Source: Tenericutes bacterium HGW-Tenericutes-2
GTDB taxonomy: Bacteria > Bacillota_I > Bacilli_A > Acholeplasmatales > Acholeplasmataceae
DNA: 64,000 nt
NCBI GenBank assembly: GCA_002839095.1
Contig: PGXL01000006.1
Location: forward strand, 62,001-126,000
Direction of reading: 5' to 3'
Part shown: piece by piece, positions 1-64,000 of the stretch
Layout: every line of letters begins with the position of its first letter
Numbering within the stretch: the stretch's first letter is position 1
Position numbers and translations under genes: made by a program
The notes under the pieces: model-generated
Told to the model about the DNA's origin: nothing
Databases searched by the model: none
The model's input: only the letters and a program-made list of their open reading frames with translations

Positions 1-288
1 TTGGTGCAAAATTCTATTGGATCCTCAATTTACCAACTTCAACACTCGAAGGAAGTTATAGGCATTAACTTTAGCATCACATCTAACGAATACTATGAAA
101 GTAAAAGATCAGACATAAAGATTGATCTAGCACTTAAAATTCAAAGTTTTTTATATGATAACAGCAAGTATGCAGAAATTGATGATGACATTTACAAGAT
201 TGAACGAACCTATCAAATAGGACAGTTCATTGAGCTCTATCTAAGCAAAACAAAACTCAGAAAGAGTGATATCATTGATTACGCTTGA
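1..288 (+). CDS. Phage head-tail connector/adaptor, SPP1 gp16-like (5' end uncertain)
   Basis: The reading frame is open from the first base of the window and its TTG start may only be an in-frame codon, so the gene may be 5'-truncated. The C-terminal half, with an 'IERTYQIGQFIELYL' stretch, matches the family signature of SPP1-type head closure/head-tail adaptor proteins (PF05521-like), in which a tyrosine- and basic-rich strand is followed by an 'xxIELYL' ending. These small proteins form the ring that closes the head and joins it to the tail. The next gene starts inside its 3' end, as expected for a packed late operon. The family call rests on recognisable motifs, not on a search. Confidence 0.7.
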   Translation: MVQNSIGSSIYQLQHSKEVIGINFSITSNEYYESKRSDIKIDLALKIQSFLYDNSKYAEIDDDIYKIERTYQIGQFIELYLSKTKLRKSDIIDYA

Positions 289-658
289 TGAGTTAGGAGT
301 AGAAATTTCTAACATGGTGGATGACTATGCTCAAGATATTATTATCAAACTTGAAGAAAGACTCGATGAAACAGCTCAGGAGATCGTGAAGTATATCAGA
401 TCAAATGCACCTAGAAGTGGTGGTTCAAAACCATTTGCTGATTCGTTCATTGCTGAACCTCAAGGTAGTGGAATCAATAAATCAATTGTTATATTCTCTA
501 ATGAAAAAGGGAAGCTCACACACTTGCTTGAGTTTGGTTTCACACACCGAAGTGGTAAATATGTCGGACCACGACCGTTCATGCGACCTGCCTATGATTT
601 ACTTACGCCTAAGATGCTAGAAGACATCAAAAGAATTATTGAAAAAGGTGATGATTGA
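266..658 (+). CDS. HK97 gp10-like tail completion protein
   Basis: A 130-residue protein with the hallmark C-terminal motif of HK97 gp10-family neck/tail-completion proteins: 'LLEFGFTHRSGKYVGPRPFM' near residues 88-107, after a helical N-terminus rich in acidic and amide residues. Such proteins sit at the top of the tail tube and help attach tail to head. It overlaps the connector gene by 23 bp and touches the next gene. The start is uncertain. A GTG at 266 gives the longest frame, but a TTG at 275 lies 8 bp after an AAAGAG and may be the real start. Confidence 0.85.
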   Translation: MISLITLDELGVEISNMVDDYAQDIIIKLEERLDETAQEIVKYIRSNAPRSGGSKPFADSFIAEPQGSGINKSIVIFSNEKGKLTHLLEFGFTHRSGKYVGPRPFMRPAYDLLTPKMLEDIKRIIEKGDD

Positions 659-993
659 TGCAAGAAAAGTTAGAAGCTTTATTTGAAACCCTTAACTCTG
701 TATTACCAGGTAAAGTTTCGTATGGAACAAGAGTAGGGTTAGAAGATGATCCAAACTATATCATTTACCAAGAACTCACTAATAGAACAATCGTTTATGC
801 TGATGATAAGTCCATAGTTAAAATTGCAACATTTCAAGTAAGTTTGATTACTGAAAAGAAGGATGTATCATTAGAAGAAAGATTAGAATCGTCCCTTTAT
901 TTTATGGGATATGAATATGAATTATTATCTGAATTCATCAATGAAGATGGTTCAGTCAACAGAGTATACGAAATCAAACAGGAGGTATTTTAA
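658..993 (+). CDS. Phage tail completion/terminator-type protein
   Basis: A protein of about 111 residues between the gp10-like gene and the major tail protein, the slot normally held by the tail terminator or minor tail component. It starts with a helix, then strands around 'YIIYQELTNRTIVYADDKSIVKIATFQVSLIT'-like sequence, the layout seen in small tail-tube terminators. I prefer the ATG at 658 over the TTG at 655: the ATG overlaps the preceding stop as TGATG and has AAAGGTGA just upstream. Identity is inferred mainly from position and size. Confidence 0.65.
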   Translation: MQEKLEALFETLNSVLPGKVSYGTRVGLEDDPNYIIYQELTNRTIVYADDKSIVKIATFQVSLITEKKDVSLEERLESSLYFMGYEYELLSEFINEDGSVNRVYEIKQEVF

Positions 994-1560
994 ATGAGTA
1001 ATAAAGTAACATTCGGTTTAACTAATGTGCATTATGCACTCGCAACACAAGCTGCAGATGGTAGTTGGACCTTTGCAACACCTAAAAGATTAGAAGGTGC
1101 TCAGGAGATCACAACAGAAGCTATCGGAGGAACATCACAAGTATATGCAGACGATAAAGTCATCGCCACTTTGGTTTCCAATGCAGGTTCGAATGTGACG
1201 CTTAAGTTTACAGAAATTGATGAAGCATTCAAAAAGGATATCTTTGGTTTCTTAGAAGACACAAATGGGAACCTAGTAGAGATTCTAAATGCTGAAACAA
1301 AAACTTTTGCTTTAGGCTACGAAATTCAAGGCGATATCAAAGCAAGACGTATTTGGTATTACTTATGTACTGCAACACCATCAGGAGATTCAAGCAAATC
1401 AAAAGGTGATTCTATTGAAGCGAATTCAATTGAATTAAGTATTACTGCAAGACCAATTGAGGCTGGAAACAATCTTATTTTAAGAGTTATTGCAGGAGTT
1501 GGAGATTCTAATTACAGTACATTTTTAACAACAGCACCAGCACTACCGACATTTATTTAA
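994..1560 (+). CDS. Major tail protein, phi13 family
   Basis: This 188-residue protein resembles the phi13-type major tail proteins: N-terminal 'VTFGLTNVHYALAT', a central 'SQVYADDKVIATL' segment, and a C-terminal run containing 'SIELSITARP'. The protein polymerises around the tape measure to form the tail tube. A strong AGGAGG lies 7-12 bases before the ATG, fitting the high expression needed for a tube subunit. It follows the terminator-type gene directly and precedes the tail assembly chaperones, the canonical order. Confidence 0.88.
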   Translation: MSNKVTFGLTNVHYALATQAADGSWTFATPKRLEGAQEITTEAIGGTSQVYADDKVIATLVSNAGSNVTLKFTEIDEAFKKDIFGFLEDTNGNLVEILNAETKTFALGYEIQGDIKARRIWYYLCTATPSGDSSKSKGDSIEANSIELSITARPIEAGNNLILRVIAGVGDSNYSTFLTTAPALPTFI

Positions 1561-1570
1561 GGAGTAGATT

Positions 1571-1915
1571 ATGGAAAAAACTCTCAGACTTGGTGATAAA
1601 GATTATCGCTTGCACTCATCACTTTATACTATCATTGATTATCGTAATGTATTCTCAACTGAACTATTTAGTGATATCAAAAAATTAGAGAAATCTAGTG
1701 CGAAAAAAGAAGAAGAACTGTCAACAGTAATAGATACGATCTTTAGGATCATCTATATACTACACCGACCATTCTACAAACAATCTTATAATGATTTCTT
1801 GATGTCACTTGATTTTTCACTATTAAGTAATCAAGATGAACTAGAAAATCTGACGAATGCGATAGGTGAAATGCTCGGGACGTTTCAGAAAAGCACACCC
1901 CCAACCAACAAGTGA
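1571..1915 (+). CDS. Tail assembly chaperone, upstream (gpG-like) frame
   Basis: A 114-residue, helix-rich protein directly after the major tail protein, with GGAG 7 bases before its ATG. Size and position match the gpG-type chaperone that coats the tape measure before tube polymerisation. No sequence motif is diagnostic in this divergent family, so the call depends on synteny. Its 3' end overlaps a second frame (to 2111) that continues with helical sequence and has no credible start, the layout expected for a G/GT pair made by programmed frameshifting. The proposed slip site is listed separately. Confidence 0.75.
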   Translation: MEKTLRLGDKDYRLHSSLYTIIDYRNVFSTELFSDIKKLEKSSAKKEEELSTVIDTIFRIIYILHRPFYKQSYNDFLMSLDFSLLSNQDELENLTNAIGEMLGTFQKSTPPTNK

Positions 1916-2111
1916 AAATAACCAAGAAATAGAAAACGTCACAGCAAACATCATTTTTAACCTAGCTCATTTAGGAATATCAATTGAAGATTCAAAGCAC
2001 TTTGATTTAGAGACATACTTTGAGTTAGTAGGTTTAGAGATGAAAGTCATTAATGGGAATCATTCAAAGAAATATGGCACACAGGGTGATATTGACAGGT
2101 TTCTATTGTGA
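1866..2111 (+). CDS. Tail assembly chaperone, downstream (gpT-like) frame, probably made by +1 frameshift
   Basis: This frame is +1 relative to the gpG-like gene. It can be opened at a GTG (1866), but no ribosome binding site precedes it. The useful sequence begins at about 1902, after a proline-rich stretch, and encodes roughly 70 residues ('NIIFNLAHLGISIEDSKHFDLETY'-like helices). I read it as the C-terminal extension of a gpGT-type fusion of about 180 residues. In tailed phages the G and GT forms are made in an unequal ratio and both are needed to assemble the tail. An independently translated small protein is the alternative. Confidence 0.6.
   Translation: MKCSGRFRKAHPQPTSENNQEIENVTANIIFNLAHLGISIEDSKHFDLETYFELVGLEMKVINGNHSKKYGTQGDIDRFLL
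1895..1906 (+). promoter_or_regulatory. Candidate +1 ribosomal frameshift site (ACA CCC CCA ACC)
   Basis: In the upstream frame the codons read ACA CCC CCA ACC, five consecutive C residues beginning at 1898 and only 12 bases before the upstream stop TGA at 1913-1915. A proline tRNA on CCC can re-pair one base forward on CCC, placing the ribosome in the downstream frame (CAA CCA ACA AGT). Proline CCC slips at +1 are known in tail chaperone genes such as those of Listeria phage PSA. The exact slip codon is inferred. Confidence 0.5.
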
Positions 2112-2167
2112 TTATTATATTGTATGATAGAATATAATTAATTCTAAAAATGTAGGCAATGCCTACA
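2110..2167 (+). promoter_or_regulatory. Possible promoter with palindrome between chaperone and tape measure genes
   Basis: A TATAAT at 2133-2138 has a weak -35 (GATTAT, 17-bp spacing). Twelve bases downstream lies TGTAGGCAATGCCTACA (2151-2167), a 17-base palindrome with 8-bp arms around a single A. Such a perfect dyad at a transcription start suggests an operator, though a small RNA hairpin is possible. It lies in a 276-bp gap that is unusual between a tail chaperone and a tape measure gene. Confidence 0.35.
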
Positions 2168-2189
2168 AATATTAATATGAGGTGATCAT

Positions 2190-2243
2190 ATGCATAAAAT
2201 TAAAAAAATGCTAAAGATTATGGTCATCATTTCTAGACTATGA
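2190..2243 (+). CDS. Very small ORF, 17-residue cationic hydrophobic peptide
   Basis: An ATG at 2190 is preceded by GAGGTGAT (2179-2186) and opens a 17-codon frame ending in TGA at 2241-2243. The peptide has lysines in its first half and a run of Ile/Val/Met/Leu in its second, like a membrane-active or leader peptide. It lies after a possible promoter and palindrome and before a terminator-like hairpin. It may be a chance ORF; the spacing from ribosome binding site to start is short, 3 bases. Confidence 0.3.
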   Translation: MHKIKKMLKIMVIISRL

Positions 2244-2297
2244 CGAATAGCTAGATTTGTTTGATTCATAATCGAACACTTCTTATAGAAGGAAGGG

Positions 2298-2326
2298 AAA
2301 AGCATGACTTTGGTTGTGCTTTTTTC
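2298..2326 (+). terminator. Terminator-like hairpin before the tape measure gene
   Basis: AAAAGCA (2298-2304) pairs with TGCTTTT (2317-2323) across a 12-base loop and runs into further T residues. A smaller hairpin, CTTCT-TAT-AGAAG, sits just upstream at 2279-2291. It may end the short transcript from 2133, or attenuate late transcription before the tape measure. Confidence 0.45.
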
Positions 2327-2387
2327 TATTTCAGCAAGTATAAACATAGTTTAATGTGTTTTTCTTTTACACTGGAGGTGAGTATTT

Positions 2388-4397
2388 ATGGCAGAAACGG
2401 TCAAAGGGTTGAACATTAAATTAACACTTGATGGTAAAGATCTAGAAAATGAACTTAATGGCATAAAAAAGGATCTTAAAGAACAAAACAAAGACCTCAA
2501 AGCCATTAATACAAATCTTCGTTATGATAGCTCTAATCTAGACCTTTGGAAATCAAAACAAGATAAACTTAATGGAATCTTATCAACGACTAAAAAGCGA
2601 CTTGACGCTCAAAACCTAGAACTTGAAAAAGCTAAAAAAGCTGTTCAAATTGGTGATATGAGTCAAGAAGAGTTTAATAAACTCAAACGCAATGTACAGT
2701 ATACAGAAGCTGAGATTTCAAAACTAAATAATGAGCTTGGTAAAACTAACGGTAAAATCAAAGAATTAAGTAATGCTAAATTTGATAAGATAGGTAAACT
2801 CGGTTCAACACTCACAAAATCTGTAACGGTTCCTATTTTAGGAGCCGTTTCTGCTTTAACGGCTTTTTCAGTCAAAGCAGCCTATACTGCGGATGAAATT
2901 GGCGATACAGCACAAAAGATAGGTTTATCTGCAGAAGCATTCCAGGAATGGAATCATGTTGCTACAATCATGGGAACGTCAACCGAAAGCTTGAATAAAG
3001 GATTCATTAAAGTCAATGGTATCTTAGGTGATATTGCTACTGGTAATGCAGATAAAGTCGTTGATAGTTTAGCTCTGATCGGCTTAACAGTTGATGATCT
3101 AAAGGGCAAGAACGCTGATGAGGCTTTTGAAATTATTAGTGAAGCATTAAGTAAGGTAGAAGATGAAGCAGTAAGAGTAGGTGTGGCCAATGAATTCTTC
3201 GGAGAGAAAATTGGAACTGAACTTATACCTATTCTTTCCAGTGAGATTTCTACGATAAGAGACTTAAGACAAGAAGCAAGAGATCTAGGTATTGTAACCA
3301 ATGAACAAGCTGCACAAGCAGGTGAGTTTACAGACGCACTTGACCGAACAAAACAAGCATTGTCAAGTTTGGGTGTAGATATTGCAACAACCATGATACC
3401 AATTTTACAGGTATTGATCATCAAAGTAAGAGATGAGATCATTCCAGTTGTTAAAGATTGGATTGCAAGATGGAATAGCTTAGATTCAGACACAAAGAAA
3501 ATGGTAGCAACCCTCATAGGCTTGGTGGCTGCAGTTGGTCCAGTTCTAGCTATTATCGGTAAGGTTGGACCACTCTTAAATATTGTAGCCATGACGCTTA
3601 AAGGTGTCGGTTCTGCGGGGCTTTTCGCAGGAGCAGGTATAAACTTTGCTACACTTGGTATTGGCGCGCTAATCGCAATTTTAGCGATGGCTTTACTACA
3701 AAGTGAGGAGTTTAAGGCATTGCTTGATAGGCTCATGGAAACTTTCATGCAGCTTTTACCGCCAATTTTATCGATTGTCGAAGCTCTGATGACAGCATTA
3801 CAGCCCATCTTAGATGTGATCATTGATCTAGTTGTCATGCTCGTAGATTTATTAGTACCTATTTTAGATGTAATTCTGATGCCACTGATTATGCAAGTTG
3901 GTATGTTTGCTGAAATATTAGAGATGTTGGCACCGCTAATTATTACGCTTGGAGAAATACTTCAAGCTATTTTAGTTCCTGCAATCAAAGTACTTAAAAC
4001 AGTTTTAGATCCAATCTTAAAAGTAGTTCAAAAGATCATTGAATTTATTCAGAAAATATTTGAGTGGATTGGAGATCTACCTTCTAAAATTGGTGATTTT
4101 GGAGGAAAGATTAAAAACGTGTTTGGCAGTGTAACGGAAGGTATTAGTAATATCGCATCTAATGTAACAAATGGTATAAGCGATTTTGCAAGTAAGGCAG
4201 CAAACAAAGTAGGCGGTTTCTTTGGTAAGGTGGGAGGATTTTTCAGTGATACCTTTAATTTAAAAGGTTCAAGCACGGTTAACAACTCTAGCTCAAATTC
4301 ATCATCAACGAATACAAACAATATCACCATCAACACAACATCTCCAACATTTGATATCGATTCTATTAACAGAGCGTTAGGAGGTAATGTGATTTGA
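2388..4397 (+). CDS. Tail tape measure protein
   Basis: A 669-residue protein. About residues 1-130 are a charged coiled coil (KKDLKEQNKDLKAIN-type heptads). A tape-measure core follows, with a hydrophobic segment at about 135-165 ('KSVTVPILGAVSALTAF') and the 'TADEIGDTAQKIGLSAEAFQEW' motif typical of siphovirus tape measures. Then come long hydrophobic helices (370-560) and a serine/asparagine-rich tail. It sets tail length; at 1.5 Å per helical residue the tail would be about 100 nm (inference). GGAGGTGA precedes the ATG. The C-terminus overlaps the distal tail gene by 4 bases. No lytic transglycosylase or peptidase domain is evident, in keeping with a host that may lack a cell wall. Confidence 0.95.
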   Translation: MAETVKGLNIKLTLDGKDLENELNGIKKDLKEQNKDLKAINTNLRYDSSNLDLWKSKQDKLNGILSTTKKRLDAQNLELEKAKKAVQIGDMSQEEFNKLKRNVQYTEAEISKLNNELGKTNGKIKELSNAKFDKIGKLGSTLTKSVTVPILGAVSALTAFSVKAAYTADEIGDTAQKIGLSAEAFQEWNHVATIMGTSTESLNKGFIKVNGILGDIATGNADKVVDSLALIGLTVDDLKGKNADEAFEIISEALSKVEDEAVRVGVANEFFGEKIGTELIPILSSEISTIRDLRQEARDLGIVTNEQAAQAGEFTDALDRTKQALSSLGVDIATTMIPILQVLIIKVRDEIIPVVKDWIARWNSLDSDTKKMVATLIGLVAAVGPVLAIIGKVGPLLNIVAMTLKGVGSAGLFAGAGINFATLGIGALIAILAMALLQSEEFKALLDRLMETFMQLLPPILSIVEALMTALQPILDVIIDLVVMLVDLLVPILDVILMPLIMQVGMFAEILEMLAPLIITLGEILQAILVPAIKVLKTVLDPILKVVQKIIEFIQKIFEWIGDLPSKIGDFGGKIKNVFGSVTEGISNIASNVTNGISDFASKAANKVGGFFGKVGGFFSDTFNLKGSSTVNNSSSNSSSTNTNNITINTTSPTFDIDSINRALGGNVI

Positions 4398-5224
4398 TCA
4401 GACAATTTTATTTAGAGAATGAATATGGTGAAATCTATTACTTTGATTATAGGAATCAGACACTCATTACCCAAGCAAGTGGGCTCGGTTTTGCTTTAGA
4501 CATCAAGTATCTTGAATATGACCGCATGTATGCGAAATCGGAATACCAACTGCCGATGACTGAAATCAATGAAACATTAATCTTTCTAAGAGGATATCAA
4601 GGATACAAAGCATTTGTTGACTATTTATCAAAATCAAAGAAAGAACATAAGCTTCACTATGTTACACCAGCATTTGCTTCTTATACATTCGTGGATGTAT
4701 CGAGTCTTTCTAAAGCAGAGCTTGTTAGTGGTACAATTCAAAGTCAAATCATCTTTAAAAAACTATCACTTTGGATCAAAGAGAAAACGTACGAGATAAT
4801 AGCCAATGGCAGTAGCTATGGCAAAGTATATCCATACCAATATCCATTTATATATGCAAACTCTTATCAAGGCATCACGCATATTAACAATCAAGGATTA
4901 GATGAAGCACCACTCAACATTGAGATTTATGGTGCTTTTTTAAATCCTGAAATTACAGTTAAAAAGAACGGTAATATCATGCAAAGACTAAAACTATATG
5001 TTGAATCAGAGGATGCTACATTAACTGTCATATCAAATCCCAGTGAACAAGTAATTAAGATGATTGAAAATGGATCAACTTATGATGTCTATGGCTTGCA
5101 GGATTTTGAGGCGGATAACTTCTTGTTTGTGAGTCATGGAGAGTATGAGATTGAATTTAAGCCTGGTGTTAGTTCAACAACGGTTTGTAGAGTCACACTT
5201 TTTGAAGGCTATGTAGGTATTTGA
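4394..5224 (+). CDS. Distal tail protein (Dit-like)
   Basis: A 276-residue protein directly after the tape measure, the conserved place of the distal tail protein that forms the hub joining tail tube and baseplate. The N-terminus ('FYLENEYGEIYYFDYRNQTLITQASGLGF') fits the beta-rich N-terminal domain of phage distal tail proteins. The C-terminal half is strand-rich. The start is a TTG at 4394, overlapping the tape measure stop as TTGA, with GGAGG 9-10 bases upstream; no ATG is available nearby. Confidence comes from synteny plus the N-terminal pattern. Confidence 0.82.
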   Translation: MIRQFYLENEYGEIYYFDYRNQTLITQASGLGFALDIKYLEYDRMYAKSEYQLPMTEINETLIFLRGYQGYKAFVDYLSKSKKEHKLHYVTPAFASYTFVDVSSLSKAELVSGTIQSQIIFKKLSLWIKEKTYEIIANGSSYGKVYPYQYPFIYANSYQGITHINNQGLDEAPLNIEIYGAFLNPEITVKKNGNIMQRLKLYVESEDATLTVISNPSEQVIKMIENGSTYDVYGLQDFEADNFLFVSHGEYEIEFKPGVSSTTVCRVTLFEGYVGI

Positions 5225-5225
5225 T

Positions 5226-6341
5226 ATGAAAGTCATATTTTTAGATCGTAAAACATTAGCTTATAAGGATTATGCACCAGTGGGAAAAGAATATGAAATC
5301 ATCCTGGACATGGTTGTCATTCAGCGCTCAAGTTTTAAGCTGAACAAGACAAATATCGAGACTTCAATCGGAGATATTGTTATCGCCAAGAATGATGAAT
5401 TTTCCTATATTGGAATACTAGAAAGCATCGAACAAAAAGATGATCATTCAACTATCATTAGAACACTTGATTTTAGAGAAATCTTTAATTTAGATGTTTT
5501 AGTCACAAGTTTTACAGGGGATTTAATTGACTATCTTTATCAACTCGTTTCTTCACACTTTAAAACAAATCCAGATACCTTGCAGAATTTAGATTACTTA
5601 ACGATTCAAAAAGAAGCCAGTGTTACTGGATCACTGACCTTTGAGGCCGATAAAGTTGAAAGCATTTCAAAAATATTCGAGCTGGTTTCAAAAAGTTATG
5701 GAATTAGCTTTCAAACAGAAGTTGTTTATCTAAGAGGTAGAATCACGAATATACTCTTTAAGATTGTGAATGTCCAAGAAGGATTAGTCATGAAGAGTAA
5801 TTTCTCACCCATTTTAAATGTAGAAACGAATGATTCATCAAGTCAAGTTATTAATAAAGTGATTTATTATCCAAGAAGTGATAATCAACTCCATACGTCA
5901 AGTATGGTTTTTTACTTATTAACAGATGGTAGTATCACAACAGATATGAGTCATGTATTGCGCTATCAAGCAGTGATGACAAAAACATTTATCTATAGTG
6001 ATCAAGAATATGAATCACTGGAAACTAAGGCAAGAAGTGAAATGGTAACTTCAAAGCTTGATCACCAGATCACATTTAATCTAGATTTGAATAATCAAGT
6101 TTTTATGCCATTTAATAACTTTAATCTGGGAGATTATATCTCATTTAAACATAACAAAAAAACATATGACACAGTTGTGACAGGACTTGTTTTTAAGGAT
6201 ACACTCAAAGTTGCTAAGATCACACTTGGAGAATACCGAGTGAAATTAACAGAAAAGGTGCAGTTATTGAGCAAAGCTAAATCACAACAGGTGAGTCATA
6301 TTTCAATAACGAATACAGATTTAGATGGAGGAGAATTCTAA
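5226..6341 (+). CDS. Tail-associated baseplate protein, Gp37-like
   Basis: A 371-residue protein starting one base after the distal tail gene. The N-terminal 'KVIFLDRKTLAYKDYAPVGKEYEIILDMVV' segment and the C-terminal 'LGDYISFKHNKKTYDTVVTGLVF' resemble the ReqiPepy6 Gp37-like/tail hub family (PF14594-like), found directly after Dit in many Gram-positive siphophages. It probably forms the baseplate hub and tail tip. I see no endopeptidase or lysozyme motif, although many homologues in walled hosts carry one. The family call is from pattern recognition. Confidence 0.7.
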   Translation: MKVIFLDRKTLAYKDYAPVGKEYEIILDMVVIQRSSFKLNKTNIETSIGDIVIAKNDEFSYIGILESIEQKDDHSTIIRTLDFREIFNLDVLVTSFTGDLIDYLYQLVSSHFKTNPDTLQNLDYLTIQKEASVTGSLTFEADKVESISKIFELVSKSYGISFQTEVVYLRGRITNILFKIVNVQEGLVMKSNFSPILNVETNDSSSQVINKVIYYPRSDNQLHTSSMVFYLLTDGSITTDMSHVLRYQAVMTKTFIYSDQEYESLETKARSEMVTSKLDHQITFNLDLNNQVFMPFNNFNLGDYISFKHNKKTYDTVVTGLVFKDTLKVAKITLGEYRVKLTEKVQLLSKAKSQQVSHISITNTDLDGGEF

Positions 6342-7117
6342 TGGGGTTACAAAAAATAACATTTGAAGGTGGGAATGTCACTGCAAAAATCGATGCAGAT
6401 TTATATCATTTCTTTAATTCATATGATGTAGGAATTTTAAAGAGTTTGAAGAATGAATGCTCGATGACACTTGCCAATAATACAATCACATTTCAAGATG
6501 GCTATGTTTCAATTTACGGTAGAGTCATCTATATTGAAAACCAAACAAATATCGGTGTGACACCAGATTCAAGTAAGAGCGGGTATGTTATTTTAGGCGT
6601 TAATACAGCAACAAATGAAGTGAATTTATATTTAAAAGAACAAACAGGTGGCTATCCATCGCTGATGCTAACTAATTTAATAAATAATGATGGGCTTTAT
6701 GAATTTGTATTGTGTGCCTACACTAAAACAACAACCTCTGTTACTTTAAACCAAGTCTATCAAAGAAAGTTTATTTTAAGTCCCAAGACGATCATTGATG
6801 ATCTAGAACAAAGATTATTAATTAAATACATACCACAAAGTAAAAGCTTAACTAAAGTATCTAACGGTGTGTATCAATTTTTCGGAACAAGTTCAACAGA
6901 ACTTAGGGAATCAATCATTTATGTATTTATCAACAATACAACAGTAATTAGTTTCCCAGGAGATAGTCTGTTTATTCATGTTGGCTCAAATAGAAATGTG
7001 AGTTACAGATATGCTGGAGGGGATTATTCACTTTCAGTAGTTTATGAAAATGGTGTTGTCACATTATCTTGTGGGAACACAACGCACAACATTACATCAG
7101 CTTACTTAAAAAAATAA
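6341..7117 (+). CDS. Phage baseplate/tail structural protein, unknown family
   Basis: A 258-residue protein between the hub and the fibre genes, with its ATG overlapping the previous stop by one base (TAATG). It is predicted beta-rich, with many Thr, Val, Asn and Tyr residues and few charged runs. It contains an N-terminal 'GNVTAKIDADLYHFF' segment and repeated glycine-turn patterns near the end, consistent with a baseplate wedge or an upper fibre component. No catalytic motif is visible. Structural function is inferred only from position and composition. Confidence 0.6.
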   Translation: MGLQKITFEGGNVTAKIDADLYHFFNSYDVGILKSLKNECSMTLANNTITFQDGYVSIYGRVIYIENQTNIGVTPDSSKSGYVILGVNTATNEVNLYLKEQTGGYPSLMLTNLINNDGLYEFVLCAYTKTTTSVTLNQVYQRKFILSPKTIIDDLEQRLLIKYIPQSKSLTKVSNGVYQFFGTSSTELRESIIYVFINNTTVISFPGDSLFIHVGSNRNVSYRYAGGDYSLSVVYENGVVTLSCGNTTHNITSAYLKK

Positions 7118-7128
7118 GGAGGATTTAA

Positions 7129-7980
7129 ATGGCAACAATTCAAATTAAACGAAGAACATCTGCTGGGACAGGTCCACTCGTTGGAACTACTGGTAGTGTA
7201 AAAGCCGGTGAACCATTAGTTGATTTTACTGGTGAGCATCTCTATATTGCAAAGGCAGATAAAACTGCCTCTGTATCCGTACCACTTGCAGATAGTGATT
7301 ATTTAAAAATTCCATCTACAAGCAAGGTTGATACGCAAATTGATACAAAAATAACAGCTTTGGGTTTAGGGACAGCTGCAACTAAAAATACAGGAACAGG
7401 CAATGGCAATGTTCCTATACTTGATGCAAATGGAAAACTAGCTGATAGTGTTGTTCCAAAAATTGCGATGACAAATACGTTTGTTGTTGCTTCACAAACA
7501 GCAATGTTAGCTTTATCGACCGCTCAAGAAGGCGATGTTGCGGTTAGAACCGACTTAAACAAATCTTTTATTCTTAAGGCATCTCCGTATTCAACCCTTG
7601 CAAACTGGCAAGAACTTTTAACACCAACAGATGCTGTTACGAGTGTAAATGGATCAACAGGGGCAGTTTCAATTACGCTTGCTGGTTTAGGTGGTGTTGC
7701 ATCATCAACTTATAATACGCATGTCGCTAGTAATCTTCACTTAACTGAAGATCAAAGAACAATTTTAAGTAATGTGAAGAATGTTTATATCAGTGATGCT
7801 GATGGTATTGCAGTTGCAGCTTCAGAAGCAGATTATATTAATGCCTCCATCATTGATGGTTTAGTTTATGTTGCTGTAGTTGATTCAAACTATTCACCTA
7901 CCAGAGTTTCTTATAAATTAGGTATTGATAAGTCTAAGGTGCTTATGCCATCTTCAATCATTGATGGTGGAACTTATTAA
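7129..7980 (+). CDS. Tail fibre protein with Mtd-like N-terminal domain
   Basis: A 283-residue fibre protein. Residues 1-50 ('IQIKRRTSAGTGP...GEPLVDFTGEHLYIAK') match the N-terminal baseplate-attachment domain shared by phage fibres and the major tropism determinant (PF18454-like). Next is a low-complexity Ala/Thr/Gly region with 'LGLGTAATKNTGTGNGNVP' and 'GSTGAVSITLAGLGGVASSTYN', repeats typical of trimeric fibre shafts. A short C-terminal domain probably contacts the host receptor. GGAGG lies 6 bases before the ATG. The next gene begins on its last base and has a related N-terminus. Confidence 0.82.
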   Translation: MATIQIKRRTSAGTGPLVGTTGSVKAGEPLVDFTGEHLYIAKADKTASVSVPLADSDYLKIPSTSKVDTQIDTKITALGLGTAATKNTGTGNGNVPILDANGKLADSVVPKIAMTNTFVVASQTAMLALSTAQEGDVAVRTDLNKSFILKASPYSTLANWQELLTPTDAVTSVNGSTGAVSITLAGLGGVASSTYNTHVASNLHLTEDQRTILSNVKNVYISDADGIAVAASEADYINASIIDGLVYVAVVDSNYSPTRVSYKLGIDKSKVLMPSSIIDGGTY

Positions 7981-8660
7981 TGGCTATTATCAGAGTTAAA
8001 AGAGGAACTACCAAACCAACAACTGCACAACTGAACTATTTAGGTGAATTAGCATTTGACTATAACAATAATGCACTATACGCTAGAACACCATCTTCAG
8101 TTATTAAAATTGGTGGTGAAATGGAACTCGTTTATTCATATGAAGGATATGCTTACACACATACTTTAAATTATCCTTTTGATCCAGATTACGTTTACAA
8201 GTTTCATATTATTTCTTCAACTTATGGTGCATCTGCAGATGTCTCTGATACATATTTCTACTACAGAACAGCAGCATCTTCAACTTTACTGGGAAGTTAT
8301 CTAAACTATTACGCAAGCACAGAAAGCAGTCTTTTTCAGACGAGAAGTGCTAAGAACACAACTGTTCAGTATATCGAAGATAGTTATGAATCTGGACCAA
8401 CGATAACCAGTGGTATTACAAAGGTTATATCATTTGAACTATCACCGACATTTAGCACAAGTTATTTAAGTACTGCTCAGTGGAATGCATATGGAAAAAG
8501 TGTAACCACTTTATCAGGACAAGGAGATACAACGATTAAATCATGTGATTTTGTTCATTCTGTAAATGGTAGTCTTGGACAGATTTATATCAACACAGGC
8601 TTGAATCTTGGTTCACCAGATAGTCTCTCGATTTCTGTTTATCGAGTGAAAAGAAAGTAG
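7980..8660 (+). CDS. Second tail-fibre-like protein with Mtd-like N-terminus
   Basis: A 226-residue protein whose first 45 residues ('AIIRVKRGTTKPTTAQLNYLGELAFDYNNNALYAR') repeat the attachment-domain pattern of the upstream fibre. The remainder is unrelated, strand-rich and full of Tyr, Ser and Thr ('YFYYRTAASSTLLGSYLNYYAS'), like a receptor-binding head. It overlaps the first fibre gene by one base. The pair suggests either two different fibres on one baseplate or duplication of the attachment module with a swapped tip. Confidence 0.7.
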   Translation: MAIIRVKRGTTKPTTAQLNYLGELAFDYNNNALYARTPSSVIKIGGEMELVYSYEGYAYTHTLNYPFDPDYVYKFHIISSTYGASADVSDTYFYYRTAASSTLLGSYLNYYASTESSLFQTRSAKNTTVQYIEDSYESGPTITSGITKVISFELSPTFSTSYLSTAQWNAYGKSVTTLSGQGDTTIKSCDFVHSVNGSLGQIYINTGLNLGSPDSLSISVYRVKRK

Positions 8661-8668
8661 AGGATTTT

Positions 8669-8998
8669 ATGGCAATTATTAAGGAATTAGATACTAAGTT
8701 TGGTTTGCAAGCTTCCTATCATCGAATTACAGCATTCAATATTAGCTACACAAAAAAAACCATTGTTTTATGTGTTGCAACTTATCTATCAAAAGAGGCA
8801 AGAGAAAACAATAGCGAACCCATTGAAGAAATAGATATTGAAATACCTCAGTTTGATTATCATACATTCTTAGATGTGAATCCAATTGAACGTGGCTATC
8901 TTTGGCTAAAAGAAAACTTAGTAGGATTTGAAGATGCTGAGGATGACTTTGATTCAGTTGAACCATCACCTTTGATAGAAGGTTCCTCAGATGAATAA
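8669..8998 (+). CDS. Small phage protein of unknown function
   Basis: A 109-residue acidic protein following the fibres, with 'AGAGGATTTTATG' as its initiation region. It begins 'AIIKELDTKFGLQASYHRIT', a start that I associate with small conserved proteins next to fibre genes in Gram-positive phages, and ends in an Asp/Glu-rich tail ('FEDAEDDFDSVEP'). A fibre-assembly chaperone or minor baseplate role is possible but not shown. The next gene overlaps its 3' end by 8 bases. Confidence 0.6.
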   Translation: MAIIKELDTKFGLQASYHRITAFNISYTKKTIVLCVATYLSKEARENNSEPIEEIDIEIPQFDYHTFLDVNPIERGYLWLKENLVGFEDAEDDFDSVEPSPLIEGSSDE

Positions 8999-9629
8999 AA
9001 TATACAATATGGTTAAAGAGGTTTTTCCAAATACTGAGATCTTACTCATATATTATGGGGGTTCAAAAGCATATGGCTTAGATGACAAATCAAGCGATAT
9101 TGATTTAACTGTGGTGTTAGATGGATTCAAAGGCATTTTACATTTACATATTGGTGAATATGACTTCTTTGTGTTTTCTAAGGAAACCTTTATCCAAAGA
9201 CAACAATTTGACGATTCTATCATTGCTTATCACAGACAAGCAGCTGATAACATAATGGGTATATATTCAGATGAATACTATCTTAATCCAAAATTCAGTG
9301 ATGAACTTGAAAAGTTAGTGAATAATATTGATCGAAACTTTATTTGCAATTTCATCGAGGCACTGCTCATTTATGAAAGAAGCAAGTATGAAATTAATAA
9401 GACTTCAAAAACGCATTATCATTTATTCAGATTAAGAGGTATGCTTGATCATTATGATAGAACCGGTATATTTGATCTTACAATTGATGAGCCCTGGTAT
9501 ACAACGATGCTAGATTATAAATCCAACTATAAAAATGAAAAAGTGAAGAAGTATGTTGATGAGATTCAAAATCAACTGGACTACTTAGAAAATTACCGAA
9601 AAGAGATGATTGATAATGGATTGGGATAA
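8991..9629 (+). CDS. Nucleotidyltransferase carried by the prophage
   Basis: A 212-residue protein with a polymerase-beta-type nucleotidyltransferase active site near residues 22-40: 'YYGGSKAYGLDDKSSDIDLTVVL', i.e. GGS followed by the paired acidic SDxD. A candidate third acidic residue lies in 'GEYDFFVF' (about residue 57). The rest is helical, as in RlaP/YcgL-like predicted nucleotidyltransferases. The family transfers NMP groups to proteins, RNA or small molecules; the substrate here is unknown. It sits between fibre and holin genes, where phages often carry accessory cargo, and overlaps both neighbours, so it is cotranscribed with late genes. Confidence 0.78.
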   Translation: MNKIYNMVKEVFPNTEILLIYYGGSKAYGLDDKSSDIDLTVVLDGFKGILHLHIGEYDFFVFSKETFIQRQQFDDSIIAYHRQAADNIMGIYSDEYYLNPKFSDELEKLVNNIDRNFICNFIEALLIYERSKYEINKTSKTHYHLFRLRGMLDHYDRTGIFDLTIDEPWYTTMLDYKSNYKNEKVKKYVDEIQNQLDYLENYRKEMIDNGLG

Positions 9630-9942
9630 CCTATTAAATTTGTTTAGGATGGAGAACTTAATTTATTGGATTGTAACGATGATTGTAGTCATTCTAACGA
9701 CTATAAAGCAGTTCAACAGACAAGAGAAAAACAACAAATTCAAAAATGATGAAATTATGGATAACTTATTAAAAATTGAAAAACAAAATGTGAAAATGAT
9801 CAATTTACTGGAACTTCATTCACAAGACATAAAATCTTTGAAAAAAGACGTAAACGTTTTGGAACATCGGGTATCAAGACTAGAAGATTCTCAAGTTAAC
9901 ATCTATAAACATTTAGGAGGAAAAGAAATTGACAACACTTGA
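9616..9942 (+). CDS. Single-span coiled-coil phage membrane protein
   Basis: A protein of about 108 residues with one transmembrane segment ('LIYWIVTMIVVILTTI', about residues 14-29), a lysine/asparagine-rich linker, and a coiled coil of regular Leu/Val heptads ('SLKKDVNVLEHRVSRLEDSQVNI'). It lies just before the holin and overlaps both neighbours. This resembles the haemolysin XhlA-like or spanin-like accessory proteins of Gram-positive lysis cassettes. The ATG at 9616 is preferred because AAGAGATG lies 6-9 bases upstream; a TTG at 9610 is also in frame. Confidence 0.7.
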   Translation: MDWDNLLNLFRMENLIYWIVTMIVVILTTIKQFNRQEKNNKFKNDEIMDNLLKIEKQNVKMINLLELHSQDIKSLKKDVNVLEHRVSRLEDSQVNIYKHLGGKEIDNT

Positions 9943-10414
9943 AATATTACTACTGATAATTTCACTATTATTACTAGCGCTTTATGTGACATCGAAAATA
10001 AGTAAGGATCAATCATTTAAGGAGATTATCAAAGAGGTCAAGCAAGACCTTAAAGACACTGCTGAAAATGTATATGATCTCGTCAATAAAGCAAAAGATA
10101 TTGTTTTTGATGATAGTGTACAAAAGACGATCAAAGAATTTATTATGATTGTAGAAGAAAAGAATCAGTTAGCGAAAACAAAAGGTGAAACCTATCTCGC
10201 TGGTGATGATAAAAAATTAGCTGTTATCTCACGTTTAAGCGAATGGGTTAGTAACATTACAGGCTCCACAGAAAAGGCGGTCGAGTTTGTTGAGACGAAT
10301 CAATCAAAGATTGAAGCAATCATAAATGACTATGTTTCCTTTAGCAACAAGATGCAAGGTAAAGAGACTTTATCTGAAGCAGAAAAAATTATCAAAGAAC
10401 AATTAAATAAATAA
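9929..10414 (+). CDS. Holin, phage LL-H type
   Basis: A 161-residue protein with a single N-terminal transmembrane helix (residues 3-22, 'TLEILLLIISLLLLALYVTS'), then a long amphipathic, Lys/Glu-rich region. The C-terminal part resembles LL-H-family holins (PF09682-like). It would permeabilise the membrane at the end of the lytic cycle. The start is TTG at 9929 with a strong AGGAGG 9 bases upstream. No endolysin follows it; a terminator comes 7 bases later. In a wall-less host a membrane-acting protein alone could allow release. Confidence 0.78.
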   Translation: MTTLEILLLIISLLLLALYVTSKISKDQSFKEIIKEVKQDLKDTAENVYDLVNKAKDIVFDDSVQKTIKEFIMIVEEKNQLAKTKGETYLAGDDKKLAVISRLSEWVSNITGSTEKAVEFVETNQSKIEAIINDYVSFSNKMQGKETLSEAEKIIKEQLNK

Positions 10415-10420
10415 CAATAG

Positions 10421-10463
10421 ACCTCATGTAATGGAAAATATCCAAAACGTGAGGTTTTTTTTA
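10421..10463 (+). terminator. Terminator of the phage late operon
   Basis: ACCTCA (10421-10426) pairs with TGAGGT (10450-10455) across a long, partly structured loop, followed immediately by a run of T residues. It lies 7 bases after the holin stop and separates the late genes from the recombinase cassette. Confidence 0.8.
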
Positions 10464-10521
10464 TTTTTACCGGCAAAGAGGATCAAACCTTGCCATTTAA
10501 CTAGTGAAGGAGGTTGATCTT

Positions 10522-10797
10522 ATGAATGACGATTTAAGAAATAAGATAAACGAATTGAAAGAGCTGGGATATGGATATAAAAGAATCGCTAAAGAGCTAT
10601 CTATAACTGCGAGCGCAGTAAGGTATACACTTGCAAAAATAAATGAAGAAGATTTACTAGTTAGCACTTGCAAATATTGTGGTATCAGCATGAAATCTGT
10701 AAAGGGTAAAAAGAAAAAAGTATTCTGTTCTGATACCTGCAGGTGGCAATGGTGGAATCAGAAACATAGAGAAGATAAGCATCATGGAACGCTCTAA
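10522..10797 (+). CDS. HTH plus zinc-finger protein of a serine recombinase cassette
   Basis: A 91-residue protein with two parts. Residues 1-45 form a helix-turn-helix of the IS630/sigma-region-4 kind ('GYGYKRIAKELSITASAVRYTL'). Residues 50-80 hold a four-cysteine zinc knuckle, CxxC...CxxxC ('CKYCG' and 'FCSDTCRWQWW'). This arrangement recurs beside paired large serine recombinases in Bacillota and is often misannotated as a sigma factor. It may regulate the cassette or direct recombination. The ATG at 10522 has AAGGAGG 8 bases upstream; the in-frame GTG at 10504 lies before that site and is unlikely. Confidence 0.78.
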   Translation: MNDDLRNKINELKELGYGYKRIAKELSITASAVRYTLAKINEEDLLVSTCKYCGISMKSVKGKKKKVFCSDTCRWQWWNQKHREDKHHGTL

Positions 10798-11050
10798 TCT
10801 TGAAAACTATTTTTTATCCATAACACCCATAAGATTAATGTTTGAAAAAGGAATCATGACAAAGCAAGACTATCTAAAAGCCGAGTCTTTTTTAGCAGAT
10901 AAGTATTGTATCAAAAAAGGTAATCTATACCGACTTATTGACTTGACTATACCTTCAAAAAGAGTGATATATAGTGTGTCGGAAGAGGAGGTAAATGATG
11001 ACAAAGAAAACAGTAACCAAAGTAAACGCGTTACCCAAATTAGCGAGTAA
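10784..11050 (+). CDS. SHOCT-like small protein of the recombinase cassette
   Basis: An 88-residue protein overlapping the HTH gene by 14 bases and the recombinase by 56 bases. The segment 'MFEKGIMTKQDYLKAESFLADKYCI' fits a SHOCT-type helical hairpin (KGxI(T/S)xxEYxKxExxLxxKY). Such proteins stand between HTH/zinc-finger and recombinase genes in related cassettes. Their role is unknown; I infer an accessory or directionality function from the conserved gene order. The long overlap with the recombinase suggests translational coupling, and its last 15 codons may be dispensable. Confidence 0.7.
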   Translation: MERSNLENYFLSITPIRLMFEKGIMTKQDYLKAESFLADKYCIKKGNLYRLIDLTIPSKRVIYSVSEEEVNDDKENSNQSKRVTQISE

Positions 11051-12308
11051 AAAAAGAGTAGCAGCTTATGCCAGAGTATCTAGTGGTAAAGATGCGATGC
11101 TTCATTCACTTTCAGCTCAAGTCAACCAATACAAGAAACTTATACAAGAAAATCCTGAATGGCTATTTGTAGGCGTTTATGCAGACGAGGCTTTGACTGG
11201 TACTAAGGACGCTAGAACAGAGTTTCAAAAGCTACTAAAGGATTGCAGAGCTGGTAAGATTGATATGATTATCACGAAGTCCATATCAAGGTTTGCTAGA
11301 AACACAGTTACATTATTAAAAACAGTAAGAGATCTTAACGCGATCAATGTTGATGTATTCTTTGAGGAACAAAACATTCATTCCATTAGTGGTGAAGGTG
11401 AAATGATATTGACCTTTTTAGCTACCTTTGCTCAAGAGGAGTCAAGAAGTGTTTCAGAGAATATGAAATGGAGAATCAAGAAAGATTTTGAACAAGGGAT
11501 CATGTGGGGTGGTAAACCTTGCTTGGGATATGACCTTGAAAACAAACGATTGATTCTAGTTCCAGAAGAAGCTAAGATTGTTCAATACATTTATCAACTA
11601 TATATTGATGGCAATGGTGCAGATACAATAGGTAAATTACTATCTGCTAGAGGAATTAGCCCACAGAAGTCACCAAGATGGAATCGTTCCACCATTATGC
11701 AAATACTATCAAATTATAACTACACAGGTGATTTGATGCTTCAAAAGACATTTCGAAAGGATCATCTATCTAAAAGAAAAGTAGTTAATTATGGTGAGGT
11801 AGATAAATATATAGTTAAAAACAATCATGAAGCAATTATCAGCAAAGAAATGTTTAATAAGGTTCAAAAAATAAGAAAAAAACAGGCAGAAAAAATACAA
11901 CCCAATCCAATAAAAAAACATCGCGTATTTCGTGGAATGATTAGATGTGGTGTGTGTGGTAGAGCTTATACTTATAAAAACACTCCACATAATGAGGTAT
12001 GGAGATGTTCTCTTGCTGTTACTAAAGGAAAAACAGCATGTACTGCTAAGCAAGTACCTGATAGCAAAATTATAGAAGCAGCAAATAGTACTCTAGATAG
12101 AAATGGATTCAATGAAGTTTACTTTAATTCAAAAGTTGAAATGATATTGGTTATGCCGGGCAATAGACTTGCGTTTCAAATGAAAGATGGAATGAGTATA
12201 GACTATCACTGGAAAACATCTAGAAGTGATAGTTGGACTCCAGAAAAGAGGGAACAAGCAAGAATAAGAGCGCTTAAACAAATAAAAGGTGGTGTTCATA
12301 ATGGCTAA
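10995..12308 (+). CDS. Large serine recombinase (first of pair)
   Basis: A 437-residue site-specific recombinase. The N-terminal resolvase domain shows 'AAYARVSSGKD', with the nucleophilic serine at about residue 28-29, and 'ITKSISRFARNTV' with conserved arginines (about 95-107). The recombinase domain follows (about 170-290), then a zinc ribbon ('CGVCGRAY...CSLAVTKGKTAC', about 318-348). The long C-terminal coiled coil of integrases such as phiC31 Int is absent. AGAGGAGG lies 3-6 bases before the tandem ATGs at 10995 and 10998. It probably works with the second recombinase to integrate or excise the prophage. Confidence 0.9.
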   Translation: MMTKKTVTKVNALPKLASKKRVAAYARVSSGKDAMLHSLSAQVNQYKKLIQENPEWLFVGVYADEALTGTKDARTEFQKLLKDCRAGKIDMIITKSISRFARNTVTLLKTVRDLNAINVDVFFEEQNIHSISGEGEMILTFLATFAQEESRSVSENMKWRIKKDFEQGIMWGGKPCLGYDLENKRLILVPEEAKIVQYIYQLYIDGNGADTIGKLLSARGISPQKSPRWNRSTIMQILSNYNYTGDLMLQKTFRKDHLSKRKVVNYGEVDKYIVKNNHEAIISKEMFNKVQKIRKKQAEKIQPNPIKKHRVFRGMIRCGVCGRAYTYKNTPHNEVWRCSLAVTKGKTACTAKQVPDSKIIEAANSTLDRNGFNEVYFNSKVEMILVMPGNRLAFQMKDGMSIDYHWKTSRSDSWTPEKREQARIRALKQIKGGVHNG

Positions 12309-13884
12309 AGTTACAGTAATTCCATCAACCATCAATCCATTAACACAAATGCCACTAGATCAGATTTCTGTAAAGAAAGTCGCAGCCTATGCAAGAGTTT
12401 CAACAAATTCAGATGAACAATATACAAGTTATGAAGCTCAAGTGAATTATTACCGTAAGTTTATCCAAAATAGACCAGATTGGGAATATACAAACGTCTA
12501 TGCTGACGAAGGTATATCTGGAACCAATACGAAAAGACGTGCTGGTTTTAACAAAATGATTAATGACGCATTGAATGGAAAGATTAATCTTATTATTACC
12601 AAGTCGATATCTAGGTTTGCTAGAAACACACTAGATACCATATCTTATGTTAGAAAATTGAAAGACAATGGTATTGAAGTTTTCTTTGAAAAAGAGAATC
12701 TCTGGACACTAGATCCAAAAAGTGAGCTCATCTTAACCATTATGGCATCCATCGCACAAGAAGAATCTCGCTCAATCAGTCAAAACGTGACGTGGGGTAA
12801 AAGAGTCGGTTTTCAGCAAGGTAAAGTATCATTTGCTTATAAAACGTTTCTAGGGTACAAGAAAGAAGATGATAAGATTGTGATAGACGAAGACCAGGCA
12901 GTGATTGTTAGAATGATTTATAAGATGTTTTTGGTTGAAGGAAAGACAGCAACAGGCATAGCAAATTACCTAAAATCAAAGCATATCAAAACACCAACAG
13001 GAAAAGCAGCGAACTGGACAAAGAATACTGTGAACTCAATTCTAACTAATGAAAAATATAAAGGTGATGCATTACTCCAAAAGACATATACTGAAAACTA
13101 CCTTGATCATAAGATTGTTAAGAACAACGGACAAATTCCACAATACTATGTTGAGAATAACCATCCAGCCATCATTGATAGAGATATGTGGGAACAGGTG
13201 CAAATTGAACTTGAAAGAAGAGAACGAATTGGCGCACAATATTCTTCATCAGATGTATTCGCATCTAAACTGATCTGTGAAGACTGTGGTGGTTTTTATG
13301 GCAAGAAGAAATGGCATTCCAACAGCAAGTATTCAAGGTTCGTTTATCAATGTAATAATAAGTTTCATAAACATAAAGAAAAGTGTCTAACACCTAATCT
13401 TAAAGAAGATGATATTAAAATCAAGTTCCTCAAGGCTTATAATCTCGTTATGGAAGATAAGAGAAGGATCATTCAAGATTCAGAAGAAATCATCGAATTA
13501 CTGACTGATACAACAAAGATTGATGATGAAATCAGAGATTTAGATGATGAACTATTCATAACTTCAGAGTTGGTAAGCAAGCTGGTAAATGAAAACTCTA
13601 AAACAAGTGATAGCATAGAAAATTACAACAAGAAGTATGAAGAGTTATCAAGTCGCTACGAAAAATTGCAAGCCAAGCGAGAAGAATTGCTTAAACAAAG
13701 AAATGATAAGCAGGGACAAGCACTAAGAATGAAAGCTTTTATTGCAAGCATATCTGAATCAGAAGATGAACTTAGTGATTGGAACGAGCGTATTTGGATG
13801 CTCTTAGTGGATCGGGCAACGGTACATAGAGATTCAAGTATCACTTTTATGTTTCACAACGGAGTTGAATCAAAAATAAGATAA
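12301..13884 (+). CDS. Large serine recombinase (second of pair)
   Basis: A 527-residue serine recombinase. It has the catalytic 'AAYARVSTNSDEQYTSYEAQ' segment (Ser near residue 25), 'ITKSISRFARNT' (about 95-106), the recombinase domain, a zinc ribbon ('CEDCGGFYGKK...CNNKFHKHKEKC', about 320-360) and a C-terminal coiled coil (about 385-475) followed by a short terminal domain. This is the complete domain set of phage integrases. It overlaps the first recombinase by 8 bases. The ATG at 12301 follows AAAGGTGG by 8 bases. It marks the right end of the element, with no excisionase-like gene beyond it. Confidence 0.92.
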   Translation: MAKVTVIPSTINPLTQMPLDQISVKKVAAYARVSTNSDEQYTSYEAQVNYYRKFIQNRPDWEYTNVYADEGISGTNTKRRAGFNKMINDALNGKINLIITKSISRFARNTLDTISYVRKLKDNGIEVFFEKENLWTLDPKSELILTIMASIAQEESRSISQNVTWGKRVGFQQGKVSFAYKTFLGYKKEDDKIVIDEDQAVIVRMIYKMFLVEGKTATGIANYLKSKHIKTPTGKAANWTKNTVNSILTNEKYKGDALLQKTYTENYLDHKIVKNNGQIPQYYVENNHPAIIDRDMWEQVQIELERRERIGAQYSSSDVFASKLICEDCGGFYGKKKWHSNSKYSRFVYQCNNKFHKHKEKCLTPNLKEDDIKIKFLKAYNLVMEDKRRIIQDSEEIIELLTDTTKIDDEIRDLDDELFITSELVSKLVNENSKTSDSIENYNKKYEELSSRYEKLQAKREELLKQRNDKQGQALRMKAFIASISESEDELSDWNERIWMLLVDRATVHRDSSITFMFHNGVESKIR

Positions 13885-13960
13885 AAAGAGAGCTAACATA
13901 GTATCTGGAGGTTTGATTTTATTTTTATGAAAAAAATCTTATTGTGAAAACTTGTATTTT

Positions 13961-14011
13961 CATGTTACAAACGTTAAAAGTGTTGCAAATGTAACATGTG
14001 AATGATATAAT
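13961..14011 (+). promoter_or_regulatory. Promoter and dyad operator of the ABC exporter operon
   Basis: TTGCAA (13983-13988) and TATAAT (14006-14011), 17 bp apart, form a good housekeeping promoter. CATGTTAC (13961-13968) and GTAACATG (13991-13998) are perfect 8-bp inverted arms that bracket the -35 box. The placement suggests a repressor site; the TetR protein encoded at 18365 is one candidate. Confidence 0.65.
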
Positions 14012-14017
14012 GCTAAT

Positions 14018-14047
14018 AGAAACTTTACTTACTACAGTAGAGTTTCT
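14018..14047 (+). other. Leader hairpin in the ABC operon transcript
   Basis: AGAAACT (14018-14024) pairs with AGTTTCT (14041-14047), and TACT/AGTA can extend the stem inside. It begins just after the expected transcription start and ends 31 bases before the first ATG. It lacks a T-run, so mRNA stabilisation or a 5'-leader control element is more likely than termination. Confidence 0.4.
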
Positions 14048-14078
14048 GAAGATAAGATTATAATAGGAGAATTTAAAA

Positions 14079-14978
14079 ATGATAGAAGTGAAAAATCTAA
14101 CAAAAGATTTTGGATTTAATAGAGGTGTTTTTGATATATCATTTGAAGTTAAAAAAGGCGAAGTATATGGTTTTCTTGGACCAAATGGAGCTGGGAAGAC
14201 AACCACTATAAGAATGCTCATGGGTTTTTCTCAACCCGGCAAGGGTATTGCAACAATCAATAATCACGATTGCTGGAAGAATTACTATGATATTTTAGAT
14301 GAAGTTGGATATATTCCTGGAGAAGTTGCTTTGCCTGAGGGATTGAGTGGATTAGAGTTCATAGAAATGATGAAAAAAATGAAACATGCAGATGATTCTC
14401 GAATCAGTTATTTACTTGATATGTTTGAATTAAACCCGGATCAAAGTATGAGGAAAATGTCGATTGGCGACAAACGTAAATTAGCCATTGTTTCAGCGTT
14501 TATGTCAGATCCTAACATTTTAATCCTGGATGAGCCCACAAGTGGGTTGGATCCAATCATGCAGAATAAGTTTATAGAATTAATTAAGAGTGAAAAACAA
14601 AGAGGGAAAACAATTTTACTATCAACGCATATATTTGAAGAAGTTGACGCATGTTGTGATCGATTATCAATTATCAAAGATGGAAAAATCATTTCAACGA
14701 TTGATACTGATACGATAAGAAATAACGAAAACAAGGTTTATAAAATTGAATTTTTGCAAGATGAAGATTTTAATCAATTTATGAAATCAAATATGAATAT
14801 AGTTTACAGTAATAAAACCAAAAGAAAAGTAAGGGTTGCAATTAATGACAAAGAAATAAATCGGTTAATCAAGACTATTTCGGCATATCAAATTAAATAT
14901 TTCTCTGAATCACAATTTACCCTGGAAGACTATTTTCTAAAATACTATAAAGATAGAGAGGGTGAACAATCATTATGA
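14079..14978 (+). CDS. ABC exporter ATP-binding protein (BcrA/CcmA type), first
   Basis: A 299-residue ATPase. Walker A is 'GPNGAGKTT' (about residues 36-44), the signature is the unusual 'MSIGDKRKL' (about 127-135) and Walker B is 'ILILDEPTSGLDP' (about 147-159), with an H-loop in 'LLSTHIFEEV'. The C-terminal 90 residues form the regulatory extension seen in ABC-2 drug-export ATPases. It overlaps the second ATPase gene by 4 bases, and a membrane permease follows. The complex probably exports a hydrophobic compound, antibiotic or lipid; the substrate cannot be told from sequence. Confidence 0.9.
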   Translation: MIEVKNLTKDFGFNRGVFDISFEVKKGEVYGFLGPNGAGKTTTIRMLMGFSQPGKGIATINNHDCWKNYYDILDEVGYIPGEVALPEGLSGLEFIEMMKKMKHADDSRISYLLDMFELNPDQSMRKMSIGDKRKLAIVSAFMSDPNILILDEPTSGLDPIMQNKFIELIKSEKQRGKTILLSTHIFEEVDACCDRLSIIKDGKIISTIDTDTIRNNENKVYKIEFLQDEDFNQFMKSNMNIVYSNKTKRKVRVAINDKEINRLIKTISAYQIKYFSESQFTLEDYFLKYYKDREGEQSL

Positions 14979-15877
14979 GTATCATTGAAATTCAGAATTT
15001 GACGAAAGATTATGGATTATCGAGAGGTATTTTTAACATTAATCTTGAAGTAAAACAAGGTGAAATATTTGGCTTTGTTGGGACAAATGGGAGTGGAAAA
15101 ACAACAACAATCAGAAACTTGATGGGTTTTATCAGGCCCAATGCTGGAAGTGTATATATTTTAGACCAAGAAGTGAACTACAACACAACACAAATTATGA
15201 AACATATAGGCTATGTTCCTGGAGAGATATCATTCCCTGATATTGGTGATGGTGATGCATTTATAAAAAGTCAGGCTGAAATGATTGGGTTAAAAAATTT
15301 GGATTATGCCAATTATTTGATCAAGAAATTCGGATTAGACACAACAGCAAACTTAAAGCATATGAGTAAGGGTATGAAACAAAAAACGGCCATTGTATCT
15401 GCGTTTATGGCTAAACCGGATATTTTAATTCTTGATGAACCGTCTACAGGGCTTGACCCTCTAATGAGAGATATATTTGTTGATGTGTTAATTGAGGCAA
15501 AACAAAGAGGAGCGACCATATTTATGAGTAGTCACGTATTCGAAGAGGTAGAAAAAACATGTGATCGTGTAGCACTTTTACACAATGGTAGAATTGTTGA
15601 TGTCGTTGACATGAAAAAGATCCGCCACAACGAGTTAAAGACATATAAAATAGGATTTGAAAATGAAATAGATTATCAAAAATACATGAATGAGAATATC
15701 TATTTGACTTCTAAAAATGATAAATATTTACAAACAACAGTTGACATTAAAGATGAACAAATTAACAAATTTATGGAAGAATTATCTCAATATAAAGTGA
15801 AATATATCAAAGAGGTCAAATACACGCTAAAAAAATATTTTTTGAAAAAAATAAGTGAGGATAACAAAAATGATTAG
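14975..15877 (+). CDS. ABC exporter ATP-binding protein, second
   Basis: A 300-residue paralogue of the preceding ATPase, with Walker A 'GTNGSGKTT', signature 'MSKGMKQKT' and Walker B 'ILILDEPSTGLDP'. The two differ most in the C-terminal domain, which suggests a heterodimeric ATPase pair serving one permease. Both share the opening 'IEVKNLTKDFGFNRG/IEIQNLTKDYGLSRG', so a tandem duplication is likely. The ATG overlaps the previous stop as ATGA, and the permease ATG lies inside its 3' end. Confidence 0.9.
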   Translation: MSIIEIQNLTKDYGLSRGIFNINLEVKQGEIFGFVGTNGSGKTTTIRNLMGFIRPNAGSVYILDQEVNYNTTQIMKHIGYVPGEISFPDIGDGDAFIKSQAEMIGLKNLDYANYLIKKFGLDTTANLKHMSKGMKQKTAIVSAFMAKPDILILDEPSTGLDPLMRDIFVDVLIEAKQRGATIFMSSHVFEEVEKTCDRVALLHNGRIVDVVDMKKIRHNELKTYKIGFENEIDYQKYMNENIYLTSKNDKYLQTTVDIKDEQINKFMEELSQYKVKYIKEVKYTLKKYFLKKISEDNKND

Positions 15878-16757
15878 TATACCATTATTAAAACAAACAG
15901 TAAAATCAAATTGGGGTCTTTGGCTAGCCACAACGCTTACTTTAATCTTGCTTTACATTGTTATTAAATTTGCTATGGGAATGATAACCGTTTCAGGTGA
16001 CACTGATCCAAATGTATTAATTCCATATATAATGGCTTTAGAATCTGCGGGGTTGACACTAGATGGACTTTTTGTTGCGATTGGAATCAATCCAGATATT
16101 TTAACTGGATTTGCATCAATGGATTCAAATGTTTTGATTAGTTTTATTTTTTATCCAGTTGTATCGGTGTTGATGCCTCTAGTATATACAGTTATTGTTG
16201 GAAATAAATTGTTTGCAAATCAAATTGATAGAGGATCTATGGCGTTTGTTTTATCCACTTCGATTAAAAGATCAAAGATAGCTTTGACACAAATGTTCTT
16301 TTTGGTTATGTCATTGGTACTAATGTTTTTCTTTACTGCAGTTGTTGATGTTATATTAGCATTAACCATTGAAAATTCTTTAGCCATTAATCAAGTTTTA
16401 TTACTCAATGTGGGCTTATTATTATTCTCGGTTGCGATGGGGGCTATCACGTTTATGTTTTCTGCAATATTCAACTATACCAAACATTCCATATCTTTAG
16501 GAGGCGGAGTAGCTTTAATTTTCTTTATCTCAAAAATATTGGGGTTGTTTGGTTCTGATTTGTTCATGAATATGGGAATTGGAATTGAACCGATGGGGTA
16601 TTTTAATAATATCACGATGATAACACTGTTTAACACGCAATCAATTCTTGATGGATCAACATCTTATTTGATACAATTTGCAATATTGCTAATTATTTCA
16701 ATAACCTGTTTCACAGTTGGTTCTATTTGGTTCACAAAGAAAGATATTCCAGTTTAA
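15870..16757 (+). CDS. ABC-2 type exporter permease
   Basis: A 295-residue integral membrane protein with about six hydrophobic spans, including 'WLATTLTLILLYIVIKFAM', 'FYPVVSVLMPLVYTVIVG', 'MFFLVMSLVLMFFFTAVVDVILAL' and 'FAILLIISITCFTVGSIWF'. A hydrophilic stretch with 'DRGSMAFVLSTSIKRSKIALTQ' between spans is typical of ABC-2 permeases. The ATG at 15870 has AGTGAGG 9 bases upstream; an in-frame GTG at 15855 is less likely. It is the membrane partner of the two ATPases and completes the three-gene operon. Confidence 0.85.
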   Translation: MISIPLLKQTVKSNWGLWLATTLTLILLYIVIKFAMGMITVSGDTDPNVLIPYIMALESAGLTLDGLFVAIGINPDILTGFASMDSNVLISFIFYPVVSVLMPLVYTVIVGNKLFANQIDRGSMAFVLSTSIKRSKIALTQMFFLVMSLVLMFFFTAVVDVILALTIENSLAINQVLLLNVGLLLFSVAMGAITFMFSAIFNYTKHSISLGGGVALIFFISKILGLFGSDLFMNMGIGIEPMGYFNNITMITLFNTQSILDGSTSYLIQFAILLIISITCFTVGSIWFTKKDIPV

Positions 16758-16800
16758 TTTTCTCTTGATTACTAGATTACATAAAAGAAGAAGGTAAAAA

Positions 16801-17427
16801 ATGAAAAAAATAGTTATTTTTGATTTAGATGGAACATTGAGTAATAACGTAAATCAATCTGAAATTATATACCAACGAATTTCTGAACGCTATAATATGA
16901 AGAAACTATCAAAAGAAGAGATTCGCGAACTCAAAACAAACCCAGGATTAAAAAGATTGTTTGAGCTGGGAATTCCAATTCATAAGCTACCTAAAATGTA
17001 CAAGGAATCACGTGAAATAGCTTCTGAGTTTGTCGATGAATGCAGCCTAATTCCTGGCATGAAGGAACTTTTAATTAATCTAAATGATAAAAAAATCAAA
17101 TTAGCAATCGTTTCTTCAAATAGCGTTTCAAATATCAATAAAATTCTGGCTAATAATGAGATCAGCATATTTTCCTTCATAGAGGGGAAAGCTAAAATGA
17201 AAGGTAAAAAACGCAAGATAAAGAAGTTGTTAAAGAAGAGTGGGTATAAAACAAATGACGCCATCTACATCGGTGATGAAGTCCGCGATGTGTTAGCTTG
17301 TCAATCCATCCCCTTAGAAGTAGCAGCAGTAACATGGGGATTCGAAACAAAAACGAAATTAGAAGAATCAAATCCAAATTATATTGTAGAATCTATAGAT
17401 GAACTTTCTCAGTTGCTTTTGAATTAA
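16801..17427 (+). CDS. HAD-family hydrolase (phosphoglycolate phosphatase-like)
   Basis: A 208-residue HAD phosphatase. Motif I is 'VIFDLDGTLSNN' (nucleophile Asp at about residue 8), motif II is 'AIVSSNS' (about 104-108), a lysine-rich motif III follows, and motif IV is 'YIGDEVRDVLAC' (about 157-168). A helical cap sits between motifs I and II. It probably dephosphorylates a small phosphorylated metabolite in the cytosol. It begins 43 bases after the permease with AGAAGG before the ATG, so it may be the last gene of the ABC operon. The substrate is unknown. Confidence 0.85.
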   Translation: MKKIVIFDLDGTLSNNVNQSEIIYQRISERYNMKKLSKEEIRELKTNPGLKRLFELGIPIHKLPKMYKESREIASEFVDECSLIPGMKELLINLNDKKIKLAIVSSNSVSNINKILANNEISIFSFIEGKAKMKGKKRKIKKLLKKSGYKTNDAIYIGDEVRDVLACQSIPLEVAAVTWGFETKTKLEESNPNYIVESIDELSQLLLN

Positions 17428-17480
17428 TGTCTAAAGTTGCAAAAATAAAATAAAGATGATATTAGAAAGGTTGATAAAGT

Positions 17481-18368
17481 ATGGAAAAAAGAATCGTAAT
17501 TGATACATCAACTGGAGGATTAGATTATTATCCAGTTGAACATGGAATTGAAATATTACGCATCAAAATTTATATTGATGGGGAAGAGTATGAAGATGGT
17601 TCGACACTTAAAGCTGATCAATTCTACGATATGTTAAAAAACGATAAAGATTTATTGCCTAAGACTAGTCAACCATCTGTTGGCGAAGTGATGGCATTAT
17701 TTCAAAAATACTTAGATGAGGGTGTTGAAGAAATCTTTGTGGTTACGATTTCAGCAAAGATGAGCGGAACATACAATTCCTGCATCATGGCAGCTCAAGA
17801 ATTTGAAGATAAGTTAAAAATTAAGGTGTTTGACACAAAGACAGTTTGTTTTTCAGAAGGTATTTTTGCTTTGGAAGCAAAAAGAATGATTGATGAGGGA
17901 TTTTCACTTGAAGCAGTTGAAAACAGGCTCAATAATATGATACGCACCAACACAATCTATTTTGCTGTAAACTCTTTGAGCTATCTCGTTAAAAATGGTC
18001 GTTTGAGCAATGCGAAGGGATATATTGGCAAGCTCTTAGACATCAAGCCTGTTCTGCAAGTAAAAGAATCTGGAGAAATCGTTTCAATTGGAAATAGACG
18101 AACAATTAAGTCGGTTCTGTTATCAATAACAACATTGGTAAAGGAGTATGTGAATAATCAGCCTTATCAAGCCTATTTAATTTATACAGGGAATCCTAAT
18201 TTGAAACAGTATTTTGTGAGCATTATTAAAGATAATCTAGGATTAGAAAATTTATATGAGTCACCATCTACTCCAGTTGTAGGTGCACATGTAGGTCCAG
18301 ATGTAATTGGAATTGGTATTTTTCTTAATGACGATGAGAATTTAAATATAAATGGGAGAAACGTATGA
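17481..18368 (+). CDS. DegV family fatty-acid-binding protein
   Basis: A 295-residue DegV protein with the family landmarks 'KTSQPSVGEV' (about residues 60-70), 'ISAKMSGTYNS' (about 91-101), 'GRLSNAKGYIGKLLDIKPVLQV' (about 173-194) and a C-terminal 'GAHVGPDVIGIG'. DegV/FakB proteins hold a fatty acid that a FakA kinase phosphorylates for lipid synthesis; this is known for the family, not shown here. AGAAAGG precedes the ATG. It overlaps the TetR gene by 4 bases, so regulator and binding protein are translationally coupled. Confidence 0.92.
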   Translation: MEKRIVIDTSTGGLDYYPVEHGIEILRIKIYIDGEEYEDGSTLKADQFYDMLKNDKDLLPKTSQPSVGEVMALFQKYLDEGVEEIFVVTISAKMSGTYNSCIMAAQEFEDKLKIKVFDTKTVCFSEGIFALEAKRMIDEGFSLEAVENRLNNMIRTNTIYFAVNSLSYLVKNGRLSNAKGYIGKLLDIKPVLQVKESGEIVSIGNRRTIKSVLLSITTLVKEYVNNQPYQAYLIYTGNPNLKQYFVSIIKDNLGLENLYESPSTPVVGAHVGPDVIGIGIFLNDDENLNINGRNV

Positions 18369-18895
18369 AAGAAAATATTCAAGTCACTAGAAGCAAAGAA
18401 TGGATATATAATGCATTGATATACTTGCTAAAAAAAAATACATTCAGAAAGATTTCAATCGAAGATATTACAAAAAGAGCTGGCGTCGCAAGACCAACAT
18501 TTTATCGTAACTTCGGTTCAAAAGAAGATATTTTGATTGATCAAGGACGAAAGATATATGAGAGATTGATGACTGATCTAGAAACAGGCATGAATGAAGG
18601 TAACGTTACTTATAATTCAATTAATAAAATGGTCAGAGTTTTCGATGAGTACTCTGAGTTATTCGAAGTGCTCATAAAGAACAATTTGGAATTTCTTATC
18701 TTTCAATCTTTTGAAGTCGAGATTTCTCATTTGCTAAAAAAAGTATTTGGTATTGACAAAGAGGATAAATATAAAGCTAAATTTTTTGAAGGAGCACTTT
18801 TTTCCATCGTGGTTGAATGGATTAAAAACTCAAAGGCAGAATCAGTTGAGGTGATGACTGAAATCATATATAATCTCGTCACATTCAATAAATAG
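18365..18895 (+). CDS. TetR/AcrR family transcriptional regulator
   Basis: A 176-residue protein with an N-terminal TetR helix-turn-helix ('FRKISIEDITKRAGVARPTFYRNFGSKEDIL', about residues 25-55) and a helical ligand domain. It overlaps the degV gene as ATGA, with GGGAGA upstream. It could sense a lipid or drug and control the degV operon or the nearby ABC exporter, which has a matching type of dyad operator. Neither target is proven. Confidence 0.88.
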   Translation: MKENIQVTRSKEWIYNALIYLLKKNTFRKISIEDITKRAGVARPTFYRNFGSKEDILIDQGRKIYERLMTDLETGMNEGNVTYNSINKMVRVFDEYSELFEVLIKNNLEFLIFQSFEVEISHLLKKVFGIDKEDKYKAKFFEGALFSIVVEWIKNSKAESVEVMTEIIYNLVTFNK

Positions 18896-19202
18896 TTCAT
18901 AGAATTAAATCATGTGATAAGTTTTGAAAATGTTATATGGGATTGAATCACTGAAAAAAAGCGCGATCTTGGCTTACCCAAATTATATCGTTCATACATG
19001 ATCAACAATATCATCATTCTCGATTAGTGTAGCAAATACATTGTTACAACTACCAGTTTCATAGAGACATTGATGTGAATTTAGGAGTATTCTAATTTAA
19101 CTACTTGTCATAATAATCTTATACATATTTAGAGTACTTCGTAGACATATAATAAAAAAATTCGTAGGATGGTAAATCCGAGGTTTCTGAAAGGATATTA
19201 TT
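18896..19202. other. Intergenic stretch without recognisable gene
   Basis: These 307 bases carry no convincing ORF, hairpin terminator or repeat. A TATAAT at about 19149-19154 lies near the patatin gene but has no good -35 box. AAAGGA at the right end serves the next gene. Short open stretches on both strands looked like decayed coding sequence, but I could not assign them. Confidence 0.5.
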
Positions 19203-20015
19203 ATGAAAAAAATTGGAATTTGTTTATCGGGAGGCGGCGCAAGAGGTGCATATCAAATTGGAGCTCTTAAAGCGCTAGAAGAATTAGGTATATTGCAAAA
19301 AGCGAGTGCATTTTCTGGAACTTCAATTGGAGCGGTCAATGTTATTTTTGTTGCAACAGGTGCAATGGATGTTGCTAAAGAGATATGGTTTAATGTTCCA
19401 GAAAACCCTTTAGGTGATAATCCATCAATTGTTAAGACGCTAAGAGATCAAAAGCTAAAAGTAATTGATAGTGGATTTTTTTCAATTAAGAAATTGAATC
19501 AATTATTAGATGAAAATATTGATTTTGAATTGTTAAAAAATCAGGATGTTTTCATTGCAATAGCAGACACCGGAGACTCTAACAAAGGAATAATTGATTT
19601 ATTAAAATCTACTTTTTCTCATTATATTCAAAAAGATTCTCAAGTCCAATATATTCCACTTAAAGAATTAAATAAGGATTTACAAATTGATACAGTGGTT
19701 GCATCCTGTTCGATTCCGATTGTTTTCCCTCCGGTAGTAACAAACAGCAGGAAGTATCGTGATGGGGGGTATTTTGATAACACACCCATTAAACCATTAA
19801 TTGATTTTGGTTGCGACGAGATTATATGTATTACAATTTCAATGCTGTCATCAATACGATCTATAAAACAGAAATACAAAAACGTTAAGATTCATGAAAT
19901 TAAAGCTACTAGAAGATTAGGGAAAGTACTTGATTTTTCATCAGAGCATTCAAAAAGAATTTATGAGTATGGATATGATGATGTAATGCACTATTTTAGA
20001 GATGGAAAATCTTGA
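19203..20015 (+). CDS. Patatin-like phospholipase
   Basis: A 270-residue patatin-family hydrolase. The oxyanion-hole loop is 'SGGGARGAYQIGAL' (about residues 9-22), the nucleophile elbow is 'GTSIGA' (GxSxG, Ser at about residue 42) and the second dyad member is Asp in 'YRDGGYFDNTPI' (DGG, about 184). Family members cleave acyl chains from membrane lipids. No signal peptide is seen, so it would act on the inner leaflet. The neighbouring glycosyltransferase and the DegV protein make a loose membrane-lipid neighbourhood. AAAGGA lies 7 bases before the ATG. Confidence 0.92.
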   Translation: MKKIGICLSGGGARGAYQIGALKALEELGILQKASAFSGTSIGAVNVIFVATGAMDVAKEIWFNVPENPLGDNPSIVKTLRDQKLKVIDSGFFSIKKLNQLLDENIDFELLKNQDVFIAIADTGDSNKGIIDLLKSTFSHYIQKDSQVQYIPLKELNKDLQIDTVVASCSIPIVFPPVVTNSRKYRDGGYFDNTPIKPLIDFGCDEIICITISMLSSIRSIKQKYKNVKIHEIKATRRLGKVLDFSSEHSKRIYEYGYDDVMHYFRDGKS

Positions 20016-20100
20016 ATTACATCTTAATATGTGGTTTTAATTTACTCTTAAAAACCATTCAAAATGACAACTTTAAACATGTAAAAGAAGGTGAATAAAG

Positions 20101-21273
20101 GTGAATATGGAAAAAAGATTAGTGATTGGTATTTTTACAGATGTGTTTTTTCCGATGATTGATGGGGTCGTTAATGTGGTAGACAATTATGCAAGAAAAA
20201 TGTCTACGACTGCTGAAGTTTATGTTTTTGCACCAGACTACGGGAAAATAGAAAATATTGATGAATTCCCATATAAAATTATAAGAACAAAGTCGATTAA
20301 AATTCCTAAATTAGATTATCGGATATCGTTTCCTGTTTTTGATGCGTTTTTCGAAAAGAATATTAAACGCATAAGATTTGATATCATTCATGTTCATAGT
20401 CCATTTGCTGTAGGTAATTATGGAATTCATTATGCTAAGAAGAATAATATTCCACTCATTGCAACATTGCATAGCCAATATAAAAAAGATTTCATAGAAC
20501 ATAGTAAAAACAAATTTATCAGTGACATTGCAATAAGTGAGTTGATGAGAAGATTAAACAAATGTGATCGACTCATAGCGGTAAATGAAGAAGTTGCAAA
20601 AGTGTTTCATGAATACGGTGCAAACAGAATGCCTGTTGTCATCCGTAATGCAACAGATTTATTACCTTTAGAAGACGAAACATTGACTAATAATTTGAGA
20701 GAAAAATATCAAATTCAATATGAACAAAAAGTTCTTTTATATGTTGGTCGTTTAGATAAAATCAAAAATATTGATTTCTTAATTGATTCTTTGATTATTC
20801 TTAAGAAAAAAGAGTTCAAATTCAAAATGATTTTTATTGGATCGGGACCACATGAAGTATTTATGAAGAAAAAAATTAGTGCAAACAATCTGCATGATGA
20901 CACAATATTTACAGGACGAATTATAAATAGACTGGAATTGTCTGCATACTACAAATTGTCCGATCTTTTCTTATTTCCGTCACTATATGATACTTCATCT
21001 CTTGTTCAAGTTGAAGCTGCTAGCCAACATACACCCACTTTGTTTCTTGAAAAAGCGATCACAGCAAGTACGATTAATGATGGTGTCAACGGATATATTT
21101 CGAACGATTCACCTTTCACGTATGCTGAAACGATAATTGATATTTTTAATGATACAAATAGATATGAACAAATATGTGATAATGCATTTAAAGATCTATA
21201 CTTGACTTGGGATTTAATAGTCTCTGAGCTGAAAGTGCACTATCAAGATTTTATTGAAAATAATCCAGAATAG
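20101..21273 (+). CDS. GT4 glycosyltransferase (diacylglycerol glucosyltransferase-like)
   Basis: A 390-residue GT-B fold enzyme of family GT4. The N-terminal domain begins 'IGIFTDVFFPMIDGVVNVV' (Gly-rich acceptor loop) and contains 'DIIHVHSPFAVGNYGIHYAK'. The C-terminal domain has 'VLLYVGRLDKIKNIDFLI' and the nucleotide-binding 'FPSLYDTSSLVQVEAASQHTP'. It resembles the 1,2-diacylglycerol 3-glucosyltransferases that make the major membrane glycolipid of acholeplasmas, but other lipid or sugar acceptors remain possible. The start is GTG 20101 (AGAAGG upstream) or ATG 20107. Confidence 0.82.
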   Translation: MNMEKRLVIGIFTDVFFPMIDGVVNVVDNYARKMSTTAEVYVFAPDYGKIENIDEFPYKIIRTKSIKIPKLDYRISFPVFDAFFEKNIKRIRFDIIHVHSPFAVGNYGIHYAKKNNIPLIATLHSQYKKDFIEHSKNKFISDIAISELMRRLNKCDRLIAVNEEVAKVFHEYGANRMPVVIRNATDLLPLEDETLTNNLREKYQIQYEQKVLLYVGRLDKIKNIDFLIDSLIILKKKEFKFKMIFIGSGPHEVFMKKKISANNLHDDTIFTGRIINRLELSAYYKLSDLFLFPSLYDTSSLVQVEAASQHTPTLFLEKAITASTINDGVNGYISNDSPFTYAETIIDIFNDTNRYEQICDNAFKDLYLTWDLIVSELKVHYQDFIENNPE

Positions 21274-21611
21274 GTTTTGAGTGGCAAAGTTAAAATGTTA
21301 TGGTACAACTTCATCATTTTTACTACTGAAAGCATTTAATCTTACGCGTTTCATTCATCAAAGTAGTTCATTTTATGTACATGATTCATACTTAATAACA
21401 CCTAATTCTAAACCCAATTTAATAAAAATATGCCATCAGAAAACCTTTATAGGAGTAGATTATATTAAGATATTATTAGACATAATGTGTTACATGTGTT
21501 TATTAACATCTATTTGTTTGCGTAAAGATTAAGCAAATTAATTTACCTAATCTTGATTTTCTATATCAACTGAAATAAATATTATCCATGCAAGGATGTT
21601 TAAGGGTATAT
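21274..21611. other. Intergenic stretch, no supported gene
   Basis: A GTG-started frame of 83 codons (21281-21532) follows the glycosyltransferase, but it has no ribosome binding site, no recognisable domain and a composition unlike neighbouring proteins. I do not annotate it. The right end carries AAGGG before the next gene. Confidence 0.5.
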
Positions 21612-22145
21612 ATGAATAAAATCTCCGAGAAGTCCATACAACTCAAACAGAAAAACAAAACATTGTCGCAATTCATCACGTTTACACTCCTAAGTTTAAT
21701 CACGACCGTGATTGAACTTGGAACATTCTCACTTTTGAATTACGCACTTTTGACATCTTTAAAATCAACCCCTTTTCATTTTTGGGTTTTCAACTATAGT
21801 GTGCTCGCTGGCGGGTTGTGCGCTTTCCTCGCCTATATGATCTCGTTTGTCATCTCACAAACATTTAATTTCTTCATTCACAGAAAAGTAACCTTTTCAG
21901 CGAATAACAACCCATTATTCAGTGGCATCATGTATGGAATCATGGTGTTATCCTTATTTTTCTTGCAACTATGGATACCGCAGTTATTAAGAGAGTGGTT
22001 ATCTGGAATAACTGGACCAAACTGGGCTGACTTCATTTTGAAAAATGCGAATATGACTTTATCATTCCTCATCCAATTCCCGATGAATAAATGGGTGATC
22101 ATGCGTCAAAAAAGGGAAATTTCCACATTGAATCTGATGTTATAA
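21612..22145 (+). CDS. GtrA-like polytopic membrane protein
   Basis: A protein of about 177 residues with four hydrophobic spans ('FITFTLLSLITTVIELGTFSLL', 'FNYSVLAGGLCAFLAYMISFVISQTFNFFI', 'GIMYGIMVLSLFFLQLWI' and 'MTLSFLIQFPMNKWVIM'). 'SFVISQTFNFFIHRKVTF' closely follows the GtrA pattern (a Asn-Phe-x-x-x-(R/K)-x-x-(V/T)-F motif). GtrA proteins are thought to move lipid-linked sugars across the membrane, and a glycosyltransferase gene lies upstream. The ATG at 21612 has AAGGG 7 bases upstream; ATG 21588 is less likely. Confidence 0.65.
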   Translation: MNKISEKSIQLKQKNKTLSQFITFTLLSLITTVIELGTFSLLNYALLTSLKSTPFHFWVFNYSVLAGGLCAFLAYMISFVISQTFNFFIHRKVTFSANNNPLFSGIMYGIMVLSLFFLQLWIPQLLREWLSGITGPNWADFILKNANMTLSFLIQFPMNKWVIMRQKREISTLNLML

Positions 22146-22148
22146 ATA

Positions 22149-22175
22149 AAGAATCCGCCAAACGGATTCTTCTTT
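22149..22175 (+). terminator. Intrinsic terminator after the GtrA-like gene
   Basis: AAGAATCCG (22149-22157) and CGGATTCTT (22163-22171) form a perfect 9-bp stem with a 5-base loop, followed by CTTTATCTT. It also has A-rich flanks, so it may work for both strands. Confidence 0.85.
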
Positions 22176-22351
22176 ATCTTATTTAGGGCTAACTTTAAGC
22201 AATTCATTATAATTCCTTTTCTTTCAAAAACCTCTTGTTTGCCCCTAAATGGAGCTTCTTTCCCTTCAATAAACTCATCAACACCCGGACCTTTTAATTG
22301 ATGCAGTCTCCACATGCCATATAGATAACTTATTGTCAGAATTGCAATCAA
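22172..22351 (-). pseudogene. Possible gene remnant on the minus strand
   Basis: A minus-strand frame opening near 22351 reads as a plausible C-terminal piece: a short hydrophobic start ('MIAILTISYLYGMWRLHQ') followed by 'GPGVDEFIEGKEAPFRGKQEVFERKG'. It runs into the terminator of the neighbouring gene and has no ribosome binding site. It looks like the tail of a membrane protein gene cut off by the adjacent insertion-sequence scar. I do not recognise the family. Confidence 0.3.
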
Positions 22352-22380
22352 GAGCGGGAATCTGGACTGCTATGAAAAAG

Positions 22381-22496
22381 TGGGACACATAGGTACCACC
22401 TAAATAAAAGATTATAATATAATCATACAAAGGAGCTGAAACCATGATTAATCAGTACAGTGTAGACTTCAAATTGAATTTGCATTGAAAGAATCA
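22381..22496 (+). mobile_element. Insertion-sequence scar, left end plus start of IS3-like orfA
   Basis: TGGGACACATAGGTACCACC at 22381-22400 resembles a transposon end. It is followed by a promoter-like TATAAT region and GGAGCTGAAACC before an ATG at 22444. The frame gives 'MINQYSVDFKLNLH' and then a stop. The opening matches IS3/IS150-family OrfA proteins, which begin with '(Y/F)SxEFKLKxV'. The remainder of the transposase is missing, so the element is a dead fragment. Confidence 0.5.
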
Positions 22497-22566
22497 AAAG
22501 ATAACTACTTACACATTCGTTTTAAATAATAAAATCATCTATTTTGAGTAAACAGGAGGTATAATA

Positions 22567-22992
22567 ATGAATGATTTTGATGAAATAAACAAACTATTTA
22601 TAGAGATTTCTAACACATGTTTTGAAAAGTATTTAAAACCGCAGATAATTCACATTGAATTAGGAAAGATTGAACTTAAAATGAGTGTTTTGGCAGAACA
22701 TTCAAATGTTGTTGGAAGAGTTCATGGTGGTGTTTTTGCCAGTTTTGCCGATATCGCTATGGGTGTTGCTTGTTGGACGCACGAAAAAAAAGCAGTTACG
22801 TCAGATATGAATCTAACGTTCATTCGGAACGTACCTGTAGTTGACGAAATTTATGCAACTGCCACAGTCATCAGTAATGGTCGGCAGTTGATGCGAACAA
22901 GATGTGAGATTAGAGGTTCTGATAGTAAATTACTAGTTAGTGCAACGGGAACATACTTTGTATTAAGCGAGACAGAAAAATCTTTTTTCTAG
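22567..22992 (+). CDS. Hotdog-fold thioesterase, PaaI family
   Basis: A 141-residue acyl-CoA thioesterase with the family signature 'GRVHGGVFASFADIAMGVAC' (about residues 51-70), where His-Gly-Gly begins the catalytic helix. It is followed by the strand 'AVTSDMNLTFIRNVPV'. Members hydrolyse small acyl-CoA or aryl-CoA thioesters as homotetramers in the cytosol. AGGAGG lies 8 bases before the ATG. It stands between an insertion-sequence scar and an unusual repeat array, so it is probably transcribed alone. Confidence 0.88.
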   Translation: MNDFDEINKLFIEISNTCFEKYLKPQIIHIELGKIELKMSVLAEHSNVVGRVHGGVFASFADIAMGVACWTHEKKAVTSDMNLTFIRNVPVVDEIYATATVISNGRQLMRTRCEIRGSDSKLLVSATGTYFVLSETEKSFF

Positions 22993-23059
22993 TTTTTAGA
23001 ATATTGGATTGGTATGGTTTATGAACAGTGGTCAATGATTTCATATGCATAGAAATAGA

Positions 23060-23131
23060 AGGGGTGCGTAACTTTTAGCAGGGGTGCGTAAAAATCACTA
23101 GGGGTGCGTAAATTTTGATAGGGGTGCGTAA
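23060..23131. repeat. Four 12-bp direct repeats at an exact 20-bp period
   Basis: AGGGGTGCGTAA (or AGGGGTGCGTAA with its last base varying little) starts at 23060, 23080, 23100 and 23120. The 8 bases between copies differ in sequence but not in length (CTTTTAGC, AAATCACT, ATTTTGAT). The core is G-rich in very AT-rich DNA. The array lies in the 307-bp gap between the thioesterase stop and the GNAT gene. A spacing of two helical turns puts all copies on one face of DNA, as in iterons or a multimeric regulator site. Confidence 0.95.
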
Positions 23132-23299
23132 TTGTATCAAAATAGGTCATGCAACACAGTAGAGAAAATGAGACTTGAACACTCATATTTTAAATTGATA
23201 TATTAGATTTGCTACTAAAGTTTGTTAGAATTAATGTATAATACAAGAATATATATATGAAGGATTCTAATTGTCCATATTAAAGAAAAGGAACTCATT

Positions 23300-23773
23300 A
23301 TGAACAAAATATCACTACAATTAGTAACACACGACAACTTTACAGCAGTAACTAAGCTAAGCGACACACTCACTGATGATCAAAAGAAATGTGTTGCTAC
23401 TAACGTTAAGTCTCTTGCACAAGCTTACTTAAGCCCAAACGATGCTTGGCCTCGTGCAATATATCTTAACGATACCCCTATCGGCTTTATCATGCTAGAT
23501 CTAAATCCTGATGATATCCCCAATAATGAAAAAGCCTACTATCTATGGCGTTACATGATTGCATTTGACTACCAAGGAAAAGGCTATGGAAAAGAAGTTC
23601 TTGACTTAATTGTCAACAAATGCAAAGAAGATCAAAAAGATTTTTTATATACTTCTTGTGTAATGGAAAATGACATGCCATACCAGTTTTATTTAAAGTA
23701 TGGATTTATAGACACAGGTGTACTAGAAGAAGATGAAGAAGTATTAAAACTTGACATATCTTCGAAAATTTAA
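23300..23773 (+). CDS. GNAT acetyltransferase, BltD/spermidine-type
   Basis: A 157-residue N-acetyltransferase. The acetyl-CoA pyrophosphate loop is 'YQGKGYGKEVLDLIV' (about residues 95-109), after the strand 'YYLWRYMIAFD'. The N-terminal 'CVATNVKSLAQAYLSP...WPRAIYLNDTPIGFIMLD' pattern is characteristic of BltD/PaiA polyamine acetyltransferases. It would acetylate spermidine or a related amine using acetyl-CoA. AAAGGA precedes the ATG by 7 bases and a TATAAT lies at 23238-23243. The upstream 20-bp repeat array could influence its promoter. Confidence 0.85.
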   Translation: MNKISLQLVTHDNFTAVTKLSDTLTDDQKKCVATNVKSLAQAYLSPNDAWPRAIYLNDTPIGFIMLDLNPDDIPNNEKAYYLWRYMIAFDYQGKGYGKEVLDLIVNKCKEDQKDFLYTSCVMENDMPYQFYLKYGFIDTGVLEEDEEVLKLDISSKI

Positions 23774-23813
23774 TAATTATTCCAGTCCTCTTTCATATTC
23801 TGGATATACTATG

Positions 23814-23845
23814 ATAAGCTACCAAAAGTTGGTAGCTTATTTTTA
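23814..23845 (+). terminator. Terminator after the BltD-like gene
   Basis: ATAAGCTACCAA (23814-23825) and TTGGTAGCTTAT (23829-23840) form a perfect 12-bp stem with a 3-base loop, followed by TTTTTA. Confidence 0.92.
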
Positions 23846-23864
23846 TAAAATACCTAAAAACTAT

Positions 23865-23892
23865 TTATTATAAACAACCCAAGTGATACAAT
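23865..23892 (+). promoter_or_regulatory. Promoter of the zinc-ribbon membrane protein gene
   Basis: TTATTA (23865-23870) and TACAAT (23887-23892) are 16 bp apart, 28 bases before the start codon at 23921. Confidence 0.5.
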
Positions 23893-23920
23893 AGAAATAA
23901 ACATCACTATGGGAGGAATT

Positions 23921-24826
23921 ATGAAACTCGAATTACTCGCTGAAAAGCTTGGCTTTCAGCAAAAAGAAGGTACTTTTGTACGCACATTTTCAGGTTATGA
24001 AGCTAGTCTAGTCATGTATAAGGTTCCAGGGTCTTACGTGAAAATACCGATGGTACTCTTTGTCTTAAACAAATCCATCGATAAAGAAGATACAAAAGCT
24101 ATCATGAAAGCTTCGAAGCTAAGAGGTATTTTTAAGGAATCAGTTGCTTTAAAGGATAATGCAATCTTGATTCAACCAAGATTTAACAATAATGAAAAGT
24201 TTGATGCTTATGTCAACAAAATAGTTTCAACATTTGAAGACTTAAGACTAAAACAACTCGACTACTGTCCTTATTGCGGTGAAGGAGAAACTGATTCTAA
24301 AAGAATTCTTAAAGGTACTATCATTCATGTGCATGATCGTTGCGTCAAGGATTTTGTTGAAAAGGTTTCAACGCATCTAGAAACAGTTGGAAACTCCAAA
24401 GAAAATTTACTTAAGAGTATTATCTTCGCATTAATTGGTGGTTTTATTGGATTATTGCCATCGATAATTATATTATTTGCTACAGGATTTTATTCAGCAT
24501 GGCTTTTCCTACTCATTCCATTTGCTGCATTTTATGGATTTAAAAAGGGTGGCGCACAAAGAGGATCTTATGTGATGGTTATCATTGCTTTGATTTCATT
24601 TATACTTGCTCCTGGTTTTATGGCCTTCGCTTATTACTCTATGGCAATTGTGAATGAATTAACATTTGCAGAAGCTTTAGCTATTGATGAATTTAGAGCA
24701 GATTTTGTAACTGATATGATTATGTCTGTAGTGTTTACTGCATTAGCTGTTTTCTTTTCATGGAAGAAAATATACACACAAACACATGGTCAAATCAAAA
24801 AGGATATCAGCGAGCTTAAGGGATAA
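23921..24826 (+). CDS. Zinc-ribbon membrane protein of unknown function
   Basis: A protein of about 301 residues. Residues 1-100 form a soluble domain, then a CxxC-type knuckle 'YCPYCGE' (about residues 109-115) pairs with 'HVHDRC' about 20 residues later, a probable C-C-H-C metal site. Four hydrophobic spans follow (about 165-275). The protein ends in a short charged tail. I do not recognise the family; a membrane sensor or stress protein is possible. The ATG at 23921 has GGGAGGA 5 bases upstream; the ATG at 23909 lies before that site. It has its own promoter and terminator, so it is a single-gene unit. Confidence 0.75.
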   Translation: MKLELLAEKLGFQQKEGTFVRTFSGYEASLVMYKVPGSYVKIPMVLFVLNKSIDKEDTKAIMKASKLRGIFKESVALKDNAILIQPRFNNNEKFDAYVNKIVSTFEDLRLKQLDYCPYCGEGETDSKRILKGTIIHVHDRCVKDFVEKVSTHLETVGNSKENLLKSIIFALIGGFIGLLPSIIILFATGFYSAWLFLLIPFAAFYGFKKGGAQRGSYVMVIIALISFILAPGFMAFAYYSMAIVNELTFAEALAIDEFRADFVTDMIMSVVFTALAVFFSWKKIYTQTHGQIKKDISELKG

Positions 24827-24831
24827 AATAT

Positions 24832-24856
24832 AACCACCTATTTGGTGGTTTTCTTT
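24832..24856 (+). terminator. Terminator after the zinc-ribbon gene
   Basis: AACCACC (24832-24838) pairs with GGTGGTT (24844-24850) across a 5-base loop, followed by TTCTTTTC. Confidence 0.85.
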
Positions 24857-24949
24857 TCATATGAATAAAATAAATAGACAAATCATTAACAGTGCAATTC
24901 AAGTCAAGATTTAAATTTCACTCTACTTTAAAATGAAGGTGGTGATCAG

Positions 24950-25810
24950 ATGAAAAAGGAAATAACCGTACAAATTCAAATCTATATAGAAAAAAACATA
25001 ACTAAACCCATCACACTCCAAAAGCTATCAAAGGCTCTAAACTACTCTCCTTATTACATCTCAAGAGTATTCAAAGAAATTACTGGCCAAAACATCTTTG
25101 ATTACATTAGAAAAATAAGGCTAACACATGCAGCGAAGATCTTAAGAGATCAAGATGTTAAGGTATTGGATGTTGCTATTGATTTCATGTTTGACTCTCA
25201 CGAAGGGTTTACACGTGCCTTTTCTAAGACATTTGATATTACACCAAAATCCTATCAGCTATCACCTCAGCCAATCCAATACTTCACTCCGTATTTGATT
25301 GAAATCGAAAAGAAAGAGGAAATTAAAATGGAAGCAAAACCAATTTTTGTACAAATTATCGAAAGACCAAAAAGAAAAGCTATTATCAAAAGAGCAAAAA
25401 CAGCAACTGAATACTTTACCTACTGTGAAGAAGTAGGATGTGACGTTTGGGGAATGCTAACAAGCGTTAAGGAAGCGTTAAATGAGCCAATGGGTATTTG
25501 GCTACCTAAATCCTTAATTAAGCCTAATACATCCTTATATGTTCAAGGTGTTGAGGTACCAGAGAATTATCAAGGAATTGTACCTGAAGGCTTTGACATC
25601 ATTGATCTACCAGCGTGTGAACTTGTCATTTTTCAAGGCGAACCCTATGATGATCAAGATTTTAGATCTCAAATTGGCTTTGTTATGGAATCGATTGAGA
25701 AATATAATCCAGCAGTATACGGTTTCTCATATGACCCAAATGGTTATAGATTCCAATATGAGCCTCAAGGATATAGAGGATATATCGAAGGAAGAGTTAT
25801 TCATAGATGA
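24950..25810 (+). CDS. AraC-family regulator with GyrI-like effector domain
   Basis: A 286-residue protein. Residues 1-105 hold the double helix-turn-helix of AraC regulators ('ITLQKLSKALNYSPYYISRVFKEITGQNIFDYIRKIRL' and 'VAIDFMFDSHEGFTRAFSKTFDITPKSYQ'). Residues 125-285 are a GyrI/SoxS-type small-molecule-binding domain ('QPIFVQIIERPKRKAIIKRA...YRGYIEGRVIHR'-like). Such regulators respond to drugs or organic cations. GGTGGTGATC precedes the ATG. It is flanked by terminators and no efflux gene is adjacent, so its targets lie elsewhere. Confidence 0.88.
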   Translation: MKKEITVQIQIYIEKNITKPITLQKLSKALNYSPYYISRVFKEITGQNIFDYIRKIRLTHAAKILRDQDVKVLDVAIDFMFDSHEGFTRAFSKTFDITPKSYQLSPQPIQYFTPYLIEIEKKEEIKMEAKPIFVQIIERPKRKAIIKRAKTATEYFTYCEEVGCDVWGMLTSVKEALNEPMGIWLPKSLIKPNTSLYVQGVEVPENYQGIVPEGFDIIDLPACELVIFQGEPYDDQDFRSQIGFVMESIEKYNPAVYGFSYDPNGYRFQYEPQGYRGYIEGRVIHR

Positions 25811-25823
25811 TAGTTTATAGTTT

Positions 25824-25877
25824 AAGTAGAGACATCTTGTTTCTACTTTTTTTTTTTAGTAGCTATATTTGCTACTT
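25824..25877 (+). terminator. Terminator (double hairpin) after the AraC-type gene
   Basis: AAGTAGA (25824-25830) pairs with TCTACTT (25842-25848), extended inside by AC/GT, and is followed by a run of eleven T residues. A second hairpin, AGTAGC-TATATTT-GCTACT, follows at 25858-25876. Confidence 0.88.
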
Positions 25878-25915
25878 GATTATTTCAAAATCAATACTTT
25901 AAATCTAAACCACTA

Positions 25916-25924
25916 TGCTATAAT
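25916..25924 (+). promoter_or_regulatory. Extended -10 promoter of the lipoprotein operon
   Basis: TGCTATAAT at 25916-25924 is a TGnTATAAT extended -10 element 35 bases before the lipoprotein start. The -35 region is weak, which is usual for this promoter class. Confidence 0.55.
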
Positions 25925-25959
25925 AAAAATAATCAATATCGAACGCTTTGGAGGGGAAA

Positions 25960-27258
25960 ATGAAGAAATTACTAATATTATTTGTATTTTTATTAGGTGC
26001 TATAATGCTATCTAGCTGTAACAATGCAAGCGATTTTGTATTTAGAAACAAAACCAAACAAACAAAAGCAGAAATTCAAGAAAAAATGTTATTCTACTCA
26101 AATCATTTGCTATCGACTATCGATGAAACCTTAAGTCAAAACATGCATTTAAATAGTGAATATATAGAGGAACCAGAAGAAGAAATACCATATATCTATA
26201 GAGAAAATCTACCACCACAATATGACTATCCATATAATCCAGATATACCTGATCCAGAGTTTATATACCATTCAGCTGAAGCCTTAAATCTATACTATGA
26301 AACATTAAATCTTTGCGATGATTTTGAAGAAGATGTATTTTGTACGATTGAGCAGGAAGAGTTTGATCTTTACATCAAAGTTAAGCTTGAAGAAGATGAA
26401 TTATTTATTGAAGCTTACCGATATGATTCATATTCATACTTTAATACGAAGTATAGCTTTGTAAACACAGAGTTCATGTATTTAAATTTGATCGATGAGA
26501 AGGTTTATCTAGAGGTTGTTAGAGATAATCAACAAAAATCGGGTGACAATGAAATACACGATGTTTTTTATGATGTTTATTATGAATCAGGAGATATGTT
26601 TAACATCAGTGTGAATATGAAAATGGATGCTGATGTTTACTATCAGAAATTTTTAAAATCTGCAAAAAGTGTCTTTTTGTTCTCGAATTCGGAAGAAGGT
26701 AAAGGCTTTAACTATACAGATTCCGAAAATAGTATTTTCCATTCCGTAAGTTATGATGCAAATGGAGATATTAGAGGTATATATTTAGTTTACGGATATC
26801 ACAATCCTCAATTCAAATTTTTCTATTTCCCAAACAATTTCTTAGAAGATGTTCAGTTGACATGGAATCTATTTGATGTTGCTGGATGGGATCGTGTGGT
26901 TTTAAATGAATACGGTCATGATCAGATATTCAATGGAGAAACAGAGGTACTTCAAGATTTTTCAACGCTTTTTGAAGTTTATCCAGAACTATCTACAGCA
27001 ACAACCTATATCTTTATGGATAAAGAAAATGTCACTCAAGATATTATTGACCTTTCACGTTATGGTCTATCATTTGATTTCATTACGTTAGAAAAAGTCA
27101 ATAGCGATTTATTTTTTCTACATATAAATCATGTAAGTATCCTTGAAGATTATGGCTTTGATGAAGATATGTCAATAAATAAACAAAAGCTATTGGATTT
27201 ATTCCCATACTTTGCTGATGAGACTATAGTTGCTGAATTATTCAATAAAATGGGGTGA
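25960..27258 (+). CDS. Acidic surface lipoprotein of unknown function
   Basis: A protein of about 432 residues with a bacterial lipoprotein signal: basic start, hydrophobic core 'LLILFVFLLGAIML' and lipobox LSSC, with Cys at about residue 21. The mature protein is rich in Glu, Asp, Tyr and Phe ('YIEEPEEEIPYIYRENLPPQYDYPYNPDIPDPEF'), so it is strongly acidic. I see no catalytic motif and cannot name a family. The true start is the ATG at 25960, after GGAGGGG. A small membrane protein gene follows 5 bases later and is probably its partner. Confidence 0.78.
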   Translation: MKKLLILFVFLLGAIMLSSCNNASDFVFRNKTKQTKAEIQEKMLFYSNHLLSTIDETLSQNMHLNSEYIEEPEEEIPYIYRENLPPQYDYPYNPDIPDPEFIYHSAEALNLYYETLNLCDDFEEDVFCTIEQEEFDLYIKVKLEEDELFIEAYRYDSYSYFNTKYSFVNTEFMYLNLIDEKVYLEVVRDNQQKSGDNEIHDVFYDVYYESGDMFNISVNMKMDADVYYQKFLKSAKSVFLFSNSEEGKGFNYTDSENSIFHSVSYDANGDIRGIYLVYGYHNPQFKFFYFPNNFLEDVQLTWNLFDVAGWDRVVLNEYGHDQIFNGETEVLQDFSTLFEVYPELSTATTYIFMDKENVTQDIIDLSRYGLSFDFITLEKVNSDLFFLHINHVSILEDYGFDEDMSINKQKLLDLFPYFADETIVAELFNKMG

Positions 27259-27263
27259 AATCA

Positions 27264-27677
27264 ATGAGTATGTATAAGAAATTAATTAGTTTTTTTGGAG
27301 AAAAGATTAGAGCTTCATACAAGAAATATATAGATCGATGGGAAAAAAAGAAAAGAAAGAAACTAGGCGATAGAGGATTTCTAGAGAAATATAGTTTCAA
27401 TGATAAGTTCTATATTAAGCAAGGAAAGTACATGTATCCTCTCTTTGCAGTTTCATTCTTAATGATTGGTATCATTAGATACAAATTATACATAGAGAAT
27501 GGAGAATCTATTCATCAATTTGTTGCAGTCAGTTCTTCAATATGTGGACTCTTTTGGACGCTATATGCGATTTTCGGATATAAGGTTCGTTTTGACTACA
27601 TTGAAAATAAATATAAATTATGGGAGTTAGAACTGAATGAATTAAATAAAAGTCAAGTTGATAATCAGCTATTATGA
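27264..27677 (+). CDS. Two-span membrane protein of unknown function
   Basis: A protein of about 137 residues with a strongly basic N-terminal 45 residues ('YIDRWEKKKRKKLGDRG') and two transmembrane helices ('MYPLFAVSFLMIGIIRYKL' and 'FVAVSSSICGLFWTLYAIFGY'). It ends in an acidic helix. GGGGTGA lies 6 bases before the ATG at 27264. It follows the acidic lipoprotein gene closely, and the opposite charges of the two proteins could support binding, but they would face opposite sides of the membrane if the basic part is cytosolic. No family is recognised. Confidence 0.65.
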   Translation: MSMYKKLISFFGEKIRASYKKYIDRWEKKKRKKLGDRGFLEKYSFNDKFYIKQGKYMYPLFAVSFLMIGIIRYKLYIENGESIHQFVAVSSSICGLFWTLYAIFGYKVRFDYIENKYKLWELELNELNKSQVDNQLL

Positions 27678-27714
27678 TAATAGTCTCAAATATGTATAGG
27701 AGGTGCTATTCAAG

Positions 27715-28227
27715 ATGAATATCAATCTAAAAATTGTAAAAGAAGAAGAAAAAGAAATACTTAGAAATCTACTTGAGAAATATGAATACGAGTTTTCTAA
27801 ATATACTAAACAAGATGTAAATCATTTAGGTCTATATGGATATTCCTACCTAGATTATTATTGGACAGAAAAAAATAGATGGGCTTATTTCATTATAGTA
27901 GATGAAAAACTTGCTGGATTTGTAATGGTTATTGATCTACCAGAAGTCAATGATCGATCAACTGATTTTCAAATGGCTGAATTCTTTATTCTTCATAAAT
28001 ATAGAAGAATGAATGTAGGTAAAAAGGCAGTATTTGAAATCTTTAGTAAGCATCAAGGAGATTGGCAGCTTAAGGTTCATCCAGAGAATAAAACATCCAT
28101 TCATTTTTGGACAAATGTAATCGATGAGTATACCAATGGAAAATATGAAATGATCGAGAGTTATCCAAATACGGAATATGACGATAACACATTAGGTAAC
28201 ATCTATTTCTTTAATACAAAAAAATAA
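27715..28227 (+). CDS. GNAT family acetyltransferase
   Basis: A 170-residue acetyltransferase. The conserved acetyl-CoA segment is 'EFFILHKYRRMNVGKKAVFEIF' (about residues 87-108), in which RxxNxG replaces the usual QxxGxG/A. 'WAYFIIVDEKLAGFVMVID' forms the preceding strands, and 'WQLKVHPENKTSIHFW' matches the family's C-terminal Asn-x-x-(A/S)-x-x-F/Y region. The substrate is unknown. AGGAGG stands 11 bases before the ATG at 27715. Confidence 0.82.
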   Translation: MNINLKIVKEEEKEILRNLLEKYEYEFSKYTKQDVNHLGLYGYSYLDYYWTEKNRWAYFIIVDEKLAGFVMVIDLPEVNDRSTDFQMAEFFILHKYRRMNVGKKAVFEIFSKHQGDWQLKVHPENKTSIHFWTNVIDEYTNGKYEMIESYPNTEYDDNTLGNIYFFNTKK

Positions 28228-28231
28228 ACAA

Positions 28232-28262
28232 AAGGCAGATCCTCTCGGGTCTGCCTTCATTT
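28232..28262 (+). terminator. Bidirectional terminator between GNAT gene and rib operon
   Basis: AAGGCAGATCC (28232-28242) pairs with GGGTCTGCCTT (28247-28257) around TCTC, with one T-G wobble. T-rich DNA follows on the plus strand, and A-rich DNA on the other side serves the convergent rib operon. Confidence 0.88.
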
Positions 28263-28284
28263 TTAAATGATTTGTATTTTTAAG

Positions 28285-28746
28285 TTATAAAGACTTTAAC
28301 AAATTCACCATTTCAATTGCAGTAACGGCTGCTTCAAATCCTTTATTACCAGCCTTTGTTCCTGCTCTTTCAATTGCTTGTTCAATGCTATCAGTTGTTA
28401 AAACTCCAAAGATCACTGGTACTTCAGTTTCAAGTGATACATGAGCTACCCCTTTAGTCACTTCATTTGCTACATAGTCAAAATGAGGAGTGTTTCCTCT
28501 AATGACTGCACCTAAACAGATGACTGCATCATAGTTTTTTGATTTCGCTATTTTTTTAGCAACCAATGGTATTTCAAATGCACCTGGTACCCAAGTGACA
28601 TCAATTGAGTCTTCGGTTGCTCCATGACGTAGTAATGCATCCTTTGCACCTTCAAGTAGCTTTGATCCGATAAACTCATTGAATCTACCAACAACGATAT
28701 TAAATTTTGCACCCTTTACAATTAAATTTCCTTCGAATGTTTTCAT
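28285..28746 (-). CDS. ribH: 6,7-dimethyl-8-ribityllumazine synthase
   Basis: A 153-residue lumazine synthase, the usual length. It condenses 5-amino-6-ribitylamino-uracil with 3,4-dihydroxy-2-butanone 4-phosphate. Landmarks are 'VVGRFNEFI' (substrate loop), '[16 protein letters not shown]' (about residues 50-65), '[21 protein letters not shown]' (catalytic His at about 88) and '[26 protein letters not shown]'. It is the last gene of the operon, starting 4 bases after ribBA, with AAAGGAG upstream. Confidence 0.98.
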
Positions 28747-28750
28747 TATT

Positions 28751-29953
28751 TTATTTCTCCTTTATATTGAGCATATGCCCTAATTTTTCTTTTTTAGTTG
28801 ATAAGTATGATTGATTGACTTCGTTATGATTCATTTGGATAGGAACTCTTTCAACAATCTCTATTCCATATCCGGATAACCCATGTATTTTTCTTGGGTT
28901 ATTCGTAATTAATTTAATCTTTCTAACATTTAAATCGCTTAGGATTTGTGCACCGATTCCATAATCTCTCATATCCTCAGGAAATCCTAATGCTAGGTTT
29001 GCTTCCACGGTATCCATACCTTGGTCTTGAAGAGCATATGCTTTAATCTTATTAATTAAACCAATGCCACGTCCTTCTTGACGCATATAAAGTAGAATGC
29101 CTTTACCTTCTTGAGTAATCATATCTAATGCTCTACCTAGTTGATCCCCGCAATCACAACGTTTAGATGCGAATGCATCTCCTGTTAAGCATTCAGAGTG
29201 AACTCTCACTAATATAGTATCAGTTTCTTTGATATCCCCTTTAACAAGTGCTACATGGTGTTCTTTAGTTAAAACATTTTCAAATCCGATAATTCTAAAA
29301 TCTCCATGATGTGTAGGCATTGATGCTTCAGCAGCTCTTTTCACATATTGATCTTGTTTTCTACGATAAGCGATTAGGGATGCGATTGTAATCATTTTAA
29401 GCTGATGCTTTTTAGCATAAATCTCTAAATCAGGTACTCTAGCCATTGTTCCATCATCCTTCATAATTTCACAGATGACTCCAGCAGGTTTCAGTCCTGC
29501 TAGTCTAGCTAAATCTACAGAAGCTTCTGTATGTCCTGCACGCTTTAATACACCACCATCCATAGCTACCAAAGGGAAGATGTGACCTGGCTTTTTAAAA
29601 TCAAATCTTGTTGATTTCTCATCCATTACCTTTTGAATCGTTAAGCTTCGCTCGTAAGCTGAAATACCTGTTGTAGAATCCTTTGCATCGATTGATACTG
29701 TAAAAGCAGTATGATAAGTATCTGTATTTTCGCTAACCATCGCGTAAAATCCCAATCTCTTTGCATGCTTTTCCTCAAGAGGTATACATATTAACCCGCG
29801 TCCATGTGTCGCCATGAAATTAATAGCCTCTGGTGTAGCATGCTCAGCAGCCATTAATAGGTCTCCTTCATTTTCACGGTCTTCATCATCAACGACGATG
29901 ACCATTTTGCCGATTTTTATATCGGCAATTGCTTCTTCAATTGTGTTAAACAT
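28751..29953 (-). CDS. ribBA: Bifunctional 3,4-dihydroxy-2-butanone-4-phosphate synthase/GTP cyclohydrolase II
   Basis: A 400-residue fusion. The N-terminal RibB half (about residues 1-200) shows '[13 protein letters not shown]' and '[10 protein letters not shown]' for ribulose-5-phosphate conversion, and '[14 protein letters not shown]'. The C-terminal RibA half shows the zinc ligands '[15 protein letters not shown]' and '[16 protein letters not shown]' for GTP ring opening. It therefore feeds both branches of riboflavin synthesis. I prefer the second ATG (29953), with AAAGGAG 7 bases upstream; the ATG at 29959 is too close to that site. Confidence 0.97.
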
Positions 29954-29965
29954 TTTCATTCTCCT

Positions 29966-30601
29966 TTAAAATCCGTATTTTTTTAAACTTTCTAAAGTTA
30001 TTCCAGTTTCAGTTTTTTTCGATAAAAGCTTTTCAACGTATTTCCCGATTAGGTCACATTCTAAATTGACTAAATCGCCAACTCTTTTATCAAGTAATGT
30101 AGTATCTTTTTTTGTGTAAGGGATAATCGATACTGAAAATCCTTGTTCATCAATCTTTACAACTGTTAAGCTAATACCATCAATAGCGATACTGCCTTGT
30201 TCAATCATGTAGTTTAATACATGCTTTGGTGCATTAATATAAACTAAAGTAGCAAAATCTAGCTTTGACATGGATCGAATGGTTCCAACATCATCAATAT
30301 GTCCACTAACCATATGTCCACCTAATCTATCACCTAATTGCATCGCACGCTCTAAATTGACTTCACTTCCAATTTTTAAGCTTTGAATGGTTGTTCTATT
30401 TAATGTTTCATTCATCACATCTACCGAAAATCCATTTTTTAAAATTTCAGTGACTGTTAAGCATACCCCATTTGTAGATATACTATCTCCAAGCTTTGTA
30501 TCCTTTAATACTTTACTTGCTTCTATAGATAAAGTTGCACTTAATGGTCCCTTTTTAATTGATTTAATCGTTCCGATTTCTTCAATAATGCCTGTAAACA
30601 T
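29966..30601 (-). CDS. ribE: Riboflavin synthase, alpha subunit
   Basis: A 211-residue protein made of two repeated lumazine-binding barrels, each opening with a '[12 protein letters not shown]'- or 'HVDDVGTI'-like strand ('[15 protein letters not shown]' in the second). It converts two lumazines to one riboflavin and one pyrimidine precursor. It is the first gene of the operon, with AAAGGAGG before the ATG, downstream of the FMN riboswitch. The expected ribD is not between the riboswitch and ribE. Confidence 0.97.
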
Positions 30602-30637
30602 AGGTAATCCTCCTTTAATTCTTGGTATTTTAATAAC

Positions 30638-30668
30638 AAAAAATGCTCTAAATATAGATTCAGAGCAT
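30638..30668 (-). terminator. Riboswitch expression platform: intrinsic terminator
   Basis: On the minus strand ATGCTCT (30668-30662) pairs with AGAGCAT (30649-30643), with partly paired inner bases, followed by TTTTTG. It lies between the aptamer and ribE and is the expected FMN-dependent transcription terminator. Confidence 0.85.
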
Positions 30669-30711
30669 CAAAAAGAGTTAAAGCAACGAAAAAAAGTAAT
30701 CGTATACCTTA

Positions 30712-30818
30712 GTTTTCTTCTCCCATCCAGACTTTACTGTCGGTGTAGGAATTGAACCTACTCAGCTTGCGCTCGCGGACTATACCGCCGGTCGGGAATT
30801 ACACCCTGCCCTGAAGAA
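30712..30818 (-). ncRNA. FMN riboswitch (RFN element)
   Basis: The minus strand carries the conserved blocks in order: GGGCAGGGTG, AATTCCCGACCGGCGGTA, AGTCCGCGAGC, a GTAGGTTCAATTCCTAC helix, CCGACAGTAAAGTCTGGATG and GGAGAAGA. This matches the RFN consensus closely, including the six-helix junction core. FMN binding should favour the terminator at 30638-30668 and switch off ribE-ribBA-ribH. Confidence 0.97.
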
Positions 30819-30835
30819 TATTAAATTACGCAACT

Positions 30836-30864
30836 ATATTAACATGAAAGAATAATTAATACAA
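30836..30864 (-). promoter_or_regulatory. Promoter of the rib operon
   Basis: On the minus strand TTGTAT (30864-30859) and TAATAT (30841-30836) are 17 bp apart and lie just upstream of the FMN aptamer. Confidence 0.65.
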
Positions 30865-30947
30865 GTAATGTTATCATCACTAGGTATTTTTTGAAATAAC
30901 ATTGGATGAACACAATGAAAAGTTCAAAATCAAATTTAGGCAACATT

Positions 30948-31020
30948 TGCACTAATCGAATTAACTAAAGTGCAAAAACTGCACCTAACGATTGACAAAA
31001 AGTGCAATAAAGAATATCAT
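30948..31020 (+). promoter_or_regulatory. Promoter with repeated GTGCA sites before the HTH-nucleotidyltransferase gene
   Basis: TTGACA (30992-30997) and TATCAT (31015-31020) are 17 bp apart. GTGCA boxes occur at 30948-30952 (inverted), 30970-30974, 30980-30984 (inverted) and 31002-31006, the last inside the promoter spacer. The middle two form the dyad GTGCA-AAAAC-TGCAC. This suggests autoregulation by the HTH domain of the encoded protein. Confidence 0.6.
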
Positions 31021-31040
31021 ATAACTGGGTGGTGATACAA

Positions 31041-31511
31041 GTGACAATAAAAGAATTGAGAAAATCTTTAGGTTTAACTCAAAAAGAAGTAGCACAAATT
31101 GTTAAAATTCCTTTAAGAACATACAAAAATTATGAAAATGACTCGGATAAAACAACTTCAATCAAATATGAATACATTCAAAAAGCACTAGAGGAATATG
31201 GTAGGATTGATGAAGAAAAAGGGGTATTAACGCTAGAAAGAATAAAAAATGTCATACATTCCGTATTGCAGAATTATGAAATTGAATATTGTTACTTATT
31301 TGGATCATATGCCAAAAACAGTGCAAATGAAAAAAGTGATGTTGATCTGCTTATATCAACAAAAATATCAGGGCTTGAATTTTTTGGTCTAGTGGAGGAA
31401 CTTAGAAATACATTAAAAAAGAAAATTGATTTACTCACCTTAGATCAATTAAAGGATAATCAAGCATTGCTTAATGAAATATTAAAGGATGGTATCAAGC
31501 TTTATAGATAA
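31041..31511 (+). CDS. XRE-type HTH fused to a minimal nucleotidyltransferase (MNT-like antitoxin)
   Basis: A 156-residue two-domain protein. Residues 1-55 are an XRE helix-turn-helix ('LRKSLGLTQKEVAQIVKIPLRTYKNYEN'). Residues 70-156 are a minimal nucleotidyltransferase with 'YLFGSYAKNSANEKSDVDLLI' (GSxx...SDxD) and a third acidic residue in 'KKKIDLLT'. MNT proteins pair with HEPN RNases as toxin-antitoxin systems in which the MNT adds AMP groups to HEPN. The expected HEPN frame follows but is broken. The GTG at 31041 follows GGTGGTGAT; GTG 31029 is the alternative. Confidence 0.82.
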   Translation: MTIKELRKSLGLTQKEVAQIVKIPLRTYKNYENDSDKTTSIKYEYIQKALEEYGRIDEEKGVLTLERIKNVIHSVLQNYEIEYCYLFGSYAKNSANEKSDVDLLISTKISGLEFFGLVEELRNTLKKKIDLLTLDQLKDNQALLNEILKDGIKLYR

Positions 31512-31680
31512 TATTAAAGATGATCAATTCTACGCTAAAAAAATACTCGATGACAAGTAATTAATCGTACAGTAAAAAAACGATATTAATGAATTAGAGT
31601 ATGTTTTATTAGATATTATCGAAAAACAAGTCTTTTCATTCTCAGCTTATGGGAGTTTTATAACATTTCATAAATTATAA
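31512..31680 (+). pseudogene. Decayed HEPN-like toxin gene
   Basis: Reading on past the MNT gene in the adjacent frame (from about 31507) gives 'IDNIKDDQFYAKKILDDK', a close fit to the start of DUF86/HEPN toxins ('...DxxYLEKILEDI...'). Stops follow, with a further 'INELEYVLLDIIEKQVFSFSAYGSF' segment that could be the decayed remainder. No intact start, domain or RX4-6H motif is left. The antitoxin-like gene has therefore outlived its partner. Confidence 0.55.
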
Positions 31681-31762
31681 AGAAATCAAACAAGGTTTAA
31701 ATATCAATACATGATATAATAATTAATGCAACAAAAATATTTCATACATTCGGGGATTAACT

Positions 31763-32323
31763 ATGAAAACTACAGAGAAAAAGATTTTACTTGCAGCAAC
31801 TAAACTATTTTCTGAATACGGATATTCAGGAGTATCAACTAAAAAAATTGCTGAACATGCTGGTGTGAATGAGCTCACACTCTTTCGTTTATTCAAAACA
31901 AAAGCCAATCTTTTACAATCAGTCATTAGGTATTTCGCATATGAAGGAAATATCGTTGAAAAGATTTCACATGATATAACAGGAGATATAAAAAAAGATA
32001 TTCAAATATTTGCAGATGTCTACTACATGTTTCTAGAAAACAATATTAAGATGTATAAGATTCAGATTCGTGAAATTGATGAAGAGGGTATTAGATTTAC
32101 AAACTCTATTGACTATACAGAGTTTATGAAGGAGTATTTCGTTAAACAAGTAGCATTAGGGAAATTCAAGGGAGACCCTTTCTTGGTTGCTACAAGCATT
32201 GTATCCATGATCATGGGAATATTTACCCTCAAGGTCTTTGCTCCTGATATTTATCATGGAACGGACTTTAGGCTACTTATTAACAGATTTGTAGAAGATA
32301 TTGCTAGACTTTATTGCGCTTAA
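31763..32323 (+). CDS. TetR/AcrR family regulator of the acetoacetate operon
   Basis: A 186-residue TetR protein with helix-turn-helix 'GYSGVSTKKIAEHAGVNELTLFRLFKTKANLLQSVI' (about residues 19-54) and a helical ligand domain. A TGATATAAT extended -10 lies at 31714-31722. It is the nearest regulator to the CoA-transferase operon, whose promoter carries a TetR-type dyad 82 bases after this gene. I infer that it represses that operon and is relieved by a short-chain acyl-CoA or acid. Confidence 0.88.
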   Translation: MKTTEKKILLAATKLFSEYGYSGVSTKKIAEHAGVNELTLFRLFKTKANLLQSVIRYFAYEGNIVEKISHDITGDIKKDIQIFADVYYMFLENNIKMYKIQIREIDEEGIRFTNSIDYTEFMKEYFVKQVALGKFKGDPFLVATSIVSMIMGIFTLKVFAPDIYHGTDFRLLINRFVEDIARLYCA

Positions 32324-32327
32324 CAAG

Positions 32328-32357
32328 GACTACTTTCGAAAGTAGTTCTTTTTTTTA
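32328..32357 (+). terminator. Terminator after the TetR gene
   Basis: GACTACTTTCGAAAGTAGTTC (32328-32348) is a near-perfect dyad with a TCGA turn, followed by a run of T residues. Confidence 0.9.
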
Positions 32358-32377
32358 TTTTTTTTTCATGAAAACGC

Positions 32378-32424
32378 TTGTATTTCATTTTCTTTATTTG
32401 TATAATGTAAGTAAGTGCTTACAT
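32378..32424 (+). promoter_or_regulatory. Promoter and TetR-type operator of the acetoacetate operon
   Basis: TTGTAT (32378-32383) and TATAAT (32401-32406) are 17 bp apart. ATGTAAG (32405-32411) and CTTACAT (32418-32424) are 7-bp inverted arms overlapping the -10 box and start site, 27 bases before the first gene. The layout fits repression by the adjacent TetR protein. Confidence 0.78.
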
Positions 32425-32450
32425 ATATTTAAATAGAGAGGAACGTATAG

Positions 32451-33110
32451 ATGAAACAAAAACTGATTTCAAAAAAAGAGTTTGTTTCAAAGATCTATGA
32501 TGGGGCAAGTCTAATGGTCGGAGGCTTTATGAATGTTGGTACACCAGGCTCTTTAATCGATGCGATTTTAGAGACTGATGTTAAAAACCTAACAATCATT
32601 TGCAATGACGCAGGACTTCCAGGAATTGGTGTGGGAAAATTAATAGAAGCAGGAAAAGTTAAAAAACTAATTGCTTCTCATATTGGACTTAATCCAATGG
32701 CTGGTGAGAAAATGACTTCAGGAGAGATGGAAGTCGAGCTCATCCCACAAGGAACTTTGGCAGAACGTATTCGAGCAGGAGGCGCAGGTTTAGGTGGGTT
32801 CTTGACCCCAACTGGTCTTGGCACAATCGTTCAAGAAGGAAAAAGAGTTATAAATGTAGATGGAAGAGATTATTTACTTGAAAAGGGACTAAAGGCAGAT
32901 TTCGCATTACTTTTAGGTCATAAGGTAGATAAAAAGGGGAATGTCGTCTATAACAAGACAACAAGAAACTTTAATCCTTTGATGGCAACAGCTTGTAACA
33001 CAGTTATAGTAGAAGCAAAGGAAGTTGTTGAAATTGGTGCAATTGATCCAGATCACGTTATCACTCAACACATCTTTATAGACTTTATTGTAGAAGGTGA
33101 CAAAAAATGA
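32451..33110 (+). CDS. atoD: Acetate/butyrate-acetoacetate CoA-transferase, alpha subunit
   Basis: A 219-residue CoA-transferase subunit A. It contains the glycine-rich CoA-binding motif '[19 protein letters not shown]' (about residues 17-35), '[14 protein letters not shown]' and '[15 protein letters not shown]'. With the beta subunit it moves CoA between acetyl-CoA and acetoacetate or butyrate. It overlaps atoA by 4 bases (ATGA). The gene heads an operon controlled by the TetR-type promoter just upstream. The exact acid specificity cannot be told from sequence. Confidence 0.93.
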
Positions 33111-33757
33111 ATCCAAAAGAACTAATCGCAAGAAGAGTCGCTAAGGAATTACATGATGGAGATGTTGTAAATCTAGGTATAGGTCTACCAACCATGGTAT
33201 CTAATTTTATTCCTGATGATGTATCCATCACATTTCAATCAGAAAATGGAATGCTTGGTCTAGGGCCAACACCACTTCCTGGTGAAGAGGATTATGATTT
33301 AACCAATGCTGGTGGTCAACCTGTCACCATGTCTATTGGTGGTGCATGCTTTGACAGCTCAACATCATTTGGAATTATTCGTGGTGGTCATGTGGATGCA
33401 ACAATCCTCGGATCCCTTCAAGTGGATGAAGAAGGAAATATCGCAAACTGGATTATTCCAGGAAAAATGGTTCCAGGTATGGGTGGAGCAATGGACCTAC
33501 TTGTAGGTGCTAAAAAGGTTATTGTTGCAATGCAACATGCATCCAATGGTAAACCAAAGATTTTAAAGAAGTGCACATTGCCCTTCACAGCAGTCAAGGA
33601 AGTCGATATGATTGTTACTGAATTCGGGGTTATGGAAATTACACCAAAGGGTATCGTACTTACTGAAATCGCAGAGGGTGTAACAATTGAAGAAATACAA
33701 GCAGCTACAGAAGCAACACTAATTATTAGTGAGAATTTAAAATTAATAGAAATCTAG
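33107..33757 (+). CDS. atoA: Acetate/butyrate-acetoacetate CoA-transferase, beta subunit
   Basis: A 216-residue subunit B with the catalytic glutamate in '[12 protein letters not shown]' (SENG motif, Glu at about residue 46) that forms the CoA thioester intermediate. Further family blocks are '[19 protein letters not shown]' and '[19 protein letters not shown]'. It overlaps the alpha subunit gene, giving coupled translation of the two subunits, and is followed 11 bases later by the transporter gene. Confidence 0.94.
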
Positions 33758-33768
33758 GGAGAAGAAAG

Positions 33769-35130
33769 ATGAAAAAACTGTTTGACAAAGTAACAGCGGG
33801 TTCAGTTAAGTTAGTTGAAAAGTACTTACCAGACCCATTTATTTTCGCGATTATTTTGACATTCTTTGTCATTATCGTATCGCTTTTCGTGACCAAGACA
33901 ACACCACTCGGTATTGTTGAAGCTTGGTATGGTGGATTCTGGAGTTTACTCACATTTGCAATGCAAATGGCTCTGATCTTAGTTACTGGTACCATTTTAG
34001 CTACTGCACCAGCATTTAAGAAATTATTAGGAAAATTAGCATCTATTCCTAAGACTAAGATTCAAGCAATTCTTTGGGTTTCAGTAATCTCTTTAGTAGC
34101 ATCCTTTATTAACTGGGGATTTGGTTTAGTCATCGGTGCGATTTTCGCTAAAGAAGTTGCGAAACGCGTTAAGGATGTTGACTATCCATTATTAATCGCT
34201 ACAGCTTATAGTGGATTCTTAATTTGGCATGCTGGTCTATCAGGATCAATTCCTCTAGCACTTGCAACTGGTGGTGCTGCGTTAGCAACAGCTACTGGTG
34301 GAGCAGTAGTTGATCCTATTTCAACAAGTTTAACTATCTTCTCTACAATGAATTTAGTTATTGTTGCTGTACTTATTCTTACCTTACCAATCCTTCTATC
34401 TTTAATGCATCCAAAGGGTGATAAAGTTAAGGTTGTTGACCCAGCTTTATTAGTCGATGATGTCGTTCCAGCTATGAAGGATCGTAAAGAAATGACTCCA
34501 GCTGAAAAAATGGAAAATAGTAAAGTGATTAACTACATTTTATCTGCTATTGGATTTACTTACATTATTATCTATTTCGTTAAAGCAGGATTCAATCTAA
34601 ACTTAAATATCGTTATCTTTATATTCTTATTTACAGCTATTCTTCTACACGGTACACCAATTAATGTTGTACGTGCAGTCAATAACGCTTCTAAGAATGT
34701 TGGTGGTATCCTATTACAATTCCCATTCTATGCAGGTATCATGGGTATTATGACTGCTAAGGGTCCAACAGACATTTCATTAGCAGGCGCTATTTCTGAT
34801 ATGTTTGTTAGCATTTCAAATGGTACAACATTCCCATTATTCTCATTCTTAAGTGCAGGTATTGTTAACGTGTTCGTTCCATCAGGTGGTGGACAATGGG
34901 CTGTTCAAGGTCCAATCATGATGCCAGCTGGTTTAACTTTAGGCGTTGATGCTGCTAAAACTGCAATGGCAATCGCTTGGGGTGATGCTTGGACAAACAT
35001 GATTCAACCATTCTGGGCACTTCCAGTATTAGGTATTGCTAAGCTTGGTGCTAAAAACATTATGGGTTACTGTTTAATCGTTTTACTATACTCAGGAGTT
35101 ATCATTGGTTTAGGTTTATTATTATTCTAG
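33769..35130 (+). CDS. atoE: Short-chain fatty acid transporter, AtoE family
   Basis: A 453-residue polytopic membrane protein with about 11-13 hydrophobic spans. Family blocks include 'EKYLPDPFIFAIILTFFVII' at the N-terminus, 'SFINWGFGLVIGAIFAKEVAKR', 'YSGFLIWHAGLSGSIPLALAT', 'FVPSGGGQWAVQGPIMMPA' and 'WGDAWTNMIQPFWALP'. AtoE-type carriers take up butyrate, acetoacetate or related acids. GGGAGAAG lies before the ATG. Its place between CoA-transferase and thiolase ties uptake to activation and cleavage. Confidence 0.93.
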   Translation: MKKLFDKVTAGSVKLVEKYLPDPFIFAIILTFFVIIVSLFVTKTTPLGIVEAWYGGFWSLLTFAMQMALILVTGTILATAPAFKKLLGKLASIPKTKIQAILWVSVISLVASFINWGFGLVIGAIFAKEVAKRVKDVDYPLLIATAYSGFLIWHAGLSGSIPLALATGGAALATATGGAVVDPISTSLTIFSTMNLVIVAVLILTLPILLSLMHPKGDKVKVVDPALLVDDVVPAMKDRKEMTPAEKMENSKVINYILSAIGFTYIIIYFVKAGFNLNLNIVIFIFLFTAILLHGTPINVVRAVNNASKNVGGILLQFPFYAGIMGIMTAKGPTDISLAGAISDMFVSISNGTTFPLFSFLSAGIVNVFVPSGGGQWAVQGPIMMPAGLTLGVDAAKTAMAIAWGDAWTNMIQPFWALPVLGIAKLGAKNIMGYCLIVLLYSGVIIGLGLLLF

Positions 35131-35148
35131 TAGTTAATGGAGGTTAGT

Positions 35149-36354
35149 ATGTCAAAGGTATATATCGTCTCTGCAAAGAGAACTGCAATTGGTAGTTTCC
35201 TAGGATCACTATCTAGTCTATCACCAGCAGAATTTGGGGCAAAAGTTGTAAAAAACATCGTAGAAGAAACCAAAATAAATCCAAATCTTATTGATGAAGT
35301 TATATCAGGTAACATTTTACCAGCAGGCCAAGGTCAAGGAATTGGAAGACAGGTTGCACTGCGTGCAGGTCTACCCTATGAAATTCCTGGATACGCAGTC
35401 AATATGGTTTGTGGCTCTGGTATGAAAGCAATCATGGATGGTTATTTAAAGATTAAAGCTGGTTGGGCAAATGTCATTATCGCTGGTGGAACAGAATCAA
35501 TGAGTCAAGCTCCACATTTAATTCCTTCTAAGGGTAGAAGCGGATATAAGATGGGTAATCTTGAAGTTATTGACCATATGATCTACGATGCATTAATTGA
35601 TGCTTATGATGGAATTCACATGGGTGTTACTGCAGAAAATATTGCATCAAAGCATTCAATTTCAAGAGAAGAACAAGATGCTTTTGCATATAACTCTCAA
35701 ATAAAAGCAATCCAATCTGTAGATAATGGTAGATTTGATGATGAAATCGTTGGATTGGAAGTAAAAATAGGTAAAGAAGTTGTTCTATTCAATAAGGATG
35801 AGTATCCGAACCGTAAAACAACATTAGAAAAGCTTTCAACCTTAAAGCCAGCATTTCAAAAGGATGGTAGTGTAACAGCAGGTAACGCATCAGGTATTAA
35901 TGATGGTGCAGCCTATGTGATGCTAGCAAGCGAAGAAGCCATTAAAAAATATAATTTAACACCACTTGTTGAAATTATTTCAGTTGATCAAGCTGGAGTT
36001 GATCCGAAGGTCATGGGTTTAGGACCTGTAGGAGCTATTAAAAATGTTTTAACCCGTGCCGATTTAAAACTGAGTGATATTGATTTACTTGAGTTAAATG
36101 AAGCATTTGCTGCACAAAGCATTGGTGTTGTCAAAGAAATCAGTCAAGATTTAAATGAATCCTATGATTTGATAATGGAGAGAACAAACGTCAATGGTGG
36201 AGCAATCGCCTTAGGACATCCTGTAGGAGCTAGCGGTGCACGTATTGTTGTAACATTGATTCATGAGCTTAAAAAGAGAAATCAAGAACTTGGTCTCGCT
36301 TCCCTATGTATAGGTGGCGGTATGGGTACTGCGATTATCGTTAGAAATGTTTAA
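35149..36354 (+). CDS. atoB: Acetyl-CoA acetyltransferase (thiolase)
   Basis: A 401-residue thiolase. The acyl-accepting cysteine is in 'NMVCGSGMKA' (about residue 87), with 'GGTESMSQAPHL', the His of 'NGGAIALGHPVGASGARI' (about 350) and the second cysteine in 'SLCIGGGMG' (about 380). It cleaves acetoacetyl-CoA into two acetyl-CoA, or runs in reverse. TGGAGG stands 6 bases before the ATG at 35149; the ATG at 35137 overlaps that site and is unlikely. It is the last gene of the operon and turns acetoacetate carbon into acetyl-CoA. Confidence 0.95.
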   Translation: MSKVYIVSAKRTAIGSFLGSLSSLSPAEFGAKVVKNIVEETKINPNLIDEVISGNILPAGQGQGIGRQVALRAGLPYEIPGYAVNMVCGSGMKAIMDGYLKIKAGWANVIIAGGTESMSQAPHLIPSKGRSGYKMGNLEVIDHMIYDALIDAYDGIHMGVTAENIASKHSISREEQDAFAYNSQIKAIQSVDNGRFDDEIVGLEVKIGKEVVLFNKDEYPNRKTTLEKLSTLKPAFQKDGSVTAGNASGINDGAAYVMLASEEAIKKYNLTPLVEIISVDQAGVDPKVMGLGPVGAIKNVLTRADLKLSDIDLLELNEAFAAQSIGVVKEISQDLNESYDLIMERTNVNGGAIALGHPVGASGARIVVTLIHELKKRNQELGLASLCIGGGMGTAIIVRNV

Positions 36355-36365
36355 TTAAGTAACTA

Positions 36366-36420
36366 AAAAGGACTCAAGAGAGATGAGATTTATTACTCAT
36401 TGAACTATGGTTCTTTTTTT
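36366..36420 (+). terminator. Terminator of the acetoacetate operon
   Basis: AAAAGGAC (36366-36373) pairs with GTTCTTTT (36410-36417), enclosing a smaller ATGAG/CTCAT hairpin (36383-36400), and T residues follow. Confidence 0.65.
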
Positions 36421-36783
36421 TGATTTGACATAGAAAATCTTTATAGATGTAAATTAGTAAGATTATTATTCAATTATTAAATTAAAACAAAAGCATATTT
36501 TTAGGTTATTTATTCAAAATAGAGTTTACTCAGTTAATTGAATTATTATGATAACTTGTTGTTTCCATCTTTTTTCATATGAAAATTGAAATTTCCACAA
36601 AAAAAATATATAATCAATAGATGTAGGCTTCTTTTTCTATGATATGAAAAATCAAGCACTTAGAACATATATATATAAAGGTAGATATTTAAATCAAAAA
36701 ATAAATCATAATCGTTTTTTGGAAAGGAGCAAAAGTAAGACTGGTTTTCAAAATGAAGATAAGTTATTACTTTTAAAAAAGAA
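36421..36783. other. AT-rich intergenic region upstream of the LacI gene
   Basis: These 363 bases contain no convincing ORF. A TTGACA at 36424-36429 has no matching -10 at 17 bp. Several AT-rich tracts (TATATATA near 36670) could hold the lacI promoter, but none is convincing. The start codon of the LacI gene has only an A-rich tract before it and no clear ribosome binding site. Confidence 0.5.
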
Positions 36784-37764
36784 ATGGCTAGTATAATTGA
36801 TGTTGCAAAACAAGCTGGGGTTGGGATTGCTACTGTATCAAGAGTGATCAACAATTCTGGATATGTAAAAAAAGAAACAAGAGAAAAAATAGAAAAAGTA
36901 ATAGCTGAAGTAGGATATGTTCCAAACGAGATTGCTAGAAGCATGACATTACAAAAAAACAATATTGTAGCTTTCATACTTCCAAATAGTACACATCTAT
37001 TTTTCGGAGAACTACTCTACTTTGTTGAGGAAGAACTATTTAATCACGGATATAAAATGATGGTATGTAATTCCAGTACAAAAAAAGAAAAAGACATTGC
37101 ATATATAGATTTATTAAAGAAGAACCGTGTTGACGCCATTATATTGTTAACAAATAATGATGTTGAGCCATATCTAGACAAAAGGCTTCCAATTGTCTCA
37201 TTCGATAGAACATTTGAAGGAGTTTCTTATGTTACTAGCGATAATTACGCCGGTGGTGTTATGGCAGCACAGCATTTGTTAAATAAAGGATGCAAGAAAC
37301 TTATGTTTATAGGTGATGATGCTCAAGGTCTTCATACAAGAGTACACACAGAAGTCAGTAAAAGAAGACACGGTTTTTTTGAAGAACTCAAAAAACATCA
37401 TATTACCGATATTATCAACATTGAATATCCTTTAGGAAACTACACCTATATACCAGAGTATGTACACCAAATTATACACTCACATCCTGAAGTAGATGGA
37501 ATCTTCTGCATCAGCGATGCAGTTGCTGCTGAGGTGATTCTTAATTTAGAAAAACACGGGAAAAAAGTCCCTGAAGATGTGAAAGTTATTGGCTTTGATG
37601 GAGGAAGATCATTTATCAACTTAGGTAAACGATTAACATCAGTTGGGCAGTCACCCAAATTAATAGCCGAAGGAATCGCCCAAATAATAAAAAATTTATA
37701 TGAGCGTAAAACAGTAATGAAGATTGTAGTTCCAGTGTATTTACAAGAAGGAGAAACGACTTGA
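36784..37764 (+). CDS. LacI family transcriptional regulator
   Basis: A 326-residue LacI/GalR regulator. The N-terminal helix-turn-helix is 'IIDVAKQAGVGIATVSRVINN' (about residues 3-23), followed by the hinge and a periplasmic-binding-protein-like sugar domain ('VDAIILLTNNDV', 'SFDRTFEGVSYVTSDNYAGG', 'KVIGFDGGRSFI'). It is likely the sugar-responsive repressor of the downstream uptake operon and of the amylosucrase-like gene, because matching 14-bp palindromes occur in front of both. The start codon lacks a strong ribosome binding site, suggesting low expression. Confidence 0.93.
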   Translation: MASIIDVAKQAGVGIATVSRVINNSGYVKKETREKIEKVIAEVGYVPNEIARSMTLQKNNIVAFILPNSTHLFFGELLYFVEEELFNHGYKMMVCNSSTKKEKDIAYIDLLKKNRVDAIILLTNNDVEPYLDKRLPIVSFDRTFEGVSYVTSDNYAGGVMAAQHLLNKGCKKLMFIGDDAQGLHTRVHTEVSKRRHGFFEELKKHHITDIINIEYPLGNYTYIPEYVHQIIHSHPEVDGIFCISDAVAAEVILNLEKHGKKVPEDVKVIGFDGGRSFINLGKRLTSVGQSPKLIAEGIAQIIKNLYERKTVMKIVVPVYLQEGETT

Positions 37765-37792
37765 ACGTTTTTTCTTTTTTTTAGGAAACTAA

Positions 37793-37916
37793 TTGACAGC
37801 GCTTTCAAAACGTGATAAAATACAAATAAGCAATAGTGGAAAGGTTTCCATTCGACAAAAAGAGCAAGAATTGACAAAAATTCTAATTTTTTTTCAAAAA
37901 TGTAAAAACCTTTCCA
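37793..37916 (+). promoter_or_regulatory. Control region of the sugar operon: promoter, cre-like site, two LacI operators
   Basis: TTGACA (37793-37798) and TAAAAT (37816-37821) are 17 bp apart. TGACAGCGCTTTCA (37794-37807) overlaps the -35 box and fits a CcpA cre or LacI-type site with one mismatch. TGGAAAGGTTTCCA (37837-37850) is a perfect palindrome just after the start, and a near copy, TAAAAACCTTTCCA, lies inverted at 37903-37916. The first gene starts at 37936. Confidence 0.8.
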
Positions 37917-37935
37917 CAAATTAACGAGGTGTCTA

Positions 37936-39066
37936 ATGGAAAGCACAATGCAAAATAATAAAAGGGCGATTTTATTTGTAAGGAAGGCAGTTTTATTTCT
38001 AATAACATTGATTGTTATTCTTGTTATTCCACTTTACACATTGATCAGAATGATTGGGAAATTAATAAAACCCAATTTTTTGTCAGTTAGCAAGTATGAG
38101 TCAAAAAATTTTATTTTTGACTATGTTGTTTATAACTGGTTAGGAGATAAAGAAAAAGCTCAAAACAATCGAGTCTTTGTGTTCTTTCTTTTTCCAACAT
38201 TATTTGCATTTATTTTATTTGTAGTTGTCCCCTTTTTCCATGGCATATATTTATCAATGACAGACTGGGATGGATTAAATACAGGTAGAGAAAGTTTTAT
38301 TGGATTTGCAAATTATCAAAGTATTTTCAGTGACGTCAGATTTCTATTTTCTTTTTATAGAACGATTCTCTACTCTGTATTAAATATAGTAGTTATCAAT
38401 GCAGTAGCATTTTCATTAGCTTTACTAGTCACTAAAAACCTCAAGTTAAAAAATGTTTATCGAGCTGGATTCTTTATGCCAAACTTGATTGGTGGTCTTG
38501 TATTAGGTTATATATGGCAATTCATATTCAATAGAGCAATAGTTACTTTAGGTGGCGCATTTGCTACATCATTACTCACAAACGGTAATACAGCACTATT
38601 TGCTTTAATTGTTGTAGTTACATGGCAGTATGCAGGATACATTATGATGATCTATATCGCTGCTATTCAAAACATACCGCAAGATTTAGTAGAAGCAAGT
38701 ACAATCGATGGTGCAAACGCATTTCAACGGTTAAAGACAATTACGCTTCCATTAGTTGCACAAGCTTTTACAGTTGCTATGTTCTTAACACTGGTTACAT
38801 CATTTAAGCAGTTTGATACAGTTGTATCACTAACTCAAGGTGGACCAGCAACACTGATGCCTCAATGGTTTGCAAACATTCTAGGTATTGATAGTAATGT
38901 CGCTGTCCAATCAACATCTCTAGTTGCTATGAATATCTATAATACAGCATTTGCTAATTATCGACTTGGAATAGGTCAATCTAAAGCAATCGTATTCTTT
39001 ATATTCCTTCTCATTATATCCTTGCTTCAAGTCTACTTTAATAAGAGAAAGGAGATAGAATTATGA
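37936..39066 (+). CDS. ABC sugar transporter permease, MalF type
   Basis: A 376-residue permease with about seven transmembrane helices, one of them an extra N-terminal span ('AVLFLITLIVILVIPLYTLI'). The cytoplasmic EAA loop that docks the ATPase is 'VEASTIDGANAFQRLKTITLPL' (about residues 254-275). It forms a heterodimer with the next protein and imports an oligosaccharide presented by the lipoprotein encoded at 42900. AACGAGGTG precedes the ATG. It is the first gene after the LacI-controlled promoter. The insertion between spans 1 and 2 is longer than in minimal permeases. Confidence 0.93.
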   Translation: MESTMQNNKRAILFVRKAVLFLITLIVILVIPLYTLIRMIGKLIKPNFLSVSKYESKNFIFDYVVYNWLGDKEKAQNNRVFVFFLFPTLFAFILFVVVPFFHGIYLSMTDWDGLNTGRESFIGFANYQSIFSDVRFLFSFYRTILYSVLNIVVINAVAFSLALLVTKNLKLKNVYRAGFFMPNLIGGLVLGYIWQFIFNRAIVTLGGAFATSLLTNGNTALFALIVVVTWQYAGYIMMIYIAAIQNIPQDLVEASTIDGANAFQRLKTITLPLVAQAFTVAMFLTLVTSFKQFDTVVSLTQGGPATLMPQWFANILGIDSNVAVQSTSLVAMNIYNTAFANYRLGIGQSKAIVFFIFLLIISLLQVYFNKRKEIEL

Positions 39067-39959
39067 TAACCAAAAACAAAGTTTATTCTAAACAACATCA
39101 TTTCTTATCTAAAAAAATCCTTTCGATTGTTACTGAAGTATTCGCATTCCTACTCCTCTTATTATTTTTCTTTCCTTTTTTCCTCGTTATTGTCAATGCA
39201 GCTAAGCCTTTAACTGAGATTATATTAAGACCAATGTCTCTTCCAAATAACTGGCTAAATATTTTTGATAACGTGGTTGAAATATTAGGTAGAAATAATG
39301 TTGACTACTTTAGATCGTTTTTCAATTCAATCATTATTACATCTACAAGTTTAATTGCTATTGGTGTCTTTTCAGCAATGGCAGCATGGGTACTAGTACG
39401 TACAAAAACGAGATACTCTTTCTGGATTTTTATGTTCTTCTTAGCAGGGATGGTTATTCCTTTTCAAGTGGTCATGCTACCACTAACAAGATTATTACAA
39501 AATTTAAAAAACATGACAGGTATTCCATTTAAAGACACATATCATGGTGTGATTATGGCGTATATAGGTTTTGGTGCACCATTATCAATATTTTTGTTTC
39601 ATGGGTTTATCAAATCAATTCCAATTGATATCGAAGAAGCAGCAATCATTGATGGATGCACGAAAGCACAAGTTTTCTTTAAAGTTGTTTTCCCTATTTT
39701 AAAACCTATATTTGTAACATTATTGGTTTTGAATGGTATGTGGATTTGGAATGACTACTTATTGCCTGTCTTAGTTATTGGATTAGGCGGAAGTACAAAG
39801 ACATTACCTCTATCTGTTGCTAATTTAGCAGGTTATTATGATAAAGAATGGGGTTTAATTTTAACATCAGTACTGATGGCAGCTTTACCAATATTAATCT
39901 TATTCTTCTTTGCTCAAAAGCATATTATTAAAGGAATGACATCAGGAGCAATCAAGTAA
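39063..39959 (+). CDS. ABC sugar transporter permease, MalG type
   Basis: A 298-residue permease with six transmembrane helices and the EAA loop 'IEEAAIIDGCTKAQVFFKVVFPI' (about residues 194-216). 'FFNSIIITSTSLIAIGVFSAMAAWVLVR' is a typical MalG segment. It overlaps the MalF-type gene by 4 bases (ATGA), so the pair is made in equal amounts. No ATPase gene lies in this locus, so the transporter must borrow an MsmK-like multitask ATPase from elsewhere. Confidence 0.94.
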   Translation: MITKNKVYSKQHHFLSKKILSIVTEVFAFLLLLLFFFPFFLVIVNAAKPLTEIILRPMSLPNNWLNIFDNVVEILGRNNVDYFRSFFNSIIITSTSLIAIGVFSAMAAWVLVRTKTRYSFWIFMFFLAGMVIPFQVVMLPLTRLLQNLKNMTGIPFKDTYHGVIMAYIGFGAPLSIFLFHGFIKSIPIDIEEAAIIDGCTKAQVFFKVVFPILKPIFVTLLVLNGMWIWNDYLLPVLVIGLGGSTKTLPLSVANLAGYYDKEWGLILTSVLMAALPILILFFFAQKHIIKGMTSGAIK

Positions 39960-40618
39960 TGAGTCGTATTCAATTGGTAATATTCGATTTAGATGGTGTG
40001 ATTACATCAACAACCAATGAACACTTTAAAGCATGGTCATTATTATTTATCAAGCATTTCGGCATTCACTTAAGTTCAGAACTAGAATCATACACTAAAG
40101 GTGTTTCTAGACTTGATTCCCTACATGTATTACTTGAAAAATCAGGAATCAAACTTACAGATCAAACAATGATTGAAAAGCTAGCAAACGAAAAGAATCT
40201 GATATACCAGGAACTTATTTCAGAATTTGATGAAACAAATAGATTTGCTGGTGTAATGGAGTTATTAGATTACCTAAAAAGTAAATCAGTAAAAATAGCT
40301 TTAGGAAGTGCTTCAAAAAATAGTTCATTTTTACTCAAACGAATTAATCTTGCAAATAAATTTGATTATATAGTCGATCCATCCGGTTTAAAAAGCAAAC
40401 CTGATCCTGCAATATTTTTAGATGCAATGCATCAACTAAAATTGAATCCTGACCAATGCATTGGATTTGAAGATGCAATTGCAGGAGTAGAAGCAATCAA
40501 AAGTGCAGGGATTTTAGCAATCGGAATTGGTAACGAAAAGTTAGCAAATGCCGATTATCACTTCAGATCGCTCAAAGATATTGACTATGAATTATTAGAA
40601 AAACTGATCGAGGGATAG
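39959..40618 (+). CDS. pgmB: Beta-phosphoglucomutase
   Basis: A 219-residue HAD enzyme. Motif I is 'VIFDLDGVITSTTNEHFKAW' (nucleophile Asp at about residue 9, general acid at 11), motif II is 'ALGSASKNS', and motifs III and IV include 'KSKPDPAIF' and 'GFEDAIAGVEAIK'. The sequence after the nucleophile, with His of 'NEHFKAW', is typical of beta-phosphoglucomutase. It turns beta-glucose 1-phosphate into glucose 6-phosphate. The next gene, a GH65 phosphorylase, makes exactly that substrate. Its start overlaps the MalG stop. Confidence 0.94.
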   Translation: MSRIQLVIFDLDGVITSTTNEHFKAWSLLFIKHFGIHLSSELESYTKGVSRLDSLHVLLEKSGIKLTDQTMIEKLANEKNLIYQELISEFDETNRFAGVMELLDYLKSKSVKIALGSASKNSSFLLKRINLANKFDYIVDPSGLKSKPDPAIFLDAMHQLKLNPDQCIGFEDAIAGVEAIKSAGILAIGIGNEKLANADYHFRSLKDIDYELLEKLIEG

Positions 40619-40619
40619 T

Positions 40620-42887
40620 ATGAAACTAAGTAAAGAACAACACGATAACTTCATCATTTTATCATCAAAAAAAGATATGTCAACGATGCTTAGTGATGAA
40701 ACCATTTTTTCTCAGGCAAATGGAATCATAGGCACGAGAAACCATTTTATTGAAGGTTATGGTAAACAAGATTATCCTCAAACCTATATTAATGGTTTCT
40801 ACAACACATACCCATTTCACTATGAAGAAAACTACCAACAGTTTCCTCAAGTTGGTCAGACCATAGTCAATTTACCTGATGCATCACTTACCAAGATATA
40901 CTTTAACGGATCCATTGTCGATTTAGCAAATTGTGAAATGCAGCATGTGAGCAGAACTCTTGATATGAAGAAGGGTTTAGTCAAGAGAAAATCAGAATAT
41001 ATTTTACCTGATGAAACAGTAATTAATATTACAGAAGAAAAACTGGTACCATATGATGAAAATCTTGTTATTTCTAGAGTAACCATCTTATCGACGAAAC
41101 CAGGGATTGTTGAACTAAAGTCAGTACTTAGAATGCCACTTGTCAAACAAGAAGCTCATAAAGACCCAAGATTGTCACATTCAAAAAGACATATGAATTT
41201 ATTAAAAATGGGACTACTTGAACAATCAGGATACTTAACTGCACAAACAACTGAATCCAAACTAAAAATAATCGTTGCTATACATCATGATTTAAATATG
41301 GAATACCAAGTAGAAGATGAACAATTAAACGCCTATCAAAAAATGAACATTCAAGCCAATGAAAGCATTCAATTTACCAAATATTCAGCATATATCTCTG
41401 ACTTAACATCTCAAAATTTAAAAGATGATATGGCAAAAGTATTGAGAAGCATTCAACCCTTTGAATATTATTTAAAGAAAGAAGCTATGAACAAAGAAGC
41501 ATTTTGGAAAAAGACCAGTCTTGAGTTATCAGATAAACTATTGGAAAAAGCGCTTCGCTATAATATTTATCAATTGAATCTAAGCGGTGGGAAAAACTCA
41601 AAAATGCATATCGCAGCAAAGGGCATTAGTGGGGAAGGTTATGAAGGGCATTATTTTTGGGACACTGAGACTTACATGCTTCCATTCTTTATTCTAACAC
41701 AACCTAAAAGAGCGAAAGAATTATTAAAATATCGTTTTGATAAGCTTGATGAAGCACGTGAAGAAGCAAGGAACTTAGGTTGCACTAGAGGAGCGAAGAT
41801 ACCATGGAGAACCATCAATGGTAAGGAGTCATCACCTTATTATCCAGCAGGTAGTGCACAGATACATATAAATAGTGACATTGCTTTAGCTTTCATCAAT
41901 TACTACAATGCAACAAATGATGATGAGTTCATGAACCAATATGGTGTTGAAGTGCTCTTAGAAACAGCTTTACTCTATTTAGAATATGGGCATTTCAAAG
42001 ATCATCAGTTCCATTTAGATAATGTAACAGGTCCTGATGAATACACAACAATAGTTAATGATAACTACTATACAAATCGAATGGCAAAAATGCATTTAGA
42101 GTTTATCTCTGACTATGTAGAAAATCATATAAACAAACTATCTACACTCTTAAAAAAATTAAGTATCACACAAGAAGATTTAAACATGATGAAACTTGCA
42201 GCAAAAGAAATGACTTTGCTTATCAATGAAAAATCTAGAATCATTGAGCAGGATCAAACATTTATGAAGAAAAAGGAATTGGATATCAGTAAAATGTCTA
42301 AAGATCAATTTCCTTTACTGCTTCATTATCATCCCTTGTTTATTTATAGACACCAAGTCTTAAAACAAGCAGATGCTGTTTTAGCTATGGTACTTATGGA
42401 TGATCAACCGATAGATATTTATCAAAATACGAATGATTACTACTTGAAGCGCACGACACATGATTCTAGTTTATCTAAAGGTATATATGGAATAGCGGCA
42501 TATAAATTAGGAAGGCATAAGCTGGCGTATGAATACTTTAAAGAAGTGAGTGAACTAGATTTATTTGACCAAAGAAAGCATACACGTTATGGTTTACATC
42601 TTGCCAATTTAGGTGGTAGTTATCTAATGCTTATCTATGGGGTTCTGGGATTAAGAATGAACTCAATATTATATATTAACCCAGTAGACCAAGAAGAATT
42701 GCCGTATTATAAACTGAATTTCACCTATCAAGGTGCAAAACTGGTGGTTGAACACATAAATAAAATCATCACCATTTCTACAGACAAACCCATTAAACTC
42801 ATGGTTTATGGGAAACTAGTGGATGTAGAAAAAATACTTACTTTTGGAGTCAATCAAATTGACCATATAATTTTTCCAAAAAAATAG
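40620..42887 (+). CDS. GH65 alpha-glucoside phosphorylase (maltose/kojibiose/trehalose type)
   Basis: A 755-residue GH65 enzyme of normal length. The N-terminal beta-sandwich domain holds 'ANGIIGTRNHFIEGY'. The (alpha/alpha)6 barrel holds 'GEGYEGHYFWDTETYMLPFF' (substrate-binding Trp-Asp), and the general acid Glu lies in 'GPDEYTTIVNDNYYTN' (about residue 473). A C-terminal sheet ends the chain. It splits an alpha-linked glucobiose with phosphate into beta-glucose 1-phosphate plus glucose in the cytosol. Linkage specificity (kojibiose, nigerose, maltose, trehalose) cannot be fixed by eye. It starts one base after pgmB. Confidence 0.92.
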   Translation: MKLSKEQHDNFIILSSKKDMSTMLSDETIFSQANGIIGTRNHFIEGYGKQDYPQTYINGFYNTYPFHYEENYQQFPQVGQTIVNLPDASLTKIYFNGSIVDLANCEMQHVSRTLDMKKGLVKRKSEYILPDETVINITEEKLVPYDENLVISRVTILSTKPGIVELKSVLRMPLVKQEAHKDPRLSHSKRHMNLLKMGLLEQSGYLTAQTTESKLKIIVAIHHDLNMEYQVEDEQLNAYQKMNIQANESIQFTKYSAYISDLTSQNLKDDMAKVLRSIQPFEYYLKKEAMNKEAFWKKTSLELSDKLLEKALRYNIYQLNLSGGKNSKMHIAAKGISGEGYEGHYFWDTETYMLPFFILTQPKRAKELLKYRFDKLDEAREEARNLGCTRGAKIPWRTINGKESSPYYPAGSAQIHINSDIALAFINYYNATNDDEFMNQYGVEVLLETALLYLEYGHFKDHQFHLDNVTGPDEYTTIVNDNYYTNRMAKMHLEFISDYVENHINKLSTLLKKLSITQEDLNMMKLAAKEMTLLINEKSRIIEQDQTFMKKKELDISKMSKDQFPLLLHYHPLFIYRHQVLKQADAVLAMVLMDDQPIDIYQNTNDYYLKRTTHDSSLSKGIYGIAAYKLGRHKLAYEYFKEVSELDLFDQRKHTRYGLHLANLGGSYLMLIYGVLGLRMNSILYINPVDQEELPYYKLNFTYQGAKLVVEHINKIITISTDKPIKLMVYGKLVDVEKILTFGVNQIDHIIFPKK

Positions 42888-42899
42888 GAGGAGAAAAAA

Positions 42900-44162
42900 T
42901 TGAAAAAGTTATTATTATTACTTGTTTTAGTGGCTGTTGCATCTACAATTGCTGCATGTCAGCCAAAAGAAAGTACATTAATCATATTTCAAAACAAGAT
43001 CGAAATTGATGAAGTACTAAGAACATATGCAGAAGCATGGGGAGAAGAAAATGGAGTTAACGTTAAAGTCAAGAGTTGCGGTGGCGACACTTGTGCTTAT
43101 GGAACCCAAATTCTAGCTGAATTTCAATCTGATCAACAACCAGACATTTTTGTCATTGAAGGTATGGGTGGATACAACATTTACAAAGATAAAATCCTTG
43201 AATTTGATGATCAACCTTGGCAAGATGACACAGAATTAGAATTCATTGCTGATGGTAAGACTTTTGGTTTCCCTGTTGCAGTTGAAGGTTGGGGTATGGG
43301 ATATAATGAGACAATCCTTACTGCTGCTTTTCTACATGAAGGTCAAGGACGCACAATTGCGAGTTTAGAAGATGTTTCACAAGCTGAATACCTAGAAGTA
43401 TTCCAAGCAATTCAAGCATATTATACAGCTAACAATATGAACGACTATGCAGTTGTTTCTATGGCAGCAGGTGCTGGTATGACTTGGGTAACAGGACTAC
43501 ATAATTTTAATGGTTACTTATCAGCTGGTTTAAGCTATTCTGATAAAACAGTCATTGATAAACTAAACAATGGTCAAGTGGACACAAGCCGTTTATCACA
43601 ACTAGCGAATTGGGTAGAATTACTCTATCAATTTGCAGAACCAACCATTCTTACAACTGGTGGATATAACGAACAAGTTGGTAAGTTTGCAGAAGGTAAA
43701 GCAGCATTTATTCATCAAGGAAATTGGACAGACAGCTCATATGCATCATCTACTTTTAACATGGGTTATTTGCCTCATGCTACAATGACATCAGGAAACA
43801 ATAAGATCTTTATTGGAGCACCTTCTTATTATGTAATCAATAAGGATTCTAAATCAATTGATGCTGCAAATCAATTCCTAAATGATTTAGCTGCATCAAG
43901 TGAAGGACATGACTACATGGTTAATAAAGCGAACATGGTTCCTGCTTTCAATAGCGTAACTTTAGTACCATCTACACCACTTTCTGCAGCAGTGATGTCT
44001 TGGAATCAAGCAGGTAAAGCATATGCTTGGTGGCAAAATGATATGCCTAGCGGATTTGGTATGGACACTCTCGGACCAATCTATTCATTATATGCAGCAG
44101 GCACAATCACTAAGGCACAGTTTATTTCACAAGTAACAAACGCAATTACTGGATTAGCTTGA
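42900..44162 (+). CDS. Sugar ABC transporter substrate-binding lipoprotein
   Basis: A 420-residue family-1 solute-binding protein. Its start is TTG at 42900, with AGGAGGAG 6-9 bases upstream. The lipoprotein signal 'LLLLLVLVAVASTIAAC' has its lipid-bearing Cys at about residue 20. Typical core segments are 'DIFVIEGMGGYNIYKD', 'GFPVAVEGWGMGYNE' and 'KFAEGKAAFIHQGNWTDSSY'. It captures a di- or oligosaccharide outside the membrane for the two permeases encoded upstream. Aromatic residues near 'YAWWQNDMPSGFG' may line the sugar pocket. A hairpin terminator follows. Confidence 0.92.
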   Translation: MKKLLLLLVLVAVASTIAACQPKESTLIIFQNKIEIDEVLRTYAEAWGEENGVNVKVKSCGGDTCAYGTQILAEFQSDQQPDIFVIEGMGGYNIYKDKILEFDDQPWQDDTELEFIADGKTFGFPVAVEGWGMGYNETILTAAFLHEGQGRTIASLEDVSQAEYLEVFQAIQAYYTANNMNDYAVVSMAAGAGMTWVTGLHNFNGYLSAGLSYSDKTVIDKLNNGQVDTSRLSQLANWVELLYQFAEPTILTTGGYNEQVGKFAEGKAAFIHQGNWTDSSYASSTFNMGYLPHATMTSGNNKIFIGAPSYYVINKDSKSIDAANQFLNDLAASSEGHDYMVNKANMVPAFNSVTLVPSTPLSAAVMSWNQAGKAYAWWQNDMPSGFGMDTLGPIYSLYAAGTITKAQFISQVTNAITGLA

Positions 44163-44182
44163 TAAAAAAAATGAAAATAGAG

Positions 44183-44211
44183 AAGAGAGTGTCAAAACTC
44201 TCTTTTCTTTT
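44183..44211 (+). terminator. Hairpin between binding protein and sugar kinase genes
   Basis: AAGAGAGT (44183-44190) pairs with ACTCTCTT (44197-44204), followed by TTCTTTT. Transcription may partly read through to the kinase, as no separate promoter is obvious in the remaining 20 bases. Confidence 0.82.
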
Positions 44212-44232
44212 ATCACGTAAAGGAGTGACATG

Positions 44233-45180
44233 ATGAGGCATTTGGTTTCAATTGGAGAAATGCTTATAGATTTCATACCTGACCAAAAAGGGAAATCATT
44301 AGCAGAAGTCAAAACATTTACTAAAATGGCAGGTGGTGCACCAGCAAATGTTTGTGCTGCATTCGCAAAATTAGGTGGAAAAGCATATTTTATGGGACAA
44401 GTTGGGCAAGATGGGTTTGGGGATTTTTTAATCAAAACACTAAAAGACGCAGGTGTCGATACCTCATATATTAAACAAACACTTGATGCAAAAACAGCAC
44501 TAGCTTTTGTTTCCTTGAAAGAAAATGGAGAAAGAGATTTTATTTTCTATCGAAACCCAAGTGCTGATCAGTTGTTTAGCGAAAAAGATATTGACGTGGA
44601 TGTGCTAGAACATTCTATTTTGCATTTTTGCTCGGTATCTTTATTGGGGTATCCAATTTCAAAAATGCATGAAAAAATAATAAATGAAGCGAAACAGAAA
44701 AAAGCAATCATCAGCTTTGACCCTAATATTCGAAAAGCACTATCTCTAGATGATACTTTTTACCGGTCTATTGTATTAGATTATATAAAGCATGCAGATA
44801 TTGTAAAAATCTCAGATGATGAGTTGTTTTTTATCACTGGTTTTGATTATAAACAAGATGCATTAAGATTTTTGAGTAAGTATAATATACCAATGCTGAT
44901 TATTACTAGAGGAAAAGATGGTGTTGATATAATCATTAATGGTCAGACGATTCATGAAGATGGATTAGCTGTTAAAGTTGTAGATACAACAGGAGCAGGT
45001 GATGCATGGATAGGTTCATTTTTATATCAAATAGCATTTCATGATAATATTATAGATATTCCATCAGTTACACTTCAGGAATATATGAAGATTTCAAATA
45101 TTTTCGCTGCATTGACAACAACCAAATTTGGTGCAATTGACGCGATGCCTACTCAAGAAGAGTTAGAAAAACATCTATAA
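44233..45180 (+). CDS. PfkB-family sugar kinase (fructokinase-like)
   Basis: A 315-residue ribokinase-fold kinase. It has the N-terminal 'SIGEMLIDFIP' and 'KMAGGAPANVCAAFAKLGGKAYFMGQVG' (PfkB signature 1, about residues 32-59), and the C-terminal 'VVDTTGAGDAWIGSFL' (signature 2, catalytic Asp at about residue 258). The GEMLIDF start is frequent in fructokinases. It would phosphorylate fructose released by the amylosucrase-like enzyme encoded next on the other strand. AGGAGTGAC precedes two tandem ATGs at 44230 and 44233; either may be used. Confidence 0.88.
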   Translation: MRHLVSIGEMLIDFIPDQKGKSLAEVKTFTKMAGGAPANVCAAFAKLGGKAYFMGQVGQDGFGDFLIKTLKDAGVDTSYIKQTLDAKTALAFVSLKENGERDFIFYRNPSADQLFSEKDIDVDVLEHSILHFCSVSLLGYPISKMHEKIINEAKQKKAIISFDPNIRKALSLDDTFYRSIVLDYIKHADIVKISDDELFFITGFDYKQDALRFLSKYNIPMLIITRGKDGVDIIINGQTIHEDGLAVKVVDTTGAGDAWIGSFLYQIAFHDNIIDIPSVTLQEYMKISNIFAALTTTKFGAIDAMPTQEELEKHL

Positions 45181-45213
45181 GTAAAAAAGATGTAACAAAA
45201 AAATATAAAAAAT

Positions 45214-45246
45214 AAAAATCTAGGATTGATTCCTAGATTTTTTGTT
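45214..45246. terminator. Bidirectional terminator between kinase and amylosucrase-like genes
   Basis: AAAAATCTAGGA (45214-45225) and TCCTAGATTTTT (45231-45242) form a perfect 12-bp stem with a 5-base loop and T/A flanks usable on both strands. It separates two convergent units. Confidence 0.92.
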
Positions 45247-45263
45247 TTAAGATATTGATTATT

Positions 45264-47084
45264 TCATTTGTTGACTATTGGTTTAATCCAAATATATTCA
45301 TAGGGTGATAAAGAAATGTCTTGTGAATTAAAATCGTATTGCTTTTCATTTATTATATCCTCATAAATTCTTGAAGAAATTGAACCCTTAATTTGATTTA
45401 GATTAAAAACCTTTTGATTTTCACTAAAATTAAATAAACCAAAGTAAGTTTCATTTTGATAAACACGAGCTAAACATAAAACGGAATTATCATTGGATTG
45501 CAGACTATATTGAATCGATCTTCCATCAAAGAATTGATTTACTTTTCTAATCTCAATTAGTTTTTTTAAAGTCTGATACACATGATATTCATGTGTCCCT
45601 GCAATATGACGACGCTTAGCTCTATCCCAGTCGAAAAATGGTCTATGCAGCCATCTTCCTTCATTTTTCTTTGTTAAATTATCTTTAAAACTATGATCAT
45701 TTAAAGTAGCAATCTCATCTCCTGAATAGATAAGAGGAAATCCACGATAGAATAAGATAATACTATGTGCTAAATTGATGCGCTTGATTGCAGTTTGAAC
45801 TGCTTGATTGTCATTACTATGTAATGCCTTTTCCAAACCTAAAAGACTTGCAAGTGTACCATTGGTCCTAGCATCTCTTGTGATTGAGTTGTATTGATAA
45901 TCTTCACCAGAAGAAAAAGAATTTGGGAAGTCACCACCGTAAAAATGAATCAAAAATTGTTTATGCATGAAAGGGTTAAACCCCATGTTTTCAATTGCCT
46001 GCTCATTAAAGCCCCAGCCAATATCATCATGACACCTTACATAATTCATCCATGTACCAGAGTTAGGAATTTTGTTTAAATTAGCATCTAGTGAGATGAG
46101 TCTTGCATCTCTTGTGGCGAAAGAGTTGAAAATATCGACCATTAAATTTGCATTATACATGATTTCACATTCAATGTGTTGCTCAGAACCGAAATATTTA
46201 ACGATTTCATGCGGTTCTACAATAGCTTCACCAAGTAATGCAACTGAAGGACATACCTCAGTCTTAATCAAGTTTAACATTTCAAGAAGTAGGTGAATAT
46301 TTGGCAAATTTCTGCAACTTGTATCAAGTTCTTTCCACATAAACGGAATAGCATCTAGTCTTATCATGTTGATTCCAAGATTAGCAAGATATAGCATGTT
46401 CTCAACCATTCCATTAAATACAAAAGGATTCTTAAAATTTAAATCCCATTGAAACTCGCTAAATGATGTAAAAACATATTTCTTTATTTCAGAAAAGTAA
46501 GTGAAATTCCCTGGGCTCTTGACTGGTAAAACTTCAGGAACAGTTTGATTGAATTGGTTTGGAATTTCATCGCTGTCATACATAATAAACATATCTTGCA
46601 TGTCTTTATTGCCTGACAATGCAGCTTTAGCCCATTGATGCTCTTTTGCTACATGATTGATAACATAATCGACACATAAAAAAATATGATTCTCTCTGAA
46701 AATGTTTATAATTTCAACAAAATCTGAAAGTGTACCAAACTGAGGATTAACGTCTTGATAGTCCTCGACAGCATACCCACCATCATTTTCGCCATCGCGT
46801 GCTTTTAATAAAGGCATCAAATGAATAAGTGTAATACCTAACTCTTTAAAATAACTAATTTTCTCTGCTAAACCTTTGAAATCTTTCCCAAAAAGATCTA
46901 TATAGAGTGTCATTCCAATGAGATCAGACTTAAAATACCAGTCTTGGTGTTGATCTAGATTAATTAAATCCTTTGAACGTGCATTTTTATATGTTTGAAT
47001 GATTTTTTCTAATTGCTCTCTAGCTTCATTTATTTTTGAACTTCGTCCATACATATCGTTATATAATGATAATAATTTGCTCAC
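45264..47084 (-). CDS. Amylosucrase-like GH13 enzyme
   Basis: A 606-residue GH13 protein close to amylosucrases in layout. It has an N-terminal helical domain, 'GMTLYIDLFGKDFKGL' (about residues 55-70) and 'LMPLLKARDGENDGGYAVEDYQDVNP' (about 90-115), a block typical of this subfamily. The nucleophile Asp is in 'MIRLDAIPF' (about 244), the acid Glu in 'LLGEAIV' (about 283) and the third Asp in 'CHDDIGW' (about 351). It uses sucrose to build alpha-glucan, releasing fructose. There is no signal peptide, so it is cytosolic. The start is GTG at 47084 with TGGAGG upstream. Plain sucrose hydrolysis is also possible. Confidence 0.88.
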   Translation of the reverse strand: MSKLLSLYNDMYGRSSKINEAREQLEKIIQTYKNARSKDLINLDQHQDWYFKSDLIGMTLYIDLFGKDFKGLAEKISYFKELGITLIHLMPLLKARDGENDGGYAVEDYQDVNPQFGTLSDFVEIINIFRENHIFLCVDYVINHVAKEHQWAKAALSGNKDMQDMFIMYDSDEIPNQFNQTVPEVLPVKSPGNFTYFSEIKKYVFTSFSEFQWDLNFKNPFVFNGMVENMLYLANLGINMIRLDAIPFMWKELDTSCRNLPNIHLLLEMLNLIKTEVCPSVALLGEAIVEPHEIVKYFGSEQHIECEIMYNANLMVDIFNSFATRDARLISLDANLNKIPNSGTWMNYVRCHDDIGWGFNEQAIENMGFNPFMHKQFLIHFYGGDFPNSFSSGEDYQYNSITRDARTNGTLASLLGLEKALHSNDNQAVQTAIKRINLAHSIILFYRGFPLIYSGDEIATLNDHSFKDNLTKKNEGRWLHRPFFDWDRAKRRHIAGTHEYHVYQTLKKLIEIRKVNQFFDGRSIQYSLQSNDNSVLCLARVYQNETYFGLFNFSENQKVFNLNQIKGSISSRIYEDIINEKQYDFNSQDISLSPYEYIWIKPIVNK

Positions 47085-47125
47085 AATAATCCTCCAAATC
47101 GATAAATATGATTGTTTCTATGTCT

Positions 47126-47154
47126 ATTATAAAATAAAGTGGAAAGGTTTTCAA
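47126..47154 (-). promoter_or_regulatory. Promoter and LacI operator of the amylosucrase-like gene
   Basis: On the minus strand TTGAAA (47154-47149) and TATAAT (47131-47126) are 17 bp apart. TGGAAAGGTTTTCA (plus strand 47140-47153) covers the -35 box and spacer and is nearly identical to the operators at 37837 and 37903. The enzyme therefore appears to belong to the same LacI regulon. Confidence 0.85.
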
Positions 47155-47285
47155 TGTGAACAGTGCACATATTTTTAATTAAAAAATAATGCATCAAGAA
47201 TAGATTGAAATAGTATCAGACTACTCATTCAAAGATAACAAAAAAACACTTACAATTAACAATTTGTAAATGCTTTTTAAATAAC

Positions 47286-48335
47286 TTATGCTTTTATTGC
47301 CCATCTAAGTTTTGCAGATCTTGCTCTACTATTTGAGCTTTGCTCATCCATTGATGGTCTAATAGGACCATCAGTGACTTCACTATAAATACCTTCTCTA
47401 AAATAATACTGAAATGACTTTTTAACTAGTCTATCTTCACCTGAATGAAAGGTAAGAATTGCTACCTTTCCATTTGGCTTTAAAACTGTTGGTAATTTTT
47501 CAAGAAACTCATATAAAGCTTCATACTCATGATTAATATCAATTCTTATTGCTTGAAAGGTTCTTTGACTTGATTTTTTTATTTCTTCATCTCGATCACT
47601 ATATGGAATGAATTTTAAGGCATCACATATCACTTGGTAAAGATCAGAAGTTAAAGCGATATCTTTTCCTTTGTGTAAGTGATTAACGATTCCTGTGGCT
47701 ATTTCCTTCGCATATGGTTCATCTGCATTCTCAACAAGCATGCCTTCGATTTCATCCTTAGTCATTTCCTTTAAACGCATCGATGCACTAATACCAACCT
47801 TTGGATTCATTCTTAAATCTAGTGGACCTCCCGATTTAAAGGAGAAGCCTCTTTCTGGGTTATCAATTTGCATCGATGAAACACCTAAGTCAGCAATAAC
47901 AAAATCAAACTTACCAGAAACTGAAGCTATTAGATCTATCTCTGAGAAGTTCAAGTGATTAATCGTAATGATCTTATCGGTGTATCCTAGCTTTTCTAAT
48001 CGTTCCTTCGTTTTTGGAAGCTCGATTGGATCTTGATCGACTGCATATAAATGACCCTTACCATTTAGCTTTTTTAATATTTCTTCAGTATGGCCACCAT
48101 ATCCTAACGTAGCATCCATTCCGATTTGACCTGGTTTAATATCTAAAAAATCAAGAATCTCAGCAACACATATCGGCCGATGCATTCCAGCTGGAGTCAT
48201 TCCCTTTTCGATGATCTTAGCGATGGTATCCTTATATTTTTCTGGTTCAAGCTCTTTATATTTCGCTTCAAAAGACTTTGGATGTGTCCCTGAATATCGA
48301 ATACGTCTTTGATGTTTTTTTTCTGTATTTTCCAT
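47286..48335 (-). CDS. rsmH: 16S rRNA m4C1402 methyltransferase
   Basis: A 349-residue RsmH/MraW. The SAM-binding motif is 'IGMDATLGYGGHTEEIL' (about residues 75-91), with 'YAVDQDP', 'FDFVIADLGVSSMQIDNPERGFSF' (catalytic region) and the C-terminal 'SNSRARSAKLRWA'. It has an extra, basic N-terminal segment of about 50 residues ('RRIRYSGTHPKSFEAKYKELEPEKY'), found in a long form of the family. In walled bacteria rsmH normally begins a cell-division/wall cluster; here it stands alone. AGGAAT precedes the ATG. Confidence 0.96.
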   Translation of the reverse strand: MENTEKKHQRRIRYSGTHPKSFEAKYKELEPEKYKDTIAKIIEKGMTPAGMHRPICVAEILDFLDIKPGQIGMDATLGYGGHTEEILKKLNGKGHLYAVDQDPIELPKTKERLEKLGYTDKIITINHLNFSEIDLIASVSGKFDFVIADLGVSSMQIDNPERGFSFKSGGPLDLRMNPKVGISASMRLKEMTKDEIEGMLVENADEPYAKEIATGIVNHLHKGKDIALTSDLYQVICDALKFIPYSDRDEEIKKSSQRTFQAIRIDINHEYEALYEFLEKLPTVLKPNGKVAILTFHSGEDRLVKKSFQYYFREGIYSEVTDGPIRPSMDEQSSNSRARSAKLRWAIKA

Positions 48336-48504
48336 TGTTTTATTCCTATCATTTTCCTACTATATTGCAGGTTACGACCTATTTTATCATAGAATGGATG
48401 AACATATTCACATTTAGGCAAACGATTCATAACAAAGCATAAAATCTAAGCACATGCACATAACGATGACAAAATGCAAGAAAATAAAAAAAATGAACAG
48501 AGTG

Positions 48505-48533
48505 TTGACAATACCTATAAACTATTATACAAT
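48505..48533 (+). promoter_or_regulatory. Promoter of the YwaF-like/PadR/HAAS operon
   Basis: TTGACA (48505-48510) and TACAAT (48528-48533), 17 bp apart, 45 bases before the first start codon. Confidence 0.8.
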
Positions 48534-48577
48534 AGATAGTAGTGAACAACGTGTTGTACTTTCTTGCAAAGGAGCAA

Positions 48578-49324
48578 ATGATGAATATCGTATGGATTGG
48601 ATTATCATGGTTATTTTTAATGCATGTGCTATGCGCAGTGCTATTCAAACTAGATAAAAGACAAGCTTTCTTTTGGATCAGAATCATATCCATTGTTTTG
48701 TTAACTCAAAAGATAATTGATTATGGTTTAAGTTGGATTCAAAGCGACTTCACAAAAATGCCTGTAGAGTATTCTGCAATTACATATATTTTATTTTCGA
48801 TAACCTTTCTTTTCAACATAAAGTTTTTAAAGACGTTTGTAACATTTGCTGCATTTCTATCAGGAATTGGATACTTAATCACCTTCCCTTTCTTAGGCGC
48901 TGTATTTATTGAAGGAAATGGTGTTTTCACAACAGTACTTGCACTGATCAATCATAGTTTACTTTACATAGGCTCAATTTTAGTAATGAGACATCATCTA
49001 TTTAATGCACAAAATAGAAGATCTATATTGATTATGACTGTCTTAGTTGTAGCATTTTCAATAACTATGCAATTCTTTATTAACTTTGAGAACCGGTATC
49101 TATTTATTTACATGCTTTTAGATGGTAGAATATTATATAATCTATTTCATAACATTGATATCAATGGATTCATCTATTTGCCGTATAATCTTTTGATTGT
49201 ATCTATTTATTTAGGTGTGATATCCATTTTTTACAAAATCAATAAAAAGATATACAATGTAAAAACGAGAAGTGAGTTTTTACTCATTGAAAAAGGAGCT
49301 ATCCATCATGAACATACAGTATAA
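48578..49324 (+). CDS. YwaF/TMEM164-like seven-span membrane protein
   Basis: A protein of about 248 residues with seven hydrophobic spans and little extramembrane sequence. The pattern fits the YwaF (TIGR02206)/TMEM164 group of integral membrane proteins: short loops and a histidine near 'VLALINHSLLYIGSILVM' (about residues 123-140). TMEM164 relatives are acyltransferases; the bacterial role is not known. AAAGGAG is 4-7 bases before the ATG at 48578. The PadR gene starts within its last codons, so the two are cotranscribed. Confidence 0.6.
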   Translation: MMNIVWIGLSWLFLMHVLCAVLFKLDKRQAFFWIRIISIVLLTQKIIDYGLSWIQSDFTKMPVEYSAITYILFSITFLFNIKFLKTFVTFAAFLSGIGYLITFPFLGAVFIEGNGVFTTVLALINHSLLYIGSILVMRHHLFNAQNRRSILIMTVLVVAFSITMQFFINFENRYLFIYMLLDGRILYNLFHNIDINGFIYLPYNLLIVSIYLGVISIFYKINKKIYNVKTRSEFLLIEKGAIHHEHTV

Positions 49325-49628
49325 AAAAGGTGTCTTGGATTTACTCGTTTTAAGCATGCTTGAGAAAAAAGATCAATATGGGTATGATATCTCCGACACT
49401 TTAAGTATGAAGATTAGTCTTTCACCAGGAACTGTTTATCCAATACTAAGGAAATTAAAGGATGAGGGGTTAGTTACCACCTATTTATCAGAAGTGAGTG
49501 GTGGACCTGCTAGAAAGTATTATAAATTAACACAAAGTGGAAAGAAGAAACTTTCTGAATCTAAAGCAGAATGGATTGAATTTGTTAAAACCACTTTAGA
49601 AATATTGGAGGATAATCAAAATGAATAA
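49308..49628 (+). CDS. PadR family transcriptional regulator
   Basis: A 106-residue winged-helix repressor. It has the N-terminal 'KGVLDLLVLSMLEKKDQYGYDISDTL', the recognition region 'LSPGTVYPILRKLKDEGLVTTYL' and 'GPARKYYKLTQSGKKKLSES'. PadR proteins repress their own operons and respond to membrane or drug stress. The ATG at 49308 has AAAGGAGC 8 bases upstream and overlaps the YwaF-like gene by 17 bases. Its stop overlaps the next gene by 8 bases, the classic PadR-DUF1700 arrangement. Confidence 0.93.
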   Translation: MNIQYKKGVLDLLVLSMLEKKDQYGYDISDTLSMKISLSPGTVYPILRKLKDEGLVTTYLSEVSGGPARKYYKLTQSGKKKLSESKAEWIEFVKTTLEILEDNQNE

Positions 49629-50301
49629 AATTACATTTATCCAAGAGTTAGAAAAAGGATTAAAAAAAATAGGTGTTAAGGATTATATTGACATCATCAA
49701 GGATTATGAAGTGCATTTTGATAATGAACTAAAAAAAGGAAAATCAGAAGAAGAAATAGCTAAAGAATTAGGGAGTATTCCAGATATATTAAGTGACTTT
49801 CAAGTCGATGAAAAGCCAGTTGTTGTTCAACAAAGAGCGAATCCTGCTACGATTATTCTTAATGATACATTTGGAATTTTAGGTTTATTTACCTTATATA
49901 TGCTGAATCTTGTTTTTATCAGTGCTTCAATTATATGTTTGGTTTTAGGTTTATATCTAATGACTTCAATGGATATATTTAGTTTCGTTCCATTATTGGT
50001 ATTTCCATTTTCATTGTTTGCTGGTTTGACTACGCTCACCTTATCTGTTTTCTTGTTTTTCGTATCCATTCAGACCTTTGAATCACTCAATGAAAAAACA
50101 AGAAAATTAATAAATTGGAATTTATTGGTTATAAAGGGTGAAGCTAAGGAATTAGTCAAGGCGAAGCAATCAAAGCTTATTTCAATTCTAACTAAGTTCA
50201 GCGGAATCATATTGATTATACTCATTATTATTTCCTATATTGTTGGCGTTATGATCACAAAAGAGGCTGAATTCTGGCATTATTGGAATTGGTTTGCTTA
50301 A
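49621..50301 (+). CDS. HAAS/DUF1700-domain membrane protein
   Basis: A 226-residue protein. Residues 1-70 form the HAAS helical domain ('FIQELEKGLKKIGVKDYIDIIKDYEVHFDNELKKGKSEEEIAKELG'), which binds partners such as PadR-like regulators. Four transmembrane spans follow (about residues 85-115, 117-150, 190-215). It is the usual partner of a PadR regulator and is thought to link membrane state to transcription. GGAGGAT precedes the ATG. Confidence 0.88.
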   Translation: MNKITFIQELEKGLKKIGVKDYIDIIKDYEVHFDNELKKGKSEEEIAKELGSIPDILSDFQVDEKPVVVQQRANPATIILNDTFGILGLFTLYMLNLVFISASIICLVLGLYLMTSMDIFSFVPLLVFPFSLFAGLTTLTLSVFLFFVSIQTFESLNEKTRKLINWNLLVIKGEAKELVKAKQSKLISILTKFSGIILIILIIISYIVGVMITKEAEFWHYWNWFA

Positions 50302-50386
50302 AAATAAACAAAGCAGTGCATCACATTCAATGATTCAAATAACTAGTGTTAAACTGATGGTGAAAACCATACTAAGGAGTTAGAAA

Positions 50387-51624
50387 ATGGATAAATTCAA
50401 TGAAGCTTTACAAAAAACTATGGATTATTTGAGTTCTGATGACGCAAAAATCAGTTTAAAAAGAGACGTATACTGGCCTAAATGGGATTCCACCTGGTGG
50501 CATCTCCTCCTACTTCATGAACTCGGTTTAATTAAAGAAGCCCCAAAGGATTTAATGGAGCTATTTGCTGATGTGGTAAACACCAATGTGATTCATTTCT
50601 TCCCAGTAACTGAAGAAGAATTACCAAAGGATACAGATCCTTACCGCCAGATCCTATGCTTTTGTGCGCAGGGTGTCTTTACCAAATGCTTTATGATTAT
50701 GGAATTGATGTCGATCAAAAAATACCTTGGCTAAGAGCATGGTTTACCAAGTATCAGCTACCAGATGGTGGCTATAATTGTAATGAAGATGCTTATACAA
50801 AGGAAGTTAAGAAAAGCTCAATTACATCGACTCTACCTATCGTAGAATCTTTAATGCTTTTTGATAAGGATCAAATGACTGAATCTGAATCTGATGCATT
50901 ATATAAAGCAGCTGATTATATAGTCCTTCACAAGCTATTTAGAAAAGAATCTGATCTTTCAATCATGGACCCTAGCTTTATCGATATTAGATTCCCAAGG
51001 TTTTATGACTATGATTTTTTACGAGGCTTTACATTTTTATATAATTACCGAGAAAAATATGGATACAACTTCCCCGATTCATTGACTGATGAAGTTGAAG
51101 AATTAGTCAATCAAAATTTATCTGAACAAGTCATTACCTTAAAAGGTACAACATTTAAGGAAAGAAGCTATAATCCAACAGATGATGGAAAATGGGAGCT
51201 TGGTCAAGCTTCCTATTTCGATTTAATGAAGCTAATGATGGAGCCCAATCATCAATCACTAGTTTTAACGACAGAATGGGAAAAAATGAAACCTAAGTAT
51301 TTAAAGGTTATCAAATCCTATGAAAGAAGCACAAGTCATCCGATTCAGCTTTCTAGAGGTGAACAGGTAACAGTTCTTAAAAAGGATTTACCAAAGGGGT
51401 GGTTTCTTGCAAGAAAGAGTGATGGAGAAGAAGGTTGGGCACCACTTAAGATTTTATATGGTTCTACCATTACCCAAAACTATGATGCGACCGAGCTATC
51501 AGTAGATAAAAATGATATTTTAAAGGTTTACTATGAGGAAACAGGATGGTATTGGTGTAAGAATCAAGATGGACTTAGTGGGTTTGTTCCTAAGGAAAAC
51601 ATTGAAATGGAAAAGCTTTTTTGA
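50387..51624 (+). pseudogene. Frameshifted gene: helical toroid-like protein with two SH3-like domains
   Basis: Two frames together make one protein of about 410 residues. The first (50387-50734) gives 'WDSTWWHLLLLHELGLIKEAP' and 'DTDPYRQILC'. The second (50656-51624), one base back, continues with 'LLCAGCLYQMLYDYGIDVD', 'LPDGGYNCNEDAY' and 'SSITSTLPIVESL', the QDGGW-like repeats of prenyltransferase/squalene-cyclase toroids. It ends in two SH3-like repeats ('IQLSRGEQVTVLKKDLPKGWFLARK' and 'LSVDKNDILKVYYEETGWYWCKN'). The join is near CTATGCTTTTGTGC at 50655-50668. Sequencing error or true decay cannot be told apart. Confidence 0.75.
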
Positions 51625-51632
51625 TAATCGAT

Positions 51633-51674
51633 AAGAACTTTACGTGTTTAATCATGTTTAGTTCTTTTTTTATC
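51633..51674 (+). terminator. Terminator after the frameshifted gene
   Basis: AAGAACT (51633-51639) pairs with AGTTCTT (51660-51666) across a 20-base loop with some inner pairing, followed by TTTTT. Confidence 0.72.
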
Positions 51675-51781
51675 TTTAACTAGAGTTCATGACTGATTAG
51701 ACTCGTTCACATTTTGTTCAATATTAAATGATATATTCAAAGTATAGGCTGAAACTTGTTGATCATAGAAGAGGAATAATT

Positions 51782-52708
51782 ATGGGTAAAAGAGAAATAT
51801 TTACAAATATCATCAAAAGAATCTTTATGGTTATTCTATCCTTTTTAATCTTTAGTTTGATTCTAACTTCAATCGAAAACGTCAATGTGCAAAAAGAAAT
51901 TCAAGAATTCAAAAATCGAGCTATATTTGAATCAGAAGTAGTTGTTACGTTACAAAACGGGGTTGAAGAGACTAGAAGATATTATAAGGTGCCTAGAGTA
52001 TATGATTATGAAATCAGCGATACTGGAAGTGTTTTTTATGGATCAAATTCAAATGAGAGAGAATACTTGGGGCAAAAAGGAGACATATTTGTTACACAAA
52101 AATCTCCATTTCCAACAGTACCTTTTGTTCACCAAATCATGACATTTTATTTCGGCGGTCATGCAGCTATTAACAATGGGGATAATCAATTTATTGAATC
52201 AACAGGATTTCCTAGACCAGGTGAAAGTATCATTGATATCATTAGATACCAAGGTGATGAGAATCACAATTTTAGTGTCGGAGTAAGTACAAGTTCTAAA
52301 AACTATTGGCTAGACCCTCAATTTAGGTCTTATCAAGATAAAGACTATCCTGCTTATGGAAACTATTACCGGAAAGAGTTTATTAGCTTAAGAGTAAAAA
52401 ATATCACTGAAGATCAAATCAATTCAGCTGTTTCTTATGCAGAGGAACAGTTCAATAAAAAAGCACTATATAATTTTCTATTTATTTTTGATAAAGAAAA
52501 AAAGTTTTATTGCACAGATTTAGTAAGTCGTGCATATCAAAGCGCACTACTAGACATTAGAGATCAAAACGCATTCTCAAGGTCATTAAATGATGATCGA
52601 TTTATTACAACTGTCAATGATATCGTGCTTTCTAAAGATACATATATCTCGATATATGTGGAAATAATTGATAATATACCACATATCTATTACCTTGAAA
52701 ATTTATGA
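51782..52708 (+). CDS. Membrane-anchored YiiX/NlpC-P60-like cysteine hydrolase
   Basis: A protein of about 308 residues with one N-terminal transmembrane segment ('IFMVILSFLIFSLILTSIE', about residues 13-31), so the rest is probably outside the membrane. The core has 'FYFGGHAAINNGDNQFIEST' (catalytic-type His) and 'KKFYCTDLVSRAYQSA' (Cys), the permuted papain-like pattern of YiiX/YebB proteins (PF05708-like). Such enzymes may act on lipids or amide bonds and need not require peptidoglycan. The ATG at 51782 follows AAGAGGAA by 6 bases; the longer ATG at 51728 is unsupported. Confidence 0.78.
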   Translation: MGKREIFTNIIKRIFMVILSFLIFSLILTSIENVNVQKEIQEFKNRAIFESEVVVTLQNGVEETRRYYKVPRVYDYEISDTGSVFYGSNSNEREYLGQKGDIFVTQKSPFPTVPFVHQIMTFYFGGHAAINNGDNQFIESTGFPRPGESIIDIIRYQGDENHNFSVGVSTSSKNYWLDPQFRSYQDKDYPAYGNYYRKEFISLRVKNITEDQINSAVSYAEEQFNKKALYNFLFIFDKEKKFYCTDLVSRAYQSALLDIRDQNAFSRSLNDDRFITTVNDIVLSKDTYISIYVEIIDNIPHIYYLENL

Positions 52709-52714
52709 AAAGAG

Positions 52715-52770
52715 TTGACAAACTAGTTATATCGATGTAGAATAAAAATGCCCCCCCAACCAGGGGGTAT
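52715..52770 (+). promoter_or_regulatory. Copper operon promoter and CsoR operator
   Basis: TTGACA (52715-52720) and TAGAAT (52738-52743) are 17 bp apart. ATGCCCCCCCAACCAGGGGGTAT (52749-52771 region) is a C-tract/G-tract inverted repeat directly downstream, the form of site bound by CsoR. The csoR start is at 52792. Confidence 0.88.
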
Positions 52771-52791
52771 AAAAACATTGGAGGTTTTATA

Positions 52792-53055
52792 ATGAATCAC
52801 GAGAATAAAGAAGCACTGAATTTACTTAAAACTGCAAAGGGTCAAATCGAAGCAGTCATACGAATGACTGAAGATCAAAGATACTGTATTGACATTTCTA
52901 CTCAAATTCAAGCAATTCAATCACTTCTTAAAAAAGCGAATTTGACTATCTTGAAGAATCACTTAAATACATGCGTCATCGAATCTATCAATGATGGTTC
53001 ATCTACAGATAAAATAGATGAAATTATGATGCTGTTAGACAAATATATAAAATAG
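52792..53055 (+). CDS. csoR: Copper-sensing repressor CsoR
   Basis: An 87-residue, all-helical CsoR-family repressor. The Cu(I) ligands follow the Cys-His-Cys pattern: Cys in 'DQRYCIDISTQI' (about residue 36), then His and Cys in 'NHLNTCV' (about residues 61 and 65). 'LKTAKGQIEAVIRM' matches the N-terminal DNA-contact helix. Cu(I) binding should release it from the G/C-tract site just upstream. GGAGG lies 8 bases before the ATG. It is the first gene of the copper operon. Confidence 0.95.
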   Translation: MNHENKEALNLLKTAKGQIEAVIRMTEDQRYCIDISTQIQAIQSLLKKANLTILKNHLNTCVIESINDGSSTDKIDEIMMLLDKYIK

Positions 53056-53069
53056 AAAGAAGGTTAAGT

Positions 53070-55127
53070 ATGAAAGAAAAACATCAACATAACCACGATC
53101 ATCATGATCATCATATGAATCATGATACAAATCAAAGTCAGACACAAAATCATAATCAACATAAAGAAAATCATCATGACCATTCTAGTCATCATAAAAT
53201 AATGATTATTGATTTTAAGAAAAGATTAATTGTAACATCTATTTTAACTATTCCAATTCTTTTACTATCACCAATGATTCAAATGTGGTTCAATTTCACT
53301 TTGAATATTCCTTATTCGATATATATATTATTTGTATTATCCACGATTGTCTTCCTTTATGGAGGATATCCTTTTCTAAAAGGTGCAATCGATGAAATTA
53401 AAGAAAAAAACATAGGTATGATGACCCTAATCGCAATGGCGATTAGTGTAGCCTACCTATTTAGTTCACTCACAGTATTTGGTTTAGAGGGAAGTGATTT
53501 CTTCTGGGAATTAGCAACTTTAATTTTAATTATGCTACTTGGGCATATTATTGAAATGAAATCGATTATTAATGCTTCCAGTGCGCTAAGTGCATTAATT
53601 GAATTGATGCCCCATGAAGCACATTTAATCGATGGTGGTGAGATTAAGGATATTCATTTATCTAATTTAAAGAGTAATGACTTAGTTTTGATTAAACCAG
53701 GTGAAAAAATACCTGCAGATGGAATTATCAAAAAAGGTGAAGGTCATGTCAATGAATCCATGCTAACTGGAGAATCTAAGCCTTTAAGAAAAAAAGTTGG
53801 GCAAGAATTAATTGCTGGGTCGATTAATGGCGATAGTTCATTTGAGTTAGAAGTTAAGCATGTTGGAGATGATACCTACCTATCAAAGATTATTAAGTTA
53901 GTAGATGACGCACAAAATGCGAAATCAAAAACTCAAAATCTCGCTGAAAAAACAGCTAAAGCACTAACATATGTTGCACTAATTGTCGGATTCGTCACTT
54001 TTGCAGTATGGTCTTTTTTGACAGGTGATTATACCTTTGCATTAGCACGCATGGCTACCGTTATGGTTATCGCTTGTCCACATGCTTTAGGTTTAGCAAC
54101 GCCACTAGTCGTTGCTCACTCCACGGCATTATCAGCTCAAAATGGATTGCTAATTAAAAAAAGAACTCCATTTGAACAATCTGGAAAAATAACAACTGTT
54201 GTATTTGATAAAACAGGTACGCTTACTTATGGTAACTTTGGTGTTAATTTTGTTCAAGTTTTAGATGATACTTATAGTAAAGATGAAATAATCATCTTAG
54301 CTGCATCTATAGAACAAAACTCAGAGCATCCAATTGCAAGAGGAATTGTTGAAGAAGCAGAAAAGTTGGATCAGAAACTATACAAGGTTGATAACTTTCA
54401 GGCAATCAAAGGTAAGGGTGTAGAAGGAAATGTCAATCAGAAGAAAATTGAAATTGTTAGTGGAAAAGAAATAGAAAATCGAAATATTGATTTACCTAAA
54501 GATTTACCAAGTCATGAAATATCAACCAATGTATTCATGTTAATCGATGAAAAACTGATTGCAGTCATTGGATTAAGCGATCAAATCAGAGAAACATCAT
54601 TTGAAGCAATTCAAGCTTTAAAATCGATGGGCATTGAAACATGGATGCTAACTGGTGATAATGAAAAAACTGCGAAAGAAGTTGCACAAACTCTAGAGCT
54701 AGATGGATATTTTTCTGAAGTATTGCCACATGAAAAACAAGAAAAAATTAAAGAACTTCAAGAAAAAGGTCATTACGTCGCAATGGCTGGGGATGGGGTC
54801 AATGACGCACCAGCACTAGCTCAGGCAAATGTAGGTATTGCTATTGGCTCAGGAACAGACGTTGCTGCTGAAACTGCGGATATCGTCTTAGTCAATAGCA
54901 ACCCAAATGATGTTGTCAAGCTTATTCATTTAGGAAAAGCAACTCATAAAAAAATGATTGAAAATCTAATTTGGGCAACCGGATATAATGTGATTGCTAT
55001 CCCACTTGCGGCTGGTGTTTTAGCATCAATAGGTATTATTTTATCACCTGCAATAGGTGCTGTATTTATGTCATTATCAACTGTGATTGTTGCAATCAAT
55101 GCAAAGCTGCTTAAAATCAAGCAATAG
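53070..55127 (+). CDS. copB: CopB-type copper/silver P1B-ATPase
   Basis: A 685-residue heavy-metal P-type ATPase. The first 48 residues are extremely His-rich ('HNHDHHDHHMNHD'), replacing the usual metal-binding HMA domains. The membrane metal site is 'VIACPHALGLATPL' (CPH, the CopB mark, not CPC). 'DKTGTLTYG' holds the phosphorylated Asp, 'SEHPIARGI' is the nucleotide-domain HP motif and 'MAGDGVNDAPALAQA' is the hinge. It exports copper or silver. AGAAGG precedes the ATG, 14 bases after csoR. Confidence 0.95.
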   Translation: MKEKHQHNHDHHDHHMNHDTNQSQTQNHNQHKENHHDHSSHHKIMIIDFKKRLIVTSILTIPILLLSPMIQMWFNFTLNIPYSIYILFVLSTIVFLYGGYPFLKGAIDEIKEKNIGMMTLIAMAISVAYLFSSLTVFGLEGSDFFWELATLILIMLLGHIIEMKSIINASSALSALIELMPHEAHLIDGGEIKDIHLSNLKSNDLVLIKPGEKIPADGIIKKGEGHVNESMLTGESKPLRKKVGQELIAGSINGDSSFELEVKHVGDDTYLSKIIKLVDDAQNAKSKTQNLAEKTAKALTYVALIVGFVTFAVWSFLTGDYTFALARMATVMVIACPHALGLATPLVVAHSTALSAQNGLLIKKRTPFEQSGKITTVVFDKTGTLTYGNFGVNFVQVLDDTYSKDEIIILAASIEQNSEHPIARGIVEEAEKLDQKLYKVDNFQAIKGKGVEGNVNQKKIEIVSGKEIENRNIDLPKDLPSHEISTNVFMLIDEKLIAVIGLSDQIRETSFEAIQALKSMGIETWMLTGDNEKTAKEVAQTLELDGYFSEVLPHEKQEKIKELQEKGHYVAMAGDGVNDAPALAQANVGIAIGSGTDVAAETADIVLVNSNPNDVVKLIHLGKATHKKMIENLIWATGYNVIAIPLAAGVLASIGIILSPAIGAVFMSLSTVIVAINAKLLKIKQ

Positions 55128-55140
55128 GAAAGAGGTATAT

Positions 55141-55374
55141 ATGAAAAGTTATCAATTAATTGTTAGAATACCAGAAATACATTGTGTTGGGTGTCTAAAT
55201 AGAATTAAGAATGCACTCATTAGTCATGGTGCAAATCATGTTGATATTGATTTATCGACACATATTGGAAAAGTCAATTTTGAAGGTGAAGAAATTGATT
55301 CACAGGGCTATATTGATTCAATAGATAATACTGGTTATTCGGTTGAGCTATTAACTATAATTTCACTTGATTAA
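55141..55374 (+). CDS. CopZ-like HMA copper chaperone
   Basis: A 77-residue ferredoxin-fold protein with the Cu(I)-binding loop 'EIHCVGCLNRI' (CxxC at about residues 15-18). HMA proteins carry copper to the ATPase or to the sensor. The CopB-type pump encoded before it has no HMA domain of its own, so this separate chaperone could supply that function. GAAAGAGG lies 6 bases before the ATG at 55141; an upstream in-frame start at 55087 would overlap copB and is unlikely. Confidence 0.85.
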   Translation: MKSYQLIVRIPEIHCVGCLNRIKNALISHGANHVDIDLSTHIGKVNFEGEEIDSQGYIDSIDNTGYSVELLTIISLD

Positions 55375-55440
55375 AATAAATGTTTTTTCATTCATGATTG
55401 GTTCACATTTGTTGACTATAATACAGGTGGGTGATAAAAA

Positions 55441-55761
55441 ATGAAAAATAAAACATGGATTACAGGTATTACAATTATTGCATTACTATTGATTGTATTT
55501 GCTGTTTTAGGAATGATCGGATATTACTATTTGGATTGGGATTGGTATCCAGCATATGGGCATATGGGATTTATGATGCCATTCGGTTTCATTTTTATGA
55601 TATTATTTTGGATTGGTGTAGCAGCAGTTTTCATACATTTCTTTGAGCTAAGAGACACTTCAAAAAAAAATAATGCAAAAAAGATTCTAGACGAGCGATT
55701 GAGCAAAGGCGAAATTAGCATCGAGGAATATGAACGTATTCTAAATATAATAAAGGAGTAA
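55441..55761 (+). CDS. Two-span SHOCT-domain membrane protein
   Basis: A 106-residue protein with two transmembrane helices ('TGITIIALLLIVFAVLGMIGYYY' and 'GFIFMILFWIGVAAVFIHFF') separated by an aromatic, Met- and His-containing loop ('DWDWYPAYGHMGFMMPFG'). The C-terminus is a SHOCT hairpin ('AKKILDERLSKGEISIEEYERI'). Small SHOCT membrane proteins are common beside copper pumps. The Met/His/Trp-rich loop may face the outside and bind copper. GGTGGGTGA precedes the ATG, and a TATAAT at 55417 suggests an additional internal promoter. Confidence 0.8.
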   Translation: MKNKTWITGITIIALLLIVFAVLGMIGYYYLDWDWYPAYGHMGFMMPFGFIFMILFWIGVAAVFIHFFELRDTSKKNNAKKILDERLSKGEISIEEYERILNIIKE

Positions 55762-55765
55762 ATAC

Positions 55766-56110
55766 ATGAGAAAATTATTAGTTATTTTAATTATTGGCTT
55801 TGTATTTGTAGGACTTGGATCTTTTGCAGTCTATGCACAATCCCCAAGAAATACAGAATATCAAGGATATATGATGGGTGGTAGTACAAGTTGTCATCGT
55901 TACAACGAGAACTACTCCTATGAGTGGTATTATCTTCACTTATCTGAAGACAATCAAAATTTATTGGATCTAATGTATCTTGAAGAAGTTACACAATATG
56001 ATTTGGAAATATTAACCACACTAGAAAAAAGTGAACTGATTAAAGAAATTAAAGAAAGATTGATTGAATACATCATTGATGAAGATTTAGTCGAATATGG
56101 GAGACGATGA
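55766..56110 (+). CDS. Exported small protein of the copper operon, unknown function
   Basis: A 114-residue protein with a classical signal peptide ('KLLVILIIGFVFVGLGSFAVYAQ', cleavage probably after AYA). The mature part starts with a Tyr/Met/Gly/Ser stretch containing one Cys-His pair ('GYMMGGSTSCHRYNE'), which may bind metal, and ends in a charged helical region. I do not recognise a family. It lies 4 bases after the SHOCT gene, overlaps the CueP gene by 4 bases, and has AAAGGAG before the ATG. Confidence 0.7.
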   Translation: MRKLLVILIIGFVFVGLGSFAVYAQSPRNTEYQGYMMGGSTSCHRYNENYSYEWYYLHLSEDNQNLLDLMYLEEVTQYDLEILTTLEKSELIKEIKERLIEYIIDEDLVEYGRR

Positions 56111-56658
56111 GAAAACATATCATAGTAATCATAACAGTGGTTGTTACCATTTCCTTAATTACATTTTTAATTATAAATGCTAATAACCAAACATTTTTAG
56201 AAAAAGAAGGTCTTGATGGACTTTCTACAGTTCAAATGGTTGAAAAGCTTGAAGCTAAAACAATAGACCCTAATCGTTTTAATGCTAGTATAACCGCTAG
56301 TTTACTAACGATTATGACTAAAGATGCAGTTTATACATTTGATGTACCAGATGATTTGTTCTATCTTTCGATTGCACCATATCTAAGTCAAACACATCCT
56401 TGTGGAACGCACAGTCTTGTAACTTGTAGAGGAGAATTGAAAAACAAGTCATTCTATATTTTAGTTAAAGATGATGAAGGAAACACAATCTATGATCAAA
56501 CTGTTAAAAGCGGTAGTAATGGCTTTGCAGGAATATGGTTACCAAGAAATATAAAGGGTACGATTTATGTTGAGTATGAAAATTATAACGCAATGACTGA
56601 AATCGAGACTTATGATAATTCAAATACTTGTTTAACGACGATGAAGTTAACCGAATAA
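56107..56658 (+). CDS. CueP-family extracytoplasmic copper-binding protein
   Basis: A 183-residue protein with an N-terminal membrane segment ('IIVIITVVVTISLITFLII') and the features of CueP. 'YLSQTHPCGTHSLVTCRGEL' (about residues 91-110) has the paired cysteines and histidines. 'GSNGFAGIWLPRNIKGTIYVEYEN' and a terminal 'NTCLTTMKL' cysteine follow. In Salmonella, CueP holds copper in the periplasm and supplies it to superoxide dismutase. Here it would be tethered to the outside of a cell that seems to have one membrane. It overlaps the previous gene as ATGA. Confidence 0.88.
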   Translation: MRKHIIVIITVVVTISLITFLIINANNQTFLEKEGLDGLSTVQMVEKLEAKTIDPNRFNASITASLLTIMTKDAVYTFDVPDDLFYLSIAPYLSQTHPCGTHSLVTCRGELKNKSFYILVKDDEGNTIYDQTVKSGSNGFAGIWLPRNIKGTIYVEYENYNAMTEIETYDNSNTCLTTMKLTE

Positions 56659-56677
56659 ATTAATGTTATCCATAGAT

Positions 56678-56707
56678 AAGCATTATCGTTAAGATGGTGC
56701 TTTTTCT
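56678..56707 (+). terminator. Terminator of the copper operon
   Basis: AAGCATTATC (56678-56687) pairs with GATGGTGCTT (56693-56702) with two G-T pairs and a 5-base loop, followed by TTTTT. The two-component genes that follow have their own TATAAT at 56717-56722. Confidence 0.8.
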
Positions 56708-56744
56708 GTAATTGAGTATAATAGAACTGAAAGAAGTGATGATA

Positions 56745-57428
56745 ATGAGAATTCTTGTTATTGAAGACCATAAAAAAATTAATGATTTAATAACCTTATA
56801 TTCTAGACAAGATAAGCATGAAGTTGTTCAAGCTTATTCTGCAGAGGAAGCGAAATCAATATTAATCGATCAATTGTTCGATATTATAATTACTGATTTA
56901 ATGTTACCTGGTATACAAGGTGAAGATTTTATTAAATACGTAAGAAAAAATAGCGATGTTTATATCATTGTCTTATCTGCTAAAACAGAAATAAAGCACA
57001 AAATAGATGTAATATCACTAGGAGCAGACGATTATTTAACTAAACCTTTTTCTGTTGAAGAGCTTATGGCGAAATTAAAGAATCTTGAAAAAAGATTAAA
57101 GATATTTTCACCGTTAAAATATTCATTTAACCAAGGAGATTTAGTAATTAATTCTGAAGGAAGACAAGTTTTTTATAAGGATATTGAAATAGAATTAACA
57201 AGAAATGAGTATGAATTATTGTACTATCTTGCTATCAATAGAAATCGAGTCTTTTCAAGAGATGATATATTTCAATTCCTTTTTAAGGACAGTGACGCAT
57301 TCGATAGAGTGATAGATGCATATATTAAAAACATTAGAAGAAAACTGAATGACCATCCGAAAAACCCTAGATTCATTAAAACTTTTTATGGAGCAGGGTA
57401 CCAATTCATAGGAGTCCAAGATGAGTAA
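56745..57428 (+). CDS. OmpR/PhoB-family response regulator
   Basis: A 227-residue regulator. The receiver domain has 'ILVIEDHKKIND' (acidic pair), the phosphorylated Asp in 'IIITDLMLPGIQGED' (about residue 51), and Lys in 'DDYLTKPFSVEELMAKL'. The C-terminal winged helix is of OmpR type ('ELTRNEYELLYYLAINRNRVFSRDDIF...DAYIKNIRRKL'). The ATG at 56745 has AAGAAGTGAT upstream; the longer ATG at 56712 overlaps the promoter. It overlaps the histidine kinase gene by 8 bases. Its closeness to the copper operon suggests, but does not prove, a role in envelope or copper stress. Confidence 0.93.
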   Translation: MRILVIEDHKKINDLITLYSRQDKHEVVQAYSAEEAKSILIDQLFDIIITDLMLPGIQGEDFIKYVRKNSDVYIIVLSAKTEIKHKIDVISLGADDYLTKPFSVEELMAKLKNLEKRLKIFSPLKYSFNQGDLVINSEGRQVFYKDIEIELTRNEYELLYYLAINRNRVFSRDDIFQFLFKDSDAFDRVIDAYIKNIRRKLNDHPKNPRFIKTFYGAGYQFIGVQDE

Positions 57429-58659
57429 CTTTAACCAATTATTTAAACAAAAAATGACCAGATTCATTACTGTTTTTTTCGCGTCTTTATTATTAATCGC
57501 GAATATTGGTCTTTATGTATCATCATCAATTCAATATAATCGTGAAATTAGCAGACAGACGACCTCATTTGTTGAAATGATGGAGCATTTAATCACTATC
57601 GAAGATATCGAAACCTCAATTATATATTTAGAGCATTATGATCATACACACGGTGTTGATTTGGTCTATTATGATTCTGTAGGTAATATTCTTTATCAAA
57701 GCGAAATAATACCAAGAAATCCTAATTTAATCGATATTTATGATACCAATGATACATTGTTAGCAACTATTGGTATTGACTATCAGAGTTCAGTTATTGG
57801 CTATGAGCTCTCTATTGGTCTTATAGCATTTAACCTATTTTCAGTTATTTTATTTATTTTTGGATTGCTGATTATGAATAAGTACTTAAACCTACAATAT
57901 CTTAGTGTTAAAGAGGATATGATTCAAATCGGAAAAGAAGACCACAACTTTAGGTTTAAAGACATTGAGCTAATCAACATTCAGTACTTAAAAGCATTAT
58001 CTACAGAAAAGGAACTCAAGGATCTACAAGCACATTATGTTAAGATTCTTGCACATGATGTTAAAACACCATTAACTGTAATGAAGGCTTATCTTGAAGG
58101 GATTGCTTCAAATAGGATTTCTTTTTCAAAGGATATCAATAATGACTTGTTAAATGAAATCACAAACATTGAAAAAATTATTCCCCAACTGATGATTTCA
58201 AATATTGAAGATATTGTAAAAAAACAAAATATTGCAACTCAAGTAAGAAATCATATATCGAAGCTAAAGGAGACTTTCAAGAGTAAAGAAATATCTGTTG
58301 ATGCCTATATCGAAGATTTAGAAATCGAGGTATCTATAACTGATATTTTAAGAATTGTAGATCATTTGATGATTAATGCTTTTTACTATAGTGAAAAGAA
58401 GAAGGTTATTAAAATTGAGTTATTAAGCACAAAAAGAACATTAACTGTTACTGACCAAGGGATTGGTATGTCTATTGATACAATAGATGCGATTGCCAAG
58501 GGGAATTATCGCTCTAATGAGGCGAAGATCTTGCATCAAACAGGTAGTGGAATAGGATTACAAATTGTAAAAAGTATTGTTGAGAAAATGGGAGCTACAC
58601 TATCTATAGAAAGTCAACTTGGCATAGGAACAAAAGTCACCATAACTTTTAAAAAATAA
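57421..58659 (+). CDS. Sensor histidine kinase
   Basis: A 412-residue membrane kinase with two transmembrane helices (about residues 12-32 and 125-150) around an outside sensor domain of about 95 residues. The phosphorylated His is in 'KILAHDVKTPLTVMKAYLEG' (about residue 215). The ATPase domain has 'DHLMINAFYYSEKKK' (N box), 'VTDQGIGMS' (G1) and 'GSGIGLQIVKSIVEKMG' (G2). It would pass phosphate to the preceding regulator. The sensor domain has no Cys/His-rich metal motif that I can see, so its signal is unclear. Confidence 0.93.
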   Translation: MSNFNQLFKQKMTRFITVFFASLLLIANIGLYVSSSIQYNREISRQTTSFVEMMEHLITIEDIETSIIYLEHYDHTHGVDLVYYDSVGNILYQSEIIPRNPNLIDIYDTNDTLLATIGIDYQSSVIGYELSIGLIAFNLFSVILFIFGLLIMNKYLNLQYLSVKEDMIQIGKEDHNFRFKDIELINIQYLKALSTEKELKDLQAHYVKILAHDVKTPLTVMKAYLEGIASNRISFSKDINNDLLNEITNIEKIIPQLMISNIEDIVKKQNIATQVRNHISKLKETFKSKEISVDAYIEDLEIEVSITDILRIVDHLMINAFYYSEKKKVIKIELLSTKRTLTVTDQGIGMSIDTIDAIAKGNYRSNEAKILHQTGSGIGLQIVKSIVEKMGATLSIESQLGIGTKVTITFKK

Positions 58660-58686
58660 AAAAAGGTAAAACAAATGTTTCACCTT
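58656..58686 (-). terminator. Terminator of the GH16 gene (convergent with the kinase gene)
   Basis: AAGGTAAAAC (58663-58672) and GTTTCACCTT (58677-58686) form a 10-bp stem with one mismatch and a 4-base loop. The T-run lies on the minus-strand side, so it mainly serves the GH16 gene. Confidence 0.7.
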
Positions 58687-58716
58687 GATAAAATCTAATT
58701 ATTCATTGCGTTTCGA

Positions 58717-59433
58717 TTATTCTTGATAGACCTTAATTGAATCAATTTGGAAATGATAGGGTAAATCCTTATCATCAATTTCACCTGCATACCAACCACC
58801 AACTGCTAGATTTAGAATCATGAAATAGGGTTGATCAAATGGCCATTCAGCAAATGTGTCATTTTTCTTTCTATTAATTTTTAAATACTCTTTTCCATCA
58901 ATGCCAAAGGATAAGAAATCCTTAGTCCACTCTAGGCTATAGTCATGAAACTCAGTAGAAGCAGTTTCCAAAACCTTACGTCTTCCTATTTGAGTATCAA
59001 TCTTATGATTATATGCTTCCGTGTGAATCGCACAAGATACAATTCCAGGACGATTTCCAGCAAATTCAAGTAAATCAATTTCGCCACATTTAGGCCATCT
59101 AATATCCGTCTTTGTAGAACCTAAAAACCAAATTGCTGGCCAAGATCCCTTACCAACAGGCATTTTAGCTCTAACAATAAACTTTCCATATTGGAAATGC
59201 TTTTTCTTAAAGGTATTCATTCTTGTGCTTCTATATTTACAGGTTGGAGTGTCATGAATGGTTGCTACTAAATTAAGCTTTCCATCCTTGATATAACAAT
59301 TTTCTAGGCTATCTACATAGCATTGTGCTTCATTATTAGACCATTTTTCTCCGACCTCAAAAGTCCAAACTTCAGGATCTGGTTTACCATCTACTTCAAA
59401 ATTTTCTTCATAAACAAGCTTGTAATCTCTCAT
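58717..59433 (-). CDS. GH16 family beta-glucanase
   Basis: A 238-residue GH16 domain, nearly the whole length of the catalytic fold. The active site is 'WPKCGEIDLLEFAGNRP' (E-x-D-x-x-E, about residues 124-140). 'GSWPAIWFLGS' and the C-terminal 'YFMILNLAVGGWYAGEI' are also conserved. The family cleaves beta-1,3/1,4-glucans. No signal peptide is present with any start. The ATG at 59433 has AAGGATG about 9 bases upstream; longer starts up to 59472 add a basic, non-signal sequence. It is therefore either cytosolic or exported unusually. Confidence 0.85.
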   Translation of the reverse strand: MRDYKLVYEENFEVDGKPDPEVWTFEVGEKWSNNEAQCYVDSLENCYIKDGKLNLVATIHDTPTCKYRSTRMNTFKKKHFQYGKFIVRAKMPVGKGSWPAIWFLGSTKTDIRWPKCGEIDLLEFAGNRPGIVSCAIHTEAYNHKIDTQIGRRKVLETASTEFHDYSLEWTKDFLSFGIDGKEYLKINRKKNDTFAEWPFDQPYFMILNLAVGGWYAGEIDDKDLPYHFQIDSIKVYQE

Positions 59434-59609
59434 GCTTTTCATCATCCTTTTTTTAATTACTAGATATTTCAACTGTTTCTATTATACCAAAAAAAGTTGG
59501 TTTTAATGAACTTAAAATATTGAGTTTGATAAACAAAGATTTCTTCTTGTTGAAATCACTGATAAATGATAGAATAGTACTATATGATTACATCATACAT
59601 GAGGTTAAA

Positions 59610-60293
59610 ATGAAATACATTGCGCACAGAGGACTTTCTTCAAAAGCACCAGAAAACACGATTCCTGCATTTGAGTTAGCTGCAAAAGAACAGCGCTATT
59701 TTGGTATAGAATGTGATGTTCAAACCACTAAGGATAATCAGTTTGTTATCTTTCATGATGACGATCTTCAAAGAATGGCGAAGGTAAAAAAAAGAGTACG
59801 AGATTTGACCTATGAAGAGATTTTAAAATATTCTATTTCTAAGGGAAATGGGATTAAGAAGTACCCAGATTTAAAGATTCCATTACTTACTGATTATTTA
59901 GAAATATGTTCATTTCACAATAAAACCGCAGTCATCGAAGTCAAATATGTTCATGATATTACCATGCTTACTGAACTAATCAATTTACTGGATAACTATC
60001 CCTCACTCAGTGTGATGATTATTTCCTTTAATTTAAGCTACCTAAAATATTTAAGAGCGATTACAACCATTGATCTTCAATATTTATCTGATGATATATC
60101 AGATGTTGAAATTTATGATGCGAGAGTCAACCAATTGAATCTTTCTCTGCATAAGGATTCAATAAGCAAAACTTTAGTGAACAAGCTTAAAAAAGAAGGC
60201 TTTTCAATTGCAGTATATACAGTAAATGACGCGAAGGATGCGTTAAAGTTTGAGAATTTAGGTATTGATTATTTAACAACAGACAAATTATAA
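59610..60293 (+). CDS. Glycerophosphodiester phosphodiesterase
   Basis: A 227-residue TIM-barrel phosphodiesterase. It has the catalytic 'IAHRGLSSKAPENTIPAF' (HRG...ENT, about residues 4-21), metal ligands in 'GIECDVQTT' (ExD) and 'VIFHDDDLQRM' (catalytic His), and ends with 'AVYTVNDAKDALKFENLGIDYLTTDKL', the usual finish of the family. It frees glycerol 3-phosphate from deacylated phospholipids. No signal peptide is seen, so it is cytosolic. GAGGTTAAA precedes the ATG at 59610. The next gene follows after 15 bases. Confidence 0.93.
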   Translation: MKYIAHRGLSSKAPENTIPAFELAAKEQRYFGIECDVQTTKDNQFVIFHDDDLQRMAKVKKRVRDLTYEEILKYSISKGNGIKKYPDLKIPLLTDYLEICSFHNKTAVIEVKYVHDITMLTELINLLDNYPSLSVMIISFNLSYLKYLRAITTIDLQYLSDDISDVEIYDARVNQLNLSLHKDSISKTLVNKLKKEGFSIAVYTVNDAKDALKFENLGIDYLTTDKL

Positions 60294-60308
60294 GGAGAAT
60301 TGAAAGTT

Positions 60309-60911
60309 ATGAAAATATCTGTAGGTGGGATGATTGCATCCGGAAAGTCAACATTAGTTCAACGATTAGGCAAAGAACTTGATTTACCAGTCATGGAGGA
60401 ATTTGAAAAGGATGATGATGTATTCAACACTCTTTTGAAATGGCTTTATGAACAAAGAAGTAATGTAGAAATGCTATTGCAGATTTACTTTATTCACAAT
60501 CACTGGTTAAACCAACAAAAATATGATAATAGTTTTATTGTTGATAGAGATTTAGTTGAGCACTGGTTATTTGCTCAACACAATTTAAAATCAATGCCAA
60601 CGATTATGAATATGTATAATGGTGTATTTCACGCTTATATGAATCAAATTAAGAAACCAGATCTTTATTTAATATTAGATGTGGATTGGGAAAACTTTAA
60701 GGACCGTGTGATGACACGTGGTCGTGGTCAAGAAATTGAAAACTTTGATAAAAACAAAGAATATTTTTATAATTTAATGAAGGATTACACAACAAAAATT
60801 GCTGCACAATGTGCGGTTTATGAAATACCTTATGTGATTATTAATACCAATGGTTTAACAGAGGACGAGGTCTTCAAGAAATCAATTGAAGCCATCAAGA
60901 AGGTTATGTAG
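60309..60911 (+). CDS. Deoxynucleoside kinase (dAK/dGK type)
   Basis: A 200-residue P-loop kinase with 'VGGMIASGKSTLV' (Walker A, about residues 5-17), the substrate-binding 'FIVDRDLVEHWLFA' (DR motif, about 76-89) and a LID arginine region 'RVMTRGRGQEIENF'. Family members phosphorylate deoxyadenosine, deoxyguanosine or deoxycytidine. Salvage kinases of this kind are common in mollicutes. AAGGAG lies 12 bases before the ATG at 60309; a TTG at 60300 is too close to that site. Confidence 0.9.
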   Translation: MKISVGGMIASGKSTLVQRLGKELDLPVMEEFEKDDDVFNTLLKWLYEQRSNVEMLLQIYFIHNHWLNQQKYDNSFIVDRDLVEHWLFAQHNLKSMPTIMNMYNGVFHAYMNQIKKPDLYLILDVDWENFKDRVMTRGRGQEIENFDKNKEYFYNLMKDYTTKIAAQCAVYEIPYVIINTNGLTEDEVFKKSIEAIKKVM

Positions 60912-60925
60912 TAAAAATTGATTAT

Positions 60926-60952
60926 AAAGCCCTCGATAAAGGGCTTTTATTT
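60926..60952 (+). terminator. Terminator after the deoxynucleoside kinase gene
   Basis: AAAGCCCT (60926-60933) pairs with AGGGCTTT (60940-60947), followed by TATTTT. Confidence 0.85.
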
Positions 60953-60971
60953 TCTAAAAAGAAGAGGACAT

Positions 60972-62183
60972 ATGGATACAATTCATTTAACGAAAGAACA
61001 ATTAAAATCATTTTTAATAACCTATCAGGGTCTTTCTTATCCAAATGAATTTGAGGGTGAAGAAGGTATTATCAAGCTATTGAAAAGAATTGGTAGTATT
61101 CAATACGATCCCTTGAATGTTATTGGTAAGAATGCAGACCTAGTTCTTCAATCTAGAATTCCTGAATATAGAGAATCAATGCTTAAAAAAATGCTATATC
61201 AAGACCGTACTTTAATTGATGGTTGGGATAAAATGATGAGCATTTATTTAACAGAGGATTTTCCTTATTTTCATCATATTAGAAAGGCCAAGGAACGTGA
61301 CGTGCTAAGCACCTTAGGCTATAGAAATCATTTGGAATCTATAGATTTTGTAGATCATGTGATTGATTATATCAAAGAAAATGGACCAACATATCCGAAG
61401 GATATACATTTAGGAAGTGTTGAAAAAGGAATTTGGGGGCATGGGAAGATATCATCTGTAGTCTGTGACTATTTATGGAATATTGGACGTCTTGGCATTG
61501 TCGAAAAAAATAACGTAATAAAAAAGTTCGATTTAATTGAAAATTTAATCGATCCCAAATTAATTGATAATGATCCAGTATCCGATATGAATGATTTTCT
61601 TAAGTGGTATGTTCTACGAAGAATCGGTAGCATTGGCATCTATTGGAGCAATTCAGGACCAGGCTGGTACAATCATTTCATCTATAAAGAAAAAATAAGA
61701 AAACCAATTATAAAAGAATTAGTTTTAGAGAAGAAACTAGTTCATGTTAAGATTTCAGGAATGAAGGAAGATTTCTATATTCGAAGTGAAGATATTGAAA
61801 TATTAAATAGAACTCAAAATGATATAAAAAAAGTGAAGTTTCTAGCACCCTTAGATAATCTTTTATGGGATAGAAAGTTTTTACTTCAAGTGTTCGATTT
61901 TGATTATACCTGGGAGGTTTACGTACCAGAGGATAAAAGAAAATATGGGTATTATGTTATACCAGTTCTATATGGTAATGACTTAATTGCACGCTTTGAA
62001 CCAGCTGGAAAAAGATCATTAAATGACTTTTCAATCAAAAAATGGTGGTGGGAAAAAGATACTCAGCCAACCAAGGAAATGATTGAAGAGATTCTTTTAG
62101 CATTTCATCAATTAACCGAATTCATTGGAGTAAGTAAAATATCTAAGAAAGAGATTAAAGATTTACTGGGTACGAAAACATGA
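60972..62183 (+). CDS. YcaQ/AlkX-type winged-helix DNA glycosylase
   Basis: A 403-residue HTH_42-family protein made of tandem winged helices and a C-terminal beta domain. The catalytic motif of the AlkZ/AlkX group is a Q-x-(Q/D); here it is 'GSIQYDPLNVIGKNADLVLQSR' (QYD, about residues 39-41), the AlkX (YcaQ) form. Blocks 'LIDGWDKMMSIYL' and 'PLDNLLWDRKFLLQVFDFDYTWEVYVP' are also typical. YcaQ removes alkylated bases and unhooks interstrand crosslinks. AGAAGAGG precedes the ATG at 60972. It overlaps the GyrI-like gene by 4 bases, so the two work together or share control. Confidence 0.9.
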   Translation: MDTIHLTKEQLKSFLITYQGLSYPNEFEGEEGIIKLLKRIGSIQYDPLNVIGKNADLVLQSRIPEYRESMLKKMLYQDRTLIDGWDKMMSIYLTEDFPYFHHIRKAKERDVLSTLGYRNHLESIDFVDHVIDYIKENGPTYPKDIHLGSVEKGIWGHGKISSVVCDYLWNIGRLGIVEKNNVIKKFDLIENLIDPKLIDNDPVSDMNDFLKWYVLRRIGSIGIYWSNSGPGWYNHFIYKEKIRKPIIKELVLEKKLVHVKISGMKEDFYIRSEDIEILNRTQNDIKKVKFLAPLDNLLWDRKFLLQVFDFDYTWEVYVPEDKRKYGYYVIPVLYGNDLIARFEPAGKRSLNDFSIKKWWWEKDTQPTKEMIEEILLAFHQLTEFIGVSKISKKEIKDLLGTKT

Positions 62184-62800
62184 TTAAACATGAATATAAA
62201 AAACACGAAAAAAATGTTTATTTTCCAAAGGAAGAACCGGTTATCATCGATGTTCCGATGATGAAATATTTAACTATTTCTGGAAAAGGTAATCCGAATA
62301 GTCAAGAGTTTTCAGAAAAGATAAGTGCTTTATACAGCTTATCCTATGCAATAAAGATGAGCTATAAGAATAATTATCCAATTGATGGATATTATGAGTA
62401 TACTGTATATCCTTTAGAGGGAGTATGGGACTTATCTGATAATGGAAGAGAAAAAGCTTATCTTGATAAGAATGAACTCATTTATACAATCATGATTAGA
62501 CAACCAGAATTCGTCACCCATGAGATATTTAATGATCTTCAAAAAAAGACAATTCTTAAAAAGAATATCCCTTATTTAACTGATGTCAAGCTAGAATCTA
62601 TTCAGGACGGGAAATCTATTCAAATCATGCATATTGGTTCCTTCGATGATGAACCCAGAAGCTTTCAAAAAATGAAGGATTACCTAGAAAAGCACAATCT
62701 AAAGCAAAGAACTCTCACTCATAGAGAAATTTATCTTTCTAATTTTCAAAAGGTAGTAAAAGACAAATTAAAAACAGTACTAAGATATTTTATTGAGTAA
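62180..62800 (+). CDS. GyrI-like small-molecule-binding protein
   Basis: A 206-residue stand-alone GyrI-like domain protein. It begins 'HEYKKHEKNVYFPKEEPVIIDVPMMKYLTISGKGNPNSQEF', a familiar start for this group, with 'LYSLSYAIKMSYKN' following. Some homologues hydrolyse reactive cyclopropane-type genotoxins and others bind drugs. Here it is cotranslated with an AlkX-like DNA repair glycosylase (ATGA overlap), which hints at detoxifying a DNA-alkylating compound. That link is inference. The second half has 'DVKLESIQDGKSIQIMHIGSFDDEPRSFQKM', also typical. Confidence 0.88.
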   Translation: MIKHEYKKHEKNVYFPKEEPVIIDVPMMKYLTISGKGNPNSQEFSEKISALYSLSYAIKMSYKNNYPIDGYYEYTVYPLEGVWDLSDNGREKAYLDKNELIYTIMIRQPEFVTHEIFNDLQKKTILKKNIPYLTDVKLESIQDGKSIQIMHIGSFDDEPRSFQKMKDYLEKHNLKQRTLTHREIYLSNFQKVVKDKLKTVLRYFIE

Positions 62801-62812
62801 TAAATGATAAGA

Positions 62813-62850
62813 AAAAAGGAATGTTCCCAATTGGTTTCATTCCTTTTTCT
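62813..62850. terminator. Bidirectional terminator before the surface protein gene
   Basis: AAAAAGGAATG (62813-62823) and CATTCCTTTTT (62838-62848) form a perfect 11-bp stem with a 14-base loop, with T residues on each strand. It ends the GyrI-like gene and the convergent surface-protein gene. Confidence 0.9.
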
Positions 62851-62887
62851 CTTAAAGGACTCTTAGAGGAAGAGTTACAAAGTATGA

Positions 62888-64000
62888 TTACTCAGGTGCG
62901 GTAACGTTTAATGTTCTTTCGTAAACCTTTTGGTTACCTAACCAGTCAGTTAAAGTGTATTTGAGTACGTATGTACCAACTACGGATGTATCAATTGTGT
63001 AAACTCCAGCATTTTCAGTAACTAAGCCTACGGTGTCACTTGAAATTGTAAGTGTTGGAACCTTAGCGAAATCACCATATTTCAATCCAGTAAGTGGATT
63101 AAAGACTGCATTTTGAACAACATTTCCAACTGGTGCCCAGAAGTATGGAGCAACTTCATCAACTGCATGTCCAATGAGCTCAACAGAGACATCATCAAAG
63201 TAAACCTTAGTTGCTGCACTTCTACTAGCATTTTCAGCATCGATTAGACCTAAGAAGAATCCAAGCTTAGCATCAGCTGTACTTAATCTTGCATTATGCA
63301 TTACTAGGCTGAATGTTGTCCATTCTGAAGTTAACTCAACAGTATGAAGTGTGTAATTAGCGAAGTTGTCTGATGGGTTTTCAAAGATGACACGAATATC
63401 TCTTGCTACATCAGCCTTAGCCTTAAATGTTAATAAATAAGAGGATCCTGCTTCAAACTTGAAGCTGTTTCTCTGGAAGAATTGGATACTATGAGGAACT
63501 GTACCAACATAGGTAATGTCGATTTCTAGATGTCCATCAACAAATTGATGAGGATTCCATGTACCTGTACCAGTACCAGCCTTTAATGTCCATCCTAGAT
63601 TTGCATCTAGATTTGTAATTGCTGTTTGTGCTTCAAAATCGCCATCAGTGAATACGATACGACCATCAGGCATATTTGCTTCAGCAACCACTGTGATTAC
63701 TCGTGTATAGTTTAATGTGTTTCCTGACGCGTCAGTAAGCATATAAACGATATCATAATCACCAGGAACGTCTACATTGACTGTACCTGTGTAAGAAATT
63801 TGGTCTACAGTCAGTGTCTTATCGACATGATCGTAAACTCTTAAGCCTAGCATAGGATCAAATGCATTACCTTGCATCCAAACAGTATCTAGTGCACCCC
63901 AAATTTGAGGAGCTACTGTATCTGCAGAAAGTTCAAGAATTCTAACTACCTTCACATCATCAATATATATTCTTGTTGGAGTTGAGAAGGAGTGGATATT
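62888..64000 (-). CDS. Modular surface protein, 3' part: carbohydrate-binding-like module and DUF5011-like repeats
   Basis: The minus-strand frame stays open to the window edge, so the 5' end is missing. The visible C-terminal 370 residues show, in order: the end of one module ('IYIDDVKV'), a bacterial Ig-like DUF5011-type repeat ('VDVPGDYDIVYMLTDASGNTL'), a carbohydrate-binding-module-like jelly roll ('VFTDGDFEA...KVYFDDVSVELIG', CBM4/9 style), and a second Ig-like repeat ending 'YVLKYTLTDWLGNQKVYERTLNV'. There is no LPXTG anchor or C-terminal membrane span. It is probably a large secreted glycan-binding or glycan-degrading protein. Confidence 0.85.
   Translation of the reverse strand, partial: NIHSFSTPTRIYIDDVKVVRILELSADTVAPQIWGALDTVWMQGNAFDPMLGLRVYDHVDKTLTVDQISYTGTVNVDVPGDYDIVYMLTDASGNTLNYTRVITVVAEANMPDGRIVFTDGDFEAQTAITNLDANLGWTLKAGTGTGTWNPHQFVDGHLEIDITYVGTVPHSIQFFQRNSFKFEAGSSYLLTFKAKADVARDIRVIFENPSDNFANYTLHTVELTSEWTTFSLVMHNARLSTADAKLGFFLGLIDAENASRSAATKVYFDDVSVELIGHAVDEVAPYFWAPVGNVVQNAVFNPLTGLKYGDFAKVPTLTISSDTVGLVTENAGVYTIDTSVVGTYVLKYTLTDWLGNQKVYERTLNVTAPE

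Follow-up and report, generated by a model that had tools for sequence, protein, structure and literature searches.

Which role does an array of four identical repeats, set at a fixed period between a thioesterase and a GNAT gene, play in this genome, and to which of its two neighbours does it belong? In the stretch of 64,000 nucleotides that was analysed (the window), AGGGGTGCGTAA starts at positions 23060, 23080, 23100 and 23120 with a period of 20 bp and with all four copies exact, which confirms the four 12-bp repeats reported in the initial annotation. A scan of the window identified AGGGGTGCGTAA as the sole 12-mer with four copies at one fixed period of 13 to 60 bp, and TRF recovers the same array. 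On one strand of the window, 0.0014 copies of AGGGGTGCGTAA would be expected; under an independent-base model, a genome of 2.3 Mb would contain such an array with a probability of approximately 2e-11. Elsewhere in this genome, a different contig harbours a second array (C3:132858-132930), supplemented by a fifth, degenerate copy, and there is a further site of the variant type GGGTGCCAA (C2:31208).

The repeats are embedded into a larger conserved site on the plus strand. While the initial annotation had set the end of the element at 23131, matches in dozens of other loci extend the conserved block to 23158, where the matches of the window site to other loci stop. Directly upstream of the repeats (23060-23131), which are proposed to be arm-type binding sites for a recombinase, a 5' module of the composition GGATTGGTATGG...CATATGCAT... 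covers 23010-23059; it is one of several module types that precede such repeats and occurs also in the loci L066, L097 and L100. The core TTGTATCAAAATAGGT (23132-23147) abuts the last repeat, as in nearly all members of the family, and is followed by a crossover block (23148-23158) with five variable bases, here CATGC, that resemble a coupling sequence, and the conserved AACMCA, here AACACA, as the 3' end of the site. The subsequent stretch (23159-23299, plus strand) lies outside of the site as the start of the neighbouring segment, the leader of the GNAT gene; its sequence GAGAAAATGAGACTTGAAC resembles sequence beside other sites, namely the upstream modules of L144 and L104 and the DNA after the core of L145. 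As a whole, positions 23010-23158 share 83% identity with a site that, in a second genome of the genus, follows a different gene.

Side-by-side reading of the family members delineates a block of approximately 100 bp that consists of one to five GGGTGCGTAA repeats, (AA)TTGTATYAAAATAGGT, five variable bases and AACMCA, with the repeat variants GGGTGCTAA and GGGTGTAAA taking the same role in other sites. The exact period of 20 bp initially noted holds in the window but not across the family, where 119 of 213 spacings measure 20 bp and 78 measure 21 bp, with other values being rare. Equally, the 8-bp gaps, described as differing in sequence, are not free, because gap words, for example ATTYTGMTA, AAATCACTA and CTTTTAGCA, reappear in other genomes at an unchanged distance from the core. 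The single-stranded fold of the window site, the one site folded, is not unusual (z -0.6 and -1.5). As a separate observation, a repeated element of approximately 300 bp ending in AATGACAAGAC recurs in the vicinity of arrays in Tenericutes bacterium MO-XQ and Mycoplasmatota zrk7 (L137 5206-5543; L138 4589-4926 and 7269-7643; L140 8307-8643; L139 11431-11737), and sequence similar to it constitutes the 5' module of some sites.

The family is by no means restricted to the window. In total 122 sites were collected, mostly from mollicutes. A search for two repeats with a variable gap detected arrays spaced by 20 or 21 bp in 11 of 61 relatives, in two families, so that the chance local duplication considered at the outset is not upheld; nor is the array a local oddity, and the same site follows more than 100 unrelated genes in free-living mollicutes and relatives. 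Scanning of GTDB genomes with the last repeat and the core retrieved 67 stretches, mostly from Acholeplasmataceae, Izemoplasmatales and other mollicutes; among the carriers are Peloplasma aerotolerans and, with complete genomes, MO-XQ and zrk7. Most carriers are draft genomes or MAGs, the contigs of which often end at these repeats. A few stretches derive from MAGs that are labelled as Spirochaetales, Cytophagales or Clostridia and may have been mis-binned. Within the order, the core with the crossover block is present in 33 of 150 genomes and in 10 of 28 genera (a reversed control pattern gave no match in the same 150 genomes), and it was not detected in the sampled genomes of family f3 and of the small-genome genus g7. 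Among the viral contigs, phages and plasmids searched, the site occurs only on the plasmid of MO-XQ itself and on three viral contigs.

The position of the site relative to genes is highly regular. With mechanically called open reading frames, 93 of 106 sites possess a reading frame close upstream, which is co-directional in 83 of these 93, and the median distance from its stop codon to the first repeat is 108 bp. Wherever a locus contains two or more sites, 0.1 to 11 kb apart, these point in one orientation (24 of 24 loci; 31 of 31 adjacent pairs). In some complete genomes the orientation relative to replication looked uniform as well, on which no claim is based. The cargo, on the other hand, is diverse, as 80 mutually unrelated cassette genes match 88 Pfam families, the commonest of which, HTH_3, is found in five; a transposase or recombinase does not recur among the families of upstream and neighbouring genes. 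On the 3' side, unrelated genes, tRNAs or nothing follow the site in other genomes. The window array belongs with the upstream gene for a hotdog thioesterase of 141 amino acids (22567-22992, plus strand; PF03061, Pfam 4HBT, E=8e-16), while the GNAT gene, not syntenic with the relative compared, is the next segment. Directly 5' of the thioesterase unit, at 22360-22480, lies a remnant that resembles the start of an IS3-type orfA (MINQYSVDFKLN; compare L137 6276-6596). Elsewhere in the window, an FMN riboswitch was detected on the minus strand (30711-30822; Rfam RF00050, 115 bits), and ARAGORN called a tRNA-Phe on the plus strand (35711-35803), which at 93 nt is longer than usual and may be a mis-call.

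Comparison of gene-plus-site units among genomes reveals where such units end. Units are 88 to 99.8% identical across genomes while their neighbours differ, and where the flanks differ, identity is lost at +0 to +2 or at +11 to +14 past the core. One unit present in L073, L084 and L103 is 99.7 to 99.8% identical up to +2 (L073/L103 up to +12); all three copies read TTGTATTAAAATAGGTCA, then TGC, CCC or GGT, then AACMCA, beyond which the DNA is unrelated or only loosely similar. Identity ends at +11 for L136/L193 (99.7%) and for L138 versus L139/L142 (99.2%), and at 0 for L136/L140 (93.8%). Among the near-identical copies (99.2 to 99.8%), all breaks fall into the last 0 to 12 bp of the block and none within array or core, and the five variable bases between TAGGT and AACMCA differ among copies of one unit. 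The older pair L081/L137 (90%) is an exception, as its break is located at the first repeat, where the repeat type changes from GGGTGCG to GGGTGCT.

Furthermore, whole series of units differ at a common chromosomal place. MO-XQ (1322-1355 kb) and the genomes G101 and G096 have chromosomal flanks in common with 68 to 84% DNA identity, the right flank being seen in MO-XQ and G096 only, as the array of G101 extends past the DNA examined. Between these flanks each of the three genomes carries a different series of units, every one of which ends in the site, and the units held in common are, with 88 to 97.5% identity, more similar than the flanks. One small gene pair, which includes a MazE-type antitoxin, is shared by the arrays of G101 and G096. 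A metal-ATPase unit of 3.5 kb, placed differently in the chromosomes of MO-XQ and G101, is 98% identical overall and 99.7% identical over the 1.5 kb beside the site, up to +11 past the core. Units of MO-XQ and zrk7 reach 99.7% identity versus 70% at their Xer gene, and units are carried on the MO-XQ plasmid as well. This combination of a hot spot and transfer is the pattern of a cassette array. Separately, a region of approximately 8 kb that encodes metal-efflux ATPase and ArsR proteins has 99.7% identity in MO-XQ and zrk7 and is present on the MO-XQ plasmid too (L137 8071-16240; L142 14594-5061; L139 4348-11740); it is a recent transfer between distantly related bacteria.

Among the options listed initially, that of a recombination site is supported. 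With a probability of roughly two in three, the array is considered to be the portion of a 3' attachment site to which a recombinase binds, the site being that of mobile gene cassettes with an integron-like mode of action. A cassette would consist of one gene or a short operon and its site, composed of the 5' module, one to five repeats at two helical turns, the core TTGTATYAAAATAGGT, five variable bases and AACMCA. A recombinase supplied in trans would bind the core and, as arm-type sites on one face of the DNA, the repeats, and would join the core of one cassette to the nnnAACMCA of the next segment, so that chromosomal hot spots and plasmids could acquire cassettes, lose them and stack them head to tail. 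The cassette of the window would then comprise the thioesterase gene and the site up to 23158. A circular cassette or an empty site was not seen among the loci analysed, and none of the recombinases examined could be linked to the sites; both points, like the ordinary fold of the window site, count against this model.

The left end of the units is less clearly defined. A second iterated motif, TTACACGATT, is found with a 20-bp period on the downstream side of many sites, at a distance of 150 to 300 bp, where the next unit starts (for example L139 12077-12126, L136 17193-17262 and L145 1282-1331), and in several units an inverted copy of the core, ACCTATTTTGATACAA, precedes these repeats at the left. 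The complement of the motif, AATCGTGTAA, has G(Y)GTAA in common with the repeat of the site. The TTACACGATT family may represent a left recombinase-binding end. Some shared units start exactly at the outermost TTACACGATT copy and some next to the previous core; the left boundaries are thus less uniform than the 3' boundaries, equally a point against the cassette model, and the window unit does not display a clear left array. In addition, mixed arrays with a period of approximately 31 bp, in which GGGTGCTAA alternates with TTACACGATT, combine right-end and left-end repeats of the main family within one unit (L007 884-956 and 1838-1907; L074 4470-4539; L096 6240-6331). Those of L007 end in TTGTATTAAACCC and not in the usual core; the mixed arrays possibly constitute a second class of site.

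Which enzyme would act on these sites was addressed by a census of recombinases and transposases. The integron integrase (intI, TIGR02249) is absent above cut-off from all 37 array-bearing genomes, with the matches below cut-off being ordinary Xer-type enzymes. The C-terminal domain of Mu-type transposases (Mu-transpos_C, PF09299; Tn7/Tn5053/Mu, TnsB/TniA-type) is missing in 39 of 40 array genomes and the IS21 transposase IstA (NF033546) in the window's genome, the one genome tested. Two Xer-like recombinases are encoded in nearly every genome censused, and most array-bearing genomes possess further tyrosine recombinases of approximately 320 amino acids, mostly with no arrays within 5 to 10 kb around them; the array-bearing genomes G063 and G071 contain the two Xer-like enzymes and nothing further. 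The association between the count of tyrosine recombinases and the presence of arrays is only suggestive. Our guess is a tyrosine recombinase acting in trans, by analogy to Tn916, because iterated sites at two helical turns stand beside a core with a short variable overlap.

Several other candidates were discarded. Pairs of large serine recombinases beside arrays are confined to a few loci (L133, L098 and L085), and the array-adjacent gene at L133 is ordinary cargo. Multiple terminal repeats of IS21 fit neither the orientation nor the flank, IstA being lacking; Tn7/Tn5053-like ends would call for the missing transposase domain; and the core differs from the dif-like sequences of G021, G032 and G063, which disfavours modules of the Xer/dif type. 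A canonical dif-like site lies approximately 2 to 3 kb from an Xer gene in L188, L189 and L190 (genomes G063, G032 and G021), which suggests that dif adjoins its recombinase in this group. A few kb from the array cluster of G021, L219 3554-11459 encodes a Tn916-family integrase (PF02920) along with sigma-like and cI-like genes; the same region contains, as recognised by eye, a tet(M)-type ribosomal protection gene and is interrupted by IS21 copies.

Alternative readings account for part of these observations. The site could be a passive repeated element, akin to a 3' UTR or terminator, with the units being shuffled by homologous recombination between copies of approximately 100 bp and not by a dedicated enzyme. 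Copies 85 to 98% similar are indeed long and similar enough to serve as anchors, a recombinase was not found, and homologous exchange would equally account for the break of L081/L137 inside the array. Left unexplained, however, are the common orientation and the phase conservation of the repeats, and near-identical copies break in the last 0 to 12 bp of the block, whereas a spread over approximately 100 bp would be expected. Since homologous exchange via such a repeat should scatter the breaks, a site-specific reaction, which as judged from the boundaries would take place in or beside the five variable bases, is favoured and passive shuffling is considered improbable. Somewhat less probable still is that the site forms one end of non-autonomous passenger transposons resembling mobile insertion cassettes, with iterated sites for a DDE transposase in trans. 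The inverted core followed by TTACACGATT at the left of several units, and the resemblance of AATCGTGTAA to the right repeat, would suit such an element, yet neighbouring sites all share one orientation and the DNA on the 3' side invariably reads nnnAACMCA, in place of random DNA accompanied by a target duplication; orientation and downstream flank also led to a plain transposon end at the left boundary being dropped. The absence of the Mu-type domain from 39 of 40 array genomes and of the IS21 transposase from the window's genome argues in the same direction.

A function at the level of RNA, namely attenuation in the 3' UTR with the core TTGTATYAAA pairing with TTTGATACAA in a frequently following terminator, would agree with the invariable location of the site on the sense strand behind a gene and with the terminator AGGTTTGATAC..GTATCAGGCC that often comes next. 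Many sites are, however, devoid of this terminator, which moreover lies past the crossover point, its exchange being independent of that of the site, and the spacing by two helical turns and the swapping of partners are features of DNA; little likelihood is therefore left to attenuation. Next to none is granted to a multimeric operator of the GNAT gene as initially suggested: the gene starts about 150 bp past the core, but elsewhere the site has unrelated genes before it and, after it, unrelated genes, tRNAs or nothing. Against a replication iteron, which is unlikely, stand the numerous copies in a genome, all of them located behind genes, and the lack of Rep among the gene families that recur nearby; a phase-variable element finds no support. 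CRISPR had rightly been dismissed, as the repeats of 10 to 12 bp compare with approximately 24 to 40 bp in CRISPR, the gap words are common to genomes and the array-flanking reading frames encode a thioesterase and a GNAT protein. Only the recombination site is upheld. If the cassette reading is true, a second way of stacking cassettes, unrelated to integrons, in wall-less bacteria would amount to a new route of gene exchange; it would also provide a simple DNA signature for cassettes in mollicute genomes, with the crossover block as a defined place to seek the enzyme.

Several known systems resemble the proposed cassettes in part. In the insertion motif of Tn916, arms rich in T and in A enclose six bases of poor conservation (PMC12084037). 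Imperfect inverted ends and repeats adjacent to the ends as candidate arm-type sites are shared with Tn916-type elements, and the short variable stretch between conserved arms may be a counterpart of theirs; in contrast, the units here lack an integrase and the target is nnnAACMCA, and the Tn916-family integrase near one cluster only (G021) apparently belongs to a tet(M)-type element with no relation to the sites. Mobile insertion cassettes and passenger-carrying MITEs equally place a gene between recombinase-recognised ends with the enzyme encoded elsewhere, but an autonomous parent was not found here, and orientation and downstream sequence are fixed. In pdif modules, small gene modules are likewise swapped at short sites by a host recombinase, XerC/XerD, but the core here is not dif, while canonical dif-like sites stand beside the Xer gene in G021, G032 and G063.

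Integrons are the well-known stackers of single-gene cassettes by site-specific recombination. Literature searches of partial coverage returned no earlier description of integron-like systems in mollicutes, which is weak evidence of novelty. The phylum list of a review on sedentary chromosomal integrons does not include mollicutes (PMC8618304). Instead of the GTTRRRY/RYYYAAC arms and the hairpin of attC, the sites here exhibit repeats and a core with the consensus TTGTATYAAAATAGGT-n5-AACMCA, and the one site folded lacks a strong fold. Because the integron integrase and the attC signature were both looked for and neither was found in the genomes and sites analysed, the system is not an integron by membership. 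Tentatively, at somewhat less than even odds, it can be seen as a separate, integron-independent cassette system of free-living mollicutes with iterated 3' sites, a dedicated recombinase, the TTACACGATT family at the left end and arrays on chromosomes and plasmids. Like sedentary chromosomal integrons, it combines a gene or small operon with a 3' recombination site, builds arrays of one orientation at a fixed chromosomal place, carries diverse cargo including a pair of the toxin-antitoxin type and trades complete units, with the 3' edge of the site as the boundary. Of the known systems, these integrons come nearest to it in function.
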